Shown here piece by piece: positions 1 to 64,000 of a stretch of DNA of 64,000 nt. Both the position numbers and the translations under genes were made by a program. Source of the DNA: Aequorivita capsosiphonis DSM 23843 (GTDB lineage: Bacteria; Bacteroidota; Bacteroidia; Flavobacteriales; Flavobacteriaceae); the NCBI RefSeq assembly GCF_000429125.1, contig NZ_AUBG01000010.1:211645-275644 (forward strand), in the 5' to 3' direction. The notes below the pieces were generated by a model. The model saw only the letters and a list, made by a program, of their open reading frames with translations. It was not told the DNA's origin and did not search any database. Within the stretch, counting starts at the first letter, position 1; each line of letters opens with the position of its first letter.

Positions 1-31
1 TTGGTTGTGTATTTTTTGATTTTTGGTCTTT

Positions 32-448
32 ATGCTCTTGGAAGCTACTAAAACATTAAAGATAGCCCTCATCTTTACAGTGCTTGGGGGCTTTATTCTT
101 ATATATTATTTCTTCAATCCTTCCACGAACTTTTTTTTGCCCTGCCCTATTTATTACACCACAGGCTTCTACTGTCCTGGCTGTGGATCGCAAAGAGCCA
201 TTCATTTACTGTTGCACGGGAACATTATTGGTGCTTTTAGGTTTAATCCGTTAATGGTGCTAACATTGCCACTACTAATTTACGGCTTAGGAATTACGGT
301 TGCCAATTGGATTTTTGGAACAAGTTATCGGTTTATGCTTTTTTACAGCAAGCTCTTTATTTTCGGCTATTTCGGAATTGCTATTCTTTATTGGGTGCTT
401 CGGAATTTGCCCTTTTATCCGTTTAACCTTCTTTCACCCAGTGGATAA
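32..448 (+). CDS. DUF2752 family membrane protein
   Basis: This small protein of 138 residues has three or four hydrophobic segments and the motif CPGCGSQRA at about residues 48-56, which is the hallmark of the DUF2752 family. The paired cysteines lie between the first and second hydrophobic segments. An upstream TTG in frame at 23 exists, but the ATG at 32 is the more natural start. Members are inner-membrane proteins of unknown biochemical role. It converges on lspA with only 25 bases between stop codons and no obvious terminator. Confidence 0.8.
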   Translation: MLLEATKTLKIALIFTVLGGFILIYYFFNPSTNFFLPCPIYYTTGFYCPGCGSQRAIHLLLHGNIIGAFRFNPLMVLTLPLLIYGLGITVANWIFGTSYRFMLFYSKLFIFGYFGIAILYWVLRNLPFYPFNLLSPSG

Positions 449-473
449 ATTCTAAAATCAGTTTCGCTCAGAA

Positions 474-1118
474 CTAATCTACTTGCGCCGCTAGTCTGGT
501 TTTTGGATCTCGATTTGGAAAAGCAGTTTTGTTGAAAAGAAGCAACAATATTACACCACAACTTATAGAGGCATCTGCAATATTAAAAACCGGGTCGAAA
601 AAAGTGAAAAACTTTCCTCCCCAAAATGGCACCCATTCGGGTAGAGTCCCTCCGTATAAAGGGAAATAAAGCATATCTACTACCTTCCCGTGGAAAAGAG
701 TTCCATAGCCGCCTGCTTCAGGAAACAAGGTAGCCACTTGATGATGGCTATCGCTGAAAATTAAACCGTAAAAAACCGAATCTATAATATTCCCCAAGGC
801 GCCAGCAAAAATAAGAGCTATACACAAAATCAAAATACGCGACATGTTTTTACGTACAGAGTCCCATAACCAATAACCAATACCACCGATTGCAACTATT
901 CTAAAAAGCGTCAAAAAAAGTTTTCCGTATTCACCAGGAATTTTTGCACCCCAGGCCATTCCTTCGTTTTCCACAAAAAGAATTCGGAACCAGCCAAACA
1001 CGGGGACTTCTTCACCTAAAACAAAATTTGTTTTAATATAAAATTTTGAAATCTGATCTATCAATAAGATCAAGATGATTATAATTGTAGCTTTTTTTAG
1101 GCTCATAAAAAGATTCAT
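474..1118 (-). CDS. lspA: Lipoprotein signal peptidase (signal peptidase II)
   Basis: LspA cleaves the signal peptide of prolipoproteins after the lipobox cysteine is lipidated, in the inner membrane. The 214-residue protein has four hydrophobic segments and the two catalytic aspartates in GNIID (Asp113) and FNIADAS (Asp172). At 214 residues it is longer than the roughly 160-170 residues of the E. coli enzyme, mainly from an insert between the two aspartate motifs, as I would expect for Bacteroidota. In related genomes lspA often follows ileS and a dksA-like gene; here a DUF4097-like gene and a structured repeat separate them. At least three lipobox proteins in this window would be substrates. 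Confidence 0.95.
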   Translation of the reverse strand: MNLFMSLKKATIIIILILLIDQISKFYIKTNFVLGEEVPVFGWFRILFVENEGMAWGAKIPGEYGKLFLTLFRIVAIGGIGYWLWDSVRKNMSRILILCIALIFAGALGNIIDSVFYGLIFSDSHHQVATLFPEAGGYGTLFHGKVVDMLYFPLYGGTLPEWVPFWGGKFFTFFDPVFNIADASISCGVILLLLFNKTAFPNRDPKTRLAAQVD

Positions 1119-1189
1119 TTCTATTTCCGAAACAGTCTATACTTAGAATAACTCTAGTTCTTCGAGGTTTTGGAGGATGATGGCTCACT

Positions 1190-1311
1190 TTCGCTTAAGC
1201 GAGCGATGGCATCCCTTCGCTAGCCTCCTTCGCCATAGTAGCATGGCTACGAAGGCCGAAAGGCTTCGGAATGCGATGGCATCCCTTCGCCAAGGCTTCG
1301 GAATGCGAAGG
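1190..1311. repeat. Structured repeat region upstream of lspA
   Basis: An 18-mer beginning GCGATGGC and ending CCCTTCGC occurs at 1203-1220 and again at 1273-1290. A 16-mer, AGGCTTCGGAATGCGA, occurs at 1261-1276 and 1293-1308. The segment also holds a perfect 12-bp palindrome TCGCTTAAGCGA at 1191-1202 and an imperfect hairpin with arms CCTTCGCCAT (1227-1236) and CGAAGG (1250-1255). It is visibly richer in G+C than its surroundings. It looks like a small REP-like intergenic element rather than coding sequence. Confidence 0.7.
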
Positions 1312-1319
1312 CAAAAGTA
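1312..1319 (-). promoter_or_regulatory. Possible -7 element for lspA
   Basis: The minus strand reads TACTTTTG, matching the Bacteroidota -7 consensus TAnnTTTG. No good -33 TTTG is seen. If used, the lspA transcript would carry a leader of about 190 bases that includes the repeat region. Confidence 0.25.
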
Positions 1320-1325
1320 ACAATA

Positions 1326-1955
1326 TTAATTGGTTTGTAACATGTAAATATCACCATTGATACTTTCGGCTTCAACAAGGAATTTTCCTTCCTTGAAAAG
1401 TGTATTTACCACAGTTCCATTCCGTGAAACGGCTTTTCCAGAAACTTCTTTTTGGGCCTTAAGCTCGATGTTTCCAGTTATTGTTTTTAAACGGGCCCTT
1501 CCTGAAAAATCTGTTAAAATACAACTTCCATTTTGTAAGGAAACCGAAAGATTTTGAATCTTTCCTTTTGTTTCCAAGGAGGCAAGTTTCGATTTTATTT
1601 CTACGGAAATAGTTTCGGGAATATACATTTCTACTTCAATTGCCATTACTTTATGCACGGCGAGTTTATCTTTTTCAAAAGTAAAGTAAGGCATTACCGC
1701 TGTTTTTAATGCAAGCTTCCCTTGGAAACGATTTTCTTCAATTATAATAGCTTCTGCATGCTCCCCAGAAACATGAACCTTCATCTTAATGGATTCTCTT
1801 TTTGATGAATTAATTTTTATACTGAAAATAGAATCATCAGCTATAGACAATCTATGGATCCCTTCGGCAGAAAATTCCTTTTCAATAATTTTTTGAGCCA
1901 TTGCAGAATAACTTCCGAAGAAAAGAAAAGCAATTATAAAGGTTATTTTATGCAT
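1326..1955 (-). CDS. Exported DUF4097-like protein
   Basis: The 209-residue product begins with a clear Sec signal peptide (residues 1-20, cleavage after SAMA). The mature part is rich in short beta-strands with repeated patterns such as TGNIELKA and SINGDIYM near the C-terminus. These suggest the parallel beta-helix of DUF4097 and related putative auto-adhesin domains. No catalytic motif is visible. It probably lies in the periplasm or on the outer membrane. It is separated from the upstream dksA-like gene by a terminator, so it is likely transcribed on its own. Confidence 0.6.
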   Translation of the reverse strand: MHKITFIIAFLFFGSYSAMAQKIIEKEFSAEGIHRLSIADDSIFSIKINSSKRESIKMKVHVSGEHAEAIIIEENRFQGKLALKTAVMPYFTFEKDKLAVHKVMAIEVEMYIPETISVEIKSKLASLETKGKIQNLSVSLQNGSCILTDFSGRARLKTITGNIELKAQKEVSGKAVSRNGTVVNTLFKEGKFLVEAESINGDIYMLQTN

Positions 1956-1965
1956 AGTTTAACCA

Positions 1966-1973
1966 CAAAGCTA
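1966..1973 (-). promoter_or_regulatory. Possible -7 element for the DUF4097-like gene
   Basis: The minus strand reads TAGCTTTG, a full match to TAnnTTTG, 11 bases upstream of the start codon. No -33 TTTG is found at the expected spacing, and the short leader would be unusual. Confidence 0.25.
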
Positions 1974-2010
1974 CAGATTTTGCAAAGGCCAAGAATAAAT
2001 TTTTTCAATG

Positions 2011-2038
2011 AAAAAGCCCCACGAGATTGCGGGGCTTT
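2011..2038 (-). terminator. Rho-independent terminator of ileS-dksA-like operon
   Basis: Arms AAAGCCCC (2013-2020) and GGGGCTTT (2031-2038) form an 8-bp stem with a 10-base loop. Read on the minus strand the stem is followed by a T-run (GGGGCTTTTT), which fits termination of the genes ending at 2089. Confidence 0.75.
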
Positions 2039-2088
2039 AAAAATTATCCATTCAACTTCCTTCCCTTTGGGAAGAGCTGGGGATGGGA

Positions 2089-2472
2089 CTACTTTTGTAA
2101 GTTTTTCGCCTCAATACTCAAAGTAGCGTGAGGAACTAACTTTAAACGCTCTTTGTTTATCAACTTCCCAGTTACTCTACAAACGCCGTAGGTTTTGTTT
2201 TCAATACGCACCAAGGCATTTTTAAGGTCACGGATAAATTTTTCCTGACGAATGGCTAGCTGCGAGTTTGCCTCTTTGCTCATCACCTCACTACCTTCAT
2301 CAAAAGCTTTGAATGTAGGTGAAGTATCGTCGGTTCCGTTATTGCTGTCGTTTTTATAGGAACTTTGAATCATCTCCAATTGTTCCGAAGCCTTCTTTAT
2401 TTTTTCATTTAATAGTGTTCTAAACTCTTCCAGTTCGGCATCTGAATATTTTGTTCTTTCTGTGTCTGTCAT
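2089..2472 (-). CDS. DksA/TraR-family protein lacking most zinc-finger cysteines
   Basis: This 127-residue protein has the long acidic coiled-coil N-terminal half and the YGVCRVTGK...RLKLVPHATLSIEA C-terminal signature of the DksA/TraR family, which binds RNA polymerase in the secondary channel. The usual four-cysteine zinc finger is reduced to one cysteine, in YGVC; the other three ligand positions hold threonine and non-ligand residues. The start codon overlaps the ileS stop in an ATGA junction, which suggests translational coupling. A terminator follows. The role as a transcription regulator is inferred from the family. Confidence 0.85.
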   Translation of the reverse strand: MTDTERTKYSDAELEEFRTLLNEKIKKASEQLEMIQSSYKNDSNNGTDDTSPTFKAFDEGSEVMSKEANSQLAIRQEKFIRDLKNALVRIENKTYGVCRVTGKLINKERLKLVPHATLSIEAKNLQK

Positions 2473-5400
2473 GATTTGTGTTTTTTAATGCTGATTAGCG
2501 TTTCAATGTCATCGAATGCAATTTCCGTTCCTTGATCAATTTTTGTTTGAAATTGCAAAATCTCCGTCAATGTCTCTTCTTTAATATAATCCAGATTTTG
2601 GTTTACGGCCTCTTTCAGTCTTTCATTATCCTGAAGCCTAACCTCAACCCTATCCGTCACTTCAAAACCACTGTCCTTTCTAAGGTTTTGAATTCTGTTA
2701 ACTAGCTCTCTTGATATGCCTTCATTTCGCAATTTAGGTGTTATAACCACATCAAGCGCTACGGTAACTCCGTCTGCATTTGCAACCAACCAACCCTCAA
2801 TATCTTGGGAACTTATGATTACATCCGCAAGCGCCAAAATAGTATTTTTTTCGTTAATAGAAACTGATATTTCCCCGTCTTTCTCTAAAATACCAATTTG
2901 TTTCTGATCGAAGGCTGAAATGGCTGCAGCCACTGCTTTCATATCTTTTCCAAATCTTGGACCTAGGGCTTTAAAGTCTGGTTTTATTTGTTTTACCAAC
3001 ATTCCAGATCCTTCGTCAATCAGTTCTATTTCCTTTACGTTTACTTCGCTCTTTATTAAATCTGAAACCGCTAAAATCTCTTCTCCTTCCGAAGCTTCCA
3101 AAATGGGAATCATTATTTTTTGAAGCGGCTGACGCACTTTTATTTTCTCTCTTTGGCGTAACGACAATACCAATGACGATATTGTTTGCGCCTTTTGCAT
3201 TTTGTGCTCTAACTTTTTATCGATAAAAGCACTATCTGCTTTTGGGAAATCGGTTAAATGCACCGATTTCATTCCTTCTTTTGTGGTTCCAGAGCTTAAA
3301 TCTTTATAAAGCCTATCCATAAAGAATGGCGCCACAGGAGCACTTAGTTTTGCAACTGTTTCCAAACACGTGTAAAGGGTTTGATATGCCGAAATCTTAT
3401 CGTCGTTATAACTACCCTTCCAGTATCTTCTTCGGCTTAAACGAACAAACCAGTTGCTGAGGTTTTCCTGAACAAATTCTGAAATAGCTCGTGTTGCTTT
3501 TGTAGGCTCATAATCTCCATAATAATCATCTACTTTTTGAATGAGCGTATGCAACTCTGAAAGTATCCAACGATCTATCTCTGGCCTTTTCTCTAGCGGA
3601 ATATCGTCTTCAATATACTCAAAATTATCTAGATTGGCATACAGACTGAAAAAACTATAAGTGTTGTATAGCGTTCCAAAGAACTTATTACGCACTTCGG
3701 AAATTCCGTCTTGGTCAAATTTTAGATTATCCCAAGGGTTGGCATTGCTTATCATATACCAACGCGTGGCATCTGGGCCAAAAACGTCCAAAGTTTCAAA
3801 TGGATCTACCGCATTACCGAGACGTTTGCTCATTTTTTGACCGTTTTTATCTAAAACTAGTCCGTTTGAAACTACGTTTTTATAAGCAACATCGTCAAAA
3901 ATCATGGTTGCAATGGCGTGCAATGTATAAAACCACCCACGGGTTTGATCCACACCTTCCGCTATAAAATCTGCCTTACGCCAAGTTTTTTCAACTTTCT
4001 CCTTGTTTTCAAAAGGGTAATGCCATTGCGCATACGGCATGCTTCCGCTGTCAAACCAAACGTCTATCAAATCGGCTTCGCGCTGCATTGGCTTCCCACT
4101 TGGTGAAATAAGCGTTATTCCATCAACAATGTTTTTATGAAGATCGACATTAGCATAGTTTTCTTCGGAAAGATCCCCAACTTTAAATTCTTCAAAAATA
4201 TCCTTCTCCATCAATCCAGCCGTAACTGCTTTTTGCATTTCGGCTTTAAGTTCTTCAATAGAACCAATTATAATTTCTTCCTTTCCATCTTCGGTTCTCC
4301 ATATTGGCAACGGGATTCCCCAATAGCGTGAACGAGAAAGATTCCAATCGTTGGCATTTGCAAGCCAGTTTCCAAAACGGCCTTCCCCGGTTGATTTTGG
4401 TTTCCAGTTAATCCCTTTGTTCAATTCGAACATTCTATCCCGAAATTCGGTCACTTTTATAAACCAAGAATCTAGCGGATAGTATAAAATGGGTTTATCA
4501 GTACGCCAGCAATTAGGGTAACTGTGGACGTATTTTTCTACTTTGAAAGCTTTATTCTCCGTTTTTAGTTTTATCGCAAGCTCAACATCTACAGATCTCT
4601 CCGGCACATCGGCATCTTCATAATATTCATTTTTCACATATTTTCCAGCCAGTTCCTTCATTTCCGGACGAAACTTCCCTTGAAGATCCACAAGTGGAAC
4701 AAGGTTTCCGTTGTCGTCTTTTACTAACATAGGCGGAATTGGCGGCACTGCTTCCTTCGCAACCTTGGCATCATCAGCACCAAATGTAGGTGCTGTATGT
4801 ACAATACCAGTTCCATCTTCCGTAGTCACAAAATCTCCAGCAATTATTCTAAAAGCGTTTTCAGGATTGTCATGCGGTTTGGCGTAATCTAGTAACTGTT
4901 CATAGCGGATGCCTAATAAATCTGAACCTTTAAATTCCTTCGAAATGAAATATGGAATCAATTTATCGCCTTGCTTAAAAGCCTCCAAAGATTCCTCATT
5001 CGGCTTTTCTTCGAATCTATTAGCAAATTGGCTCGTAACCAAATTTTTCGCCAAGATCACATTTATAGGCTGAAAAGTGTATTGGTTAAAGGTTTTTACC
5101 AACACATAATCAATTTTAGCACCAACGGTTAGGGCCGTATTACTCGGAAGCGTCCAAGGAGTAGTGGTCCAAGCAATGAACCAAATATTGTTTGATTCTT
5201 CAGCTAAGAAATCTGGTAAAGTTTCAGCCATTGCCTTAAACTGGGCAACCACGGTTGTATCTGTAACATCTTGGTAGGTTCCAGGTTGGTTAAGCTCGTG
5301 CGAACTTAGTCCCGTTCCCGCTTTCGGGGAATACGGCTGAATAGTGTAGCCTTTATAAATTAAATTCTTGTTGTAAATTTCTTTTAACAGCCACCAAACG

Positions 5401-5879
5401 GTTTCCATATATTTGGGTTCGTAGGTAACATAAGGGTCACTCATATCTACCCAATACCCATAACTTTCGGTCACTTTATTCCACACATCGGTGTAGCGCA
5501 TCACTGCTTTTTTACAAGCTGCGTTGTATTCTTCCACCGAAATCTTTTTGCCGATGTCTTCCTTTGTAATACCAAGTTCTTTTTCAACACCCAATTCAAT
5601 TGGCAGACCGTGTGTATCCCACCCCGCTTTTCTATCCACTTTAAATCCTTTTTGGGTTTTATAGCGGCAGAAAATATCCTTTATGGCGCGGGCCATAACG
5701 TGGTGAATTCCCGGCAAACCATTGGCAGAAGGCGGTCCTTCAAAAAACACAAACGGCGTTTGGCCCTCGCGAATGGAAATACTCTGCTCAAAGATGTTTT
5801 CTTCCTTCCAGAAATCGAGTATATCTTCCGCCACTTTAGGGAGGTTTAGCCCTTTGTATTCTTTAAAATTCTTGCTCAT
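2469..5879 (-). CDS. ileS: Isoleucine--tRNA ligase (eukaryote-like type)
   Basis: This class I aminoacyl-tRNA synthetase charges tRNA-Ile and edits misactivated valine. The ATG at 5879 gives 1136 residues; a longer frame upstream adds 34 residues unlike the family and runs through the promoter region. The HIGH signature appears as GIHH at residues 57-60 within PSANGLPGIHH, and the KMSKS loop as KMSKR near residue 680. CP1 editing and anticodon-binding regions fill the normal places. Length and sequence style point to the type 2 enzyme, some of which resist mupirocin; that resistance is not shown here. It overlaps the dksA-like gene by four bases. Confidence 0.97.
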   Translation of the reverse strand: MSKNFKEYKGLNLPKVAEDILDFWKEENIFEQSISIREGQTPFVFFEGPPSANGLPGIHHVMARAIKDIFCRYKTQKGFKVDRKAGWDTHGLPIELGVEKELGITKEDIGKKISVEEYNAACKKAVMRYTDVWNKVTESYGYWVDMSDPYVTYEPKYMETVWWLLKEIYNKNLIYKGYTIQPYSPKAGTGLSSHELNQPGTYQDVTDTTVVAQFKAMAETLPDFLAEESNNIWFIAWTTTPWTLPSNTALTVGAKIDYVLVKTFNQYTFQPINVILAKNLVTSQFANRFEEKPNEESLEAFKQGDKLIPYFISKEFKGSDLLGIRYEQLLDYAKPHDNPENAFRIIAGDFVTTEDGTGIVHTAPTFGADDAKVAKEAVPPIPPMLVKDDNGNLVPLVDLQGKFRPEMKELAGKYVKNEYYEDADVPERSVDVELAIKLKTENKAFKVEKYVHSYPNCWRTDKPILYYPLDSWFIKVTEFRDRMFELNKGINWKPKSTGEGRFGNWLANANDWNLSRSRYWGIPLPIWRTEDGKEEIIIGSIEELKAEMQKAVTAGLMEKDIFEEFKVGDLSEENYANVDLHKNIVDGITLISPSGKPMQREADLIDVWFDSGSMPYAQWHYPFENKEKVEKTWRKADFIAEGVDQTRGWFYTLHAIATMIFDDVAYKNVVSNGLVLDKNGQKMSKRLGNAVDPFETLDVFGPDATRWYMISNANPWDNLKFDQDGISEVRNKFFGTLYNTYSFFSLYANLDNFEYIEDDIPLEKRPEIDRWILSELHTLIQKVDDYYGDYEPTKATRAISEFVQENLSNWFVRLSRRRYWKGSYNDDKISAYQTLYTCLETVAKLSAPVAPFFMDRLYKDLSSGTTKEGMKSVHLTDFPKADSAFIDKKLEHKMQKAQTISSLVLSLRQREKIKVRQPLQKIMIPILEASEGEEILAVSDLIKSEVNVKEIELIDEGSGMLVKQIKPDFKALGPRFGKDMKAVAAAISAFDQKQIGILEKDGEISVSINEKNTILALADVIISSQDIEGWLVANADGVTVALDVVITPKLRNEGISRELVNRIQNLRKDSGFEVTDRVEVRLQDNERLKEAVNQNLDYIKEETLTEILQFQTKIDQGTEIAFDDIETLISIKKHKS

Positions 5880-5926
5880 AATGTGATTGTTACAATAAAG
5901 TCCTGCCCAATTTGGCAGGCAGGCTG

Positions 5927-5934
5927 CAAAAGTA
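5927..5934 (-). promoter_or_regulatory. ileS: Possible ileS promoter -7 element
   Basis: The minus strand reads TACTTTTG, matching TAnnTTTG, 47 bases upstream of the chosen ileS start. A weak TTTA lies at about the -33 distance. Between it and the start sits an inverted repeat, CCTGCC (5902-5907) and GGCAGG (5914-5919), which would fold in the leader. A related GGCAGGCAG word recurs near 52560. Confidence 0.4.
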
Positions 5935-5994
5935 AGGTTTTTTGGAGAATTAAATGATTTCTTTAGCCTTGGTGATTTCACACATTTATAAATG

Positions 5995-6024
5995 AAAAAA
6001 CGCCACTTTTATAAAAAGTAGCGT
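5995..6024 (-). terminator. Terminator after the lipoprotein gene
   Basis: Arms ACGCCACTTTT (6000-6010) and AAAAGTAGCGT (6014-6024) pair with one G-U position, a three-base loop and a T-run on the minus strand (GGCGTTTTTT). It ends the gene at 6051-6587. Confidence 0.75.
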
Positions 6025-6050
6025 CTTCAAATTTTAATTAAACAATAAGC

Positions 6051-6587
6051 CTATCTAGAAAAACGATATTCTCGTGTTGTTTTTGTGGAACTATTATCTA
6101 AAAGAGTTGTCTCTTCAGAATAAAGTGTCATTCCCGTTTCATTATAATCTCTGATTTCAAATGCACTTGACTCATCTTCATCATTAGTAATTGTTAATGT
6201 ACTATTTGCAATGTTCAATGTATAAGTGCCTGACTGGTCTAAACTCACAATCACGGGATCTCCAACTGTGGAAGTTCCATTTGTATTAGTAACTGTAGTC
6301 ACCGTATTATACAATCCATTAGCTGTAAAACTATTGTTGGAATTGAACGTATAGTTAACATTTTGAAAAACACTCCCTACTTTGGTAGAAGTTGAAGTTG
6401 AGGTAGTTCCATTACCGAAAGTAATCGTTTCAACTTCTTTAACTTCCAAAAATTTCATTTTGTAGGAATCTACAAAATTTGTAGTGGACAGCGTATAAGG
6501 TTCTGGTCCATTGTCATCATCATTTTTACTACAACTTACCGTTGCAATAGCAAGGGCAAAAAGAAAAACCAATTTTGTAATCTTCAT
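6051..6587 (-). CDS. Small exported lipoprotein, Thr/Asn/Ser-rich
   Basis: The 178-residue product has a lipoprotein signal peptide with the lipobox ATVSC (Cys19). The cysteine is followed by SKNDDDNG, which resembles the acidic signal reported to send Bacteroidota lipoproteins to the cell surface. The mature part is rich in Thr, Asn and Ser and looks like a single beta-sandwich, similar to the lipocalin-like small lipoproteins common in this family. No enzymatic motif is visible. It is monocistronic, with its own terminator. Confidence 0.7.
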   Translation of the reverse strand: MKITKLVFLFALAIATVSCSKNDDDNGPEPYTLSTTNFVDSYKMKFLEVKEVETITFGNGTTSTSTSTKVGSVFQNVNYTFNSNNSFTANGLYNTVTTVTNTNGTSTVGDPVIVSLDQSGTYTLNIANSTLTITNDEDESSAFEIRDYNETGMTLYSEETTLLDNSSTKTTREYRFSR

Positions 6588-7124
6588 AGTTTGATTATTT
6601 GTTAGGATATATTAGTTATTTGTTTGTAATTCAATTTTACAAGCCAAAAAGGAAAACTTTACATTGTCCATTTTATTGTATAATGTTCCTTAAGCATGGC
6701 GCAAATTTAACATACTTACTTGTTTTATAGTAGAATCTGTTAAATTTTATTTGTCTCAAAATGAGTTAGAAGCATCCACTTTAATGAATCTCCTTTCCTA
6801 TAATCTTCAGAGACCAAAGATTTTAAAACCTATGGCACTTTATTGCATAAAGGCTTAGCTTAATTGATTGTATCAAAATTCATCAGAACAACGAATATAT
6901 CTTGCTGGCGTATAGCAATGGTGAAATAATAGTTGTTGTTACATTTTCTTGAATTTAAATTAATAATGCTTTCACAGCGTTGAAGAAGCTTTTTTTGAAA
7001 TGTAACCAATTAAATATTACGATTTGACACATTTTATTGTTAAACTTCTCATTCTTCCGCAATTGGTGATAGGAAAGAAATTGGAAAAAACAACTTTTGG
7101 TAAATAAAAACCCACAGCTATCAG
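6588..7124. other. Long intergenic region without a supported gene
   Basis: This stretch lies between two divergent genes. It is A+T-rich and has stops in all frames. The longest open frame with a start on the plus strand is about 35 codons, beginning at a TTG, and has no coding-like features. I see no RNA gene or strong hairpin. Confidence 0.6.
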
Positions 7125-7132
7125 TATATTTG
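7125..7132 (+). promoter_or_regulatory. dsbD: Possible dsbD promoter -7 element
   Basis: TATATTTG matches the Bacteroidota -7 consensus, and a TTTG lies at 7096-7099. The 25-base spacing is slightly longer than the usual 19-23. The leader to the dsbD start would be about 100 bases. Confidence 0.4.
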
Positions 7133-7238
7133 TGGATTATCTTTTAAGGGTTTCACAGAAAAAGTGGCTCTTAAACATAGTATTTCATGAGTTACTGCTT
7201 TCAAGCCATTCTTTTGTGGGCAAAAAATTAAATCGACA

Positions 7239-9311
7239 ATGAATAAAATTTTTCTCTACCTCCTCTTAGTATTTGTTTCAACTACTTCCATGCAGTCGCA
7301 GATTTTGGATCCCGTAAAATGGTCCACTAGCGTAAAAAAAATATCGGAAACTGAATACGATTTAATTTCCAAGGCTACTATCGATGAAAACTGGCATTTG
7401 TATTCTCAAGAAGTTCCAGAAGATGGCCCGCTGCCAACGGTATTTACTTTTGAAGAAAATAGCGCATACAAATCGGTAGGAGAAGTAAAGGAAAGCAAAG
7501 GCACCACGGAGCACGATCCGGTCTTTGATATGGTTATTACCTTCTTTTCAAATACCGCTACTTTTACGAAACGCATAGCCTTAACAGGTAATGAAGGCAC
7601 GACGGTTACAGGCGAAGTAGAGTTTATGGTGTGTGATGATACGCGTTGTTTACCACCACATTATGTAGATTTAGAATTTAAAATTCCAGCTCCAGGGAAA
7701 GGCTCCGAAACTGGCATAGTTCCAGTAGGTTCTGATAATTCAGCCGCCGCCGAAACTGGCGCTGAAACTACTGACGAAGCAGTTACAAGTGACACCGAGA
7801 AAACAGATGTTGTAAAAGACAGCGATCAATCCTCAGACTCGTCGAAAGCAGCGGTTGAACAAACAAAAAAACAAGAGAATAAAGGACTTTGGACCATTTT
7901 TTTAGTAGCCTTCCTTTTTGGGTTTACGGCCCTGCTAACGCCTTGTATTTTCCCAATGATCCCGATGACGGTCAGCTTTTTCACAAAACAAAGTAAATCG
8001 CGAGCTGAAGGAATTAGAAATGCGATAATTTATGGTCTCGCAATAATTATAATCTACGTAGTTCTAGGAGCAGTTGTAACGTGGTTCTTTGGTGCTGACG
8101 CTCTTAATGCACTCTCCACCAATGTATGGTTCAACATTGCCTTCTTTTTATTATTGGTGATTTTTGCACTGTCTTTCTTGGGAGCATTTGAAATCATGTT
8201 ACCTAACTCTTGGGCAAACAAAGTAGACAAGCAAGCCGACCGAGGCGGGTTGATTGGAATCTTCTTTATGGCATTGGCGCTGGCAATTGTTTCCTTCTCG
8301 TGTACCGGTCCAATAATTGGAACACTACTCGTTGAAGCCGCCTCCAAAGGTGGAATTGCACCGTTTGTAGGTATGTTTGGGTTTTCATTAGCCTTGGCTA
8401 TGCCGTTCGCGCTATTCGCAGCATTCCCAGGATGGATGAATTCACTGCCAAAATCGGGCGGATGGTTGAATACCGTTAAAGTATTTTTAGGATTTTTAGA
8501 ATTGGCTTTTGCTTTCAAATTTCTTTCGAATGCCGACTTGGTTCTTCAATTACACTGGTTGGAAAGAGAAGTTTTCTTAGCAATTTGGATCGTAGTTTTT
8601 GGAGCACTGGCTTTATATTTATTTGGAAAATTCCAACTTCCGCACGATTCTCCTATGAAACACCTGTCAGTTGGGCGCTTAAGCTTAGGCCTTATTGTAG
8701 GAGCATTTACCATCTATTTAATTCCAGGTTTATGGGGCGCACCTTTAAAATTGATTAGTGGTTTCCCACCTCCAATGCAATATAGTGAATCTCCTTATGG
8801 TGTAGGTTATACAAAGCTAGGCTCTGGTGGTGGCATATCTAGCACTGCAGAATTCCCGGAAGGTGCCCATCTTGGACCACACGATATTATAGCTTTCCAC
8901 GACTACGACACCGGACTGGCCTATGCCAAAAAAGTTGGCAAACCAGTACTGGTAGACTTTACAGGCCATGCTTGCGTAAACTGTAGAAAGATGGAAGAGC
9001 GTGTTTGGAGCGATCCAAAGGTATTAAAGCTACTAAACCAAGATATTGTTCTTATTTCGCTTTATGTAGATGATAAAAGACCACTTCCCGATGATGAAGT
9101 CTATATTTCTGAATTATCTGGGAAAAAGTTGAAATACATCGGTCAGAAATGGAGTGAGTTCCAAATACTAAAATATAAAGCAAATGCACAACCCTTCTAT
9201 GTCTTGATGGATCACAATGAAGAAAATCTGATTGATCCGGTGGGTTATACTCCAGACATAGAAGAATATTATAGCTGGCTTCAGAAAGGAACGGGTGCTT
9301 TTGAAAAATAA
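7239..9311 (+). CDS. dsbD: Thiol:disulfide interchange protein DsbD
   Basis: DsbD carries electrons from cytoplasmic thioredoxin across the inner membrane to periplasmic thiol proteins. The 690-residue protein has a signal peptide (1-20), an N-terminal periplasmic domain with a cysteine pair at Cys132 and Cys137 (CDDTRC), an acidic Ser/Thr-rich linker near 160-215, a polytopic core of about eight segments with LTPCIFPMIP and SCTGPIIG cysteines, and a C-terminal thioredoxin domain with CVNC at 579-582. All three redox modules are complete. It stands alone, with a palindromic element downstream. Confidence 0.93.
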   Translation: MNKIFLYLLLVFVSTTSMQSQILDPVKWSTSVKKISETEYDLISKATIDENWHLYSQEVPEDGPLPTVFTFEENSAYKSVGEVKESKGTTEHDPVFDMVITFFSNTATFTKRIALTGNEGTTVTGEVEFMVCDDTRCLPPHYVDLEFKIPAPGKGSETGIVPVGSDNSAAAETGAETTDEAVTSDTEKTDVVKDSDQSSDSSKAAVEQTKKQENKGLWTIFLVAFLFGFTALLTPCIFPMIPMTVSFFTKQSKSRAEGIRNAIIYGLAIIIIYVVLGAVVTWFFGADALNALSTNVWFNIAFFLLLVIFALSFLGAFEIMLPNSWANKVDKQADRGGLIGIFFMALALAIVSFSCTGPIIGTLLVEAASKGGIAPFVGMFGFSLALAMPFALFAAFPGWMNSLPKSGGWLNTVKVFLGFLELAFAFKFLSNADLVLQLHWLEREVFLAIWIVVFGALALYLFGKFQLPHDSPMKHLSVGRLSLGLIVGAFTIYLIPGLWGAPLKLISGFPPPMQYSESPYGVGYTKLGSGGGISSTAEFPEGAHLGPHDIIAFHDYDTGLAYAKKVGKPVLVDFTGHACVNCRKMEERVWSDPKVLKLLNQDIVLISLYVDDKRPLPDDEVYISELSGKKLKYIGQKWSEFQILKYKANAQPFYVLMDHNEENLIDPVGYTPDIEEYYSWLQKGTGAFEK

Positions 9312-9373
9312 GAAGCCGTATGCATTTAGTTTTGAATAGTATTGATTATTTCTATTCAGAATCATTTGTTATC

Positions 9374-9490
9374 GAACCCAAAGGGTTCAAATATTTATAG
9401 AAAAAAGCATCTTATAATTATTCGACCCCTTCGGGGTCGTACAAATCAATAGCAAATGCGTTTCTATAAATATATCATCCTTTCAGGATG
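9374..9490. repeat. Nested palindromic intergenic element
   Basis: Three hairpins are arranged in order: GAACCC/GGGTTC (9374-9388), CGACCCC/GGGGTCG with a TTC loop (9423-9439) and CATCCT/AGGATG (9476-9490). The central hairpin is flanked by a perfect 13-bp inverted repeat, ATATTTATAGAAA (9391-9403) and TTTCTATAAATAT (9461-9473). No T-run follows, so a simple terminator does not explain it. It resembles interspersed palindromic repeats I have seen between flavobacterial genes, but copy number cannot be judged here. Confidence 0.75.
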
Positions 9491-9514
9491 CTAATAAGAA
9501 ATAAAAAATTAAAA

Positions 9515-11008
9515 ATGATGATTTCTTCACAGGAAAAAGTAAAAGCTACAGCGCTGGAAAAATATTTTGAACCTTTCCGAAATAACATCGTGGGCATTGA
9601 TCAAGAATTTGACTCCCCATTCGGAAGAAAAAAAATTATCTATACAGATTGGACGGCAAGCGGGCGCTTGTACGCTCCAATTGAGGAAAAAATACAAAAT
9701 GATTTTGGGCCGTTTGTGGCAAATACCCACACAGAAACTTCTGTTACGGGAACGGCAATGACGAAAGCCTATCACGAGGCTCGAAAGATCATTAAAAAGC
9801 ACGTAAATGCTAGTGAAAATGATGTTCTCTTAACTGCTGGAAGCGGAATGACAGGCGCCATAAACAAGTTTCAACGTATCTTAGGATTAAAAATTCCGGA
9901 GAATATAAGAGCCTATACCAGCATTCCAGATGAAATAAGACCTGTAGTGTTTGTAACTCATATGGAACACCACAGCAATCAAACATCTTGGTTGGAAACT
10001 ATTGCTGATGTAGTGGTAATTCCGCCCAATGATGATGTTCTAGTTTGTCTAGAAACCTTTGCTGAAATTGTAGAAAAATACAAAGACCGACCAATTAAGA
10101 TCGCGGCTGTTACTGGTTGTTCGAATGTTACCGGAATTCAAACCCCGTATCACGAAATTGCAAAACTGATGCATAAAAATGACGGTTTGTGTTTTGTTGA
10201 CTTCGCATGTTCTGCACCTTATATTTCAATAGACATGCATCCTGAAGAGGAAGACGCGCATTTAGACGCCATTTTCTTTTCACCACATAAATTTTTGGGA
10301 GGTCCCGGAACCAGTGGCGTTCTTATTTTTAACAATAATCTTTATAAAAACACCATTCCAGATAATCCAGGAGGCGGTACTGTTGAATGGACCAATCCGT
10401 GGGGAAACCATAGATATATTGACGATATTGAAACTCGAGAAGATGGTGGAACACCGGGTTTCCTTCAAACAATTCGCACCGCGCTATCTATTAGATTGAA
10501 AGAAAAAATGGGGGTCGAAAACATCCTTAAACGCGAACACGAACTCTTAGCTATTGTTTTTGAAGAAATAAACAAGGTTCCGAATCTTAAAGTTCTCGCA
10601 CCACAAACGCAAGATAGATTGGCGGTAATCAGTTTTTATATTGAGGATCTGCATTTCAATTTAGGAGTAAAACTTCTCAACGATCGCTTTGGAATCCAAA
10701 CTCGTGGAGGTTGTTCTTGCGCCGGAACCTACGGGCATTATTTATTACACGTAGATCAAGAAACTTCAAACACTATTACCTGCGAAATTGATGGTGGCAA
10801 TCTCACCCACAAACCGGGATGGATACGAATGTCTTTCAATCCAACGAGCACAAATGCCGAAGCACATTTCGTTTGTAATGCGCTAAAACAATTAGCAGAG
10901 AATTTTCAACTTTGGAGCAAGGACTATAAATACAATTCAAAAAGCAACGAGTTTTTTCATAAGAACGAACCTGCCGATAATAAAATGGAGAACTGGTTCA
11001 CGTTCTAG
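9515..11008 (+). CDS. Aminotransferase class V (cysteine desulfurase-like)
   Basis: This PLP enzyme of the class V fold has the cofactor lysine in SPHKFLGG (Lys259 from the chosen start), an aspartate in DFACSAP that would bind the pyridine nitrogen, and a C-terminal GGCSCAG motif (Cys400 and Cys402) where cysteine desulfurases carry the sulfur-accepting cysteine. An in-frame ATG at 9488 falls inside the preceding hairpin, so I prefer the ATG at 9515 (497 residues). No isc/suf genes are adjacent, so the substrate is not settled; desulfurase or selenocysteine lyase-like activity is an inference. Confidence 0.85.
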   Translation: MMISSQEKVKATALEKYFEPFRNNIVGIDQEFDSPFGRKKIIYTDWTASGRLYAPIEEKIQNDFGPFVANTHTETSVTGTAMTKAYHEARKIIKKHVNASENDVLLTAGSGMTGAINKFQRILGLKIPENIRAYTSIPDEIRPVVFVTHMEHHSNQTSWLETIADVVVIPPNDDVLVCLETFAEIVEKYKDRPIKIAAVTGCSNVTGIQTPYHEIAKLMHKNDGLCFVDFACSAPYISIDMHPEEEDAHLDAIFFSPHKFLGGPGTSGVLIFNNNLYKNTIPDNPGGGTVEWTNPWGNHRYIDDIETREDGGTPGFLQTIRTALSIRLKEKMGVENILKREHELLAIVFEEINKVPNLKVLAPQTQDRLAVISFYIEDLHFNLGVKLLNDRFGIQTRGGCSCAGTYGHYLLHVDQETSNTITCEIDGGNLTHKPGWIRMSFNPTSTNAEAHFVCNALKQLAENFQLWSKDYKYNSKSNEFFHKNEPADNKMENWFTF

Positions 11009-11068
11009 TGATTATTTATTTTATCTTTAAAACGATAAAATTTAATCCATACCAATTCACCATTTAAT

Positions 11069-11983
11069 TTGAAAAAACTATTATTTCTAACGCTTCTTTT
11101 ACCATTTTTCACTTCGGCACAGGAATATGTGGATCTTTTCCGAATTGGCTACGGACAAACCCTAAACAATAATTTTGAAGGTGTTGATAGCAGTACTAAT
11201 GTAGCATCATTTGAAGTTGGGTTTACGCTTCCGGTTGTTCTCAATGAAAATCACGCCTTAATAACTGGCGCCGATTTCAGCTTCAATAAAGTACAGCTTT
11301 TCCCCAAAGAAGATTATTCCAGCCTTTTCAGCACCAATCTTAAATTGGGAATGGCCAGCATTTGGTCTGAAAAATGGAGTTCGACCATTGTTTTACTTCC
11401 AAAAATAGCTTCAGATTATAAAAATATTACCAGCGCAGATTTCTATTTTGGTGGGTTCGCACTTCTGAAATTAAAGAAGAATGAAAATTTTAAATATCGT
11501 TTTGGGATTTATGCCAGTCAAGAAGCTTTTGGTCTTTTCACTACACCTATTATAGGTTGGTATTATTTAAGCCCAAATAAGCGTTTTGAAATGGATATGA
11601 GTTTACCTATTTCAGCAGATGTTAGCTATAAATTTGGCACGACAACACTAGGCGTGGATTACTTCGGAATTGGACGGAGTTATAATGTTCATTATGAAAA
11701 CGCTCCTACCCTTTATGCAGATTTGAGTTCTTTGGAATTTGCTGGGTATTTACAGTTTAATACATTTGAAGAAAGTATTCTTTTACGTGCAAAAGTGGGC
11801 TATTCCAGCAACAATTATGAAATGTATCCCGAAGGAGAAAAAATAGATTTAGGAGTTTCCGCATTTAGCTTTGGTGATGATAGAACACAATTAAACCCTT
11901 CCATCAACGGTGGGATTTTCCTGAAATTTGAAGCGATCTATAGGTTTCACATAAAGGAAAAATCCAAATCCCAATCCCGATAG
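11069..11983 (+). CDS. Putative outer-membrane beta-barrel, DUF6268-like
   Basis: The 304-residue product has a signal peptide MKKLLFLTLLLPFFTSAQ starting at a TTG codon; no ATG lies in frame before the mid-protein, so the signal peptide decides this start. The mature sequence alternates hydrophobic and polar residues in many strands and ends in an aromatic-containing strand (FEAIYRFHI), as expected for an outer-membrane barrel. It most resembles DUF6268. The last residues (KSKSQSR) are encoded by the start of a palindrome that overlaps the stop codon. Confidence 0.6.
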   Translation: MKKLLFLTLLLPFFTSAQEYVDLFRIGYGQTLNNNFEGVDSSTNVASFEVGFTLPVVLNENHALITGADFSFNKVQLFPKEDYSSLFSTNLKLGMASIWSEKWSSTIVLLPKIASDYKNITSADFYFGGFALLKLKKNENFKYRFGIYASQEAFGLFTTPIIGWYYLSPNKRFEMDMSLPISADVSYKFGTTTLGVDYFGIGRSYNVHYENAPTLYADLSSLEFAGYLQFNTFEESILLRAKVGYSSNNYEMYPEGEKIDLGVSAFSFGDDRTQLNPSINGGIFLKFEAIYRFHIKEKSKSQSR

Positions 11984-11995
11984 AGTTATCGGGAT
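11974..11995. repeat. Palindrome ATCCCGATA overlapping a stop codon
   Basis: ATCCCGATA (11974-11982) and TATCGGGAT (11987-11995) form a perfect 9-bp stem with a four-base loop. The left arm overlaps the end of the preceding reading frame and supplies the first two bases of its TAG stop; the G is in the loop. There is no T-run. The core TCCCGAT/ATCGGGA recurs at 46004-46019. Confidence 0.7.
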
Positions 11996-12097
11996 CAAAT
12001 AACAAATAACTTACTGATTTCAAGCATCAAACACAAAAAGACCAACATTCAGTTTTGGAATTTGGAATTTGTTGCTTGAAATTTTTATATTTAGACT

Positions 12098-12451
12098 ATG
12101 GAACGAACCTGTCCAGAATGTGGTGATAAGATTGTGGGGCGCGCTGACAAAAAATTTTGCAGTGATGCCTGTCGCAATGCGCATAACAATTCCCTAAATA
12201 AGGACAATAAAAATTTGGTTCGCAATATCAATAACCGTTTACGTAAAAACTACCGAATATTAGAAGAGCTAAATACTGAAGACAAAACGAAAACTACTAA
12301 AAGTAGATTGTTACGATTGGGATTTAGTTTTGAGTATTTTACCAGTATTTATACAACAAAATCAGGTTCTACTTATTTTTATTTATATGATCAAGGTTAT
12401 CTTCAATTGGATAATGACTTTTACCTTTTGGTGAAAAAAGATCTTAAATAA
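12098..12451 (+). CDS. Small zinc-ribbon protein
   Basis: The 117-residue protein starts with a treble-clef or zinc-ribbon motif: CPECG at residues 5-9 and FCSDACRNAH soon after, giving four cysteine ligands. The remainder is basic and helical, then ends in a short beta-rich segment rich in Tyr and Phe. The family is known in Flavobacteriaceae as hypothetical or DUF2116-like zinc-ribbon proteins. A nucleic-acid-binding role is possible but not shown. It has its own upstream gap and no operon partner. Confidence 0.7.
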   Translation: MERTCPECGDKIVGRADKKFCSDACRNAHNNSLNKDNKNLVRNINNRLRKNYRILEELNTEDKTKTTKSRLLRLGFSFEYFTSIYTTKSGSTYFYLYDQGYLQLDNDFYLLVKKDLK

Positions 12452-12594
12452 TCTCCATAAAATCATTGATATATCTACAAAAAAACATTTATTTCATTAA
12501 AATTGGCATATTCTTATGCTTAATGTAACAATACCTTAACCTACAGCACTTTCTATAAAAGGTATCTTTATAATCGAATAAATAAACCTCAATT

Positions 12595-13128
12595 ATGAAA
12601 ACAAAAAATCTTTTAATGATGATGATGCTGTTTTTCAGTATCTCAATTTTTGCCCAAAATGCAGACGATAAAAAAGTAATTAAAGATGCCGAAAAAGCAA
12701 AGACTGCTTTTCTTGAGGCCAATCCAAAATTACAAGGATACTTTGACGATGCCAAGGCTTACGCTATTTTTCCAAATGTGGGAAAAGGTGCTATTGTAAT
12801 TGGAGCTGCCTCCGGAAATGGGGTAGTTTATGAACGTGGCGTTCTTGTGGGAATGGTTAGTATGAAGCAATTGGACATTGGTGCCCAAATTGGTGGAAAA
12901 GCTTTTAGCGAAGTGATTTTCCTTAAAACTGACAACGCGGTTCAAGAATTTATGGACGATGAATTCAGTTTTGGATCTAACATCTCAGCTATTGCAGCAA
13001 ACCAAAGCCCGCCATCATTGGATGTAACTTATACTGATGGAGTTGCTGTTTTTACGCTCCCAAAAGACGGTTTGATGGCTGAAGTATCAGTTGGAGGACA
13101 AAAGTTCGACTTCGAAGACTTCGACTAA
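12595..13128 (+). CDS. SYLF (Ysc84-like) lipid-binding domain protein
   Basis: The 177-residue protein has a signal peptide (1-20, ending IFAQ) followed by a SYLF domain covering almost the whole mature chain. The hallmark segments AYAIFPNVGKGAIVIGAASG, GVVYERG and FSFGSNISAIA are all present. In eukaryotes the Ysc84/SH3YL1 domain binds phosphoinositides; bacterial exported members have no established role. It ends at a strong terminator shared with the convergent small gene. Confidence 0.88.
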   Translation: MKTKNLLMMMMLFFSISIFAQNADDKKVIKDAEKAKTAFLEANPKLQGYFDDAKAYAIFPNVGKGAIVIGAASGNGVVYERGVLVGMVSMKQLDIGAQIGGKAFSEVIFLKTDNAVQEFMDDEFSFGSNISAIAANQSPPSLDVTYTDGVAVFTLPKDGLMAEVSVGGQKFDFEDFD

Positions 13129-13162
13129 TTAATAAATTCAACTCCCTCGGGAAATAAATTTG

Positions 13163-13201
13163 AACCGTTTTAAACATAAAAATGTTTAAAACGGTTTTTT
13201 T
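13163..13201 (+). terminator. Strong terminator of the SYLF gene
   Basis: A perfect 15-bp stem, arms at 13163-13177 and 13182-13196 with an AAAA loop, is followed by a run of T on the plus strand. The stop codon of the convergent minus-strand frame sits at its edge. Confidence 0.9.
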
Positions 13202-13286
13202 ATTCTTCAAAAGAAAGAGAGTACTTTAAAAAACTACTACCCCAAGGAATTTTTTTAAGCGTCTCTCTTCCAAAATAAAGTATCAT
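13200..13286 (-). pseudogene. Downstream half of a split small gene
   Basis: This 28-residue frame starts at an ATG that overlaps the TAA stop of the upstream frame in a TAATG junction. It encodes MILYFGRETLKKIP and an ordinary hydrophilic C-terminus, ending beside a terminator. One missing base at 13286-13290 would fuse it with the upstream frame and give a continuous hydrophobic segment FPMWF-x-MILYFG. That makes a frameshifted gene of about 84 residues the simplest reading. Translational coupling of two short peptides is the alternative. I do not recognise the family. Confidence 0.45.
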
Positions 13287-13453
13287 TAAAACCACATCGG
13301 AAAAAGCTTAGGAATGTCATCAACTTTGTAATAAAAAATCCAGCTTATTGTTGCTTCCATTATCAATATTGGCCAGAAATTTATAGATAAAGTAAATAAT
13401 TTTCTTTTCCCAACCAAATATTGATGTGGCGCTTCACCTAAAGATACAAGCAT
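13286..13453 (-). CDS. Small hydrophobic protein, probably 5' part of a split gene
   Basis: This 55-residue frame starts at ATG with an in-frame stop just before it and reads MLVSLGEAPHQYLVGKRK, then a long hydrophobic segment with several tryptophans (INFWPILIMEATISWIFYY). It lies in the 363-base gap between the SYLF and histidine kinase genes, on the opposite strand, and ends in the TAATG junction with the next short frame. Amino-acid make-up looks like a real membrane protein. Function is unknown. Confidence 0.5.
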   Translation of the reverse strand: MLVSLGEAPHQYLVGKRKLFTLSINFWPILIMEATISWIFYYKVDDIPKLFPMWF

Positions 13454-13461
13454 TTATTTGA

Positions 13462-13469
13462 TACCTTTG
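13462..13469 (+). promoter_or_regulatory. Possible promoter -7 element for the histidine kinase operon
   Basis: TACCTTTG matches TAnnTTTG and would give a leader of about 16 bases to the ATG at 13492. No -33 TTTG is visible at the right distance. Confidence 0.35.
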
Positions 13470-13491
13470 AAAAAGATAGAAAAGCTACTAA

Positions 13492-14577
13492 ATGACTTTA
13501 GAAGAAAACCTTAATAAACGTATCAAGGAGCTTACGTGTTTATACGAAGTATCTTCCATTATTGTAAATAACGACTACAAAGAACTTGACAAAACGCTAT
13601 ATTCCATAGTGTTAAGCATCAGAAAATCGTTGCAATACAACAAAAAAGCTATTGTTGAAATCCAATCTGGACCGTTCCATCTCATTTCATCTTCGCTTCC
13701 AGAAAGTGTTTATATAGAAAGTGCCATAAAAGTTTTTAACGAACCTAAAGGCTCGATAAAAATTCATTATCCATCATCTAAATATGTTCTGGAAGATTTT
13801 TTAACCGAAGAAAAAAAACTTCTGCAAAATGTTGCCATAAATGTTGGCGATTTACTGGAACGCGCATCCATTCGTGAAAATGAGGCAGTACTAAAAAGAA
13901 AAATGGAACACGCCGACCGCTTGAGTATTTTAGGTGAAATAACTGCGGGAATTGCCCACGAACTCAACACCCCATTGGCTAATATTTTAGGCTTTGCAGA
14001 ACTGCTAAAAGCTAAGGAAACTGATGACGATCAAACCACTAAAGACCTTGATAAAATTATAAATAGCGCTATCTTTTCTCGTGAAGTAGTAAAAAAACTA
14101 ATGTTTTTTGCCTGTGAAATGCCACAGAATCTGGACGAAACAAATATCGTTCCAGTGATAAAAGATGCGATGAACTTATTGGATCCAACATTCAAAAAAA
14201 ATGAAGTTCGTTATAAAGTCAATCTCCCCGAAGAACCCGTGCTTCTAAAGGCTGATACCATTCAACTGACTCAGGTGATTTTTAATTTAGTGCTAAATGC
14301 TATTTATTTTTCACCTAAAAATGGATTGATTGAGGTAAGCTTAGAAGAAATCAATAAAAAGATAAGGCTTAAAATTATTGATGAAGGCCCTGGGATTGCG
14401 CCAGAAAATGTAGATAAAATTTTCCAGCCATTCTTCACTACCAAAACAGTTGGTGATGGATCTGGTTTGGGATTGAGCGTGGTTCATGGGATCATTAGAA
14501 GTCATCGCGCTACTATAGATTACCAGTCCAATAAACCTTCAGGAGCCATTTTTATTATTAATTTTCCTAAACAATAA
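13492..14577 (+). CDS. Soluble sensor histidine kinase (NtrB-like)
   Basis: The 361-residue kinase has no membrane segment. The N-terminal 120 residues look like a divergent GAF-type sensor domain starting in a coiled region. The dimerisation box GIAHELNTPLANILG carries the phospho-acceptor His156. The ATP-binding domain shows N-box LVLNAIYFSP, G1 DEGPGI and G2 GSGLGLSVVHG. It is followed after five bases by an NtrC-type regulator, its probable partner. The signal is presumably cytoplasmic; its identity cannot be read from the sequence. Confidence 0.92.
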   Translation: MTLEENLNKRIKELTCLYEVSSIIVNNDYKELDKTLYSIVLSIRKSLQYNKKAIVEIQSGPFHLISSSLPESVYIESAIKVFNEPKGSIKIHYPSSKYVLEDFLTEEKKLLQNVAINVGDLLERASIRENEAVLKRKMEHADRLSILGEITAGIAHELNTPLANILGFAELLKAKETDDDQTTKDLDKIINSAIFSREVVKKLMFFACEMPQNLDETNIVPVIKDAMNLLDPTFKKNEVRYKVNLPEEPVLLKADTIQLTQVIFNLVLNAIYFSPKNGLIEVSLEEINKKIRLKIIDEGPGIAPENVDKIFQPFFTTKTVGDGSGLGLSVVHGIIRSHRATIDYQSNKPSGAIFIINFPKQ

Positions 14578-14582
14578 AGAAA

Positions 14583-15896
14583 ATGCTTCACAAGGAAAAC
14601 ATACTGATAGTTGATGACGACATCAATATTCTCGAGCTAATTCAGCGGCATTTACATTCTCTGAACTATCACACTTATAAAGCTGTTTCTGTAAAAGAAG
14701 CCGTTGCGATTCTTCGTGACACAGAAATAGATTTGTTGATTACCGATTTAAAAATGCCAGAGGTGGATGGTTTTCAACTAATCCAATTTGCTTCAGAACA
14801 TTATCCAAACATGCCAAAACTAGTTGTAACCGGCTATCCTTCGGTGCAAGATGCACTTTCTGCAATAAAATCTGGAGTAGTTGACTATTTGGTAAAACCA
14901 TTTACAAAAGAGGAATTAAAACAAGGCGTTATAAAATCACTCTCTTCAAGGCCCAAAAAGAAAATTCTGGATCATGAAGATATAAAGTACACCTATAACG
15001 AAATTATTGGGGAAAGCGACGCCATCAAAAATGTAACTCAGATAATAGAAAGGGTAAAGGACAACAAAGCCACCATTTTTATAAGTGGTGAAAGTGGCAC
15101 CGGGAAAGAGCTTGTAGCACGTTCCATTCACTATAATGGCAAGTTTTCGCGCGCTCCATTTATTGCGGTAAACTGTGGTGGAATCCCTGAAAACCTTTTA
15201 GAATCAGAACTTTTCGGTTATGTGAAAGGAGCTTTTACAGGAGCTAATGAAAATCGTGATGGATTTTTCCAAGCTGCAATTGGCGGCACCATTTTTTTAG
15301 ATGAGATTGGAAACGCTCCACTTTCGGTACAATCCAGACTTTTACGCGTACTACAAGAAAAAGAAGTGATGAAAGTTGGCCAACGGAAGAGTGAAAAAAT
15401 TGATGTTCGGGTGATTGCGGCAACCAACAGTAACTTACGCGAAATGATTGCAAAGGAAACTTTTCGTGAAGATCTTTATTATAGACTTACCGTAGTAGAA
15501 ATAGCAGTTCCACCACTTCGAGAGCGGAAAGAGGATATTCCGTTAATAGCAGATAAGTTTCTTTTTAAATATGGAAACGAATATAAAAATCGCTATATAA
15601 CTATGGATAATGAGGCTCATACCCTGTTACAGCGTTATGATTGGCCAGGAAATATCCGTGAACTCGAAAATGTAATTCAGCGGGCGGTCATTATGTGCGA
15701 TAGAACCATCAGCATAAAAGACTTTCCCGAAACTTTAAAGTACAAAATAGATTTTCCCGAAGAAGCCTTGCTCTCTTTAAAAGAAATGGAGAAAAAATAT
15801 ATAGAAAAAGTACTTGGTTCAACAGATAATAATCAAACCAAAGCCGCCGAAATCCTCAAAATTGACCGGAAAACACTTCGAGGAAAAATTAAGTAG
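14583..15896 (+). CDS. Sigma-54-dependent response regulator, NtrC family
   Basis: The 437-residue regulator has a receiver domain with phospho-acceptor Asp55 (TDLKMPEVDG), a AAA+ domain with Walker A GESGTGKE at 169-176, the sigma-54-contacting GAFTGA loop near 216-221, and a short Fis-type helix-turn-helix ending in LKIDRKTLRGKIK. It would activate RpoN promoters when phosphorylated by the kinase encoded just upstream. Targets are not evident; the next gene is 460 bases away and I did not find a clear GG-N10-GC site there. Confidence 0.95.
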   Translation: MLHKENILIVDDDINILELIQRHLHSLNYHTYKAVSVKEAVAILRDTEIDLLITDLKMPEVDGFQLIQFASEHYPNMPKLVVTGYPSVQDALSAIKSGVVDYLVKPFTKEELKQGVIKSLSSRPKKKILDHEDIKYTYNEIIGESDAIKNVTQIIERVKDNKATIFISGESGTGKELVARSIHYNGKFSRAPFIAVNCGGIPENLLESELFGYVKGAFTGANENRDGFFQAAIGGTIFLDEIGNAPLSVQSRLLRVLQEKEVMKVGQRKSEKIDVRVIAATNSNLREMIAKETFREDLYYRLTVVEIAVPPLRERKEDIPLIADKFLFKYGNEYKNRYITMDNEAHTLLQRYDWPGNIRELENVIQRAVIMCDRTISIKDFPETLKYKIDFPEEALLSLKEMEKKYIEKVLGSTDNNQTKAAEILKIDRKTLRGKIK

Positions 15897-16357
15897 TAAA
15901 ACATCTACACGCTTTACTTTAATCTATGATTGACTCCAAAATTTACATTCACTTTTCAGGAGTTCATCTTCAACTTCGGTTTCAATTTCGATTTCGATTT
16001 CAGAAAAAGGGTAATTTCTCCCCACCAAAGGAAATATTCCCCTCAATTCGCATAAAACACCTTTTAAGAATAAATAATCAATAAGCTGAATATTAGCCTC
16101 TTGACTCTAATCTTTAAAAACGGGTCATTGTTGGCATACAGCTTGAGCATTAGAGAGGCAAACAAAAAGTGCCTATGGATTCGAACTCTAAAAATTTCGC
16201 GCCTATTTTGTGTAAACACCGCACATCTTATGAGTTAAGACATAATAAGGGTGCTATTTTCTTCTGTAGCGAGTTCGACAAAATTTAACTTCAGATTCGA
16301 TTTAGGAAGGATAACAACAAACAAGCATTAAAATAATTCACTAAAAGAATAATAACG
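15897..16357. other. Intergenic region before glutamate dehydrogenase
   Basis: This 461-base gap holds a hexamer repeat tract and no supported gene. A 37-codon plus-strand frame from ATG at 16175 to 16288 and a start-less minus-strand frame of about 60 codons ending near 15926 are open, but neither has a recognisable product. The region may hold the gdh promoter and leader. Confidence 0.5.
15963..16004. repeat. Degenerate TTCNNN hexamer tract
   Basis: Seven consecutive hexamers of the form TTCNNN run through this segment (TTCATC, TTCAAC, TTCGGT, TTCAAT, TTCGAT, TTCGAT, TTCAGA). On the minus strand the tract would encode alternating Glu and Ile or Thr. Confidence 0.6.
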
Positions 16358-17653
16358 ATGACAAACGAACAAACTGTGGAAAAACCAAAGCCTGCAAAAA
16401 AAGGAATGTTGGACAATGTGTTGGAGCAATTCAACCATGCGGCTGACAAAATAGATTTGAACCCAAACGTTCGAAAAATTCTTAGTATCACAAACACTGA
16501 AATCATAATTCACTTTCCAGTGCGTATGGATAATGGCGATGTAGAGATCTTTACTGGATATCGAGTACAGCACAACAATGCTTTAGGTCCTTATAAAGGT
16601 GGACTTCGTTATCACCCAACGGTAGATATTGATGCAGCACGCGCTTTAGCTATGTGGATGACTTGGAAAACCTCTTTGGCTGGTTTGCCTTATGGAGGTG
16701 CAAAAGGAGGAATCCAAATTGACCCTTCTAAATATTCAAAAGGCGAATTGGAGCGTATAACCCGTAGATTCACTTATGCTTTAGGTGAAAATATTGGACC
16801 AGAACACGATATTCCTGCACCAGACGTAAATACCAACGCACAAACCATGGCTTGGATCGCCGATACATATATGAGTACAAAAAGTACTTCAGAGCGTTCT
16901 AAAAACCAACACGTAGTTACCGGAAAACCTGTTGGAAGCGGTGGCCTTGAAGGTCGTGACCGTGCTACTGGTTACGGTGTGTTTTTGACCATTAAATTTT
17001 GGTCAGAAAAAAATAAGGAAAGTCTAAAAGGCAAAAAATTCATCGTGCAAGGCTACGGAAACGTTGGCTATTGGGCAGCGCACTTTCTTCAAAGCGAAGG
17101 AGCGAAAATGGTGGGTGTTCAAGATGCCTTTGGAAGTATTCAAAATAATGAAGGAATTAAAGTTGAAGATCTTTTTAACTACGCAAAAGCTAATGGCGGT
17201 AGCATTGTAGATTTTCCAGAAGCAACGTCCTTGGACGGAAAAGAATTCTTTAGTTTGGATTGTGATATCTGTATTCCTGCAGCTTTGGGGAACCAAATTA
17301 CAGCAAGGAATGCACATTCCATAAAAGCAAGTCTTATTGCGGAAGGAGCCAATGGCCCAACAGATGTTGAAGGTGAAAAAATATTGATGGACCGTGGCAT
17401 TACTATTATTCCAGACATTATGTGTAATTCTGGTGGGGTAATTGGAAGCTATTTTGAGTGGCTTCAAAACCGTAATGGAGAGCTTTGGCAAATGGACGAA
17501 ATTTTGGAAAAATTAGAGAAAAAACTTTTCACTACATTCAAAAAAGTGACAGCTTATTCTGAAGAAAATAATGTAGATATGCGTACGGCAGCTTTTAGTC
17601 TTGCCATTGGACGTATTGAGCAAGCTTATATTTTAAGAGGAATTTTCCCATAA
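16358..17653 (+). CDS. gdhA: Glutamate dehydrogenase (Glu/Leu/Phe/Val family)
   Basis: The 431-residue enzyme interconverts glutamate and 2-oxoglutarate plus ammonia. The substrate domain shows GPYKGGLRYHP and the catalytic lysine in LPYGGAKGG (Lys116), then PAPDVNTN. The coenzyme domain has the Rossmann motif GYGNVG near residue 229. Length fits the hexameric bacterial and archaeal type of about 420-430 residues. NAD or NADP preference is not certain from the motif. A strong terminator follows, so the gene is monocistronic. Confidence 0.93.
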   Translation: MTNEQTVEKPKPAKKGMLDNVLEQFNHAADKIDLNPNVRKILSITNTEIIIHFPVRMDNGDVEIFTGYRVQHNNALGPYKGGLRYHPTVDIDAARALAMWMTWKTSLAGLPYGGAKGGIQIDPSKYSKGELERITRRFTYALGENIGPEHDIPAPDVNTNAQTMAWIADTYMSTKSTSERSKNQHVVTGKPVGSGGLEGRDRATGYGVFLTIKFWSEKNKESLKGKKFIVQGYGNVGYWAAHFLQSEGAKMVGVQDAFGSIQNNEGIKVEDLFNYAKANGGSIVDFPEATSLDGKEFFSLDCDICIPAALGNQITARNAHSIKASLIAEGANGPTDVEGEKILMDRGITIIPDIMCNSGGVIGSYFEWLQNRNGELWQMDEILEKLEKKLFTTFKKVTAYSEENNVDMRTAAFSLAIGRIEQAYILRGIFP

Positions 17654-17674
17654 TCAATTAATAATACTTGAAAA

Positions 17675-17720
17675 GATGAGGCTGACTAAAAAAAATTGTT
17701 AGTCAGCCTCATCTGTTTTA
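17675..17720 (+). terminator. Strong terminator of gdhA
   Basis: A perfect 16-bp stem, arms at 17675-17690 and 17700-17715 with a nine-base A-rich loop, is followed by GTTTT. The T-run is short but the stem is very stable. Confidence 0.85.
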
Positions 17721-17742
17721 AGTAAACAATGAATTTTGAACT

Positions 17743-18159
17743 ATGAAATATGGAAATTTGATATTGGAAAAAAAGGAATATGTTTTCTTAAAGCGCCTAT
17801 TGAATGTCTCTGGGTTTTATAAAGATGAGAACACAAAAGTTTCTCTAAATAATTTAAGCTCGGAATTAAAGAGTGCAATTATATATGACCACGAAGAAAT
17901 GCCGGAAGATATTATTCGTTTTAATAGTGTAGTAACTGTTGAGTCTGGCGCTTGGCAAAACCAATTCCAGCTAGTAATTCCAACAGAGCGAGATATTGCA
18001 GCAAACAAGATTTCCATTTTAGCACCAATGGGTTCAGCCGTTATGGGCTATGCAGAAGGTGATTCTGTAACTTGGAACTTTCCAAACGGTACTAAAGAGT
18101 TAACAATTACAAGCGTTAAGCAGGCCACAAGACCTATTGACATTGACGTACTATTATAG
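17743..18159 (+). CDS. GreA/GreB C-terminal domain protein (Rnk-like)
   Basis: The 138-residue protein matches the C-terminal FKBP-like domain of transcript cleavage factors, seen in FNSVVTVES and the end APMGSAVMGYAEGDSVTW followed by KELTITSVKQ. The N-terminal GreA coiled coil is replaced by about 45 helical residues, so it resembles Rnk or a GreAB-like factor rather than true GreA. It probably binds RNA polymerase. A 128-residue unknown gene and the transhydrogenase genes follow on the same strand. Confidence 0.8.
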   Translation: MKYGNLILEKKEYVFLKRLLNVSGFYKDENTKVSLNNLSSELKSAIIYDHEEMPEDIIRFNSVVTVESGAWQNQFQLVIPTERDIAANKISILAPMGSAVMGYAEGDSVTWNFPNGTKELTITSVKQATRPIDIDVLL

Positions 18160-18188
18160 TATAATAATTTACAATTTTTATTAAAATC

Positions 18189-18575
18189 ATGGAAATTTAC
18201 AATCACGATTCCCCAGAAGCAATAACATATAAACACAACTCAATAGAATCTGAAAATTGGGTTGAGCACCTCAACTATATAGATAAGGAGATTACCAATC
18301 TATTAAATATTGGGAAGGTTGAGCTCTCTAAAAACAAGGAACTTCAAAACGTTATTTTAAAATTAAAAAACGAGAAAGCAGATAATACGGATGCTATCGA
18401 TACTTTTTTAAAGTATCGAGAGAGCCTTCCAAAAGCTGCAGAATGTGAAGATGTGGAATGTGATATGTTCTATGTTGGGGAACATGAAAAATTTAGAAAA
18501 GCCTATACTTCACATCTCAAAAAATACCGACAGGTAAAAGAAGCGTATTTTAATGTTTTAACCTTGGAAGCTTAA
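18189..18575 (+). CDS. Hypothetical protein, helical
   Basis: This 128-residue protein has no signal peptide or membrane segment. It appears mostly alpha-helical with charged, coiled-coil-like stretches and one short cysteine-containing insert, AECEDVECDM. I do not recognise it. It starts 29 bases after the GreA-like gene and ends 41 bases before pntAA, so the three are likely co-transcribed. Confidence 0.6.
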   Translation: MEIYNHDSPEAITYKHNSIESENWVEHLNYIDKEITNLLNIGKVELSKNKELQNVILKLKNEKADNTDAIDTFLKYRESLPKAAECEDVECDMFYVGEHEKFRKAYTSHLKKYRQVKEAYFNVLTLEA

Positions 18576-18616
18576 ATCAGCTTTAAAAGTAGTAAAAATC
18601 AATTTTGAAGAAATCT

Positions 18617-19747
18617 ATGAGCGAACAATTACGGTCAAAAACAATAGGAATTCTAAAAACACCAAATGATCCCAGGGTGTGTTTGTTACCCAAAGAAATA
18701 AAGCGACTTATTTCAGAATTTGACCTCAAGATTCTCTTTGAGCCAGACTTGGGAAGTTCATTACAAATTAAAGACGAAGAATATGTGCAAGCGGGTGCAA
18801 CTTGCCTTCCACGTGAAACCATCTTTAAAGATGCGAATACTATTGTATCGATAAACCATACTTTTAGCGAAGGGGAAATGAAAAAGGGCTGTAAATTCAT
18901 TGGAATTTTCAACCCTTTATTTCATGATTCCAAATTCGCAATATATAAAGATCACGCTGCAACTGTTTATAGTTTAGATTTACTGCCAAGGACAACCCTA
19001 GCACAATCTATGGACGTTCTCTCTTCTATGGCATCATTGGCAGGTTACAGAGCGGTTATAATAGCTTCAGAATTATACAATGGCATCTTACCCATGTTAA
19101 CCACTGCAGCGGGAACACTGAGACCTGCAAAAGTTTTGGTTCTAGGTGCTGGAGTAGCCGGTTTACAAGCCATTGCTACTGCTCGTCGTTTAGGTGCTAT
19201 AGTTGAAGCATTTGACGTTCGTAAATCTGCAGGCGAGGAAGTTAGAAGTTTAGGAGCAACCTTTATTGAAGTTGAAGGTTATACCGAATCTGCGAGTGCG
19301 GGAGGATATGCTGTTGAACAAAGCAAAGAATACCAAGAAAAACAAAAAGAATTAATTCACGAACATATTGCTTCAGCAAATATTGTGATAAGTACAGCTA
19401 ATATTCCTGGAAGGAAAGCTCCGTTACTTATTGAAACTCGCTCTGTTGAAGCCATGAAAGCAGGTAGTATCATTGTTGATCTTGCTGCCGAACAAGGTGG
19501 AAACTGCGAGCTTTCAAAAAATGGAGAATACATAAAACACAATGGAGTCACTATTTTAGGAAATTCAAGTCTTTCGGCTGATATTCCTGCGGCAGCTTCA
19601 CAATTACTCTCAAATAACTATTTTTCATTTTTAAAGTATATGGAAAAATCTGACAATCCAGATGACCCTTTGCTTTCTGCCTCCAAAATATTAGACAACG
19701 GCGAATGGAAACATCCGCATTTCATCCAAAAACTACAACCAGCCTAA
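18617..19747 (+). CDS. pntAA: Proton-translocating NAD(P) transhydrogenase, soluble alpha subunit
   Basis: This 376-residue subunit is the NAD(H)-binding domain I of transhydrogenase, with the Rossmann motif GAGVAGLQA near residue 175 and the following RRLGAIVEAFDVR. The ATG at 18617 is preferred over the TTG at 18605. With the next two genes it forms a split three-gene enzyme, unlike the two-gene E. coli version. The complex couples hydride transfer from NADH to NADP+ with inward proton flow and supplies NADPH. It ends two bases before pntAB. Confidence 0.93.
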   Translation: MSEQLRSKTIGILKTPNDPRVCLLPKEIKRLISEFDLKILFEPDLGSSLQIKDEEYVQAGATCLPRETIFKDANTIVSINHTFSEGEMKKGCKFIGIFNPLFHDSKFAIYKDHAATVYSLDLLPRTTLAQSMDVLSSMASLAGYRAVIIASELYNGILPMLTTAAGTLRPAKVLVLGAGVAGLQAIATARRLGAIVEAFDVRKSAGEEVRSLGATFIEVEGYTESASAGGYAVEQSKEYQEKQKELIHEHIASANIVISTANIPGRKAPLLIETRSVEAMKAGSIIVDLAAEQGGNCELSKNGEYIKHNGVTILGNSSLSADIPAAASQLLSNNYFSFLKYMEKSDNPDDPLLSASKILDNGEWKHPHFIQKLQPA

Positions 19748-19749
19748 CT

Positions 19750-20046
19750 ATGGAATTCTTAAATCAAAACATTGAAGATATTTATTTTGTAATCTTCTGT
19801 ATCTTCATCGGAATTGAAGTAATCTCAAATGTTCCAGCAATTTTACACACTCCATTAATGTCTGGAGCAAATGCCATTAGCGGTGTAATTTTAGTTGGAG
19901 CTGTATATATGATGCTAACCATTCCGGCAGATGACTACCTCAATTTAACTTTAGGTGGTATCGCAATTTTTCTAGGCACATTAAATATCTCTGGTGGATT
20001 TTTCGTTACCGGACGTATGCTTAAAATGTTTAGTTCTAAAAAATAA
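19750..20046 (+). CDS. pntAB: NAD(P) transhydrogenase, small membrane subunit
   Basis: The 98-residue protein has three membrane segments and the conserved pattern FIGIEVISNVPAILHTPLMSGANAISG, found in the membrane part of transhydrogenase alpha. The ATG at 19750 sits two bases after the pntAA stop; an earlier in-frame ATG at 19705 lies inside pntAA and adds unrelated residues. It forms part of the proton channel. Confidence 0.93.
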   Translation: MEFLNQNIEDIYFVIFCIFIGIEVISNVPAILHTPLMSGANAISGVILVGAVYMMLTIPADDYLNLTLGGIAIFLGTLNISGGFFVTGRMLKMFSSKK

Positions 20047-20058
20047 TCTCAGACTAAG

Positions 20059-20169
20059 ATGAAGTTAATTCCTTGCGAATCGACAAAAACTTACGCCTTA
20101 CGAGGTTCTATTTTACAAATTCCAATTTTCAACCAAATCAAACAACCACCTGTCATTGTCAGGTTCTGA
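20059..20169 (+). other. Spacer in the pnt operon with a weak short frame
   Basis: The 138-base gap between pntAB and pntB is unusual in an otherwise tight operon. A frame from ATG at 20059 to TGA at 20169 would encode 36 residues with no recognisable feature. The sequence CCTGTCATTGTCAGG near its end is an imperfect palindrome. I think an inserted repeat is more likely than a gene. Confidence 0.25.
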
Positions 20170-20184
20170 AAACAGCAATACTCG

Positions 20185-21573
20185 ATGGAGATAATTATTA
20201 AAGTGGGCTATCTAATAGCCGCAGTTTCCTTTATACTGGGACTAAAATATATGAGTTCCCCCAAAAAAGCAAAAACCGGAAACCTCATCGCCGCCATGGG
20301 GATGGTTCTAGCAGTAGCACTAACCTTCTTTACCCCAATAGGGCATTCAATTCCTACTACTAATTTAATTATCATGCTTGTTGCTATAGCAGCTGGTACT
20401 ATTGTAGGGAAACGATATTCGGACAAAGTACAAATGACCGGAATGCCACAATTAGTATCCTTATTTAATGCAACTGGAGGTGGATGTGCCATGCTTTTGG
20501 GATTGGTAGAAGCCAATCCAATGGAGCCGAGACCCGAAATATTAAGTATGCAAATTTTACTTATTGCAGGTCTGATAACCGGTGCAATAGCATTTACAGG
20601 AAGTATCATTGCAGAACGTAAATTGGCAGGTAAAGTAAAGGATTATCGCACCATGGGCGTAGTTTTTTCAGCAAGAATTCTCTTGGTGCTCATGATTCTT
20701 CTACCTGTAGTTTATTTCTTTGGGCTAATTCCTCTTGGCTTCGCGCCTTTTATGTATTTCTTGGCCTTTTTGGCGATGATTTATGGAGTACTCTTCGTTC
20801 TTCCCATTGGAGGAGCAGATATGCCCGTAGTCATTTCATTATTAAACAGTATCACAGGAATTGCGACAGCATTTACCGGTCTTGTTTACGGAAACAAGGT
20901 GATGATTGCTGGAGGTATTTTTGTTGGAGCTGCAGGTATCTTCCTCACGCTATTAATGTGTACTGCAATGAACCGTTCCTTGATGAAAGTACTGGCTGGA
21001 AAATTCAAGAAAAGCAGTGGAACCGGAACAGAAGAAGAGCAGGAAATTAAAGAGATAAGCGTTGCTGAAACCGCGCTTTCGCTCTCATACGCTCAAAAAG
21101 TTGCTATAATTCCAGGGTACGGACTTGCAGTAGCCCAAGCGCAACACGTATGCGGTCAATTACAGCAAATGTTAGAGAAAAGAGACTGTGAAGTAGATTA
21201 CATCATTCACCCTGTTGCAGGCCGTATGCCTGGACATATGAATGTTTTGTTAGCTGAAGCCAATGTAGACTATGCCTCTTTAAAAGAAATGGACGAAGGC
21301 AATGAAAATATGTCTCAATATGATACCGTTCTAGTTATTGGAGCCAATGACGTAGTAAACCCAGCTGCAGAAAACAAACCAGACAGTCCAGTTTACGGAA
21401 TGCCAATTATTCGCGCCCACGAGAGCAAACAGGTTATAGTTATGAAACGAAGTATGGGGAAAGGTTATGCAGGAGTTCAGAATGATCTTTTTGGATTGGA
21501 CAATTGTAGTATTTTATTTGGCGATGCGAAGGCTTCGTTGCAAGAGATTATAAATCAGTTGAAGCTGATATAA
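20185..21573 (+). CDS. pntB: NAD(P) transhydrogenase subunit beta
   Basis: The 462-residue subunit has about eight or nine membrane segments (residues 1-260) and a C-terminal NADP(H)-binding domain III with GYGLAVAQAQH and VLVIGANDVVNPAA. These are the family's key nucleotide-binding segments. It completes the three-part transhydrogenase. Confidence 0.95.
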   Translation: MEIIIKVGYLIAAVSFILGLKYMSSPKKAKTGNLIAAMGMVLAVALTFFTPIGHSIPTTNLIIMLVAIAAGTIVGKRYSDKVQMTGMPQLVSLFNATGGGCAMLLGLVEANPMEPRPEILSMQILLIAGLITGAIAFTGSIIAERKLAGKVKDYRTMGVVFSARILLVLMILLPVVYFFGLIPLGFAPFMYFLAFLAMIYGVLFVLPIGGADMPVVISLLNSITGIATAFTGLVYGNKVMIAGGIFVGAAGIFLTLLMCTAMNRSLMKVLAGKFKKSSGTGTEEEQEIKEISVAETALSLSYAQKVAIIPGYGLAVAQAQHVCGQLQQMLEKRDCEVDYIIHPVAGRMPGHMNVLLAEANVDYASLKEMDEGNENMSQYDTVLVIGANDVVNPAAENKPDSPVYGMPIIRAHESKQVIVMKRSMGKGYAGVQNDLFGLDNCSILFGDAKASLQEIINQLKLI

Positions 21574-21643
21574 ACAGAGATATTCTCAATGCCCTTTTAA
21601 TCAAGAAGTTTTAATATATTGCGATTCTATTTAACAGAAACGT

Positions 21644-24082
21644 ATGAAATTAACAATACTTCCTGCAATTATTGCCTGTGTCCTATGCATTAACGCTATG
21701 GCACAGGTAAATTTTCAACCTCATTTAATTATAGATGAAGGTAGCACCAATGGCCCACGTGCAGTTTTTGCCGCCGATCTAGATGGTGATGGCCATTTAG
21801 ATCTGGTTTCTGCCTCGGAATACGACAGTAAAATTGCTTGGTACAAAAATGATGGTGCCGGCAATTTGGGAGCGCAACAGATTATTTCCTTGGATGTTAA
21901 ATCTCCCATAGAAGCACACGCTGTCGATTTTGATGATGATGGCAATGTGGACATTTTAGTTTCTTCTTCAGAAAATAGTAAAGTAGTTTGGTTCAAAAAT
22001 AATGGTTCCGGTAGTTTCAGTGTGCCACTATTAATAACGGATAATTTAGACGGTATCTCTCACAGTATTCCTGCTGACATCGATGGAGATGGAGATCTTG
22101 ATGTAGTGGTCAGTTCCTATGGTGAAGAAAAAATATTTTGGTTTGAGAATATAGATGGACAAGGTACATTCGGGACCCAGTTAATGGTGTCGATTAATAT
22201 TGAAAGGACTGGTGAAATTGCAGCTTTTGACCTCGATAATGACGGCGATTTGGATATAATTGCTTCAACTATATATCAGCAAAAAACGGTTTGGTATGAA
22301 AATCTGGATGGACAGGGAAATTTTGGAAGCGAAAATTTGATTGACACCAACGCTTCTGCAGCATATGCATTTTATGGATTTGACATAGATGACGATGGTG
22401 ATACCGACATCATAACAACTAAATCCAATTCACTTATATATTATGAAAACCTTAATGGACAAGGAAATTTTTCAACGGCAAGAACGCTACTACCAGATGA
22501 AATAAGTTATTTTCTTTTTCAAGATATTGACCAGGATGGAGATAAGGATATTCTTTCCATTGTGGGAAAACAAGAAATTGCCTGGTACGAAAACTTAAAC
22601 GGTCAAGGCAATTTTGGAAATAAGCAATCCATCGTATCCGTTAAAAGAATTAGTTTTTTGAATATGGCAGATGTTGATGAAAATGGTAGCTTAGATATTC
22701 TTACTGCCAAATTTGCTAAAGACGAAATATCTTGGTATCCCAGTAGCGTTCCGGGAACTTTTGGCAATGAAAACGTTATAAGTGTTGTAGATGGTGCACA
22801 AGGAGCTTATAGTGTTCAAGAAGCAGATATAGACGGTGACGGTGCTATAGACGTTGTTTCTGGCAATATTGACGCTGAAACTATTACCTGGTACAGAAAT
22901 ATAGATGGACAGGGAACTTTTGGACCCCAAATAATCGTGGGGTCAAATATTCAGTACGTGCAATCTATTTATATCGCTGATTTAGATGGTGATGGCGATA
23001 TGGATATTGTTTCTTCATCTGATGAAGACAATCTCGCCACTTGGTACAAAAATGTAGATGGACAAGGAAATTTTATTAAGCAACAGCCTTTTTCCGTTGA
23101 ATTCGAAAGCCCCATGTTTGTAACCTCAGATGATTTGGATGGCGATGGCGATATGGATATTATAGTTTGGGACTTTAATTTTAGAATGGCCTGGTTTCCG
23201 AACATAGACGGTTTGGGAAACTTCGGCTCAGCACGAACTATAGATGGACAAGCGGATTATTCCGAATCTATTCATGCTGTAGATTTGGATAATGACGGCG
23301 ACAAAGACATAATTACAGCTATCAATGGTGATCGATTATTCGCTTGGTATGAAAATTTGGATGGGCAGGGAAATTTTAGCACTCAAAATATCATTGAAGA
23401 TAATTTAAATGGGGTTATTGAAATATATTTCTCTGATTTAGATGCAGACGGTGATATGGATATTTTAGGCTCCATAATAAGAGACGACTTGTTAGTGTGG
23501 TATGAAAATATGGATGGCTTGGGAACTTTTGGCCCACGAAAAATTATTTCCGACACTGCTCAAACTCCCGAAGAAATCAGAACTTTTGATGCAGATCTAG
23601 ATGGCGATTTGGATGTGTTTGTTGCAGATTATACAGAAGATAATATCTATTGGTATGAAAATATAGATGGTCTCGGAAATTTCGGTTCTCAGCAAATAAT
23701 AGACACAAATATGAACGGCACCCTATCACTCGGCGTTGCAGATTTTAACAATGATGGAAAAATAGATCTTTTGGCAGGCGCATGGTTGGGAGATAAATTA
23801 AAATGGTACGAAAACTTGGGTTCTTTAGGTTTGCAAGACAACAATCTAGATATTACAATACTTTTCCCTATTCCCTCCAATGATATTTTAAATATCAAAA
23901 GCAATTCAAAAATTGTAGAAGCAGTAGTTTATAATGAATTGGGGCAACTACTCTTAAAAAGTCAAAGTCTTGAGGGCATAAGTACAATAAATATTGAGAT
24001 ACTTTCCAGCGGAATTTATTTCATTAAACTAACAGATTTAGAACAAAACACGATTACGAAAAAGTTTATAAAGCAAAATTAA
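21644..24082 (+). CDS. Secreted FG-GAP/VCBS repeat protein with T9SS sorting domain
   Basis: The 812-residue product has a signal peptide (1-20, ending NAMA) and 14 Asp-rich calcium-binding loops of the form DxDxDGxxD spaced by about 45-55 residues. Each is followed by WYENLDGQGNFG-like segments, as in FG-GAP beta-propellers. The last 75 residues form a type A T9SS sorting domain with FPIPSNDILNIKS and SGIYFIKL. It is expected to be exported through the type IX machinery and attached to or released from the surface. Ligand is unknown. The repeats make two seven-bladed propellers plausible. Confidence 0.88.
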   Translation: MKLTILPAIIACVLCINAMAQVNFQPHLIIDEGSTNGPRAVFAADLDGDGHLDLVSASEYDSKIAWYKNDGAGNLGAQQIISLDVKSPIEAHAVDFDDDGNVDILVSSSENSKVVWFKNNGSGSFSVPLLITDNLDGISHSIPADIDGDGDLDVVVSSYGEEKIFWFENIDGQGTFGTQLMVSINIERTGEIAAFDLDNDGDLDIIASTIYQQKTVWYENLDGQGNFGSENLIDTNASAAYAFYGFDIDDDGDTDIITTKSNSLIYYENLNGQGNFSTARTLLPDEISYFLFQDIDQDGDKDILSIVGKQEIAWYENLNGQGNFGNKQSIVSVKRISFLNMADVDENGSLDILTAKFAKDEISWYPSSVPGTFGNENVISVVDGAQGAYSVQEADIDGDGAIDVVSGNIDAETITWYRNIDGQGTFGPQIIVGSNIQYVQSIYIADLDGDGDMDIVSSSDEDNLATWYKNVDGQGNFIKQQPFSVEFESPMFVTSDDLDGDGDMDIIVWDFNFRMAWFPNIDGLGNFGSARTIDGQADYSESIHAVDLDNDGDKDIITAINGDRLFAWYENLDGQGNFSTQNIIEDNLNGVIEIYFSDLDADGDMDILGSIIRDDLLVWYENMDGLGTFGPRKIISDTAQTPEEIRTFDADLDGDLDVFVADYTEDNIYWYENIDGLGNFGSQQIIDTNMNGTLSLGVADFNNDGKIDLLAGAWLGDKLKWYENLGSLGLQDNNLDITILFPIPSNDILNIKSNSKIVEAVVYNELGQLLLKSQSLEGISTINIEILSSGIYFIKLTDLEQNTITKKFIKQN

Positions 24083-24100
24083 GAAAGGTGTCAATTAAAG

Positions 24101-24721
24101 TTATTCAAAACTGTTAAGGCAGACTTCAAGCATTTCTAACTCAAAAAATTCGTGCTCGGAAGTTGCGTTATGGGTAAAGAAAAGACAATTAATTTTTTCG
24201 CCTACAAAACGTTCTCCCCATAATTCTTCAAAAATAGCCATAAAAGCATTTTCCAGTTCGGTATCATCTATTTCTGCAAGGTTCAATGGAAGTAGCAACA
24301 AAAGATCAAAAATATCTTTCTCTGGATCCCAGGAATACACTGTAAATCGGATATCTTTTGGGGTAATGGAAAATCCTTCAAAAGTAAATGGCTCCAACAG
24401 CATTTTAGGATCCGTTTCTATCTTCCCGTCTACCAGTGCTTTAATATCCCAATGCTCTATTTCCGGTACCAAGTCTATCAAACGATTCACATATAGTAAC
24501 AAGTCTCTATTTCCAGAACAGGATACACTTAAAATATAATTTTTGCTTATATCTTTTTCTGGAGCTGAGATATTTGGAGTTAGCCCATGACAATAAGACT
24601 CCAGTTGAGAACATAGATATGAAAATGTCTCCATTTTTTTATCTTCTTTTACAAATTCTAACTCGTGCCGAAGCCCTTCCTCGTAACCTTTGAACTCTTC
24701 CCAAAATTCCTTTGCCGTCAT
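24101..24721 (-). CDS. Hypothetical cytoplasmic protein
   Basis: The chosen ATG at 24721 gives 206 residues; a frame 21 residues longer upstream adds an unlikely start. The protein has no signal peptide or membrane segment and is acidic, with an N-terminal helix (EFWEEFKGYEEGL) and alternating strands and helices after it. I do not recognise its family. It converges on the FG-GAP gene and is divergent to the beta-lactamase-like gene. Confidence 0.55.
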   Translation of the reverse strand: MTAKEFWEEFKGYEEGLRHELEFVKEDKKMETFSYLCSQLESYCHGLTPNISAPEKDISKNYILSVSCSGNRDLLLYVNRLIDLVPEIEHWDIKALVDGKIETDPKMLLEPFTFEGFSITPKDIRFTVYSWDPEKDIFDLLLLLPLNLAEIDDTELENAFMAIFEELWGERFVGEKINCLFFTHNATSEHEFFELEMLEVCLNSFE

Positions 24722-24826
24722 AAGATTAATTTTTGCAGCCGCAATCTTTGCAGGTGAATGATTAGTTGTTCTAAAATTAAGCAAAAGATTTAATACCTTT
24801 AACCTCTGTATTTCAAACCTATATTT

Positions 24827-26392
24827 ATGAAGCTATCTGTATTTAAAATTGCAACAATTTCCATTTTTTTTCTATCCCTAAATCTATCGCTAAACGCACA
24901 AGCATTAAGTGGTTCTCAAATAGATAGTCTGGTTGAAAAAACTATGAAAACCTTCGATGTTCCGGGAATGGCGGTAGCGGTTTTAAAGGATGGCAAGATT
25001 TATCATAAAAATACTTATGGAGTACGTTCACTAAAAACAAATGCCGAGGTAAACGAAAACACACTGTTTGGAGTCGCTTCAAACACCAAAGCTTTTACTG
25101 CCGCAGCATTGGCACAACTTGTTGATCAAGGAAAACTTAGTTGGGACACCAAAGTGAATGATATTATTCCTGAATTTAAACTTTATGATTCATATGTTAC
25201 AGCTGAGTTCACAGTGCGTGATCTTATTACACATAGAAGTGGTTTAGGCCTCGGCGCCGGCGATTTAATGGTTTTTCCTGCAACAAACACCACCACATTG
25301 CCGGAAATGATCCATAACCTTAGATATTTAAAGCCTGTTTCCTCTTTCCGTTCAAAGTTTGATTACGACAATTTACTATACATAGTTGCCGGAGAAATAG
25401 TTGCTCGTGTTTCAAAGGAATCTTATGATGATTATATTAGAGAAAACTTCTTTAAACCACTTGGCATGACTCGTTCCTTGCTTTCCATTCCTAAAATTGC
25501 TGCTGATGACAATCGAATTGATGGCCACGCTCCAGTAAATGGAAAACTGGAAATAACAGGAAATACTTTTACACAAATTGCAACGCCAGCAGCGGGTATC
25601 TATGCATCCATCAATGATATGACTACTTGGCTACAAGCTCAGTTGGACGAAGGAAAATACGGGGCTCAGCTTAAGGACAGTCTTTTTAGCAAAAACGCAC
25701 ATCTTGAAATGTGGACGCCGCAAACGATTGTAAGAACAGGAAGGGGACCTTACAACACTCACTTTTTAACTTATGGCTTGGGTTGGTTTTTAAGTGATAT
25801 AAATGGTTATTTCCAAGCTACACACACTGGAGGATTATTAGGTATCGTCAGTCAAGTAATTGCCTTTCCTGAACTCGATTTGGGTATTATCGTACTTACC
25901 AATCAACAAAGTGGCGCAGCGTTTAATGCGATTTCCAATTCCATTAAAGACGGTTATTTCGGTATAAAAGGTGAAAATAGAATAAAGGAATACAACGAAC
26001 GTCGCCTGGCGGGAGAACGCAAAGCGGACAGTATTGTTTCCGCAGTAGAAAAAGATATTACCACTCAACTTAAAAGCAAAACAGCGAAACCCGATCAAGC
26101 AAATTATCTAGGGACTTATCAAGATCCATGGTTTGGAGATGTTATCATCAGCAGTGAAAACAAAAAACTTCATTTTAGAGCGGTAAAGCTTTCTGATCTA
26201 ACTGGAACTATGACTTTTTATAAAGGAACAACTTATGCAGTTCGATGGAACGATCCTTCGCTTAAAGCGGACGCCTTTGTTACTTTTAGCTTAGATATTG
26301 AAGGTAAGGCAAACGGTTTTACTATGAGTCCTATCTCGCCATTGACAGACTTTAGCTATGATTATCAAGATTTGGATTTTAAGAGAAAGTAA
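24827..26392 (+). CDS. Serine hydrolase, class C beta-lactamase fold
   Basis: The 521-residue protein has a signal peptide (1-24, ending LNAQA) and the active-site set of penicillin-binding proteins and class C enzymes: SNTK (Ser85, Lys88), YDN in FDYDNLLY, and HTGG in THTGGLLG. A C-terminal domain of about 120 residues looks like DUF3471. Such exported enzymes are usually peptidases or esterases rather than antibiotic-resistance enzymes. Its substrate is not evident. Confidence 0.9.
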   Translation: MKLSVFKIATISIFFLSLNLSLNAQALSGSQIDSLVEKTMKTFDVPGMAVAVLKDGKIYHKNTYGVRSLKTNAEVNENTLFGVASNTKAFTAAALAQLVDQGKLSWDTKVNDIIPEFKLYDSYVTAEFTVRDLITHRSGLGLGAGDLMVFPATNTTTLPEMIHNLRYLKPVSSFRSKFDYDNLLYIVAGEIVARVSKESYDDYIRENFFKPLGMTRSLLSIPKIAADDNRIDGHAPVNGKLEITGNTFTQIATPAAGIYASINDMTTWLQAQLDEGKYGAQLKDSLFSKNAHLEMWTPQTIVRTGRGPYNTHFLTYGLGWFLSDINGYFQATHTGGLLGIVSQVIAFPELDLGIIVLTNQQSGAAFNAISNSIKDGYFGIKGENRIKEYNERRLAGERKADSIVSAVEKDITTQLKSKTAKPDQANYLGTYQDPWFGDVIISSENKKLHFRAVKLSDLTGTMTFYKGTTYAVRWNDPSLKADAFVTFSLDIEGKANGFTMSPISPLTDFSYDYQDLDFKRK

Positions 26393-26501
26393 AATATCGA
26401 GCTGAAAATTGAGTTACAACTATATATTTAGCTAAAAATATCAAAAAATTGTTTGATTTCTTCTTCACATCTATTAATTTCATAAGAGATTAAAAGGATG
26501 G

Positions 26502-26960
26502 ATGATGAAAACGACAAAAAGACTGGATAACGCATTAAATAAACTCTACACTGCATTCCACAAAGGAACGTTAAATGCAGAGTGCTGCAACAATTGCGCT
26601 GTTGGAAACATTTGCGATAATACCGATAGTTGGAAACACCTCAGCGATAGTCACGGCTCGCTACAATTGAACTATATTGGACAGGTACACCAAGGTTTAG
26701 GACGCAAGTTTCACGGTTATACTCCTTTAGAACTCTTAAGTATTGAAGCCAAATTTTTAAAAGCTTGTGGTTATATACTTCCGTTGAACTACACAAACCC
26801 AAAACCGAAAGACCCCACATCTAAAGAAACACTATTTAATGGGCTATGCGCGGCTGTTGAGTATTTGTGTTTTCTGGATGGTGTTCAAAATGTTATGGAA
26901 TACCAACAGCTACTTGAACAAGAAGTTCAAGAAAATTATAGCTTAGAAACAGTTCAATAA
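26502..26960 (+). CDS. Conserved flavobacterial protein with cysteine cluster
   Basis: The 152-residue protein carries a tight cluster ECCNNCAVGNIC at about residues 26-37 and another cysteine in LKACGYIL. Such proteins are sometimes labelled Na+-translocating NADH-quinone reductase subunit F in databases, but this sequence lacks the FAD and NADH domains of NqrF and is far too short. An iron-sulfur or metal site is plausible. I treat that database label as unreliable. A bidirectional terminator follows. Confidence 0.6.
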   Translation: MMKTTKRLDNALNKLYTAFHKGTLNAECCNNCAVGNICDNTDSWKHLSDSHGSLQLNYIGQVHQGLGRKFHGYTPLELLSIEAKFLKACGYILPLNYTNPKPKDPTSKETLFNGLCAAVEYLCFLDGVQNVMEYQQLLEQEVQENYSLETVQ

Positions 26961-26962
26961 AA

Positions 26963-26996
26963 AACCCCTTTCATTGCTTAGGCAACAAAAGAGGTT
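26963..26996. terminator. Convergent hairpin terminator
   Basis: Arms AACCCCTTT and AAAGAGGTT, with an inner TTGC/GCAA pair and one mismatch, lie between two convergent genes. They are likely a bidirectional terminator. Confidence 0.55.
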
Positions 26997-27017
26997 ATTA
27001 GTATATTTCTTAAAGTT

Positions 27018-28403
27018 TTACAGGCGCATTATCGCTTTTTCATTTACAAATTCCTTCATCCCAAAACCTCCGTGCTCTCTTCCATAACCGGAATCTTTCA
27101 CGCCGCCAAAGGGCATATTTGGTTGTGCCAGACCAAAGCAGTTTATGAAGATCATTCCTGTATCAAAATATTTTGAGGCAAGCTCCATGGCTTTCTTTTC
27201 ATCTTTTGAAAAGATTCCACCACCAAGACCATACTTACTATCGTTGGCAATTCGCATAGCATCATCTGTATCCTTCGCTTTAATGAGGGAAGCTACTGGG
27301 CCAAAAAGTTCATCATCATAAGCCGGTTGTCCCGGTTTTACATTTTCGAGAACTGTAGCTGGATAATAATATCCTTTCCCTTCAGGCAATTCACCACCAC
27401 ATAAAATTTTCGCTCCATTTTTCACGCTTTCTTCAACTTGCTCATGAAGTTTTTCACGCAGATCTTTTCGTGCCATGGGTCCAATTCTAGATTCTTTTTC
27501 CATTGGATCGCCGTGATTGGTTTTCTTCATTCTTTCTACAAAAGCATCCCGAAATTCATTATACACTTTCTCATCTACTATAAAGCGTTTCGCTGCTACG
27601 CAAGTTTCACCATTATTGTAAACTCTTCCCTGAACACAGGTTTTGACGGCTAAGTCTATATCTGCATCTTCTAAAACAATATAGGCATCATTACTACCCA
27701 ATTCCATAACGGTTTTCTTTAGGGCGGCTCCCGCTTTTCCAGCAATTTTTCTACCCGCACCGGGACTTCCTGTTAATGTTACGCCACGCACTAATTTGTG
27801 CTCAATGATTTTATCGCTTTGATCATGGGTTATTTTTAAAACCGTAAAAAGATTTTTGGGCAATCCAGCATCTTCGTAGATTTTCTGTAACATCATGGCA
27901 CAGCCGGTTACGTTTTCTGCATGCTTCAATAAGATGCCATTACCAGTCATTAAATTCGCAATAGAATAGCGAATCACCTGATAAACAGGAAAATTCCAAG
28001 GTTGGATTCCATAAATAACGCCTATAGGAGAATAAGTTACAACTCCTTTTCCACCGCCGGGAATTTCGCGATTTTCATCTTTTAAGTTTTCGGGGCCGTT
28101 TGTGGCTGTCCAATCACAGATTCCCGCACAAAGCTCAATTTCCTGGTTACTCTGTTTTAAGAGCTTTCCCATTTCATTGGTCATCAATTTGGAAAGTTCA
28201 TCCGCATTCTTCTTTAATTCTTTCCCAATGGCTGCAATAGTTTTTGCTCTTTCTTTTGCAGGAACCATGCGCCAATCCAAAAAAGCTTTATGACAATTTT
28301 CAACAGCTTCATCTGCTTGTTTGTCTGTCATAAGTGGGTACTTCTTAATTTCTTCTCCAGTACTTGGGTTTATGGTAATTAAATTCTTTTGTTCTTCTTT
28401 CAT
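27018..28403 (-). CDS. Aldehyde dehydrogenase, succinate-semialdehyde type
   Basis: The 461-residue enzyme is a NAD(P)-dependent aldehyde dehydrogenase. It has the Rossmann-binding segment TGSPGAGRKIA, the general base in ELGSNDAY and the nucleophile Cys268 in GETCVAAKR. The C-terminal PFGGVKDSGYGRE is typical of succinate-semialdehyde dehydrogenases of the short GabD-like group. It oxidises succinate semialdehyde or a similar short aldehyde; the exact substrate is an inference. It is monocistronic. Confidence 0.88.
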   Translation of the reverse strand: MKEEQKNLITINPSTGEEIKKYPLMTDKQADEAVENCHKAFLDWRMVPAKERAKTIAAIGKELKKNADELSKLMTNEMGKLLKQSNQEIELCAGICDWTATNGPENLKDENREIPGGGKGVVTYSPIGVIYGIQPWNFPVYQVIRYSIANLMTGNGILLKHAENVTGCAMMLQKIYEDAGLPKNLFTVLKITHDQSDKIIEHKLVRGVTLTGSPGAGRKIAGKAGAALKKTVMELGSNDAYIVLEDADIDLAVKTCVQGRVYNNGETCVAAKRFIVDEKVYNEFRDAFVERMKKTNHGDPMEKESRIGPMARKDLREKLHEQVEESVKNGAKILCGGELPEGKGYYYPATVLENVKPGQPAYDDELFGPVASLIKAKDTDDAMRIANDSKYGLGGGIFSKDEKKAMELASKYFDTGMIFINCFGLAQPNMPFGGVKDSGYGREHGGFGMKEFVNEKAIMRL

Positions 28404-28526
28404 AGTATTTTTCTTTTTGTTGAATATATTATTTTGTGAAAGAAGTCTATCATAAAAAACTGTTATACTTTTATTGCTTCCTAGATGAAGTGCTTCTCAT
28501 GCATTTCATTTATTAAATTTGTGAAT

Positions 28527-29105
28527 ATGGAAATTGAAGTAAACCAAAATATACGTCCCGCCCGTACTGAAGATTTTAAACAGGTGGCGCCACTTATTGT
28601 ACAAGCCATGGAAGATTTGGCCTGCACTTTTGCGAATACAGATCAGATTGAAAATTCCTATCCACTTTTTGAACATTTTTTTCAGAAAGCATCAAATCAA
28701 TACAGTTATGAACATACGTTGGTGTTTGATGAAAATCAAGAGGTAATTGGTTCCATAACATTTTATGATGGCAAACTTCTTCCTAAATATCGCAAGCCTT
28801 TTTTAGACTATATAGCAGAAAAATACAACGTGAAAGATCTAGTGATTGAAGATGAAACCGTTCCAGAAGAAGTTTATATAGACACGCTTAGTGTTTCTCC
28901 AAAACACCAAGGAAAAGGAATTGGCAAAAAATTAATTGTGGCTGCAATTGCGCAGTCAAGAGCGGAAAATCAGAAAAAAGTTGGCCTCTTAGTGGATCTA
29001 AAAAACCCCAAGGCCAAAAAATTATATTCAGCTTTGGGGTTTGAAAGTGTTGGAAAAAAACAGCTCGGCAACAATGTTTATGAACATTTACAGCTCGAAC
29101 TGTAA
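28527..29105 (+). CDS. GNAT family N-acetyltransferase
   Basis: The chosen ATG at 28527 gives 192 residues and starts just before the conserved IRPARTEDF strand. The acetyl-CoA loop is visible as SPKHQGKGIGKKL near residue 130, and the C-terminal part has AKKLYSALGFE. The acceptor cannot be told from the sequence. It converges on the ferritin gene with a two-base gap between stop codons. Confidence 0.88.
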   Translation: MEIEVNQNIRPARTEDFKQVAPLIVQAMEDLACTFANTDQIENSYPLFEHFFQKASNQYSYEHTLVFDENQEVIGSITFYDGKLLPKYRKPFLDYIAEKYNVKDLVIEDETVPEEVYIDTLSVSPKHQGKGIGKKLIVAAIAQSRAENQKKVGLLVDLKNPKAKKLYSALGFESVGKKQLGNNVYEHLQLEL

Positions 29106-29107
29106 TC

Positions 29108-29662
29108 TTATTGTGGGCTCTCTACACTCGCGTCTCTAGCAAGGTCGGCGTCGTCATCTTGTTGACCAATTTTACTGTCCAAGTAAAGCAAGGATTCGCT
29201 TGTAGCTTTAGCACCTCCAGCAATTTTAAGTTTGTCGAGAAGATCCATAACAAGTGTTTCTTCCTCAATTTGTTCTTTTACAAACCATTGACCGAAATTC
29301 CATGTTGCCCAATCTTTTTCATCGTGCGATAAGCTTACAATTTCATAAATGGCGTTTGTGTTATCCACTTCGTGCTGAAAGATTTTTTCAAAGCATTCCT
29401 GAAGGTTTTTAGGATCTTTTGGAGGAGCAGAGAGCGCTGTAACCTTAGCTCTTCCCCCGCGTTCTTGAATGTAATCGATAACTTTCATCATATGGTCACG
29501 CTCTTCCCCGGAATGCCTAAAAAGTAAGTTGGCTACTCCTGCGTAACCTTCGCTGTCGGCCCAAGTGGCGTAAGAAAGGTAGATTTGTGCTGCTTCGGCT
29601 TCCTTTTTCACTTGGTTGTTTAAAATATCTGTAATCGCTTTTGATAGTCTATTTGTATCCAT
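29108..29662 (-). CDS. ftnA: Ferritin (non-haem)
   Basis: The 184-residue protein forms the four-helix bundle of bacterial ferritin and stores iron in a 24-subunit shell. Candidate ferroxidase ligands are visible: a glutamate at 21 or 23, EERDH with Glu53/54 and His57, Glu98 in QHEVD, and Glu130 in VKEQIEEE. No haem-binding methionine position is seen. A short hydrophilic C-terminal tail rich in Asp extends past the usual fold end. Confidence 0.93.
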   Translation of the reverse strand: MDTNRLSKAITDILNNQVKKEAEAAQIYLSYATWADSEGYAGVANLLFRHSGEERDHMMKVIDYIQERGGRAKVTALSAPPKDPKNLQECFEKIFQHEVDNTNAIYEIVSLSHDEKDWATWNFGQWFVKEQIEEETLVMDLLDKLKIAGGAKATSESLLYLDSKIGQQDDDADLARDASVESPQ

Positions 29663-29767
29663 AATTTAAGTTTTACCTCTAAATTACTGAATGTTATGGA
29701 AACCTCGTTTTACCTTAACAATATGTTAGCGGTATTTTTTCCACGAAATTATTTAGAAGAGTTTGTG

Positions 29768-30487
29768 CTACGAAAACAATTGGTTCAACACAGCCAAGGA
29801 TTTTGGTTTCTGATATCCCTGTACGTGGAAACTGTAATAGGACAAGACTAATTCCAACACGTTTTGACGCTCTGTTTTGGATAATTTAATTGAACTCAAT
29901 GTTTCCGGGTTTATATTGAAAAAAAGCTTAAAACTTTCTATTTGAGCGCCTTCCAAACAATAATCATTTGTATTTGTAGCTTGAAAACTTCCTTCCATTA
30001 CATTAAAGTATTTTTCTTCAATATTGGCAGCATCGGGATAAAAACCTAAATACATACTTAGTTGTAATAAAAAGAAGATATGAAAATTGGCAACCTCTTC
30101 ATTTTGGTCAAGCCAATTAAAGGAATTTTCCAAAAAAATATAGAGCGCTTTATTGGGTTCCTCTTCGCGAATGCAATTTTTGAGCATTTCAGACAAAAAC
30201 ATAACTAACCCCGATTTTAAGATGGTTGTATGAAGGGTTTTATAGGGTTCAAAGACTTTTGCTTCTTTGATATATTCAAGCGTTCCCTTGTTTTTATGTT
30301 CGGCAATAAGCTCCAATTGGGTTAGTGGCTGGAAATAGGAAACCTTTAATTTTCCCTTTTTTGATTTGAGAACGCCTCGTAACAAATAGCTTTTAATCCC
30401 TGCGACTTCGGTATAACAACTAACAATAAGATCTGCTTCTGAATATTTTATTGCTGAAAATACAATGGCTTTCGTAGCAACAATCAT
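29768..30487 (-). CDS. recO: DNA repair protein RecO
   Basis: RecO helps load RecA on gapped DNA with RecR and RecF. The 239-residue protein starts with the OB-fold, with AIVFSAIKYSEADLIV and the loop SYLLRGVLKSKKG. It ends with the helical domain. The four-cysteine zinc site of many RecO proteins is missing; only isolated cysteines remain. Its start codon overlaps the porZ stop in a TAATG junction, an arrangement typical of Bacteroidota. Confidence 0.93.
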   Translation of the reverse strand: MIVATKAIVFSAIKYSEADLIVSCYTEVAGIKSYLLRGVLKSKKGKLKVSYFQPLTQLELIAEHKNKGTLEYIKEAKVFEPYKTLHTTILKSGLVMFLSEMLKNCIREEEPNKALYIFLENSFNWLDQNEEVANFHIFFLLQLSMYLGFYPDAANIEEKYFNVMEGSFQATNTNDYCLEGAQIESFKLFFNINPETLSSIKLSKTERQNVLELVLSYYSFHVQGYQKPKSLAVLNQLFS

Positions 30488-32799
30488 TAGCGGATAATCA
30501 TTATTTTAGCAACTTTCGTTTCCATACTGTCATCAGTTGTTACTAACACAAGATATACTCCGGAACGAACTTTATATTTGCCAAAAGCTGTAGTGTCCCA
30601 TAGAACACTTCCCCCTTGAGACGTTTCCTCAAAAACTAGATTCCCAGTAATATCCGTAATTTTCACATTAGCTCTAGCCGTAAGACCATCAATAGTAACG
30701 TCTCCACTGAAGCCTGGACGTACGGGATTCGGGAAAGCGTGCAGATTATCTAAGTTGTTGCCAGGTGCCGTGGCCGTTCCCTTATAGGCAACAAGCCCTT
30801 GCGTAGTGGCAAAATAGACAACTCCAGTAAACGGATCTATGGCAATATCCTGTACATTATCTGTTGGCAGAGGTGAATTATCTTTTGTAAAACGAAGCAG
30901 CGTTTCTTGTCCATCCGGAGTTAAATAAAACACTCCAGAATTTGTTGTCGCGATCCATACATTGTTGGAACCATCCACTTCAATATCCGTAATGGATTGT
31001 TCATACAAGAGTTCTTGTGCTACACCATTTTCAACAATTATAATGGGTCGAGTTTCAGGAATTTGTTCTGAATCAAAAAAACTGCCCGGACTGTAAAGCA
31101 CTCTCAATCCCTGTACGGTTCCAATCCACAATTTATTTCGAGCGTCAATTGCTAAAGCTCTTACTATAAGAGAAGGCAAATTGCCAGCTCCTTGACCTTT
31201 TCCTATTTTATTGAATTTATCTGTTCTGGTATTGTAACCAATAAGTCCATTTTTATTGCTGCCAAAAAAAATGTTATTATCATTACTCACCACTAATTTG
31301 GTCAAGGCCAACTCACTTTCTGCATTAATTAAGTTTGATAAATCGTATTTTTGAAACTGACCGCTCGGTGATAATTTAATAAGGCCTTCATTTATCCTAC
31401 TCTGTACAAACCATAAATTACTCTGTTTGTCAAACTGTGAACCATAAATTCTTATTCCAGCATCTGCAGGTTCACCGTTGGGTTGTGGTATAAGTACTCT
31501 CTCCAAAGGACTATTGGTTTCATCATAAAGAACCGCAGGAGTATCTTCGATAATTTTTAAAAGTCCTTTTTGAAAAGAGCTCATATAAACCTCATCAGGA
31601 TTTTGAGGATTAATGGTGACCTTAACCAGATCCGTAGGTTCTCCTCCCACTTTTAAGCTCAAATCTTCGTAGGAAGTATTTGTCCACAGTGTATCTTTTA
31701 ACTGACTAATTCCAAATCGTGAAAGCGGATACGGATTATAATCAACATCTACTTCTCCGAAACTCACCCAAAGTTGACCAGGAGATGCGTCAATGGCAAA
31801 GGGTGAGTTCTTTATTGGGCCATTCGGTAGCACTTGACTAGGTTTTGTACTTCCAAAAGGAACAATTAACAGACCATCATCCTTGGTTCCTAAATAAAAA
31901 TTACTTCCAAAAGCATAGCCAGACTGAAGGTCTAAATCAAACTCCTGAACATTTGTTACCGAAGCTTCCTCCACAAAACCTTCGGAATATGAATGAATGG
32001 AATTACTAGTGGAAATAGTAAGCAAGCCATCCACCGATCTGAATTTCTGAATATTAGAACTGAAATTTTGTACAGTAGTCATGTTTCCTTCCGAAGTAAA
32101 ACGCACTACAGTATTCGCTCTATTGGAAGCATATAGCTCACTTCCCACTTTCTCCATGGCTTTAAAGCCCCCTCCCATAATGGTTGTCCAATTTCTATAA
32201 TCAATCAAATTGTCGTCGTCCACCATGGCGCGTCGCACTCCATCACCTGCACTAGCAGCAAAAATATACGGCTCTTGGACCGTAGTTTGTACAATATCTA
32301 TTTGTCCTCCTCCGTCACCAATAAAATAGGTGTCCCCAAATTCAAGTCGCGCAAGGTCATAAACTGAAATACCATATTGCGTAGAAATAAAAAGCTTGCC
32401 ATTGTATTCCTCAAAATTATTGATGCGTTTTTTATTGGGCGGAATGGTCTGTTTTTCGAATATATCTACTACTTTCAATATATTTTCCTCGCCATCCTTT
32501 ATTATGTCCATCAAACCATTTTCATAGCCAATGATCAACAATTTATATTCTTCGCTGTAATGAATGGTTGTGATAAATTCACCTGAAAGTCCATTTACGG
32601 TTGAAAGGGTTTTGATTCCCAATGTTGAGAGATCATAGGTAAACACGGCATTTTCTGCCCCTACAAAAACTTTGTTGTTGCCTCTAGAGATATCTTTTAC
32701 GGAAACATAAGAGAAGTGACCAGTCCAGCGATCTTCGAAATTCTGGGAACTAGCCAGAAACGGAATTAGTAAAAGGAAAGCAATAGCCCACCGCCTCAT
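30487..32799 (-). CDS. porZ: Type IX secretion protein PorZ
   Basis: The 770-residue exported protein has a signal peptide (1-18) and a beta-propeller built of two-component-regulator-type repeats (for example GLSGEFITTIHYS, YGISVYDLARL, NVWIATTNSGVFYL). It ends in a T9SS type A C-terminal domain with AFPNPVRPGF and SGVYLVLV. In Porphyromonas, PorZ is part of the surface sortase complex and supplies anionic LPS; the same surface role is inferred here. Co-transcription with recO is supported by the overlapping junction. Confidence 0.88.
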   Translation of the reverse strand: MRRWAIAFLLLIPFLASSQNFEDRWTGHFSYVSVKDISRGNNKVFVGAENAVFTYDLSTLGIKTLSTVNGLSGEFITTIHYSEEYKLLIIGYENGLMDIIKDGEENILKVVDIFEKQTIPPNKKRINNFEEYNGKLFISTQYGISVYDLARLEFGDTYFIGDGGGQIDIVQTTVQEPYIFAASAGDGVRRAMVDDDNLIDYRNWTTIMGGGFKAMEKVGSELYASNRANTVVRFTSEGNMTTVQNFSSNIQKFRSVDGLLTISTSNSIHSYSEGFVEEASVTNVQEFDLDLQSGYAFGSNFYLGTKDDGLLIVPFGSTKPSQVLPNGPIKNSPFAIDASPGQLWVSFGEVDVDYNPYPLSRFGISQLKDTLWTNTSYEDLSLKVGGEPTDLVKVTINPQNPDEVYMSSFQKGLLKIIEDTPAVLYDETNSPLERVLIPQPNGEPADAGIRIYGSQFDKQSNLWFVQSRINEGLIKLSPSGQFQKYDLSNLINAESELALTKLVVSNDNNIFFGSNKNGLIGYNTRTDKFNKIGKGQGAGNLPSLIVRALAIDARNKLWIGTVQGLRVLYSPGSFFDSEQIPETRPIIIVENGVAQELLYEQSITDIEVDGSNNVWIATTNSGVFYLTPDGQETLLRFTKDNSPLPTDNVQDIAIDPFTGVVYFATTQGLVAYKGTATAPGNNLDNLHAFPNPVRPGFSGDVTIDGLTARANVKITDITGNLVFEETSQGGSVLWDTTAFGKYKVRSGVYLVLVTTDDSMETKVAKIMIIR

Positions 32800-33254
32800 A
32801 TAAAATGGTTTTGTTTATTAACACACGAAAATACTATTTATTGCAGTATATGAGGTAAAAAGCCCTTTCTAATATTCTATTTATAAGAATGAAAGATTGT
32901 TTCCTTTTTATTACTTTCTATGTTTTACATCACATTTTGGAGAAACATAGCCTCGGAAATTTTAAAGAAGCTCGCCATGTTTAAATTTCTTATTTAATCA
33001 ATAAAGCTTCATAATCTTTCCAGTAGCTTATGAGCCCTCATAAATCGATGAAATTTTTTACACTTTGCCTTATTGTTTAATTTTTGTCTTACTTTTAACA
33101 TTTTTCATCAACATTTTTTAAATAAGATGTTTTTCACAAATCATTTTTTAAATTATTCTAAAAAATGCTTAACAATCATTATTCAGTCATCAATTCATTT
33201 TTTTGTTGATATTCGAAATAGAAATAATAAATTCCCCTGTTAAATATGTTTTTA
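32800..33254. other. A+T-rich intergenic region
   Basis: This divergent gap between porZ and the next plus-strand gene is strongly A+T-rich with many T-runs. No frame of useful length is open and no RNA gene is visible. It probably holds the promoters of both flanking genes. Confidence 0.6.
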
Positions 33255-33262
33255 TATATTTG
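33255..33262 (+). promoter_or_regulatory. Possible promoter -7 element
   Basis: TATATTTG matches TAnnTTTG. Transcription would start close to 33268, downstream of the first ATG at 33265. This supports the ATG at 33292 as the true start of the gene. Confidence 0.4.
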
Positions 33263-33291
33263 TTATGTTTCAACCTAAACCCATTTTATTA

Positions 33292-34092
33292 ATGAATACC
33301 AGATATTTATTAATGGTATTTCTCCTTTTGTTTTTTGCAAAACAAGAAGTTTACAGCCAATTTGGCTTTTCTCATGAAGTGGGTGTAATAACAGGTCCTG
33401 TTGTTTTTTATTCCGATTTTGGCCAACGCAATAATTTTGAAACCAACTCAAAAAATGTAGGTTTTGGAGTCGGGCTAATACATTATCTCAATTTTTCGTA
33501 TCGTGCTGACTGTAATTGCTACACACGAGATACATATTTTAATGATCACTTTAAGATTAGGAATGAGCTTGACTATCACCAAACAAATTTTGAACATTAC
33601 GGTCGTTGGGTGGCTCCAAACAAGACCTCACTATTTGCAGATCAACTCCGCGCGATGAGTGGCACCACTACCGTTTTTGAAATAGGTTCCCAGCTCGAAT
33701 ATTTTCCATTTAGCATTCGCGATTTTGCAGCACGCGCATACAAAATTGCACCTTTCATCAGTTTAGGGGCGCATTGGGTAAATTATGAGACAAAAGTTAA
33801 ATCGGCTTTTGGCGCTTTAAACACGCCTATAACCACTCCAGATAAATACTATAATTCATTTCAACAAGGTCCCGCTTCTACTTGGGCAATAGTAGGTAGT
33901 GTGGGCATTCGCTATAAACTAACTCAAATGAGCGATCTGATGCTAGACAGCCGTTGGGAGTATTACTTTTCAGATTATGTAGATGGACTTAAGCCAAGTT
34001 TAGAAAACAACGGAACGACGCCTGTACCTGAAAATAAGGCCAATGATTGGATATACTGGTTGAATCTTGGATATATTTATTATATAAATTAA
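33292..34092 (+). CDS. Flavobacterial exported protein, THC0290_0291-like
   Basis: Starting at the ATG at 33292, the 266-residue protein has a good signal peptide (MNTRYLLMVFLLLFFAKQEVYSQ). The mature chain is strand-rich, with aromatic-ended strands such as WEYYFSDYVDG and a final WLNLGYIYYIN, and looks like an outer-membrane barrel. It resembles the flavobacterial family THC0290_0291, whose function is not known to me. A 27-base upstream ATG would spoil the signal peptide. Confidence 0.6.
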   Translation: MNTRYLLMVFLLLFFAKQEVYSQFGFSHEVGVITGPVVFYSDFGQRNNFETNSKNVGFGVGLIHYLNFSYRADCNCYTRDTYFNDHFKIRNELDYHQTNFEHYGRWVAPNKTSLFADQLRAMSGTTTVFEIGSQLEYFPFSIRDFAARAYKIAPFISLGAHWVNYETKVKSAFGALNTPITTPDKYYNSFQQGPASTWAIVGSVGIRYKLTQMSDLMLDSRWEYYFSDYVDGLKPSLENNGTTPVPENKANDWIYWLNLGYIYYIN

Positions 34093-34108
34093 GGCAACTT
34101 GGATTAAT

Positions 34109-34148
34109 AAAAAGAGGCTTGGATTATAACTAATCCAAGCCTCTTTTT
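34109..34148. terminator. Bidirectional terminator, 18-bp stem
   Basis: Perfect complementary arms at 34109-34126 and 34131-34148 with a TAAC loop, and A/T tails on both sides, lie between two convergent genes. It would stop transcription from both directions. Confidence 0.92.
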
Positions 34149-34168
34149 ATGTCAACATTTATCAGGAC

Positions 34169-35311
34169 CTACTCAATTGCCTGCTCCAAATCCGCAATTA
34201 GATCATCTACATCTTCGATTCCTACAGATAGGCGAATTAATGAATCTACAACTCCAATTTTTTCACGCGCTTCTTTTGGAATGCTCGCGTGGGTCATACT
34301 TGCAGGATGACCGGCAAGACTTTCCACACCACCAAGACTTTCTGCTAAGGTGAATATTTTAAGGTTTTCTACTATTTTTATAGCGTCCTTATAATTGTTT
34401 CCTTTCGTTACAAATGAAATCATTCCTCCAAAGTCTTTCATTTGCACTTTAGCAATTTTATGGTTTGGATGATTCTCAAAACCCGGCCAATACACTTTTT
34501 CGATTTTTGGATGTTTGGCTAAATATTCAGCTATTGCCTTTCCATTTTCACAATGGCGCTGCATACGAATATGAAGTGTTTTCAAGCCACGCAAAACAAG
34601 AAAACAATCCTGTGGTCCACAAACAGCTCCACTTGCATTTTGAATAAAATACAATCTTTCTGCAAGGCCTTTATCGCTTACAACCAAAGCGCCCATAACT
34701 ACATCGCTATGGCCACCAAGATATTTTGTAGCGCTGTGCATCACAATATCAGCTCCCATTTCTAGCGGTTGTTGTAAGTATGGCGTTGCAAATGTATTAT
34801 CAACCGCAAGTAGAACCTTATGTTTTTTAGCGACACTAGCAACTTTTTTAATATCGATAATATTCATCATCGGGTTGGTTGGAGTTTCTACCCAAATAAG
34901 CTTGGTTTTATCATTTATATGTTTTTCGATATTATCAGCATTCTCCATTCCCACAAAATGGAATTTGATACCAAAACCCTCAAAAATCTTTGTAAACAAA
35001 CGGTAAGTTCCTCCGTAAAGATCACTTGTTGAAACAACCTCATCTCCTGGCTTTAATAGTTTCATAACAGCATCTATTGCTGCCAGACCACTTCCAAAAG
35101 CGAGTCCGAATTCCCCGTTTTCAATACTGGCAAAAGCACGCTCTAAAGCGGCTCGCGTAGGATTTCCACTGCGTGAATATTCAAAACCTTTATGACCGCC
35201 AGGTGTGGTTTGTGCATAGGTTGAAGTTTGATAGATTGGTGGCATTACAGAACCATAAGCAGGATCTACATGCTCCTGGCCGCCGTGTATTGTCTTCGTG
35301 TTGAATTTCAT
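34169..35311 (-). CDS. Cystathionine gamma-synthase/lyase family enzyme
   Basis: This 380-residue PLP enzyme of the Cys/Met metabolism family has the cofactor lysine in HSATKYLGGH (Lys196), AVDNTFATPYLQ before it, and the conserved SLGGVESLAGHPASMTH near the end. It moves sulfur between cysteine and homocysteine. Family members cannot be reliably split into gamma-synthase (MetB), beta-lyase (MetC) or gamma-lyase (MccB) by eye, so no symbol is given. It ends at the shared terminator. Confidence 0.9.
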   Translation of the reverse strand: MKFNTKTIHGGQEHVDPAYGSVMPPIYQTSTYAQTTPGGHKGFEYSRSGNPTRAALERAFASIENGEFGLAFGSGLAAIDAVMKLLKPGDEVVSTSDLYGGTYRLFTKIFEGFGIKFHFVGMENADNIEKHINDKTKLIWVETPTNPMMNIIDIKKVASVAKKHKVLLAVDNTFATPYLQQPLEMGADIVMHSATKYLGGHSDVVMGALVVSDKGLAERLYFIQNASGAVCGPQDCFLVLRGLKTLHIRMQRHCENGKAIAEYLAKHPKIEKVYWPGFENHPNHKIAKVQMKDFGGMISFVTKGNNYKDAIKIVENLKIFTLAESLGGVESLAGHPASMTHASIPKEAREKIGVVDSLIRLSVGIEDVDDLIADLEQAIE

Positions 35312-35481
35312 ATAAGCATCATGTTTTTAAATATGTTGGAACTCCGATTATCTAGCTTCCATTTCAGTTCTATTACAGCACATTTTAAAAGTATTCCCAA
35401 GAATTTAAGGATATAGTCAACCATTGCAAACTATATTCTATGATTTAATATAACTTTCACAATACCTGATTTTAAAGTTAT

Positions 35482-35489
35482 TACTTTTG
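35482..35489 (+). promoter_or_regulatory. Possible promoter -7 element
   Basis: TACTTTTG matches TAnnTTTG, 56 bases before the ATG of the DUF3298-type gene. A TTTC lies at roughly the -33 distance. Confidence 0.35.
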
Positions 35490-35545
35490 AAAAGCAAATG
35501 TAATCGTTTCATTTGTGGTAACTAACCGTCTATTTCTTTTAATGT

Positions 35546-36304
35546 ATGAATAACAAAATTGTACTATTGGCTTTAATTGCAACTATTTTTATTGGTTGTA
35601 ATGAAGAAAAAGGTATTGAAATTTCCTCAGAAAGTTTTACAGAAAAAGAACTTTCTATTTGCGAAAACAGCAGTTGCCCCGAAATAACAATCAACTATGT
35701 TGAAGTTTTGGGCAATGAAAAAATTGCTGAAAAGATAAATAAGAAACTAAACGATTTTATTTTTAAATCTTTATTGATGGGTGAAGACACCATCCCTAAA
35801 GCCAAAACCATCCCAGAAGCAGCTACTGACTTTGTGGAGTCTTACAATGCAGACAAAGCAGAATTTCCAGATATGGCTGGCGAGTATTTTGCTGAAATTT
35901 CCGTAAATGAAATTTACTCCACCCCAGATCATCTTTGTTTTGAGTTAATTCAATATCTGTATACTGGCGGTGCGCACGGGTATGGCACTACTTCCTTTTT
36001 AAACATTGATCCAAAGACGGGCGAAAAGCTTTCTAGAGATCAACTGTTTAAAAATAAAGCCGAATTAACAAATTTCGCTGAACAGAAATTTCGCAACCAG
36101 CAAAAAATCAGCAAAAATGAATCCATCAACGCAACTGGATATTGGTTTGAAGATGACAAATTCTATTTACCGGAAAGCGCAGGTTTTACAAAAGATAGTT
36201 TAATTTTTATCTACAATCAATACGATATCGCTAGTTATGCGGACGGACCAATAGAACTGAAAATAGCGATAAAAGATATTGAACCTTTCTTAAGTATTGA
36301 CTAG
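35546..36304 (+). CDS. Lipoprotein with PdaC/DUF3298 domains
   Basis: The 252-residue protein has a lipobox at IFIGC (Cys18). The N-terminal half (residues 45-125) looks like DUF4163 and the C-terminal half like DUF3298, with the signature YTGGAHGYGTTSFLN near residues 139-153. RsiV and PdaC share this pair of domains, which bind lysozyme or cell-wall material in other bacteria. Binding of peptidoglycan or lysozyme here is an inference. The gene is followed after nine bases by an ArsC-like gene. Confidence 0.75.
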   Translation: MNNKIVLLALIATIFIGCNEEKGIEISSESFTEKELSICENSSCPEITINYVEVLGNEKIAEKINKKLNDFIFKSLLMGEDTIPKAKTIPEAATDFVESYNADKAEFPDMAGEYFAEISVNEIYSTPDHLCFELIQYLYTGGAHGYGTTSFLNIDPKTGEKLSRDQLFKNKAELTNFAEQKFRNQQKISKNESINATGYWFEDDKFYLPESAGFTKDSLIFIYNQYDIASYADGPIELKIAIKDIEPFLSID

Positions 36305-36313
36305 TTTTGAATT

Positions 36314-36670
36314 ATGCAAAAAGTATATTATTTATCAAGTTGCGATACCTGTAAAAGAGTGATGAAGGAAATTGAAATTCCTTCATCTTTCATTAAACAA
36401 GACATCAAAGTCCAAGGTATTACTGAAGAAGAATTGGATGAACTTTTCAATCTTACCAATAGTTATGTAGACCTTTTCAGCCGAAGGGCAAAACTTTATC
36501 AAGAGCGAAATCTAAAGAATGAAAACCTGATAGAGCAAGACTACAAGCGCCTGATTTTGGAGCACTATACTTTTCTAAAACGTCCCGTTATCGTAAACAA
36601 TGATAAAATCTTTATAGGTAGTAGTGCAAAAACAGTTGCCGCTGCCAAAGAATCTATTCATTCTAACTGA
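36314..36670 (+). CDS. ArsC/Spx family thioredoxin-fold protein
   Basis: The 118-residue protein has the N-terminal CDTC motif of the arsenate reductase and Spx families, and KRPVIVNNDKIFIGSS near the C-terminus, which resembles the ArsC end. It is short by about 15-20 residues compared with E. coli ArsC. No arsenic operon surrounds it, so a redox or transcription role is as likely as arsenate reduction. Confidence 0.8.
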   Translation: MQKVYYLSSCDTCKRVMKEIEIPSSFIKQDIKVQGITEEELDELFNLTNSYVDLFSRRAKLYQERNLKNENLIEQDYKRLILEHYTFLKRPVIVNNDKIFIGSSAKTVAAAKESIHSN

Positions 36671-36775
36671 CAGCACATCATCATAAAAACTCTTATACCG
36701 ATACCTCAGCACGATTTTTAGCTATGTTTTTCTTTCTATCTGAAAACCTGAAGAAATTTTTATACCAAATTAATC

Positions 36776-37258
36776 CTAAACTTCCGTTAAATCTTGTGGC
36801 CGTTGGCTGTATTTGCGGGTATCTTCCTTTGTAAGAATTTTAAAATCTTCTGTTTTATCCAGCGCCTCGAAATTTATTAAAAGCTCTTGTGGAAGACCTG
36901 ATAACTTGCGTTTATTTAAATCTATCCAACCTCCCATCATTTCGCAACGGGCAAAGTTTTTCCCTTTTTCATCATAAAAATTATGAAGAAACTGAAAATA
37001 CATGCCATCTTCAGAAATTCCTTTTAGCTGCAGTGAAACTCGCACTGGTTTTCCTGGAAATACTTCACGGAAATAATACATATGTTCATAAAAAGCCACC
37101 GGACCCAAATTATATTTCGCCAAATGTTCTTGATCCAAGCCGTTTTCCATTAAAAAGCTCATTCTTGTGTGGCTCATATAATCTATATAGGCGCTGTTTC
37201 GCAAATGACGGTTCGCATCTACATCACTCCAGCGTATTTCGAATTGTTTTGTGTACAT
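36776..37258 (-). CDS. Acyl-CoA thioesterase, 4HBT-type hotdog fold
   Basis: The 160-residue protein has the hotdog-fold motif RWSDVDANRHLRNSAYIDYM near the start, with the catalytic aspartate in the D-x-N/D position, typical of the 4-hydroxybenzoyl-CoA thioesterase group. It would hydrolyse acyl-CoA in the cytoplasm. No pathway genes adjoin it. Confidence 0.88.
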   Translation of the reverse strand: MYTKQFEIRWSDVDANRHLRNSAYIDYMSHTRMSFLMENGLDQEHLAKYNLGPVAFYEHMYYFREVFPGKPVRVSLQLKGISEDGMYFQFLHNFYDEKGKNFARCEMMGGWIDLNKRKLSGLPQELLINFEALDKTEDFKILTKEDTRKYSQRPQDLTEV

Positions 37259-37273
37259 ATTAAATTTTTTTTA

Positions 37274-37281
37274 CAAATTTA
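37274..37281 (-). promoter_or_regulatory. Possible thioesterase promoter -7 element
   Basis: The minus strand reads TAAATTTG, matching TAnnTTTG, 15 bases from the start codon. A TTG lies about 16 bases further upstream. Confidence 0.35.
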
Positions 37282-37395
37282 AGCTACTTTTGTTATGCAA
37301 GCATAGCAAATTTGTTTAGTTTGTGTTAAATGTATTTGCGAGATGCTTACACGCTACGATCGCAACATATTTATACTTACACCTTTAGTTAAATT

Positions 37396-38361
37396 ATGCC
37401 CTTAATCTCCAGTAAATTTGAGCCTTCCCTACCTTTTAGAAACGCCCATTTTTCTACTATTTACTCTGCTAAATTTCGTCCATCTCCTACTATAATCCAG
37501 GAGCGCGCACGAATTCAACTTCCAGATGGCGACTTTCTGGATATTGATTGGACTTTTGCTAAAAATCCCTCCCAAAAAGTTGCAATCCTACTGCACGGCT
37601 TAGAAGGAAATGCGCAAAGAACCTATATAAAAGGGCAAGCTAAAGTTTTAAATGAAGCAGGTTGGAACATTGCCGCGGTAAACTTTAGAGGTTGCAGTGG
37701 CGAAGCAAATCTTTCATATCAATCATACAACGCCGGAAAAACTGATGATTTGGAAGCCGTGGTAAATGCAGTGCTGGAAAAAGAGAGATTTAACGAAATT
37801 GCTTTAGTAGGTTTCAGTTTAGGAGGAAATTTACTTTTGAAATATTTGGGAGAACGGGAATCCGTTCCAAAGGAAATAAAAAAAGCAGTTTCAATTTCAA
37901 CGCCATTGAGCTTAAAAGGTTCTTTGGAATCTCTGAATCAATTTGAAAATTGGGTATATCGCAGTTCTTTTCTGGTAAATCTTCGGAAAAAATACAAAGT
38001 AAAAATGCAGGATTTTCCCGAGCAGATGACAACAGCAGATTACAATAAAATCACTTCTCTTTTAGAATTTGACAACGTTTACACGGCTCCAGCCCACGGT
38101 TTTAAGGATGCTTATGATTATTACGAAAAAAATAGCAGTCTCCAATTTCTTCCGAAGATTCAGATTCCTGTCTATATTCTAAATGCCAAAAACGACAGCT
38201 TCCTTTCTGCGGAATGTTATCCAACTGAATTGGCTTCAAGGATGAAAAATCTTCATCTCGAAGTCTCCAAATATGGCGGCCACGTAGGTTTTCATAAAAC
38301 AAACAAGTTATATTATAGCGAAGCAAGGACCTTGGCGTTTTTAAATGAATTAATAAGTTGA
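37396..38361 (+). CDS. Alpha/beta hydrolase, YheT family
   Basis: The 321-residue protein has the oxyanion loop LLHGLEGNAQR near residue 69, the nucleophile elbow GFSLGGN near residue 140 and a late acid and histidine (NDSF and GGHVGF). The NFRGCSGE segment matches the YheT or EMBL-hydrolase 4 family, cytoplasmic esterases of undefined substrate. It is a single gene before the yicC operon. Confidence 0.88.
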   Translation: MPLISSKFEPSLPFRNAHFSTIYSAKFRPSPTIIQERARIQLPDGDFLDIDWTFAKNPSQKVAILLHGLEGNAQRTYIKGQAKVLNEAGWNIAAVNFRGCSGEANLSYQSYNAGKTDDLEAVVNAVLEKERFNEIALVGFSLGGNLLLKYLGERESVPKEIKKAVSISTPLSLKGSLESLNQFENWVYRSSFLVNLRKKYKVKMQDFPEQMTTADYNKITSLLEFDNVYTAPAHGFKDAYDYYEKNSSLQFLPKIQIPVYILNAKNDSFLSAECYPTELASRMKNLHLEVSKYGGHVGFHKTNKLYYSEARTLAFLNELIS

Positions 38362-38404
38362 AAACCACTCCCCGCTATCCACTCCTCCCTACAGACTATT
38401 TTAT

Positions 38405-38412
38405 TACCTTTG
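38405..38412 (+). promoter_or_regulatory. Possible promoter -7 element of yicC-gmk-nadD
   Basis: TACCTTTG matches TAnnTTTG, 19 bases before the yicC ATG. No -33 TTTG is visible at the expected distance. Confidence 0.35.
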
Positions 38413-38431
38413 CCTTCTCAAAATCAGGAAT

Positions 38432-39289
38432 ATGATCCAATCCATGACCGGATACGGCAAAGAAGTTGTTCAATTGCCTTCCAAAACAATTAGCATTGAA
38501 ATAAAATCGCTCAACAGTAAAGGGCTCGATCTCAACACGCGCGTGCCTTCGGCCTATCGTGAAAAGGAGCTTGAAATCCGCGATCTACTCGCAAAATCCC
38601 TTCAACGAGGAAAAATAGATCTTTCACTTTATATTGAAGTTACCGGCGAAGAAGTTACAACCATATTAAACGAAGGCGCCGTAAAACAATACATAAAGCA
38701 ATTGGCCAATGTGGTTAACGGCGATCCCGTTGAACTTTTAAAAATGGCCGTAAGAATGCCAGATGCTTTAAAAACCGAGCGTGAAGAAATTGACGAAAAG
38801 GAATACGAGAGCATTTTAAAAGGAATTGAAAAAGCACTTGCAGCTATTAATCAATACAGAACCGATGAAGGTTCGGTTTTGGAAAATGATTTTTTGGAAC
38901 GTTCCAAAAGCATTTCAAATTTACTGGATGAAGTAATCGCTTTAGATCCAGAACGTATTGACGGGGTTAAAGAACGCCTTCGCAAAGCGGTAGCCGATCT
39001 AAAGGAAAAAGTAGATGAAAATCGTTTTGAACAGGAATTGATCTATTATTTAGAAAAATATGACATAACTGAAGAAAAAGTCCGACTTAAAAACCACTTA
39101 GAGTATTTTGAGCAAGCACTTAATTCGGAAGATTCCAACGGGAAGAAACTAGGTTTTATAACGCAAGAAATTGGTCGCGAGATAAACACTATTGGCAGCA
39201 AAGCTAACTACGCTCCAATGCAACAAGTGGTTGTTCAAATGAAAGATGAGTTAGAAAAAATTAAGGAACAAGCTTTAAACGTACTCTAG
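38432..39289 (+). CDS. yicC: YicC-family endoribonuclease
   Basis: The 285-residue protein begins MIQSMTGYGK and ends with the conserved GKKLGFITQEIGREINTIGSKA, the two hallmarks of the YicC/YloC family, stress-related endoribonucleases. Its stop TAG is directly followed by the ATG of gmk, so the two are co-translated or tightly linked. Confidence 0.95.
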   Translation: MIQSMTGYGKEVVQLPSKTISIEIKSLNSKGLDLNTRVPSAYREKELEIRDLLAKSLQRGKIDLSLYIEVTGEEVTTILNEGAVKQYIKQLANVVNGDPVELLKMAVRMPDALKTEREEIDEKEYESILKGIEKALAAINQYRTDEGSVLENDFLERSKSISNLLDEVIALDPERIDGVKERLRKAVADLKEKVDENRFEQELIYYLEKYDITEEKVRLKNHLEYFEQALNSEDSNGKKLGFITQEIGREINTIGSKANYAPMQQVVVQMKDELEKIKEQALNVL

Positions 39290-39865
39290 ATGGGAGGAGG
39301 AAAATTAATCGTGTTTTCGGCACCCTCCGGAAGTGGAAAAACAACAATAGTTCAACATTTGCTGAAACAGGAAGACCTCAATTTAGAATTTTCTGTTTCC
39401 TGTACTTCCCGAGAAGCCCGTGGCGACGAAAAGCACGGCGAAAATTATTACTTTATTTCGTTAAAGGAATTTAAACAACATATAAAAAATGACGACTTTC
39501 TGGAATGGGAAGAAGTGTACCGCGACAATTTTTACGGCACTTTAAAAACAGAGGTCGAGCGTATCTGGAGCCACGGCAAAAACGTAATTTTTGATATTGA
39601 TGTGGCTGGTGGTCTTCGAATAAAAAAGAAATATCCCGACAAAACCTTGGCTGTTTTCGTAAAACCGCCGAGCATTGATGAACTAAAAATTCGTCTTAAA
39701 AAACGAAAAACCGAAAGCGATGAACGCATCAATATGCGCATTGCAAAGGCTTCGGTGGAATTGGCGACGGCACCTCAGTTTGATCACATTATCAAAAATC
39801 ACGACTTGGAAACCGCATTGAACGACGCGCACGATTTGGTTGAGAAGTTTATAAAAACACCTTAG
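39290..39865 (+). CDS. gmk: Guanylate kinase
   Basis: The 191-residue kinase converts GMP to GDP with ATP. It has the P-loop SAPSGSGKTT at residues 10-19 and SCTSREARGDEKHGENYYF for GMP binding. Its start touches the yicC stop codon without a gap. Confidence 0.97.
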   Translation: MGGGKLIVFSAPSGSGKTTIVQHLLKQEDLNLEFSVSCTSREARGDEKHGENYYFISLKEFKQHIKNDDFLEWEEVYRDNFYGTLKTEVERIWSHGKNVIFDIDVAGGLRIKKKYPDKTLAVFVKPPSIDELKIRLKKRKTESDERINMRIAKASVELATAPQFDHIIKNHDLETALNDAHDLVEKFIKTP

Positions 39866-39906
39866 CAACGCACGACCATACGTCTCTAAGTGTGACATAA
39901 AAAACA

Positions 39907-40488
39907 ATGAAAAAAACAGGACTCTACTTCGGCACTTTCAATCCCATTCATATAGGCCATTTGATTATTGCCAATTATATGGCAGAATTTAGCGATTTAG
40001 ATGAAATCTGGTTTGTTGTTACGCCTCACAATCCGCATAAAAAAAAGAAAACACTTTTAGAAGATCATCACAGACTTGCAATGGTTGAAATTGCAGTAGA
40101 AGATTACCCAAAACTGGAAGCCAGCAATGTTGAATTTGCTTTGCCACAACCTAATTATACTGTGAATACCTTGGCTTATTTGGAGGAAAAATATCCTAAG
40201 AATAGTTTCTGTTTAATTATGGGTGAGGATAATTTGAAGAGTCTTCACAAGTGGAAAAATTTCGAAGTGATCTTAGATAGCTATTCAATCTACGTTTATC
40301 CTCGGATCTCTGAAGGAAAAGTTGAAACGCAATTTGATAATCACAAAAAAATTAAAAAGGTTGATGCGCCCATTATGGAGCTTTCTTCTACGTTTATTCG
40401 GAAAGCGGTTAAAGCTGGAAAGAATATCCAACCCATGCTTTCGCCCAAAGTATGGAACTATTTGGATGAGATGAATTTTTATAAGTAG
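39907..40488 (+). CDS. nadD: Nicotinate-nucleotide adenylyltransferase
   Basis: The 193-residue enzyme makes deamido-NAD from nicotinate mononucleotide and ATP. It has the nucleotidyltransferase signature GTFNPIHIGH at residues 9-18 and the late ISxTxxR-like ELSSTFIRK. It is the third gene of the yicC-gmk-nadD cluster, 41 bases after gmk. Confidence 0.96.
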   Translation: MKKTGLYFGTFNPIHIGHLIIANYMAEFSDLDEIWFVVTPHNPHKKKKTLLEDHHRLAMVEIAVEDYPKLEASNVEFALPQPNYTVNTLAYLEEKYPKNSFCLIMGEDNLKSLHKWKNFEVILDSYSIYVYPRISEGKVETQFDNHKKIKKVDAPIMELSSTFIRKAVKAGKNIQPMLSPKVWNYLDEMNFYK

Positions 40489-40857
40489 GATTCTGGTTAA
40501 TGAAGAGATTCTTGGTTGCGCAAAAATAGAAAACCGCCCCACCAAACTAAAGTTTGGGGAGCGGTCTCAACTAAATAACCAACCAAAATCATTGAAACTA
40601 CATTCGTATTGATAGTAAATTTCATTTCAACAATCAAAGCCAATAACGTCCGAAAACATAGTATCATTGTATCGGCATTCTTAAGCTACTGTTAAATTTT
40701 TTAGAAGTATTTGTGTACTTTTGAAATAATGATTTTATTTCTTCTCTAAGAACAGAAAACATTTAAGACCAACCACAAAAGTTGAAATTGCACTCTATTT
40801 CTGAATGGAAGGTTTACATCAACATTTCTGGGTTAATAGAATTTCTAAAATAGGTAA
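40489..40857. other. Intergenic region between nadD and gpsA
   Basis: An imperfect inverted repeat with arms ACCGCCCCACCAAACT and AGTTTGGGGAGCGGT occupies about 40532-40565; it lacks a T-run on the plus strand but has one on the minus strand. A -7-like TACTTTTG lies at 40716-40723. An 18-codon frame from ATG at 40805 ends in an ATGA overlap with gpsA and could be a leader peptide. Nothing else is supported. Confidence 0.4.
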
Positions 40858-41862
40858 ATGACAGAAAAACCAAAATTTGCAGTCTTTGGAGGCGGAAGCT
40901 GGGCCACAGCAATTGTGAAAATGCTGTGCGAGAATCTAGATGAAGTGGGCTGGTACATGCGAAATCAAGAATCTATAGATTTTATAAAACAACACCGTCA
41001 CAACCCGAATTATTTAAGCTCGGTAGAGTTCAATTTAAATCAGTTGAGACTGAGTAATGATATAAATGAAAGCGTTTCAAATTCTGATTATCTAATCTTC
41101 GTAATTCCTTCTGCTTTCCTACATAAAGAACTCGAAAAACTGACGGTTTCCTTAGAAAATAAAATCGTTATTTCGGCCATAAAAGGAATAGTTCCTGAAA
41201 CTAGCTTGATTGTAGGGGACCATTTTAATACTTACTATAAAGTTCCATTTAATAATATTGGCGTTGTCTCTGGCCCCTGTCACGCTGAAGAAGTGGCACT
41301 GGAACGTCTTTCATACCTTACCATTGCAAGCGCAGATAGCGAAAAGGCCAATGTTGTGGCAGAAACATTAAGCAGTGATTATATTAAATGCACCACAAGC
41401 GATGATGTACTTGGCATTGAATACGCTGCCGTTCTTAAAAATATCTATGCAGTTGCTGCAGGAATTGCACACGGACTCGGCTACGGAGATAATTTTCAGA
41501 GTGTATTGATGAGCAACGCCATCCGCGAGATGAAAAAGTATGTGAAAAAGGTTCATAAAATGAAGCGCGATATTAATGACTCGGCCTATCTGGGGGATTT
41601 ATTAGTTACCGGATACTCCATTTTCAGTAGAAATCGAACTTTCGGAACGATGATTGGAAAAGGCTACACCGTTAAAAGCGCACAATTGGAAATGAGTATG
41701 ATTGCCGAGGGTTATTACGCTACCAAAAGTGCCTACTTATTAAATCAACAAAAGGGAAAGAAACGTGCAAAAACTCCCATAATTAATGCAGTCTACGCGA
41801 TTCTTTATGAACACAAAGACCCACGAAAAACTTTTAAAAAGCTTACAGATAAGTTAGACTAA
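40858..41862 (+). CDS. gpsA: NAD(P)H-dependent glycerol-3-phosphate dehydrogenase
   Basis: This 334-residue enzyme makes glycerol-3-phosphate from dihydroxyacetone phosphate for phospholipid synthesis. It has the Rossmann loop FGGGSWATA at residues 9-17, SAIKGI for the hinge, VSGPCHAEEVA and the catalytic lysine in EYAAVLKNIYAVAAG. Phospholipid genes do not adjoin it. A strong terminator follows. Confidence 0.95.
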   Translation: MTEKPKFAVFGGGSWATAIVKMLCENLDEVGWYMRNQESIDFIKQHRHNPNYLSSVEFNLNQLRLSNDINESVSNSDYLIFVIPSAFLHKELEKLTVSLENKIVISAIKGIVPETSLIVGDHFNTYYKVPFNNIGVVSGPCHAEEVALERLSYLTIASADSEKANVVAETLSSDYIKCTTSDDVLGIEYAAVLKNIYAVAAGIAHGLGYGDNFQSVLMSNAIREMKKYVKKVHKMKRDINDSAYLGDLLVTGYSIFSRNRTFGTMIGKGYTVKSAQLEMSMIAEGYYATKSAYLLNQQKGKKRAKTPIINAVYAILYEHKDPRKTFKKLTDKLD

Positions 41863-41864
41863 CC

Positions 41865-41900
41865 AAAAAGAGCCTCGCAAAAAATTGCGAGGCTCTTTTT
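41865..41900. terminator. Bidirectional terminator, 16-bp stem
   Basis: Perfect arms at 41865-41880 and 41885-41900 with an AAAA loop and A/T tails on both sides lie between convergent genes. Confidence 0.92.
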
Positions 41901-41922
41901 TTATTGCTTAGCATTTTGCGAA

Positions 41923-44082
41923 TTACTTAGTGTCTTTTGATATATTTTCTGGCAAATCTTTAAACCCCATATTAAACAAGGTAAAGCCATAAATATCGGC
42001 ATATTGCTCGATTGTTTTACTCACGGGCGTTCCCGCGCCGTGACCTGCATCTGTTTCAATTCTAATCATTACTGGATTATTACCGGTTTGTTTAGACTGA
42101 AGTTCCGCGGCGAATTTAAAGCTGTGCGCAGGTACTACTCTATCATCGTGATCTCCCGTAGTAATTAGAGTTGCTGGATATTCCACTCCGTCTTTTACAT
42201 TGTGCACTGGCGAGTAGCCTTTTATATACTGAAACATCTCTGCACTATCTTCCGAAGTACCATAGTCATAAGCCCATCCAGCTCCAGCAGTAAATGTGTG
42301 ATAGCGCAACATATCTAAAACGCCTACTGCGGGAAGCGCCACCTTCATTAAATCAGGTCTTTGCGTCATGGTAGCACCAACTAACAAACCGCCATTAGAA
42401 CCTCCGCGAATGGCGAGGAAATCGCTTGATGTATAATTATTTTCGATTAAATATTCCCCAGCAGCTATAAAGTCGTCAAACACATTTTGCTTGTTCATTT
42501 TTGTACCTGCATCGTGCCATTTTTTTCCGTATTCACCTCCACCTCGTAAGTTTGGCACTGCATAAATACCGCCCTGTTCCATCCAAACAGCATTTGCAAT
42601 ACTGAAACTTGGGGTTAGGCTGATATTGAACCCACCGTAACCATAAAGAATCGTTGGGTTTTTGCCGTCCATTTTCAACCCTTTTCTATAGGTGATTATC
42701 ATTGGAATTTTTGTTCCATCTTTAGATTTATAGAAAACTTGCTGACTTTCGAAATTTTCAGGATTGAAATCTATTTCTGGTTTTATGAATAATTCTGAAT
42801 CACCACTCGCAATATCATATTTATAAATACTACCAGGAGTTACGTAATTTGTAAAAGAATAGTACAATTCCGTTTCTTCTTTTTTCGCTCCAAAGCCACC
42901 TGCAGAGCCAACACCCGGAAGTTTAATTTCGCGGATTAACTTCCCATCATAATCATACTGCATCACTTTTGAAACAGCATCTACCATATAATTGGCAAAA
43001 ATAGAACCTCCACCCGTGCTAGGTGAAAGCACGTTTTCCGTTTCAGGAATAAAATCCTTCCAATTTTCTGGAATTGGATTTTCAGCATTTACAGTAACGA
43101 TTTTTTTGTTAGGAGCATCCTTGTTGGTAACTATATAAAGCTTGGAATCTACATTCTCAAGAATAGAGGTATCGGTATCTGTATTGTCTAAAATTGTAAT
43201 GAATTTTGCATCCGGCTGGGTAAGATCTTTTATAAAAAGCTTATTTCCAGAAGTAGAAGTACTTGCACTTATAATTAAGTATTTATTGTCTTCCGTTACC
43301 GAAGCTCCAATATACCGATGCTTCTCTTCGGGAGTTGCACCAAAAATAAGTTGATCGTCACTTTGTGGCGTTCCCATTTTATGATAATATACCTTATGCT
43401 GATCCGTTTTCGCTGAAAGTTCACTCCCTTTGGGCTTGTCGTAACTTGAATAGTAAAAACCATCTTCCGCCTTCCAAGATAGGCCACTGAACTTAACGTC
43501 TTTAAGTGTATCACCCAGTAATTCCTTGGTTTCAGTATTCATAACCAGTACTTTTCGCCAGTCGCTTCCGCCTTCTGAAATACTATAAGCCATCTTACTG
43601 CCATCTTTGGAAAAACTGGACCCTCCCAATGAAATAGTTCCATCCTCTTTAAAGGTATTTGGGTCTAGAAATACCTCAGCAGTTGAGGGATCTTCACCTG
43701 TTTTATATTGATATATAACGTATTGATTTTGAAGACCATCATTCTTATAAAAATAAGTATAGTTTCCTTCCTTAAAAGGCGCACCCACTTTTTCATAATT
43801 CCAAAGATCAGAAAGGCGGCTTTTTAGTTCTTTTCTGAAAGGAATTTCATTCAAATAATCAAAGGTTACTTTATTTTCGGCTTTTACCCAAGCTGCAGTT
43901 TCTTCGCTGCGATCATCTTCTAACCAGCGGTATGGATCTTTTACTTCTACACCAAAATAGGTGTCCACAGTATCAACTTGTTTGGTTTGCGGATAGGTCA
44001 CGGAAATTGTTTCTTTTTTAGATTCCTCCTTACAACCAACAAGGCTAAGGATTAAAATTGCGGGGATGATTGAAAACTTCAT
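41923..44082 (-). CDS. Prolyl oligopeptidase family serine peptidase (lipoprotein)
   Basis: The 719-residue S9 peptidase has a lipobox LSLVGC (Cys17), an N-terminal beta-propeller starting [13 protein letters not shown] and a C-terminal hydrolase domain with Ser562 in GGSNGG, Asp in DHDDRVVP and His in DAGHGAG. It cleaves peptides after proline and is likely tethered in the periplasm or outer membrane. Length is normal for the family (about 700 residues plus signal). Confidence 0.93.
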
Positions 44083-44141
44083 GAAGTACGATTTTTTAGA
44101 TCGGTAAAAGTACTGCTTTTTATATTCTAAGAAAATAGTAA

Positions 44142-44166
44142 AAAGGCTCCCTAGTTGGGAGCCTTT
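44142..44166 (-). terminator. Terminator of the DoxX-like gene
   Basis: Arms AAAGGCTCCC (44142-44151) and GGGAGCCTTT (44157-44166) with a TAGTT loop are followed by a T-run on the minus strand. Confidence 0.85.
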
Positions 44167-44185
44167 AGTTTAATAATTTTACGTT

Positions 44186-44566
44186 TTAATGAAATAGCGG
44201 CCTATAAGTTTTCCAATGTTTATAAATTAGGATTAGGTTCAATAAAATCACCACCATGGCCAGAATGAGTCCGGGCGTATCCAAAAATAGATGAAATAAC
44301 AGGATATTCACCGAGATTGGTGCTAATAAAATTAATGCAAAGGGAACCGACTTATTAATTAGCAAGAGTAAGCCGATACAGATTTCTAAGACCCCAATCA
44401 CTTTAAGGATATAGCCGGTCTCACTCAACGAGTCAATGAAAATGGCTGCTTCTCCAGTATAAATATGGGTTGGCATAAAATTAAAATGAATAAGCTTGCT
44501 GATTCCAAAGAAGAGTAACCCTAAACCTAAAACGATTCTCAGTATTTTTGTAAATGTAGAGTTCAT
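44186..44566 (-). CDS. DoxX-like membrane protein
   Basis: The 126-residue protein has four hydrophobic segments and the pattern ILRIVLGLGLLFFGISKL followed by VLEICIGLLLLI, typical of small DoxX/DoxD-like proteins. Function in this family is poorly defined, with links to redox homeostasis. It has its own terminator. Confidence 0.8.
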   Translation of the reverse strand: MNSTFTKILRIVLGLGLLFFGISKLIHFNFMPTHIYTGEAAIFIDSLSETGYILKVIGVLEICIGLLLLINKSVPFALILLAPISVNILLFHLFLDTPGLILAMVVILLNLILIYKHWKTYRPLFH

Positions 44567-44797
44567 AGGTTGTGTTTTTATGGTTAATCATTAAAGATAA
44601 TGAAAAAATTACAGCCTTGAGTCAATCATATTATCAATTTTTTAAGAATTTAAACAACTTGTGCATAATGTTAATCGATTTATCGATAAGATTATCCATT
44701 TAAGGTTTTCATTTTCAACTGTGGTGAAAGGATTCATTTTGACGAGATGGTACGAAGGTTTTTTAAAAAATGCAGAACTTAATTTTCCGATAAAAAC

Positions 44798-45787
44798 CTA
44801 AACCAATGAATTCGCAACCAGATATTCCGCGATCTGAATAGTATTGGTAGCAGCTCCTTTTCTTAGGTTATCACTCACGATCCACATATTTAGGGTGTTT
44901 GGCTGAGTTTCGTCGCGTCGAATTCTACCTACAAAAACCTCATCTTTATCATGTGCGTAAATTGGCATTGGATAAGTATTGGTGTCTGTATTATCCTGTA
45001 AAGTTATACCAGGAGTTTCATGAAGCAGCTTTCGAATATCGCCAAGAACAAAATCCTTTTCAAACTCTACATTTACAGCCTCACTATGTCCTCCAGCTGT
45101 TGGAATACGAACCGCAGTGGCCGTTATCGAAAAAGTGCGATCATCCAGTATTTTCTGGGGTTCGCGAGCAAGTTTCATTTCTTCTTTAGTATAACCATTG
45201 TCTTCAAAAACATCGCAATGTGGAAGTGCGTTTTTATGAATAGGATAGGGATAAGCCATTTCACCTTTTATTCCTGCCATTTCATTTTCCATCTGTTGAA
45301 CTGCCTTTAACCCAGTTCCAGAAACCGATTGATAGGTAGAAACAACAACGCGTTTCATTTTATATTTCTCGTGAAGTGGTGCCAAAGCCATTACCAATTG
45401 TATTGTTGAACAATTTGGATTGGCGATTATTTTATCGTCTTTGGTCAATAAATGTGCATTGATTTCGGGAACGATCAGTTTTTTATCCTGATCCATCCGC
45501 CAAGCAGATGAATTATCGATAACCGTTGTTCCAACCTCAGCAAATTTTGGTGCCCATTCCAAGGATATGTTTCCACCAGCAGAAAAAAGAGCAATAGTAG
45601 GTTTTGCCGCAACGGCATCTTCTAAACCTACTATCCTATATGATTTACCTTTAAAGGATATTTCCTTACCTAAGGATTTTTCTGAGGCTACCAAAAGCAA
45701 TTCGTCAATTGGAAATTTGCGTTCCGCTAATACTTTTAACATTACGTCGCCAACCATTCCGGTGGCGCCGACTAGGGCTAATTTCAT
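44798..45787 (-). CDS. asd: Aspartate-semialdehyde dehydrogenase
   Basis: The 329-residue enzyme reduces aspartyl phosphate on the route to lysine, threonine, methionine and diaminopimelate. It has the NADP motif GATGMVGD at residues 7-14, nucleophile Cys126 in NPNCSTIQL and IPTAGGHSEAVNVE with the catalytic histidine. The ATG at 45787 is chosen because an upstream in-frame extension of 31 residues precedes the Rossmann start and looks non-coding. Confidence 0.95.
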   Translation of the reverse strand: MKLALVGATGMVGDVMLKVLAERKFPIDELLLVASEKSLGKEISFKGKSYRIVGLEDAVAAKPTIALFSAGGNISLEWAPKFAEVGTTVIDNSSAWRMDQDKKLIVPEINAHLLTKDDKIIANPNCSTIQLVMALAPLHEKYKMKRVVVSTYQSVSGTGLKAVQQMENEMAGIKGEMAYPYPIHKNALPHCDVFEDNGYTKEEMKLAREPQKILDDRTFSITATAVRIPTAGGHSEAVNVEFEKDFVLGDIRKLLHETPGITLQDNTDTNTYPMPIYAHDKDEVFVGRIRRDETQPNTLNMWIVSDNLRKGAATNTIQIAEYLVANSLV

Positions 45788-45848
45788 ATTTTGGGATTTG
45801 TTAATTCGAGATTCGTTAATTTGAGGCTTGTGTTCTAATAATTTCACC

Positions 45849-45884
45849 GCAAAGGTCGCAAAGTTTTCCGCAAAGAACACAAAG
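45849..45884. repeat. GCAAAG-rich direct repeats before asd
   Basis: GCAAAG occurs at 45849-45854, 45858-45863 and 45870-45875, with ACAAAG at 45879-45884. On the minus strand, which is the coding sense of asd, the words read CTTTGC and CTTTGT. They sit 60-100 bases upstream of the asd start. Confidence 0.5.
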
Positions 45885-45941
45885 TGTTTAGGCTAATATT
45901 ATAGCTCTGGAGTTAATATTTCTGAATAAAAAACAAAAAAG

Positions 45942-45970
45942 ACCCTCCTTCGCGTAAAGCTCCGGAGGGT
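45942..45970 (-). terminator. Terminator of the amidase gene
   Basis: Arms ACCCTCC (45942-45948) and GGAGGGT (45964-45970) are followed on the minus strand by a long T-rich run. The stem matches that after mscL (46694-46724) in sequence. Confidence 0.65.
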
Positions 45971-46003
45971 TTAGGGTTAATTTCAAGGTGTAGCGGTGAA
46001 TTA

Positions 46004-46019
46004 TCCCGATGAATCGGGA
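46004..46019. repeat. TCCCGAT palindrome
   Basis: TCCCGAT (46004-46010) and ATCGGGA (46013-46019) are separated by GA and share their core with the palindrome at 11974-11995. It lies just past the amidase stop codon. Confidence 0.6.
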
Positions 46020-46022
46020 GCG

Positions 46023-46613
46023 CTATTTTATTGTATTGTAAATGGCTGCTGCAATTTTATCTTGTCCCTTTACGGATGTCAATAATTTCCAATCATCTGG
46101 ATTGCTCAAAAACCCCATTTCAATGAGTGTAACTGGTGTTTTTATATTCTTTAAAATGAAAAAGTTCGCGTTTTTGATACCTTGACTTGAGAATTCCTTA
46201 GAGATGGAACTTTCAATATGTTGGGCAAAGGCCTTCGATTCTTCGCTTAAAGCATTCTCATCGCTTACGTAAAATTCGAATCCGTTGACTTTTGCATCCT
46301 TATGCGAATTAATGTGTAGCGAAATTACATAATCCGCATTCAAGGAGTTTATATGTTCAACCCGATCTTTTAGTGGAACAAAGTAATCTCCTTCGCGAGT
46401 AATAATTATTTTCACATCCTCGGCCTTATTCAAGGCAAGGATTTTTAGGCCGATTTCAAAAGCTAGATCCTTTTCCTTAAATCCATCTACTGCAAACCCA
46501 TCGTCTTTTCCACCGTGACCGATATCAATAACAATTATTTTTTCGCCTGCATAGGAAAATGAAAACGTAAATAGCAGTAATGCAAATCCAAAAACTCTCA
46601 AGACTTTTTTCAT
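46023..46613 (-). CDS. N-acetylmuramoyl-L-alanine amidase
   Basis: The 196-residue protein has a signal peptide (1-22) and an Amidase_3 domain with zinc ligands in DIGHGGKDDG, in the E of GFKEKDLAFE and in LHINSHKD, plus the catalytic glutamate in LIEMGFLSN. It cuts the bond between muramic acid and the stem peptide in the periplasm. There is no separate binding domain, so it is a single-domain enzyme. Confidence 0.93.
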   Translation of the reverse strand: MKKVLRVFGFALLLFTFSFSYAGEKIIVIDIGHGGKDDGFAVDGFKEKDLAFEIGLKILALNKAEDVKIIITREGDYFVPLKDRVEHINSLNADYVISLHINSHKDAKVNGFEFYVSDENALSEESKAFAQHIESSISKEFSSQGIKNANFFILKNIKTPVTLIEMGFLSNPDDWKLLTSVKGQDKIAAAIYNTIK

Positions 46614-46693
46614 TGAATTTTATAGTTAAGTAATAATAACGCTTAAAAAATTAGGAAATTACTTATTCCGGAGCTAATTTTTTGTAAAAAAAG

Positions 46694-46724
46694 AACCCTC
46701 CATTGCAAAAAGCTTTGGAGGGTT
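46694..46724 (-). terminator. Terminator of mscL
   Basis: Arms AACCCTCCA (46694-46702) and TGGAGGGTT (46716-46724) are followed on the minus strand by CTTTTTTT. The stem resembles that after the amidase gene. Confidence 0.85.
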
Positions 46725-46803
46725 TAAAATTATAAAGTGCGACTTTACTTCGAAATCATTCAGCAACCTATTTTAAGCAAATAGATTTAAGGAGTGAAAC
46801 GGA

Positions 46804-47214
46804 TTATTTTTTTCTAAGCTCATCGCGGATTTCCAAAAGAATATCTTTTTCAGATGGTCCTGGATCTGGTGTTGGAGCTTCTTCCTTTTTCTTTTTGGTT
46901 TTTGCATAAGCTTTTACCATCATAAAAAGTACAAACCCAACAATAATCAGGTTGATGAGTGTATTGATCCATTTTCCCCACAATATAGCATTCTCGGGTT
47001 TTGTAATTTCGCCATCGGCATCAACTACTGCCGCGTCTAACACATATTTAAGGTCGGCAAAATCCATTCCGCCTGCGAAATGACCGACGATGGGCATAAT
47101 CATATCGTTAGTGAATCCTGTAACAACGAGACCCACGGCTCCTGCTAGAATAACTGCGACGGCAAGGTCTACAACATTGCCCGTCATTATAAAATCTTTA
47201 AATTCTTTTAACAT
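46804..47214 (-). CDS. mscL: Large-conductance mechanosensitive channel
   Basis: The 136-residue channel opens under membrane tension to release solutes during osmotic downshock. It has MLKEFKDFIMTGNVVDLAVAVILAGA for the first segment, a periplasmic loop, a second segment with INLIIVGFVLFMMVKA, and the C-terminal helix with DILLEIRDELRK. The loop is longer than in E. coli. Confidence 0.96.
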   Translation of the reverse strand: MLKEFKDFIMTGNVVDLAVAVILAGAVGLVVTGFTNDMIMPIVGHFAGGMDFADLKYVLDAAVVDADGEITKPENAILWGKWINTLINLIIVGFVLFMMVKAYAKTKKKKEEAPTPDPGPSEKDILLEIRDELRKK

Positions 47215-47283
47215 GATGGTTGGTTTTAATGATTAATATCGGCTAATTTACTTAAAACATTTTATTTTTTACAAATTGCATCT

Positions 47284-48408
47284 CTACTTTCTGCAAACAA
47301 CGCGTTTCACACGTTGTGAAATTCCCGTTATCAATTCATAAGAAATAGAATTTATAGCTGCAGCTAATTCTTCAGCAGTTACAGAAGATCCAAAAACAAT
47401 GGCCTCATCACCTTCTTCGCAATTGATACCCGTAACATCTACCATCATCATATCCATACAGATGTCGCCAAGAATAAAGGCTTTTTCGCCATTAATAGTT
47501 ACCCAACCCGTGCTTTTTCCAAAGGATCGCGGAATACCATCTGCATAGCCAATAGGAAGCGTTGCGGAACGCGTTAGCTTTTTAGCGATAAAACCACGAT
47601 TATAGCCCACGCTTTCTCCTGTTTTAACCGTATGAATTTGTGAGAGTTCTGTTTTTAAGGTTCCAACAGGTTTCAAATGTTTATTTTCTTCTTTATCGTT
47701 TCCAAAACCATAAAGACCTATTCCTGAGCGCACCATATCAAAGTGCGCTTCGGGATAATTTATAATTCCAGAAGTGTTTGTACAATGCAACAGTGGCTTG
47801 TAGCCTAATTTAAGAATCAATTCTTCGGAAAGTCTTTGGAATGTTTCAATCTGTTTTAGTGTGAATTTCTTTTCGTTTATATCTTCACTAGCTGCTAAAT
47901 GCGAAAAAGCCGATTTCACCTTTACACTTTTGGTTTTAGCAAGCATTTCAGAAATTTTTGAAATATCATTTTCAGCAAAGCCCAAACGATTCAAACCTGT
48001 ATTAAATTTTAAATGGATTGGATAGTTTTCTAGTCGATTTTCTTGATTGCCGGTGGCTTCTGTGAAAGCGATAAACTCTTCCAACATTCGCAGCGAATAG
48101 ATACTTGGCTCCAGACATCTGTTTACAATAAGTTCGAAATTTATTGGAAGTGGATGTAGCACCAGAATAGGAGCTTCAATGGAAGCACCTCTAAGTGCTT
48201 CCCCCTCGCTTGGATAAGCAACTGCAAAATAATCTACGCCTAAATCTATCAATTCCTTGGCAATTATAACGGAATCGCTCCCATAGCCGTAAGCCTTTAC
48301 AACGGCCATAAATTTGGTGCCGGGTTTTATTTTTGAGGTAATGTATTGATAGTTATTATCTAACGCATTAAGATCAATTTCCAGTAAAGTTTCGTTGGCT
48401 TTGGGCAT
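47284..48408 (-). CDS. alr: Alanine racemase
   Basis: The 374-residue PLP enzyme makes D-alanine for peptidoglycan. The cofactor lysine is Lys38 in VVKAYGYGSD, and the catalytic tyrosine region appears as SVGYNRGF. Bacteroidota often carry a MurF-Alr fusion; this copy is a stand-alone racemase of normal length. Confidence 0.95.
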   Translation of the reverse strand: MPKANETLLEIDLNALDNNYQYITSKIKPGTKFMAVVKAYGYGSDSVIIAKELIDLGVDYFAVAYPSEGEALRGASIEAPILVLHPLPINFELIVNRCLEPSIYSLRMLEEFIAFTEATGNQENRLENYPIHLKFNTGLNRLGFAENDISKISEMLAKTKSVKVKSAFSHLAASEDINEKKFTLKQIETFQRLSEELILKLGYKPLLHCTNTSGIINYPEAHFDMVRSGIGLYGFGNDKEENKHLKPVGTLKTELSQIHTVKTGESVGYNRGFIAKKLTRSATLPIGYADGIPRSFGKSTGWVTINGEKAFILGDICMDMMMVDVTGINCEEGDEAIVFGSSVTAEELAAAINSISYELITGISQRVKRVVCRK

Positions 48409-48512
48409 TTAAACTTGAAGTTTAAGATTTTATATTTTATAATCGCATTTAAAAAAATTTCAATTTTTAGTGTATTGGGGCAGAGTCTTTTCTAAGATTG
48501 ATCTTCGCTCTT

Positions 48513-49172
48513 TTAGGTCTTTTTATCCTCGGTTTTTTCTTGGCTTTCGGCAGGTATAGCTTCAACATCTTTAACGTCCAATTTCACCACTTTATCTCGA
48601 AGTTGCGCTTTAAAAAACGCTGCACGGCTCAATGGTTCATATTCTTCGGTTTCGCCTAAAAGCACCAGGGCTTCACTTTTAGCTTTCCGATAGCTGTAAT
48701 TAGCAAGATTTCCAGTTCTAGTGCAAATGGCATGAACCTTTGTAACATATTCGGCAGTTGCCATTAAAGCGGGCATAGGACCAAAAGGGTTTCCTTTGTA
48801 ATCCATATCCAAACCTGCAACAATAACCCGAACACCCCGATTGGCAAGATCGTTACACACTTTTATAATTTCATCATCAAAAAATTGTGCTTCATCAATC
48901 CCAACCACATCACAGTTATCTGCTAAAATCGGGATGTTTGCAGCTGCCGGAACGGGCGTGGAGCGAATGTGATTACTGTCATGGCTTGTAACTGAATCTT
49001 CAGCGTATCGTGTGTCTACAGATGGAGTGAAAATCTCCACTTTTTGACGCGCAAATTTGGCACGTTTCAGTCTTCGGATAAGTTCTTCAGACTTTCCTGA
49101 AAACATAGAACCACAGATAACTTCAATCCATCCAAATTGTTCTTTCTGATTTACGGTATTTTCAAGAAACAT
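48513..49172 (-). CDS. tdk: Thymidine kinase
   Basis: The 219-residue TK1-type kinase has the P-loop [10 protein letters not shown] near residue 21 and the DEAQFF segment near residue 95. The zinc-binding lasso is degenerate: the first site is CTRTG with one cysteine and the second [10 protein letters not shown] has none, against CxxCG and CRxCY in typical enzymes. It phosphorylates thymidine in salvage; the zinc site seems lost. Confidence 0.93.
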
Positions 49173-49354
49173 AGTTTAATTTTACAGACAACTTCGGTAT
49201 TAATATTTTTTAAAAAGAAGGCTCAACTTGAAGTCTGTTTAAAAGCCTTTGTAAACAACGGATTTAAACAAGAAAACAAAAATAGTTGATGTTTACACAA
49301 AGGATGCGTAAATTTATAAAAACAAAATAGAAATTCGGTTTAATTTAAAAAGAT

Positions 49355-50182
49355 ATGAAGAAGAAACTCCGCGAGCAAATTACTAGGCTTGCAAAGCAAA
49401 TAATTGAAGACGAAAAAACGTTTAAAGCAACTTCTGCAAAGGAATTGGTTTTTAAACTTTATGAAAAACTGGTAGTGCTTGAGTATCTCGAAAAACAATT
49501 GGAAGAAGATTATGACGATCAGACAGAAGAATCCTTAGACTCCAAAAGTTTCCGCGAAGAAAACTGGTTTACCGAACCAGAGCCCGTGCCACAACCTGAA
49601 AACAGAGAGGATATTATTGAGCCTTTAATGGAAAAAATAAAGGATATTGTTGCTCAAATGCCCGAAGAAGGAGAGCGTATTGATGAGCTACTGGACGAAA
49701 TGCTCCCTAGAAATAGCGACGAAACTTCTGTGGAAGAACCAGTGAAAGAAACTGTGGAAGAACCAGTGAAAAAAGAGGAGGCACCAACTACAAAATATAT
49801 TAAAAACGATCTGGAGGAATTTGCCTCTAGTTACCAACAAACCCCGGAATTTGAGCGAAAGCAGACTGAATTATTCCCAGAATCCGTTAAAGTAAAAGAG
49901 CCTAAAAAAACAACGACGGAATCTCGAGCAAAATCTCTAAACGACTCTGTAAACAAAGGGCTCAACATCGGTTTAAATGATAGATTGGCATTTATAAAAC
50001 ATCTTTTTGAAGGACAAGTAGAAGATTATACCCGCGTACTTTCACAAATAAATACGATGGAAAACTATGAAGAGGCACAAAGTTTTATAAAAGGTAAAGT
50101 AAAGCCAGATTATAATTATTGGATGGATAAGGAAGTGTATTCAGAGCGTTTTATGCATATTATTGAAAAACGTTTTAATTAG
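49355..50182 (+). CDS. Conserved acidic hypothetical protein
   Basis: The 275-residue protein has a basic N-terminal helix (residues 1-50), a long acidic Glu-rich middle with the tandem octapeptide EEPVKETV/EEPVKKEE (24-base repeat from 49728), and a C-terminal globular part (about 195-275) ending MHIIEKRFN. It has no signal peptide or membrane segment. I do not recognise a function. It is 11 bases ahead of a DoxX-like gene and close to rsmI. Confidence 0.65.
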   Translation: MKKKLREQITRLAKQIIEDEKTFKATSAKELVFKLYEKLVVLEYLEKQLEEDYDDQTEESLDSKSFREENWFTEPEPVPQPENREDIIEPLMEKIKDIVAQMPEEGERIDELLDEMLPRNSDETSVEEPVKETVEEPVKKEEAPTTKYIKNDLEEFASSYQQTPEFERKQTELFPESVKVKEPKKTTTESRAKSLNDSVNKGLNIGLNDRLAFIKHLFEGQVEDYTRVLSQINTMENYEEAQSFIKGKVKPDYNYWMDKEVYSERFMHIIEKRFN

Positions 50183-50193
50183 AATACACTTAT

Positions 50194-50550
50194 ATGAGAG
50201 CCCAAAAAATTGTTTATTGGATAGCTACTGGACTACTCAGTGCTCTGTTTCTATATTCTGCTTTTACGTATTTAACCGATACTGCCGTAATTGAAGGTGA
50301 TTATCAGGATTATCAATATCCAAGCTATTTGGTAATTCCTATGGCAATAGCCAAAATCTTCGCTATTCTTTTTATTCTTATAAGAAAACCAAAGTGGGTA
50401 ATGGAATGGGCTTATGCAGGCTTATTTTTTGATTTAGTGTTAGCCTCTTTTGCACATTATACTTTAGATGATCCGGCAATGACACTTCCTTTAATTGCAA
50501 TTATTTTATTATTGACTTCTTATTTCTTCGGAAAAACCGTTCGCGCATAA
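50194..50550 (+). CDS. DoxX-like family membrane protein
   Basis: The 118-residue protein has four predicted membrane segments and the SGLLSALFLYSAFTYL-type N-terminus (here TGLLSALFLYSAFTYL) of the DoxX-like family. It starts 11 bases after the previous gene and ends three bases before rsmI, so the three are likely one operon. Function is unknown. Confidence 0.75.
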   Translation: MRAQKIVYWIATGLLSALFLYSAFTYLTDTAVIEGDYQDYQYPSYLVIPMAIAKIFAILFILIRKPKWVMEWAYAGLFFDLVLASFAHYTLDDPAMTLPLIAIILLLTSYFFGKTVRA

Positions 50551-50553
50551 ACT

Positions 50554-51225
50554 ATGGGAAAACTCTATCTAGTACCCACACCAATTGGCAATTTAAAAGA
50601 CATGACCTTTCGCGCTGTTGAAGTGCTTAAAGAAGTAGATTTAATACTCGCCGAAGACACCCGAAACAGCGGAAAACTTTTGAAACATTTTGAGATTGGT
50701 ACCCAAATGTACTCCCACCATATGCACAACGAACACCGAACGGTGGAAGGAATTGTAAAACGTATTCAAAATGGCGAAAATATTGCCTTGATAAGCGACG
50801 CGGGAACTCCAGCCATCAGCGATCCTGGTTTTTTATTGACGCGTGCCTGCGTAGAAGCCGGTATTGAAGTGGATTGTTTGCCCGGAGCTACAGCTTTTGT
50901 TCCTGCATTGGTAAACAGTGGTTTTCCAAATGATAAATTTGTATTTGAAGGTTTTCTGCCGGTGAAAAAAGGCCGTCAAACCCGCCTCGAACTTCTAGCC
51001 GAAGAAACAAGAACCATCATTTTCTATGAATCGCCGCACAAACTCTTGAAAACTTTGGCTCAATTTGTTGAATATTTCGGAGCTGAAAGATCAGTTTCTG
51101 TTTCTCGTGAGATTACAAAACTTCATGAAGAAACCGTGCGTGGAACTGCTGAAGAGGTTTTAAAACACTTCGAAAACAAACCACCAAAGGGGGAAATTGT
51201 GGTTGTGGTTTCCGGCAAGAAATAA
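50554..51225 (+). CDS. rsmI: 16S rRNA 2'-O-methyltransferase (cytidine 1402)
   Basis: The 223-residue enzyme methylates C1402 of 16S rRNA using S-adenosylmethionine. It has TPIGNLKDMTFRAVEVL at the start, the DAGTPAISDPG motif near residue 85, and LPGATAFVPALVNSG, all typical of RsmI and the tetrapyrrole methylase fold. Confidence 0.96.
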   Translation: MGKLYLVPTPIGNLKDMTFRAVEVLKEVDLILAEDTRNSGKLLKHFEIGTQMYSHHMHNEHRTVEGIVKRIQNGENIALISDAGTPAISDPGFLLTRACVEAGIEVDCLPGATAFVPALVNSGFPNDKFVFEGFLPVKKGRQTRLELLAEETRTIIFYESPHKLLKTLAQFVEYFGAERSVSVSREITKLHEETVRGTAEEVLKHFENKPPKGEIVVVVSGKK

Positions 51226-51240
51226 GGTAATTCATCAAAA

Positions 51241-51325
51241 TTGTTTTTCTTAAAAAACAATAATTAGCCTTAATTGTTCTTTAAAGAAAACAATTCTTGC
51301 TATATTTGTTCTTCATCAAGAACAA
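51241..51325 (+). promoter_or_regulatory. Array of three 20-bp palindromes before the DUF4143 ATPase
   Basis: Three related palindromes occur at 51241-51260, 51274-51293 and 51306-51325, each beginning TTGTT and ending AACAA. Their starts are 33 and 32 bases apart, about three helical turns, so all would face the same side of the DNA. The third is the most regular (arms TTGTTCTT and AAGAACAA around CATC) and ends one base before the chosen ATG at 51327. Its first three bases are the end of a TATATTTG (51301-51308), which matches the -7 consensus. The arrangement looks like an operator that blocks or controls this promoter. RNA hairpins are an alternative. Confidence 0.65.
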
Positions 51326-51326
51326 T

Positions 51327-52523
51327 ATGAACGATCTATTTATAATCAGCGAACGCATATTAGACGCTCTGGACACCCGAAAAGAGCGGTATCTTTTAAA
51401 AGAGATTGATTGGTCACAGCGACTTATAGGCGTAAAAGGCGCGAGGGGTTCAGGGAAAACCACCTTATTACTTCAACAGATAAAATTTCACCTTTCACCG
51501 TCTGATAAAGCACTTTACACTTCACTAGACAACCTTTATTTTTTAAATCACACACTGATTGGTTTGGCCGAGGAATTTGCCTTACAAGGGGGTACGCATC
51601 TGTTTTTAGATGAAGTTCACAAATACCCCAATTGGTCGCGCGAGCTAAAATTGATTTACGACCAATTACCTTCATTAAAAGTAATATTTACCTCTTCTTC
51701 CATTCTAGAAATAAACAAAGGAGAATCTGACCTAAGCCGACGTGCAGTAAAATATATTTTAAAGGAAATGTCCTTCCGGGAATATTTGAATATCAAACAC
51801 AATTTGGATTTGCCTTCTTTCGACTTTGAATATATTCTGAAAAATCAAAAGGAAGTGGCCTTGGAACTTAAAAAACAAGTTGAATTCCCTGTTGCAGAAT
51901 TTAAGGAATACCTTAAATACGGTTGCTACCCCTATAGTTTTGAAGGAATCGATAATTATTACCCTAAGCTTTTAGACACCATTAATCTCATGTTGGAAGT
52001 AGACGTAAGTTCTGTGGAAAACATGTCTTTTCAGGAAAGTCGAAAAATAAAAAAGCTGCTCGTGGCCATTGCACAGAGTGCTCCTTTTACACCTAATGTT
52101 TCCAAACTTAGTGAACGTTTAGGGTTTTCGAGGAATTTTTTATTGAATTCCCTTAAAATTTTAGACCGTGCCGAACTCATTCACGAATTTTTCACGCAAT
52201 CAAAAGGAATAGGAGCATTCACCAAACCCGAGAAGTTATACCTTAACAATACTAACTTAATTTATGCCCTCGCCCAAAGTCAATTAGAGGAAGGAACGCT
52301 GCGTGAAACATTTTTCGCCAACCAGATGAAGCATCTTTATGAAATTCATTTAGCCAAAAAAGGAGATTTTATCGTAAACCGAAAATATACGGTTGAAATA
52401 GGCGGGAAAAACAAAACCACCCAACAGATTACAGGCGTCAAAAATGCGTACGTGTTAAGAGATGATATTGAAATTGGGGCATTAAAGATAATACCGCTTC
52501 ATCTCTTTGGGCTCATGTATTAA
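51327..52523 (+). CDS. AAA ATPase with DUF4143 C-terminal domain
   Basis: The 398-residue protein has Walker A GARGSGKTTLL near residues 38-48 and Walker B LFLDEVH, an AAA ATPase domain, then a winged-helix-like segment (SKLSERLGFSRNFLLNSLKI) and a C-terminal DUF4143 domain of the PD-(D/E)XK type with GDFIV followed by EIGGK. The ATG at 51327 is preferred over a TTG 30 bases earlier. Such proteins are widespread in Bacteroidota, often in many copies, with unknown purpose. The three palindromes in front suggest it may control its own expression. Confidence 0.85.
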   Translation: MNDLFIISERILDALDTRKERYLLKEIDWSQRLIGVKGARGSGKTTLLLQQIKFHLSPSDKALYTSLDNLYFLNHTLIGLAEEFALQGGTHLFLDEVHKYPNWSRELKLIYDQLPSLKVIFTSSSILEINKGESDLSRRAVKYILKEMSFREYLNIKHNLDLPSFDFEYILKNQKEVALELKKQVEFPVAEFKEYLKYGCYPYSFEGIDNYYPKLLDTINLMLEVDVSSVENMSFQESRKIKKLLVAIAQSAPFTPNVSKLSERLGFSRNFLLNSLKILDRAELIHEFFTQSKGIGAFTKPEKLYLNNTNLIYALAQSQLEEGTLRETFFANQMKHLYEIHLAKKGDFIVNRKYTVEIGGKNKTTQQITGVKNAYVLRDDIEIGALKIIPLHLFGLMY

Positions 52524-52575
52524 CTTTAACAAAAGATCAATGATAAACCCTGACTTTTGGCAGGCAGATCTAAAA

Positions 52576-52644
52576 TCAAAGATGCTTTCCCTTATTCCAT
52601 CCATGTTTCCCAAGATATTGTTCGCCAGTTTCCACGGCGCCATC
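52576..52644 (-). pseudogene. Remnant of a second carboxymuconolactone decarboxylase-like gene
   Basis: The minus strand encodes 22 residues, DGAVETGEQYLGKHGWNKG then KHL and a stop. They match the C-terminus of the intact gene next to it (EGAVESGERFLGKLGWNKG then KHG) at about 17 of 22 positions. The copy lies about 75 bases beyond the intact gene's stop codon, on the same strand. It looks like the decayed tail of a former tandem duplicate. No further homology upstream of this tail is evident. Confidence 0.7.
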
Positions 52645-52718
52645 CTTTAAACAACGGAAAGTTTTAAAAAAGAAAAAAGTTCTTAATTTTTTAAAACAAC
52701 CACCATTGGGCTAAATTA

Positions 52719-53309
52719 TTAGCCATGCTTCCCCTTATTCCAGCCAAGCTTTCCAAGAAACCGCTCCCCACTTTCCACAGCGCCTTCTTCAATAGAAGTT
52801 CCCATGGAATCGTTCCAACGGTTTAAATATCCAAAAAGCGAAATAACGCCCAACATTTCTACTATTTCCCCTTCGTTCCAGTGTTTGTAGAGTTGTTTTT
52901 TAATTTCATCATTAACTGCATTTGGAATTTGGCTAGCTGCCAGTGAAAAATCAAGGGCGGCGCGTTCTGCCTCCGAAAAAGCAGGATGTGTTCTATATTC
53001 CCAAATGTTATCGAGTTGCTCCTGTTCCGCGCCATAACGTTCGGCTGCGCGAATTGCGTGCGCTTGGCAATAACGACAACCTGTCGCGTTGCTACTTACC
53101 CAAGCAATCATCCTTTTTAATGCCGAAGTAACACGGCCTTCATTCGCCATTACAGCTTTATTAAGATTGATGAAAGCAGCACTTATTGCAGGTCGGTGCT
53201 GCATAGTGAGCACACTATTTGGGCAGAAACCGAGGGTTTCGTTAAAAAATTCTGCGAGTTCTTTTGTTTCTGTGTCGTGGTTTGGTGAAAGTGGAGTTAC
53301 TAATGGCAT
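52719..53309 (-). CDS. Carboxymuconolactone decarboxylase family (AhpD-like) protein
   Basis: The 196-residue protein starts at the ATG at 53309, giving MPLVTPLSPNHD; an upstream frame adds 29 unlike residues. The catalytic motif GCRYCQAHAIR near residues 77-87 is the CxxC-xxH of AhpD-like peroxidase-related proteins. Such enzymes protect against peroxides, often using a lipoyl partner; here the partner is unknown. A remnant of a second copy lies just downstream. Confidence 0.88.
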   Translation of the reverse strand: MPLVTPLSPNHDTETKELAEFFNETLGFCPNSVLTMQHRPAISAAFINLNKAVMANEGRVTSALKRMIAWVSSNATGCRYCQAHAIRAAERYGAEQEQLDNIWEYRTHPAFSEAERAALDFSLAASQIPNAVNDEIKKQLYKHWNEGEIVEMLGVISLFGYLNRWNDSMGTSIEEGAVESGERFLGKLGWNKGKHG

Positions 53310-53435
53310 AATATAATTATAAATGAGTTGGAAAATTTCGAAAGTAAAAATAGCAAGATAATATATCACATAAAATGTCCGAAAGAAAAGATTCACCTCT
53401 ACTTTCGGACATTTCTAAAAATCACTTTTACTTTA

Positions 53436-55331
53436 TTAATCTTGTTTGAATTTACAGTAGAGCACCCTATCTCTTATTGTGCGATGTTGCAACTCTCCGT
53501 TGGTAAGATTGAGTTCTGCAAAGAGCTTTACTTCAAAAGCACAATTAGGCAATGCTGCAACGCTACCAAGATAGTTTAGAGAGCCAAAAGCTTCTTCGCC
53601 AAGTGACGGATATGACACTGGTTCGAAACTATGGGGTCCGCCTGGACCATACATTTGCACTGTTACATTGCCCAAATTGGGATTGGCGGATGTATAATTT
53701 ACCCGCAATGTATTTTCAATTTTACTACAGCTTCCGCCATCTACTAGTTCTTGCAGATCAATTGTCGCGATTCCCAATTCTGTGCTTTTTCCTTCCGTAT
53801 CCCATGTTCCTCCTTGGGGCACATCCTTGTAATACGTATTGAACATTGCTAGAGGCCTGGACTTCCCACAAATTATTTCGGTGGAAGGATTATTAGCCTC
53901 ACGTCTAAACATACGCAGAGCGAAATAACTATTGCTTTCTAAAGATGGACCAGAGGTATTACCTGCTATCAAACTACTTTTATCAACCTCCCCTCCTGTT
54001 AAATTGGTGGTTTTAAGCCGAATTAAAGATTCACCAAAATGGATTCCGCTGGTTTGAGGCACTACTACCCAGTTATCATTGAAAGCTACTTTAAAGTCCG
54101 TACCTCCATCAGAATTCGCTGCATCAGTCCCTCCAATTACATAATTATCGTGACCAATTTCAGGTTCTAAGGGGTTTAATAATTTAGTGCCAATTATAGT
54201 TTTGGCAATATCAGATTCAATTACATCTTTCCAGCTTGATTCGGGAATGGTTCCTACTAATATAGAAGGATCCAAAACTTGTGCATATTGGAATTTGTAT
54301 TCACTTGGCTGTCCATTCAATTTAGCCTTCAATGAACCCAATAACATTATGTTACCGTAAAAAGCTTGATTATTCCAGTTAGTCTCCAATTTTCCATTGG
54401 TTCTTCCAGTTGCTGGATCAATATTATTAACTATACCGTAGCGCCTTTCAAAACCAATACTGTAAAATGCCGACTTAGATTCATTAGTAGGAGCTGGAGA
54501 TTCTGGTAAACACAGTTCTACACAAAGGCAGTTATCCACATTCTTTCTTTTCGGGTTTTGCGCTTCAGAAGGATTTTCAGCAAAAAATTCACTAGAGTCA
54601 AATGCATATTTAAAATAAACATCCGGTCCATTGTCAAAGCTGAAAATAGGCGTGGTTTCCACATTGATAAAAGGAGACAAAAAAGTTTTTTTGAAATCCT
54701 TGGAACGATAATAAATAAAAAAGTTTCCGTTGGCATCTGTTATTTTACTTCCCAAAAGATCATCTGTAATTATATCGTCATCCATGGCAATAACCTCAAT
54801 CCCGCCAAGAGGCGCATTACTTTTACAATTTCTAAGCGTTCCACAAATCATCCAAATATCTAGCCTTTTCAAAATATAACACCAAACCTTTATAAGGATT
54901 GAATAGTTCCAAACCGCCACGAGACCATTTTCCTCTTGTCTCCATTTAGGTTGAATAACATCCAATAGGACTTCAAATAGTTTAAAATTCTTAGGTTTCT
55001 GGATATCTATTTGTCCGTAATCTGGTACTTCATCATAAAACAGCACAACAGCAACAGCTCCGCCGTCGTATTTGGTTTTATCATCATTGATTGTCACTTC
55101 GTAATTTCCCGAAGCGTCGGTTTTGGTTTCAGCAAGTAGCTGTTTGCTTCTTTTTTGGATATCGTTCTCCTCAAACACTTGAGAAACTTCTTTGCTTTGG
55201 GCAGCAGTAAGTGCGGTTGCTCCATTTTGTTCTTCGTTCAAGCTGTAAATCCGGATTTTTGTGTCCCGAATAGCAAAATCATTTCCATCACAGATGGCAG
55301 ATTGTAGTTTGCCTTTAATTGTGTATCTCAT
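53436..55331 (-). CDS. Large protein with two transthyretin-like modules, function unknown
   Basis: The 631-residue protein has no signal peptide. Two beta-sandwich modules of the CnaB/transthyretin or carboxypeptidase-regulatory type are suggested at about residues 18-97 (ending TDASGNYEVTIND) and 165-213 (GGIEVIAMDD to TDANGNFFIYYR). The rest is a strand-rich region of about 400 residues without a motif that I recognise. A cysteine-rich DNCLCVELCLPES lies near residue 265. It is monocistronic. Confidence 0.6.
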   Translation of the reverse strand: MRYTIKGKLQSAICDGNDFAIRDTKIRIYSLNEEQNGATALTAAQSKEVSQVFEENDIQKRSKQLLAETKTDASGNYEVTINDDKTKYDGGAVAVVLFYDEVPDYGQIDIQKPKNFKLFEVLLDVIQPKWRQEENGLVAVWNYSILIKVWCYILKRLDIWMICGTLRNCKSNAPLGGIEVIAMDDDIITDDLLGSKITDANGNFFIYYRSKDFKKTFLSPFINVETTPIFSFDNGPDVYFKYAFDSSEFFAENPSEAQNPKRKNVDNCLCVELCLPESPAPTNESKSAFYSIGFERRYGIVNNIDPATGRTNGKLETNWNNQAFYGNIMLLGSLKAKLNGQPSEYKFQYAQVLDPSILVGTIPESSWKDVIESDIAKTIIGTKLLNPLEPEIGHDNYVIGGTDAANSDGGTDFKVAFNDNWVVVPQTSGIHFGESLIRLKTTNLTGGEVDKSSLIAGNTSGPSLESNSYFALRMFRREANNPSTEIICGKSRPLAMFNTYYKDVPQGGTWDTEGKSTELGIATIDLQELVDGGSCSKIENTLRVNYTSANPNLGNVTVQMYGPGGPHSFEPVSYPSLGEEAFGSLNYLGSVAALPNCAFEVKLFAELNLTNGELQHRTIRDRVLYCKFKQD

Positions 55332-55569
55332 AATACTAGTTTTAAATTAATATTTTCCACATTCTTAAATTGATTGCAGATTGCTAAGATAGTTTTCAAA
55401 TTAAAACTAAATACACATATACAACTGATTTCAAAAGGGTTAAACACCTGTATTTTAAAATTAAAACAACTTATCCTGTAGGAAAAGCCCCTTTTTAGTA
55501 TAGGAAAAACCCTATCATTAATTGAATTCAAAAAAGTTATATTGTACTTTTATACGAGAATAATGAAAC

Positions 55570-57261
55570 ATGCGCTGGACCCTTAAACCAATACCCGAAA
55601 ACGATAAAGTGAATTCCCTTTCAAGAGCTTTGAAAGTAGAGCCACTAATAGCTTCATTATTGGTACAACGCGGGATTGAAACTTTTCAAGAAGCTCAAAA
55701 ATTTTTTCGTCCAAGTCTTAAAGAGCTTCACGATCCGTTTTTGATGAAGGATATGGACAAAGCCGTTCTTCGCATCGAACAAGCAATTGAAAACGAAGAA
55801 AACATTTTGGTCTATGGCGATTATGATGTTGACGGAACCACAAGTGTAGCACTGCTTTCTTCTTATTTAAAGAGTTATTACCCGAATGTCGCAACCTATA
55901 TCCCTGATAGATATGACGAAGGTTATGGCGTTTCGTATAAAGGAATAGATTTCGCTTACGATAATGACTTTTCCTTGATAATCGCTCTGGATTGCGGGAT
56001 AAAAGCCATTGATAAAGTCGCGTATGCTTCCGAAAAAAATATTGAATTTATAATCTGTGACCACCACAGACCGGGGAAGGAAATTCCAAAAGCCGTAGCC
56101 GTACTAGACCCAAAGCGCGAAGATTGTGATTATCCGTATAAAGAGCTTTGTGGCTGTGGGGTTGGATTTAAATTGATTCAGGCGCTTTCAGTTAAAAGAG
56201 GGCTTCAAACTGAAGATCTACTTCTGTATTTAGATTTGGTGGCCACTGCGATTGGCGCGGACATTGTTCCCATAACCGGTGAAAATCGGATTCTAGCTTA
56301 TTATGGATTAAAGGTAATAAACAGCAATCCACGTACTGGTTTTAAAGCTATTTTAAAGCAGGTGAAAAAGGAAAAACTTACCATCACCGATGTGGTCTTT
56401 ATTATTGCTCCTCGCATTAACGCTGCAGGACGCATGAAACACGGAAACCACGCTGTTACTCTGCTTGTTGAAAACGATTTAGAAAAAGCTGAAATCTTTG
56501 CCGCCGAAATTGAAAAATTCAATACAGACCGAAGAGAAGCAGATAAATCCATTACCGAAGAAGCGCTTCAGCAAATTATCAATAATAAGGAGGAAGAAAG
56601 AAAAACCACCGTTGTCTATCAAGAAAACTGGCACAAAGGTGTTATTGGTATCGTAGCTTCACGATTGACAGAAACCTATTATCGCCCTACTCTAGTTTTT
56701 ACCAAGAGCGGAGAAAAGCTTGCTGCTTCCGCGCGTTCTGTAAAGGGATTTGACGTTTATAACGCCTTGGAAAGCTGTTCAGAACATATTGAACAATTTG
56801 GTGGACATATGTATGCCGCCGGTCTCACCCTGTTTGAAAAAGATTTTGAAAATTTTAAAAATGAATTTGAACGTGTAGTTTCAGAAACCATAGCTCCACA
56901 TTTACTCACTCCAGAAATTAAGATAGATGGAGAAATAGATCTAAATGATATCACACCGAAATTTTTTAGGATTTTAAAACAGTTTGGCCCCTTTGGCCCC
57001 GGAAATATGACCCCTACGTTTATGACCCAAAATCTAAAAGATATTGGTTTTGGTAAATGCGTGGGAGAAGACAAAACACATTTACGAGTGGTGGTAAAGC
57101 AAGGAAATTCCAATCAATTTACAGGAATTGGATTTAGCATGGCTGAAAAAAGTGATATTGCTTGTAGTGGAAAACCCTTCAAGGCAGCATATTGTATAGA
57201 CGAAAATGAGTGGCAGGGAAATGTGAGTTTGCAGCTTCGGCTGAAGGATATTATGGAGTGA
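55570..57261 (+). CDS. recJ: Single-stranded-DNA exonuclease RecJ
   Basis: The 563-residue 5'-3' exonuclease acts in repair and recombination. It has DHH-family motifs: DYDVDGTTS (Asp84 to Asp88), LDCGIKA, CDHHRPG (Asp164, His165, His166) and later the DHHA1 RSVKGFDV region. C-terminal OB-fold residues complete the chain. Its stop codon is joined to a heptamer repeat tract. Confidence 0.96.
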   Translation: MRWTLKPIPENDKVNSLSRALKVEPLIASLLVQRGIETFQEAQKFFRPSLKELHDPFLMKDMDKAVLRIEQAIENEENILVYGDYDVDGTTSVALLSSYLKSYYPNVATYIPDRYDEGYGVSYKGIDFAYDNDFSLIIALDCGIKAIDKVAYASEKNIEFIICDHHRPGKEIPKAVAVLDPKREDCDYPYKELCGCGVGFKLIQALSVKRGLQTEDLLLYLDLVATAIGADIVPITGENRILAYYGLKVINSNPRTGFKAILKQVKKEKLTITDVVFIIAPRINAAGRMKHGNHAVTLLVENDLEKAEIFAAEIEKFNTDRREADKSITEEALQQIINNKEEERKTTVVYQENWHKGVIGIVASRLTETYYRPTLVFTKSGEKLAASARSVKGFDVYNALESCSEHIEQFGGHMYAAGLTLFEKDFENFKNEFERVVSETIAPHLLTPEIKIDGEIDLNDITPKFFRILKQFGPFGPGNMTPTFMTQNLKDIGFGKCVGEDKTHLRVVVKQGNSNQFTGIGFSMAEKSDIACSGKPFKAAYCIDENEWQGNVSLQLRLKDIME

Positions 57262-57302
57262 TTCAGTATCCAGTATTCAGTGTTCAGTATTCAGTAAGCA
57301 GT
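57261..57302. repeat. Degenerate heptamer tract (ATTCAGT-like)
   Basis: Six 7-base units (ATTCAGT, ATCCAGT, ATTCAGT, GTTCAGT, ATTCAGT, AAGCAGT) follow the recJ stop without a break. They belong to the family that forms pure arrays at 59917 and 62747. Confidence 0.75.
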
Positions 57303-57446
57303 ATTTGGTGATTAGCGATTTCTTTTTAAATAAAACTCAACCTTCAAAATTTCTACAAAGTTTCTAAAAAACCTTGTAGGTCTCACAAATGAATAATTTA
57401 ACGCTACGCTAGAATACCTTTAGGGGCAGAAAGACCTTGTGGGACG

Positions 57447-58226
57447 TTAAAGATTTATAGAATTATTATCAACATTAAATTCTTTCAACTCAAACTTCTC
57501 TCCATCAAAAACGCCATAAGTATAATGATTAATCCAATCACCAAGATTATAGTACATTGAATTTTCACCAACATTTATTTCCATTGGCAAGTGGCGATGT
57601 CCAAAGATGAAGTAATCGTAATGCTCTTTTTCCAATTTGCGTTTTGCATATTGCGCAAGCCATTCTTTTTCCTCACCCAAAAAATGCTTGTCATCGTCAC
57701 CTGAAATCAATTTATTTTTCACTGAAAGATGCTGGGCCACGCGTACACCAATATCGGGATGCACCCATCGGAAAAGCCATTGAAAAAAAGGACTTGTAAA
57801 GACCTTTTTCATTCGTTTATAGCCTTTATCGCCTGGGCCTTTTCCATCACCATGGCCAATAAAAAAATGTTTGTTATTAAACACAAATGCCTTAGGCTCG
57901 TGATACACAGGGATATTGAGCTCCTTTTCAAAATAATCGTGCATCCACAAATCGTGGTTTCCAACAAAAAAATAAATTTGGATTCCACTGTCTCGAAGTT
58001 CTGCAAGTTTCCCAAGGGTACGAACAAAGCCTTTCGGAACAACTTTTTTGTATTCAAACCAAAAATCGAAGAGATCACCCAGAAGGAAAATCACATCGGC
58101 ATCGTCTTTTATGGAATCTAACCATTTTACGAAAATCTTTTCGCGCGGTAAGCTTTCAGCTTGGGTTGGCGCACCAAGATGGTTGTCGCTGGAGAAGTAT
58201 ATTTTCTTGCCTTGTGGAATTTGCAT
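57447..58226 (-). CDS. lpxH: UDP-2,3-diacylglucosamine diphosphatase (LpxH-like)
   Basis: The 259-residue calcineurin-like phosphatase has all motifs of the family: SSDNHLG at residues 12-18, GDLFDFW, GNHDLW, the HGDG motif and GHRH. It makes lipid X in lipid A synthesis on the cytoplasmic side. The ATG at 58226 replaces a TTG two codons earlier. It is 26 bases after queD, likely in one operon. Confidence 0.9.
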   Translation of the reverse strand: MQIPQGKKIYFSSDNHLGAPTQAESLPREKIFVKWLDSIKDDADVIFLLGDLFDFWFEYKKVVPKGFVRTLGKLAELRDSGIQIYFFVGNHDLWMHDYFEKELNIPVYHEPKAFVFNNKHFFIGHGDGKGPGDKGYKRMKKVFTSPFFQWLFRWVHPDIGVRVAQHLSVKNKLISGDDDKHFLGEEKEWLAQYAKRKLEKEHYDYFIFGHRHLPMEINVGENSMYYNLGDWINHYTYGVFDGEKFELKEFNVDNNSINL

Positions 58227-58252
58227 ATTCAAAGATAGGAAAGTGATTGGTT

Positions 58253-58702
58253 TTAATTATCTCCAGCAACCCATTCTGCATAACTGCTATCGGTTTCCTG
58301 AAGCTTTAAGGAATGAAGCTGAATATTTTTTGGCAAACGGTTCTTTATTTTTTCTGAAAAGTCAATGACCATCATTTCGCTAGTGGGCTGATAATCTACC
58401 AAAAGCACATTGTGGCCGCGATCGCTCAATTCCTTTGCCAATTCAACGTGTGGTGTGTTTTTATTGAAAACCGTAGCATGATCAAAAACATCAACAATTT
58501 CCTCCTTTACAATCTTCTTTAAATCCCCAAAATCTATAACCATCCCAAATTTCACATTGTTGCTGTCATCAATTGGACGGCCAACAACAGTCACAGAAAG
58601 TTTGTAACTGTGTCCGTGCACATTCCGGCATTTACCATCATAACCGTATAAGGCGTGGCCAGTTTCAAAGGAAAAAATCTTAGTAATTCGTATTGTTTGC
58701 AT
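58253..58702 (-). CDS. queD: 6-carboxytetrahydropterin synthase
   Basis: The 149-residue enzyme makes the queuosine precursor 6-carboxy-5,6,7,8-tetrahydropterin from dihydroneopterin triphosphate. The zinc ligands His16, His29 and His31 and catalytic Cys25 are present in GHALYGYDGKCRNVHGHSY. Upstream lies a good -7 element, so it starts the queD-lpxH operon. Confidence 0.95.
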   Translation of the reverse strand: MQTIRITKIFSFETGHALYGYDGKCRNVHGHSYKLSVTVVGRPIDDSNNVKFGMVIDFGDLKKIVKEEIVDVFDHATVFNKNTPHVELAKELSDRGHNVLLVDYQPTSEMMVIDFSEKIKNRLPKNIQLHSLKLQETDSSYAEWVAGDN

Positions 58703-58719
58703 TACTTTTATTTAGACCT

Positions 58720-58727
58720 CAAAGATA
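58720..58727 (-). promoter_or_regulatory. queD: Possible queD promoter -7 element
   Basis: The minus strand reads TATCTTTG, matching TAnnTTTG, 17 bases before the queD ATG. A -33 TTTG is not seen. Confidence 0.4.
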
Positions 58728-58806
58728 CTGCTTTTGAAAAGAAATTTATTTTAAGAAACCTATAGATTTCTAACCTATCTTTACTTACTTTTTTATAGAA
58801 CTGCAA

Positions 58807-59442
58807 ATGACCGAAGAACTTTTTGAACAGCTGGAATTCGTTGAAAATCCTTTGTTCGAAACTATTATTGAAGACTTGCTTCAGCAGCAATACTGCATTA
58901 TAAACAACTTTTTTTCTTCGGAAGATGTGGAGATTTTGCGCAATTCATTACTTGCAAAATACGAAGCCGATAAGTTTAAGAAATCGGCAATCGGCAACCG
59001 AGTCAAAGAAGAAATAGTCAAAACCATTCGTGGGGATTTCATTCTTTGGATGGATGAAAATAATGCAAATCAAGCTGAATTAGTTTTCTTCAGAAAAATA
59101 AATGAGCTGGTAGATTATTTAAACAAAACCTGCTTTTTAGGAATTCTCCATAAAGAATTCCACTACGCGGTTTACCCAAAAGAAACATTTTATAAACGCC
59201 ATTTGGATACTTTTCAAAATGACGACCGCCGGAAACTTTCTATTGTGTGCTATTTAAACGAAGAAAACTGGCCACGAGAAAACGGTGGCGAACTAACAAT
59301 TTACACGGAAAAAGAAGTGCTGGATATTTTACCAATTCCAGGACGCTTAGTTATTTTTGAGAGTCAGATTCTTGAACACGAAGTAAAAGTTGTAAAAGCC
59401 TCTGAACGTATGAGCATCACAGGATGGTTAAAAACGCGTTAA
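58807..59442 (+). CDS. 2-oxoglutarate/Fe(II)-dependent oxygenase
   Basis: The 211-residue protein has the facial triad HLD (His132, Asp134) in YKRHLDTFQ and His191 in LEHEV, and the 2-oxoglutarate-binding Arg201 in ERMSITGW. It resembles prolyl-4-hydroxylase-like proteins. The substrate is not evident. It is divergent to queD. Confidence 0.9.
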   Translation: MTEELFEQLEFVENPLFETIIEDLLQQQYCIINNFFSSEDVEILRNSLLAKYEADKFKKSAIGNRVKEEIVKTIRGDFILWMDENNANQAELVFFRKINELVDYLNKTCFLGILHKEFHYAVYPKETFYKRHLDTFQNDDRRKLSIVCYLNEENWPRENGGELTIYTEKEVLDILPIPGRLVIFESQILEHEVKVVKASERMSITGWLKTR

Positions 59443-59464
59443 TTTTAAACTCGTCTCTTAAAAT

Positions 59465-59776
59465 TTATAGATAAATCTGATGATCGCGACAATACTTGTT
59501 TATATAATTGCGTAGATTTTCCACGGCATTTTTGAAATCAACGCGCTCACTTTCTCCAAAACGTTCCGCTTCCAAATCACGTTTTAGCTCCATGGCAATA
59601 CTTTCACGGATTTCGGCTATCAAAATGCGAAGGTATTTTTCCTTGCTCATTTCTGAAACTTGTTGCAAGTCTATAAATGCATCGCAGACTTCAGCATATT
59701 CTGAAGCGAGTTCCTTTACCTCTGGATTTTCTAGTAGTTCAGGGTTTTTTTTGAATATTTCATAAGGTGTTTTCAC
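59465..59776 (-). CDS. Hypothetical small helical protein
   Basis: The 103-residue protein is wholly helical and highly charged. It has no signal peptide, membrane segment or known motif. It lies just downstream of a short membrane frame and a MATE gene on the same strand. Confidence 0.55.
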   Translation of the reverse strand: MKTPYEIFKKNPELLENPEVKELASEYAEVCDAFIDLQQVSEMSKEKYLRILIAEIRESIAMELKRDLEAERFGESERVDFKNAVENLRNYINKYCRDHQIYL

Positions 59777-59813
59777 ATCAAAAAATATTTTATGAATAAA
59801 TATACGTAATAGA

Positions 59814-59912
59814 TTAGCGCTTTTTCAGCTTTTGATAAATAACGACAGCTATTACCAAAACTCCCAATATTAAAAATAGACCGGGGCCTCCTATAAATTT
59901 TAACCAATCCAT
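59814..59912 (-). CDS. Small single-pass membrane protein (32 residues)
   Basis: This frame starts MDWLKFIGGPG, has one hydrophobic helix (residues 12-26, LFLILGVLVIAVVIY) and ends in the basic tail QKLKKR. The composition matches a small membrane peptide and starts with ATG. It is too short for an 60-residue cutoff. It sits between the hypothetical and MATE genes on the same strand; a heptamer tract lies directly before its start. Confidence 0.5.
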   Translation of the reverse strand: MDWLKFIGGPGLFLILGVLVIAVVIYQKLKKR

Positions 59913-59916
59913 ATTT

Positions 59917-59940
59917 CAGTGTTCAGTGTTCAGTGTTCAG
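59917..59940. repeat. Heptamer array CAGTGTT, three copies
   Basis: Three perfect CAGTGTT units (59917-59937) and a partial fourth occur between the small membrane frame and the MATE gene. They are the same heptamer as at 62747. Confidence 0.85.
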
Positions 59941-59949
59941 TAAAAATAT

Positions 59950-61284
59950 TTAATTTTTAATCAATGGGATGTATTTTCTTCGAAATTTGATAACTAGGGC
60001 CCCTCCTCTATAAGCTACCCAAACGGTCATTGCGATCCAAATTCCCACTAAGCCCCAATCCATGTACTTTGATAAGTAAAGCACAGGAATAAAGCCGAAA
60101 ATAGTAGCACCCAACAACACATTTCGCAGATAACCCATTTCTCCCAGACCCTTAAAAATTGAATCTAAGGTAAAAGCAATTGCGTTTAGCGGAAGACATA
60201 TTAAAACCATAAAGAACATGCCATAGAAAATGGAGAGTACGGTTTCATCTTTATTAAAGAGAAATCCTAATGGCTCATAAAGAAGTATCCCTGCAAGAAC
60301 AAGAATCGTTGCCACGATAAGATTATAGAAACTCACTTTTTTGGTGAGTTCCCAAAGAGATTTGTAATTGCGTTCCCCTAATAGTTTTCCTGACAGAATA
60401 TTACCGGCCGCACCGTAACCATCGAGAAAGAACGCCGTAAAGATCCAGATATTAAAGGCGATGGTGTGCGCGGCAATGTACTCCTTTCCCAAGTCTGCCG
60501 CCTCACGCGTAGCTAAGATCAAAGCAGTATTTAGAGCTACAGAACGTAAAAATAAGTTGAGGCTCATGTTTATGAGGCGCTTAATTTCTGGATGCAAAGG
60601 CAATTTTAATTTTAGAGACACATCTGTTTTTTTCATCAGAAAGATGAAGGCTAAGACTGCCATAATAAGTTGCGAAATAAGGCTGGCCCAGGCAGCTCCC
60701 TCAATTCCCATTGGCTCTACCGCCCCTTCTACTCCATAAACCAATGCGAAATCCAGCCCAATGTTTAACCCTGCACCAATTGCGGCGATAATCATTGGCC
60801 AAAAAGTGTTTTGCAAACCCCGAAAGATTCCAAATACGGCAAAAGTGAACAAGGTAAGCGGAAAACCCCAAACACGAATGTTGTAATAGTCAATGCTAAA
60901 ATCCAATACAATTCCCTTGGCATTCATCATTGAAAAGATTTCTTCCACAAAGAAATAAGTTGAAAATAAAACAATAATACTTAGGGCGATATTGAAATAA
61001 ATGGCTTGAGCGGGAAAATTTTTTAATTCATCAATCTTGCCCGCTCCAAGGTTTTGTGCAACGATAGTAGCAATCGCACTTCGGGTTTGTCCTAAAATCC
61101 AAATAAGCGCCGATAGAAAAGATCCAACAATACCTACTGCAGCGAGAGATTCTATTCCAAAATCCTTAATATTCCCAACAACGGCCGCATCTGTAGCTGA
61201 AAGAACTGGTTCGGCGATGCCCGAAATAATTGCGGGAATGGCGAGCTGCTGAATACGTTTAAAGGAAATATCTGTTAGGGACAT
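59950..61284 (-). CDS. MATE family efflux transporter
   Basis: The 444-residue protein has 12 predicted membrane segments with the two halves typical of the MATE family. Motifs such as GIAEPVLSATDAAVVGNIKD at the start and AHTIAFNIWIF in the second half match. It exports drugs or metabolites by sodium or proton antiport. The start codon lies 30 bases after the GNAT gene. Confidence 0.93.
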   Translation of the reverse strand: MSLTDISFKRIQQLAIPAIISGIAEPVLSATDAAVVGNIKDFGIESLAAVGIVGSFLSALIWILGQTRSAIATIVAQNLGAGKIDELKNFPAQAIYFNIALSIIVLFSTYFFVEEIFSMMNAKGIVLDFSIDYYNIRVWGFPLTLFTFAVFGIFRGLQNTFWPMIIAAIGAGLNIGLDFALVYGVEGAVEPMGIEGAAWASLISQLIMAVLAFIFLMKKTDVSLKLKLPLHPEIKRLINMSLNLFLRSVALNTALILATREAADLGKEYIAAHTIAFNIWIFTAFFLDGYGAAGNILSGKLLGERNYKSLWELTKKVSFYNLIVATILVLAGILLYEPLGFLFNKDETVLSIFYGMFFMVLICLPLNAIAFTLDSIFKGLGEMGYLRNVLLGATIFGFIPVLYLSKYMDWGLVGIWIAMTVWVAYRGGALVIKFRRKYIPLIKN

Positions 61285-61314
61285 ATAACCGGCAAAGCTA
61301 CAAAATAGGACTTA

Positions 61315-61830
61315 TTAAGAAGCTGTTTCAGATAAGGGAAGTTCATAACAATAAAATGGAAACTCACTTTGATTGGGGAAATAGATATTTTCCAAACGTT
61401 TATAACTACGCGCCTCATAAAATTTCTGATTGCGAAGATTTTGGCTAAAAGTATCCAAGCGTATGGAGGCTTTATTATTTTGAATAGCAAGATTTTCCGC
61501 GAAATCCATTAAACTTCTAGCTATTCCTTTTCCTTGATAATCCGGATGAACAGCCAAACGATGAATGTAATAATGATTTGAGGTTTCTGTAAGCCACTTT
61601 ACGGTTTCATATTCTTTATCCATTTTTGTCGAAATAACGATGCAACCAAGTATTGTTTTTTCTGAAGTAAAAACATATAATTCTCCTCTTTCAATATCTT
61701 TTTCAAAGGCTTCTGAGTTTGGGTAGGTTTCATTCCATTGAAAAATTCCCTGCATATTCATTTTTTCACCACAGGCTTGCGTCATGGCAAGGATCTGATC
61801 AATTTGTGATAATTTTGCAATTTGAATCAT
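61315..61830 (-). CDS. GNAT family N-acetyltransferase
   Basis: The 171-residue protein has the acetyl-CoA loop AVHPDYQGKGIARSLM near residue 95 and RNQKFYEARSYKRLE after it. The acceptor cannot be inferred. The gene lies upstream of the MATE gene on the same strand and the two may be co-transcribed. Confidence 0.88.
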   Translation of the reverse strand: MIQIAKLSQIDQILAMTQACGEKMNMQGIFQWNETYPNSEAFEKDIERGELYVFTSEKTILGCIVISTKMDKEYETVKWLTETSNHYYIHRLAVHPDYQGKGIARSLMDFAENLAIQNNKASIRLDTFSQNLRNQKFYEARSYKRLENIYFPNQSEFPFYCYELPLSETAS

Positions 61831-61950
61831 ATTAAACTTTAATTTTGCTGATAAATTAAAAGTATTCTTTAGCTTGTAAAGTATTTGTTAGCATTTTGGC
61901 ATTCGCAGTCTTACAAAATTAAACACTTCGTTTATAAATTTTTAATAGTA

Positions 61951-62745
61951 ATGAAAAATATTCTAGTGCCTGTTGGCTCTTCCGAAAATTCGGCAAGCAA
62001 TTTACAATACGCCATAGATTTGGCAAAAGAGATAAATGCCAAGGTCTATGTGGTCTCTATTTTTAAAGAGCTTTCTAAAGTTGGAGGTCTTTCAAAGGTA
62101 AATACTATTTTAAAAGAAGACTCAGAAAATCGATTAAATGAGGTTCTTGCATTGGTTGACACAAAAGGAGTGTCTGTAATCTCCCATCCTGTTAAAGGAG
62201 AGGTTTTGGAAGGAATCAGTCGAATAAATAGGCAAATTCCTATCGATTTAATGGTATTAGCGCCCCGAAGCAATTCGATTAAAGAAGAAGTTTATCTCGG
62301 AAAAACATCGGGTAAACTTTTAAAGCGCACCAATATTCCAATTCTAGTAGTTCCCGAAGGAGCCAAATTTAAATCGCCAAAAACTATGCTTATGGCTTTT
62401 AAGAATGGATCTTTTGAGCACGATGATTTATTGGATGCCGTACGGCAATTTAAAGATCGTTTTGGCACGGTAGTTAATGTACTTCACGTAGAAACTCCAA
62501 ACACCACGGAAGAAATGGCAGCTGTTACAGATAATTTAATGGCTCTGAAATCATCTTACACTAGGGTTGAAGCCGCCACTACCTTTCAAGCAGTGATTGA
62601 GTATTTTCAACAATACCATCCAGATATACTTTGCGTGGTTAGAAGAAAACGCGGATTCTTCAAAAAAATGTGGGAAAAGAATGAAATCTACAAGAGCGAG
62701 TTTTATACCAGTAAACCTCTGTTAGTTCTTCCTGTGCAGGATTAA
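61951..62745 (+). CDS. Universal stress protein
   Basis: The 264-residue protein starts at ATG 61951, MKNILVPVGSSENSASNL, the classic UspA opening. An earlier in-frame ATG at 61885 adds 22 unlike residues. The first domain (1-140) ends in KLLKRTNIPILVVPEG. The second half is a degenerate copy of the same fold, typical of the tandem Usp proteins of Bacteroidota. The gene ends at a heptamer array. Confidence 0.88.
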   Translation: MKNILVPVGSSENSASNLQYAIDLAKEINAKVYVVSIFKELSKVGGLSKVNTILKEDSENRLNEVLALVDTKGVSVISHPVKGEVLEGISRINRQIPIDLMVLAPRSNSIKEEVYLGKTSGKLLKRTNIPILVVPEGAKFKSPKTMLMAFKNGSFEHDDLLDAVRQFKDRFGTVVNVLHVETPNTTEEMAAVTDNLMALKSSYTRVEAATTFQAVIEYFQQYHPDILCVVRRKRGFFKKMWEKNEIYKSEFYTSKPLLVLPVQD

Positions 62746-62746
62746 A

Positions 62747-62830
62747 CAGTGTTCAGTGTTCAGTGTTCAGTGTTCAGTGTTCAGTGTTCAGTGTTCAGTG
62801 TTCAGTGTTCAGTGTTCAGTGTTCAGTGTT
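62747..62830. repeat. Heptamer array CAGTGTT, twelve copies
   Basis: Twelve uninterrupted, identical CAGTGTT units span 84 bases and start one base after the stop codon of the universal stress gene. The identity of units implies recent copying, and the tract may vary in length between strains. Confidence 0.95.
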
Positions 62831-63016
62831 CAAAACTAAAAAATGAACGTTTACATTCCTACGGAATAATTAATATTGTATCTTTTTATCTAACTTTAAA
62901 GTAAAATTGCGATTGATTCGGGAATAGCTTCTCATCTCCTAGCTTTGGAATTAGGCGGCCAATGCTTTCTCAAATAATATTCTAAAAAAAATTGGCAGTC
63001 TCCACAAACAGCTTTT

Positions 63017-63050
63017 ACTGCTTACTGAATACCGCCAACAGGATACTGAA
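63017..63050. repeat. Inverted degenerate heptamer copy
   Basis: The minus strand carries TATTCAGTAAGCAGT (63017-63031), identical to 57288-57302, and TTCAGTATCC (63041-63050), identical to 57262-57271. It is the reverse-orientation partner of the recJ-side tract and is directly next to tRNA-Ala. Confidence 0.7.
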
Positions 63051-63054
63051 GTTG

Positions 63055-63128
<74 letters not shown>

Positions 63129-63209
63129 ATTTTTGTTTCGAAGCTCAAAGAGCAAAGGAACATTCGTTGATTAGGATGGCAAAAATAGGAAAATTTTCAA
63201 TACGTTGCT

Positions 63210-64000
63210 TCATTTTAAAAAATGAATCGTGCGTTCTACAACACTTTTTAATTCTTTTGGCAACGAGTCTTCATTCCAAGGGTGCTTGGAATTAAAAACA
63301 TGATCTGCGCCTTCAATTATTTCCAGTTTACTTTTTGGATTCCATGAACGAATTGCTTCGGCTTCATTTATGGAAACCGTTGGATCCTCCGTTCCGTGAA
63401 CAATAAGCTGAGGAATATTTAAGTTTTTCACAGCCCGCAGAATTGAGAATCTTTCCTCATTCGCTTTAAAGTCTTTATAGAATTGGAAGTTGTGTGGCAT
63501 TAATTGCTTTGTACGGCTATTTTCAACGTGTGTAACGCCGGTTTCTTTCCAATCCTCAAAGTTCTGGGTTCCTTCTTGAAACCTCGGTTTAAAATCGCTT
63601 ACACCAGCCCAAGTAATTACTTTTTCGATTCGGGGACCTTCTTCGGCTTTTATTAAAGCAATTCCGCCGCCTCGGCTATGACCAATTAAAGCGATGCTTG
63701 AAATGACTATTGGAAGACTTTCGTGGTCACTTTCTATAAAATTTAGAACTCTGTCTAAATCATCCAACTCTAAACTAAAATTATTTTCCGCGAAGGCTTT
63801 CAAATCAGGAAAATCAATGGGCTGTTCAATCGTACCGCCATTGTGTGAAAAATTGAATTTTAAAAAGCAGAAACCAGCTTTCGCAAATTCCTCCGCAACT
63901 AAATGCCAAGCTCCCCAATCTTTAAAACCTTTATAACCGTGACAAAAAATGACAACGGGTTGCGGTTTTTGTACTTCTTCAAAATAAACATCGTAAAGGA
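63210..64000 (-). CDS. Alpha/beta hydrolase (partial, 5' end beyond the window)
   Basis: The reading frame continues open past 64000, so the start is missing; the visible 263 residues contain HGYKGFKDWGA near the beginning, the nucleophile elbow GHSRGGG, the acid in GTEDPTVS and a late GADHVF with the catalytic histidine. It resembles dienelactone hydrolase or S9-like hydrolases. Substrate is not known. Confidence 0.85.
   Translation of the reverse strand, partial: LYDVYFEEVQKPQPVVIFCHGYKGFKDWGAWHLVAEEFAKAGFCFLKFNFSHNGGTIEQPIDFPDLKAFAENNFSLELDDLDRVLNFIESDHESLPIVISSIALIGHSRGGGIALIKAEEGPRIEKVITWAGVSDFKPRFQEGTQNFEDWKETGVTHVENSRTKQLMPHNFQFYKDFKANEERFSILRAVKNLNIPQLIVHGTEDPTVSINEAEAIRSWNPKSKLEIIEGADHVFNSKHPWNEDSLPKELKSVVERTIHFLK

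Follow-up and report, generated by a model that had tools for sequence, protein, structure and literature searches.

The Locus

The window (the whole stretch of DNA analyzed, 64,000 nucleotides) carries a gene for an AAA_14/DUF4143-type ATPase of 398 aa (P0001; 51327–52523, + strand), whose upstream neighbor at 50554–51225 on the same strand we take, from its sequence, to be rsmI. Three 20-bp palindromes, defined by sequence and array extraction and assigned to neither strand, stand in front of the ATPase gene: P3 at 51241–51260 (TTGTTTTTCTTAAAAAACAA; 8/8 arm pairs, center −76 from the start codon), P2 at 51274–51293 (TTGTTCTTTAAAGAAAACAA; 6/8, center −43), and P1 at 51306–51325 (TTGTTCTTCATCAAGAACAA; 8/8, center −11). 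Their starts are separated by steps of 33 and 32 bp, or about three helical turns, and reading the sequence from 51241 to 51325 confirmed both the palindromes and the spacing that a first-pass annotation had reported. That annotation also placed the last palindrome over a −7 element and ending one base short of the start codon, which the letters bear out: the first three bases of P1 are the last three of TATATTTG, a Bacteroidota-type −7 element at 51301–51308 (+ strand; a promoter by consensus only, TANNTTTG being presumably the consensus of this type), and the ATG at 51327 lies one base past P1. By position, then, an operator-like site covers the gene's own promoter, with the promoter assigned by consensus only. 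P1 has 8 of 9 pairs outside its 4-bp core, versus a mean of 5.2 in 200 dinucleotide shuffles (p = 0.005). An alternative TTG start at 51297 is also open; relatives use the ATG equivalent to 51327. On the other side of the gene, an AT-rich inverted repeat (gttttaaaaaa / attttttaaaac, 52660–52699) lies 3′ of the ATPase and may be a terminator.

The palindromes could also be read as RNA hairpins in the leader, acting by attenuation or translation control. Because P1 lies directly against the start codon, the mRNA probably includes its right arm. A transcript made from the −7 element would, on the other hand, contain neither P2 nor P3, which are both upstream of that element, and hairpins would not explain the covariation with a DNA-reading helix that is described below. 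We regard this explanation as scarcely credible.

P0001 passes the curated cut-off of Pfam AAA_14 by a wide margin (90.5 bits versus 27, E = 1.2e-25), with the ATPase domain at residues 31–154 (51417–51788, + strand; Walker A GARGSGKT). We take COG1373 to comprise these AAA_14/DUF4143 ATPases (PF13173, PF13635). The first-pass name DUF4143 suits the family, in which 57 of 62 aligned members match that profile at E ≤ 0.1; for P0001 it is weak, the score falling below the Pfam cut-off (18.3 versus 28.1 bits, E = 0.002). P0001 matches PADLOC's PDC-S01, an abundant candidate defense protein (E = 1.5e-22, a profile match applied without PADLOC's own coverage threshold), and 62/62 aligned relatives match the profile PDLC04789 at E ≤ 0.001.

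An AlphaFold2 model of P0001 (mean pLDDT 90.2, pTM 0.89) contains the winged helix that the first-pass annotation had suspected, at residues 235–288 (52029–52190, + strand), in the order helices 235–251, 258–265, and 269–281 and strand 285–288; HTH profiles such as HTH_11 match in 26/62 members (E ≤ 0.1). The third of these helices (residues 269–281; 52131–52169, + strand) is the predicted recognition helix, as judged from the model and from the covarying residues 270, 273, 277, and 274. The C-terminal domain (52224–52520, + strand) had been called PD-(D/E)XK. It finds no fold match and is PD-(D/E)XK-like by motif only, with D347, E357, and K363 invariant in 62 members, in keeping with the PDC-S01 description (PMC12988326). 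No convincing sequence relative was found in the PDB (best E = 0.025), and a fold search with the model returned general AAA+ matches only, at low TM-scores, with no closely related structure among them; even the top matches, to AAA+ initiators and motors such as DnaA, RuvB, and ORC, are weak.

Relatives and Their Genomic Sites

A scan of the named genomes yielded 418 relatives, the best 80 of which were retained, and the upstream 170 bp were compared for 78. Among these best 80 of 418, rsmI is the family's site in 14 loci, and no partner gene recurs beside the ATPase outside the rsmI neighborhood group. A genome of the same genus (G027) lacks the ATPase gene: there, rsmI directly adjoins the window's downstream neighbor, with neither ATPase nor array. 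The ATPase gene and its array thus come together. A phage-borne family was considered and rejected, as only four relatives turned up among 59 candidate stretches in viral contigs; these four contigs (L259–L262) are the only viral ones encoding ATPase relatives.

Layout of the Array across the Family

The first-pass annotation had proposed looking for the palindromes and their spacing upstream of other family genes in Bacteroidota. A similar array with a period of 32/33 bp precedes many relatives across the phylum, and the letters of the palindromes vary between genes. Averaged over 81 loci, the self-similarity of the upstream DNA is highest at lags of 32 (0.52 identity), 33 (0.45), and 64 (0.42), against a mean of 0.32. 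By a second statistic, lag 32 or 33 leads in each of three sets: robust z is 11.9 in a set of 86 loci, 11.6 in one of 78, and 18.6 in 27 loci belonging to another DUF4143 subfamily; for 215 other genes, the same statistic gives no lag above z = 1.3. The P1–P2 spacing in 87 loci, within a search limited to 31–34 bp, is 32 in 46, 33 in 32, 31 in eight, and 34 in one, and P1 is centered at −10 to −13 in 68 of the 87.

The single-locus palindrome test with a fixed 4-bp core had low power (25/84 loci at p ≤ 0.05). The conserved part being the arms, sites were instead compared within and between loci: repeats agree best within a locus (0.63), less well with the same position in another locus (0.49), and least at other lags of the same locus (0.41). 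Scored against dinucleotide shuffles, a two-site array reaches p ≤ 0.05 in 64/86 and 44/78 family loci, compared to 4/100 control genes from the same loci; taken singly, 56 of 164 family loci fall short of this level. Among distant AAA_14 paralogues, with the first Met taken as the start, 2 of 13 loci have a two-site array at p ≤ 0.05, and the clade with helix SRATVMNYIK has no clear one. Relatives with the gene and without palindromes, which the annotation had named as evidence against its proposal, therefore do not represent the general case, though a minority lacks a clear two-site array. In loci with SRATVMNYIK or a near helix (L196–L198, L200–L206), several have a TTTGC..TTTGCAAA-like palindrome further upstream.

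Of 166 family loci, 148 have TANNTTTG no more than 60 nt from the start codon. In 76 of the 166, P1 directly adjoins the start codon; 73 of these 76 have TANNTTTG within the same distance, and in 68 of the 76 the TTTG of TANNTTTG ends 6–7 nt ahead of the P1 center. Many other loci have their array upstream of the −7 element rather than over it, so that repression by cover would not be the same everywhere.

Copies elsewhere in the genomes were sought by pattern. In the 4.04-Mb genome of the window, TTGTTNTTNNNNAANAACAA matches exactly at P3 and P1 only; with one mismatch allowed, P2 and four further positions are matched as well, and the reversed-pattern control gives ten per strand. Searched in four other genomes, GCACTNTNNNAGTGC is found in nine places, seven of them before a family gene, leaving two elsewhere in the four genomes together. 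A genome may hold up to four family copies, mostly with different half-sites, as in G273 (ATGATTTT, TTGGTTAT, TTGTAAAT, and ATGAATAG). Two paralogues in G254 (L183 and L191) have the core CACT in common; addresses are thus not always private.

These layouts bear on the possibility that the ATPase is stored or activated on the array, which would serve as a platform for loading or assembly and control the promoter only secondarily. Initiator proteins sit on origin repeats, and the strict 32/33-bp phasing over two or three sites, the weak resemblance of the model to AAA+ initiators and motors, and the many arrays off the −7 element would all suit such a role. A pure platform, however, needs no overlap with the −7 element, which P1 shows in 68 of the 76 abutting loci, and neither the exact-pattern search of the window's genome nor the search of the four other genomes gave an array copy away from the promoter. 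We consider a platform quite improbable.

Half-Site Letters Follow the Predicted Recognition Helix

Covariation between half-sites and protein columns was computed on two sets. The first comprises 87 loci with two-site extraction, 71 of which (those with clean sites, G at position 3, and a long protein) entered the covariation; the further set comprises 88 loci, 86 of them usable, from which seven near-duplicates were dropped, leaving 79, with 51 in the covariation. Site extraction rewards TTG starts and does not favor any letter at position 4. G3 is present in 97% of half-sites over 99 loci, and the conservation of positions 1–3 is partly built in, because extraction gives a bonus to TTG starts. 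Two loci (L148 and L151) have half-sites TTCACAAA and ATCAATAA without the usual G3, although R269 is retained.

In the 71 loci, columns 270 and 273 are the most informative for half-site position 4: C4 accompanies N270 plus V273 in 34/34 loci, and the letter is T in 24 of the 25 without N270. Out of sample, the 51 further loci have C4 in 23 of 30 with N270 and in 2 of 21 without (Fisher p = 2.3e-6). When all 122 loci and 338 variable columns are considered, columns 270, 273, and 277 rank as the top three for position 4; they fall within helix 269–281 and are spaced like one helix face. The helix holds 12 of the 338 columns, and a random column draw would put the top three there with a chance of 3e-5. 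Column 274 ranks first for position 6. The leading columns for positions 5, 7, and 8 lie outside the helix, which counts against self-reading, and N270 occurs without C4 in 14 of 76 loci (ten with T, four with A), among them the gene in the window and its relatives in Aequorivita.

Shared descent was addressed on a tree built without residues 235–300, which requires no fewer than 19 changes at position 4 and 16 of N270. Over ten supported independent pairs, N270 and C4 differ the same way in 5.3, the opposite way in 0.1, and do not differ in 4.7; the sign test on these ten pairs alone is not significant (median p = 0.0625). When 833 column/residue traits are ranked by how they change with C4 on the same tree, N270 comes first and V273 third. 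A natural pair occupies the same rsmI site: Marixanthomonas has helix SRNFLVNSIK with TTGCTTTT and Aequorivita SRNFLLNSLK with TTGTTTTT, so that within helix residues 268–277 the two differ at 273 and 276, plus base 4.

A second subfamily shows a comparable pattern. The window genome's other AAA_14 gene (L219/L229; G000:C12:55904-57022), where 15-bp arms GGTGATTGTATTCAC and GTGAATACAATCACC flank its TATATTTG, has relatives in 72 of 295 genomes, and these too have phased palindromes, with a sharp 32-bp period and motifs other than those of the P0001 family. From 90 loci of this subfamily, 80 have a usable start and 79 were counted. A helix starting with DKN goes with GTGA in 14/14 loci, and xKN (x not D) with GTCA in 8/10, with two ties; this link was noticed before it was counted and is uncorrected for descent. 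In genes for longer AAA_14 proteins (about 480–500 aa), the −7 element is surrounded by inverted repeats of other kinds, with arms of ~22 bp in L101 and CTTATTT..AAATAAG-like arms in L095, L096, L102, and L103.

The covariation also bears on whether the array might be the operator of another regulator, acting in trans, with the ATPase gene only its target. Half-site positions 5, 7, and 8 do not point to the ATPase helix, and binding of the ATPase to the array is itself deduced from sequence. Against this, the letters of the half-sites change together with the recognition helix of the ATPase itself, no neighbor gene recurs in the 80 loci outside the rsmI group, and further operators, as a trans-acting factor's regulon would provide, are not seen in the window's genome, which holds no exact match elsewhere. 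A regulator in trans appears decidedly improbable.

A Proposed Self-Recognition Model

We think it very probable that the ATPase reads its own palindromes, which would then be the operator of its own gene, and represses its promoter. Self-recognition is proposed because the letters of the palindromes covary with the protein's own recognition helix. This is the best-supported model; its recognition part is argued from covariation and its repression part from position. The first-pass annotation had thought self-regulation or DNA processing at these sites plausible; self-regulation is supported by the covariation of helix and letters, the conserved layout, and the finding that the window's genome holds no exact copy elsewhere.

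In mechanistic terms, the winged helix would set the start of the recognition helix (residues 269–277) on each half-site TTGNNNNN, with invariant R269 probably on invariant G3, residues 270/273/277 on base 4, and residue 274 on base 6. One palindrome would be filled by two subunits, and three palindromes, three helical turns apart, would line up ATPase pairs on one face of the DNA. An occupied P1 would hide the −7 element and the presumed transcript start, silencing the gene until the protein has been consumed or, possibly, has changed its ATP state. Elsewhere in the family, site and helix would have changed together, which would leave most paralogues of a genome with separate addresses. We infer the stoichiometry, the residue–base contacts, and the roles of ATP and of the C-terminal domain.

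An extension of the self-recognition model is speculative. Each ATPase might be a guard tethered to its private array, with the bound AAA+ assembly an inactive store. Release might be triggered by an effect of an invader, such as a transcription stop, a change in supercoiling, DNA degradation, or a nucleotide shift, and might at once free the nuclease-like domain and open the promoter. We hold this reading as a whole to be unlikely. If it were true, guards that answer to different triggers could coexist in one genome thanks to their private addresses, and for much of the PDC-S01 family the helix/site code could be read off the sequence.

Comparison with Known Systems

PDC-S01, a PADLOC candidate defense protein with an ATPase and a PD-(D/E)XK-type domain, is the system to which P0001 and all 62 aligned relatives correspond by profile. 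It is described as the fourth most common defense system across prokaryotes, most such candidates await validation, and one survey counts 9,986 archaeal and 29,494 bacterial DUF4143/PDC-S01 ATPases (PMC12988326). The portion of its description at hand gives no operator or control mode (PMC12988326), and in the literature found, no tested function is reported for these ATPases. A private operator covarying with the protein's own winged helix would tell what DNA they bind, is a ready substrate for binding and ATPase assays, and suggests that DUF4143/PDC-S01 ATPases stay off until needed; the arrays also offer a wealth of natural examples from which the specificity of winged helices could be read. 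The open-access literature searched held no account of an AAA+ ATPase family repressing itself via phased, private, diverging arrays.

Helix/site covariation has been treated likewise in MerR regulators, whose contact residues are found through the mutual information that columns of the protein share with columns of the site (PMC5045206). MerR proteins are dedicated regulators (PMC5045206), whereas the ATPase family is not known as a regulator in the papers found. Compared to AAA_14/DUF4143 ATPases as a class, P0001 is alike in its AAA_14 domain, far over the cut-off, and differs in lying below the DUF4143 cut-off.

Self-repression at cognate palindromes is a known principle. Antitoxins, phage repressors, and restriction-modification C-proteins are self-repressing regulators of this kind, and RptR is reportedly another. 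In these, as proposed here, the palindromes over a promoter are read by the winged helix or HTH of that promoter's own product, and site and helix diverge together between paralogues. The ATPase family differs in that the putative reader is an AAA+ ATPase with a nuclease-like domain, encoded as a single-gene unit, and in that two or three sites recur at a fixed period of 32/33 bp.
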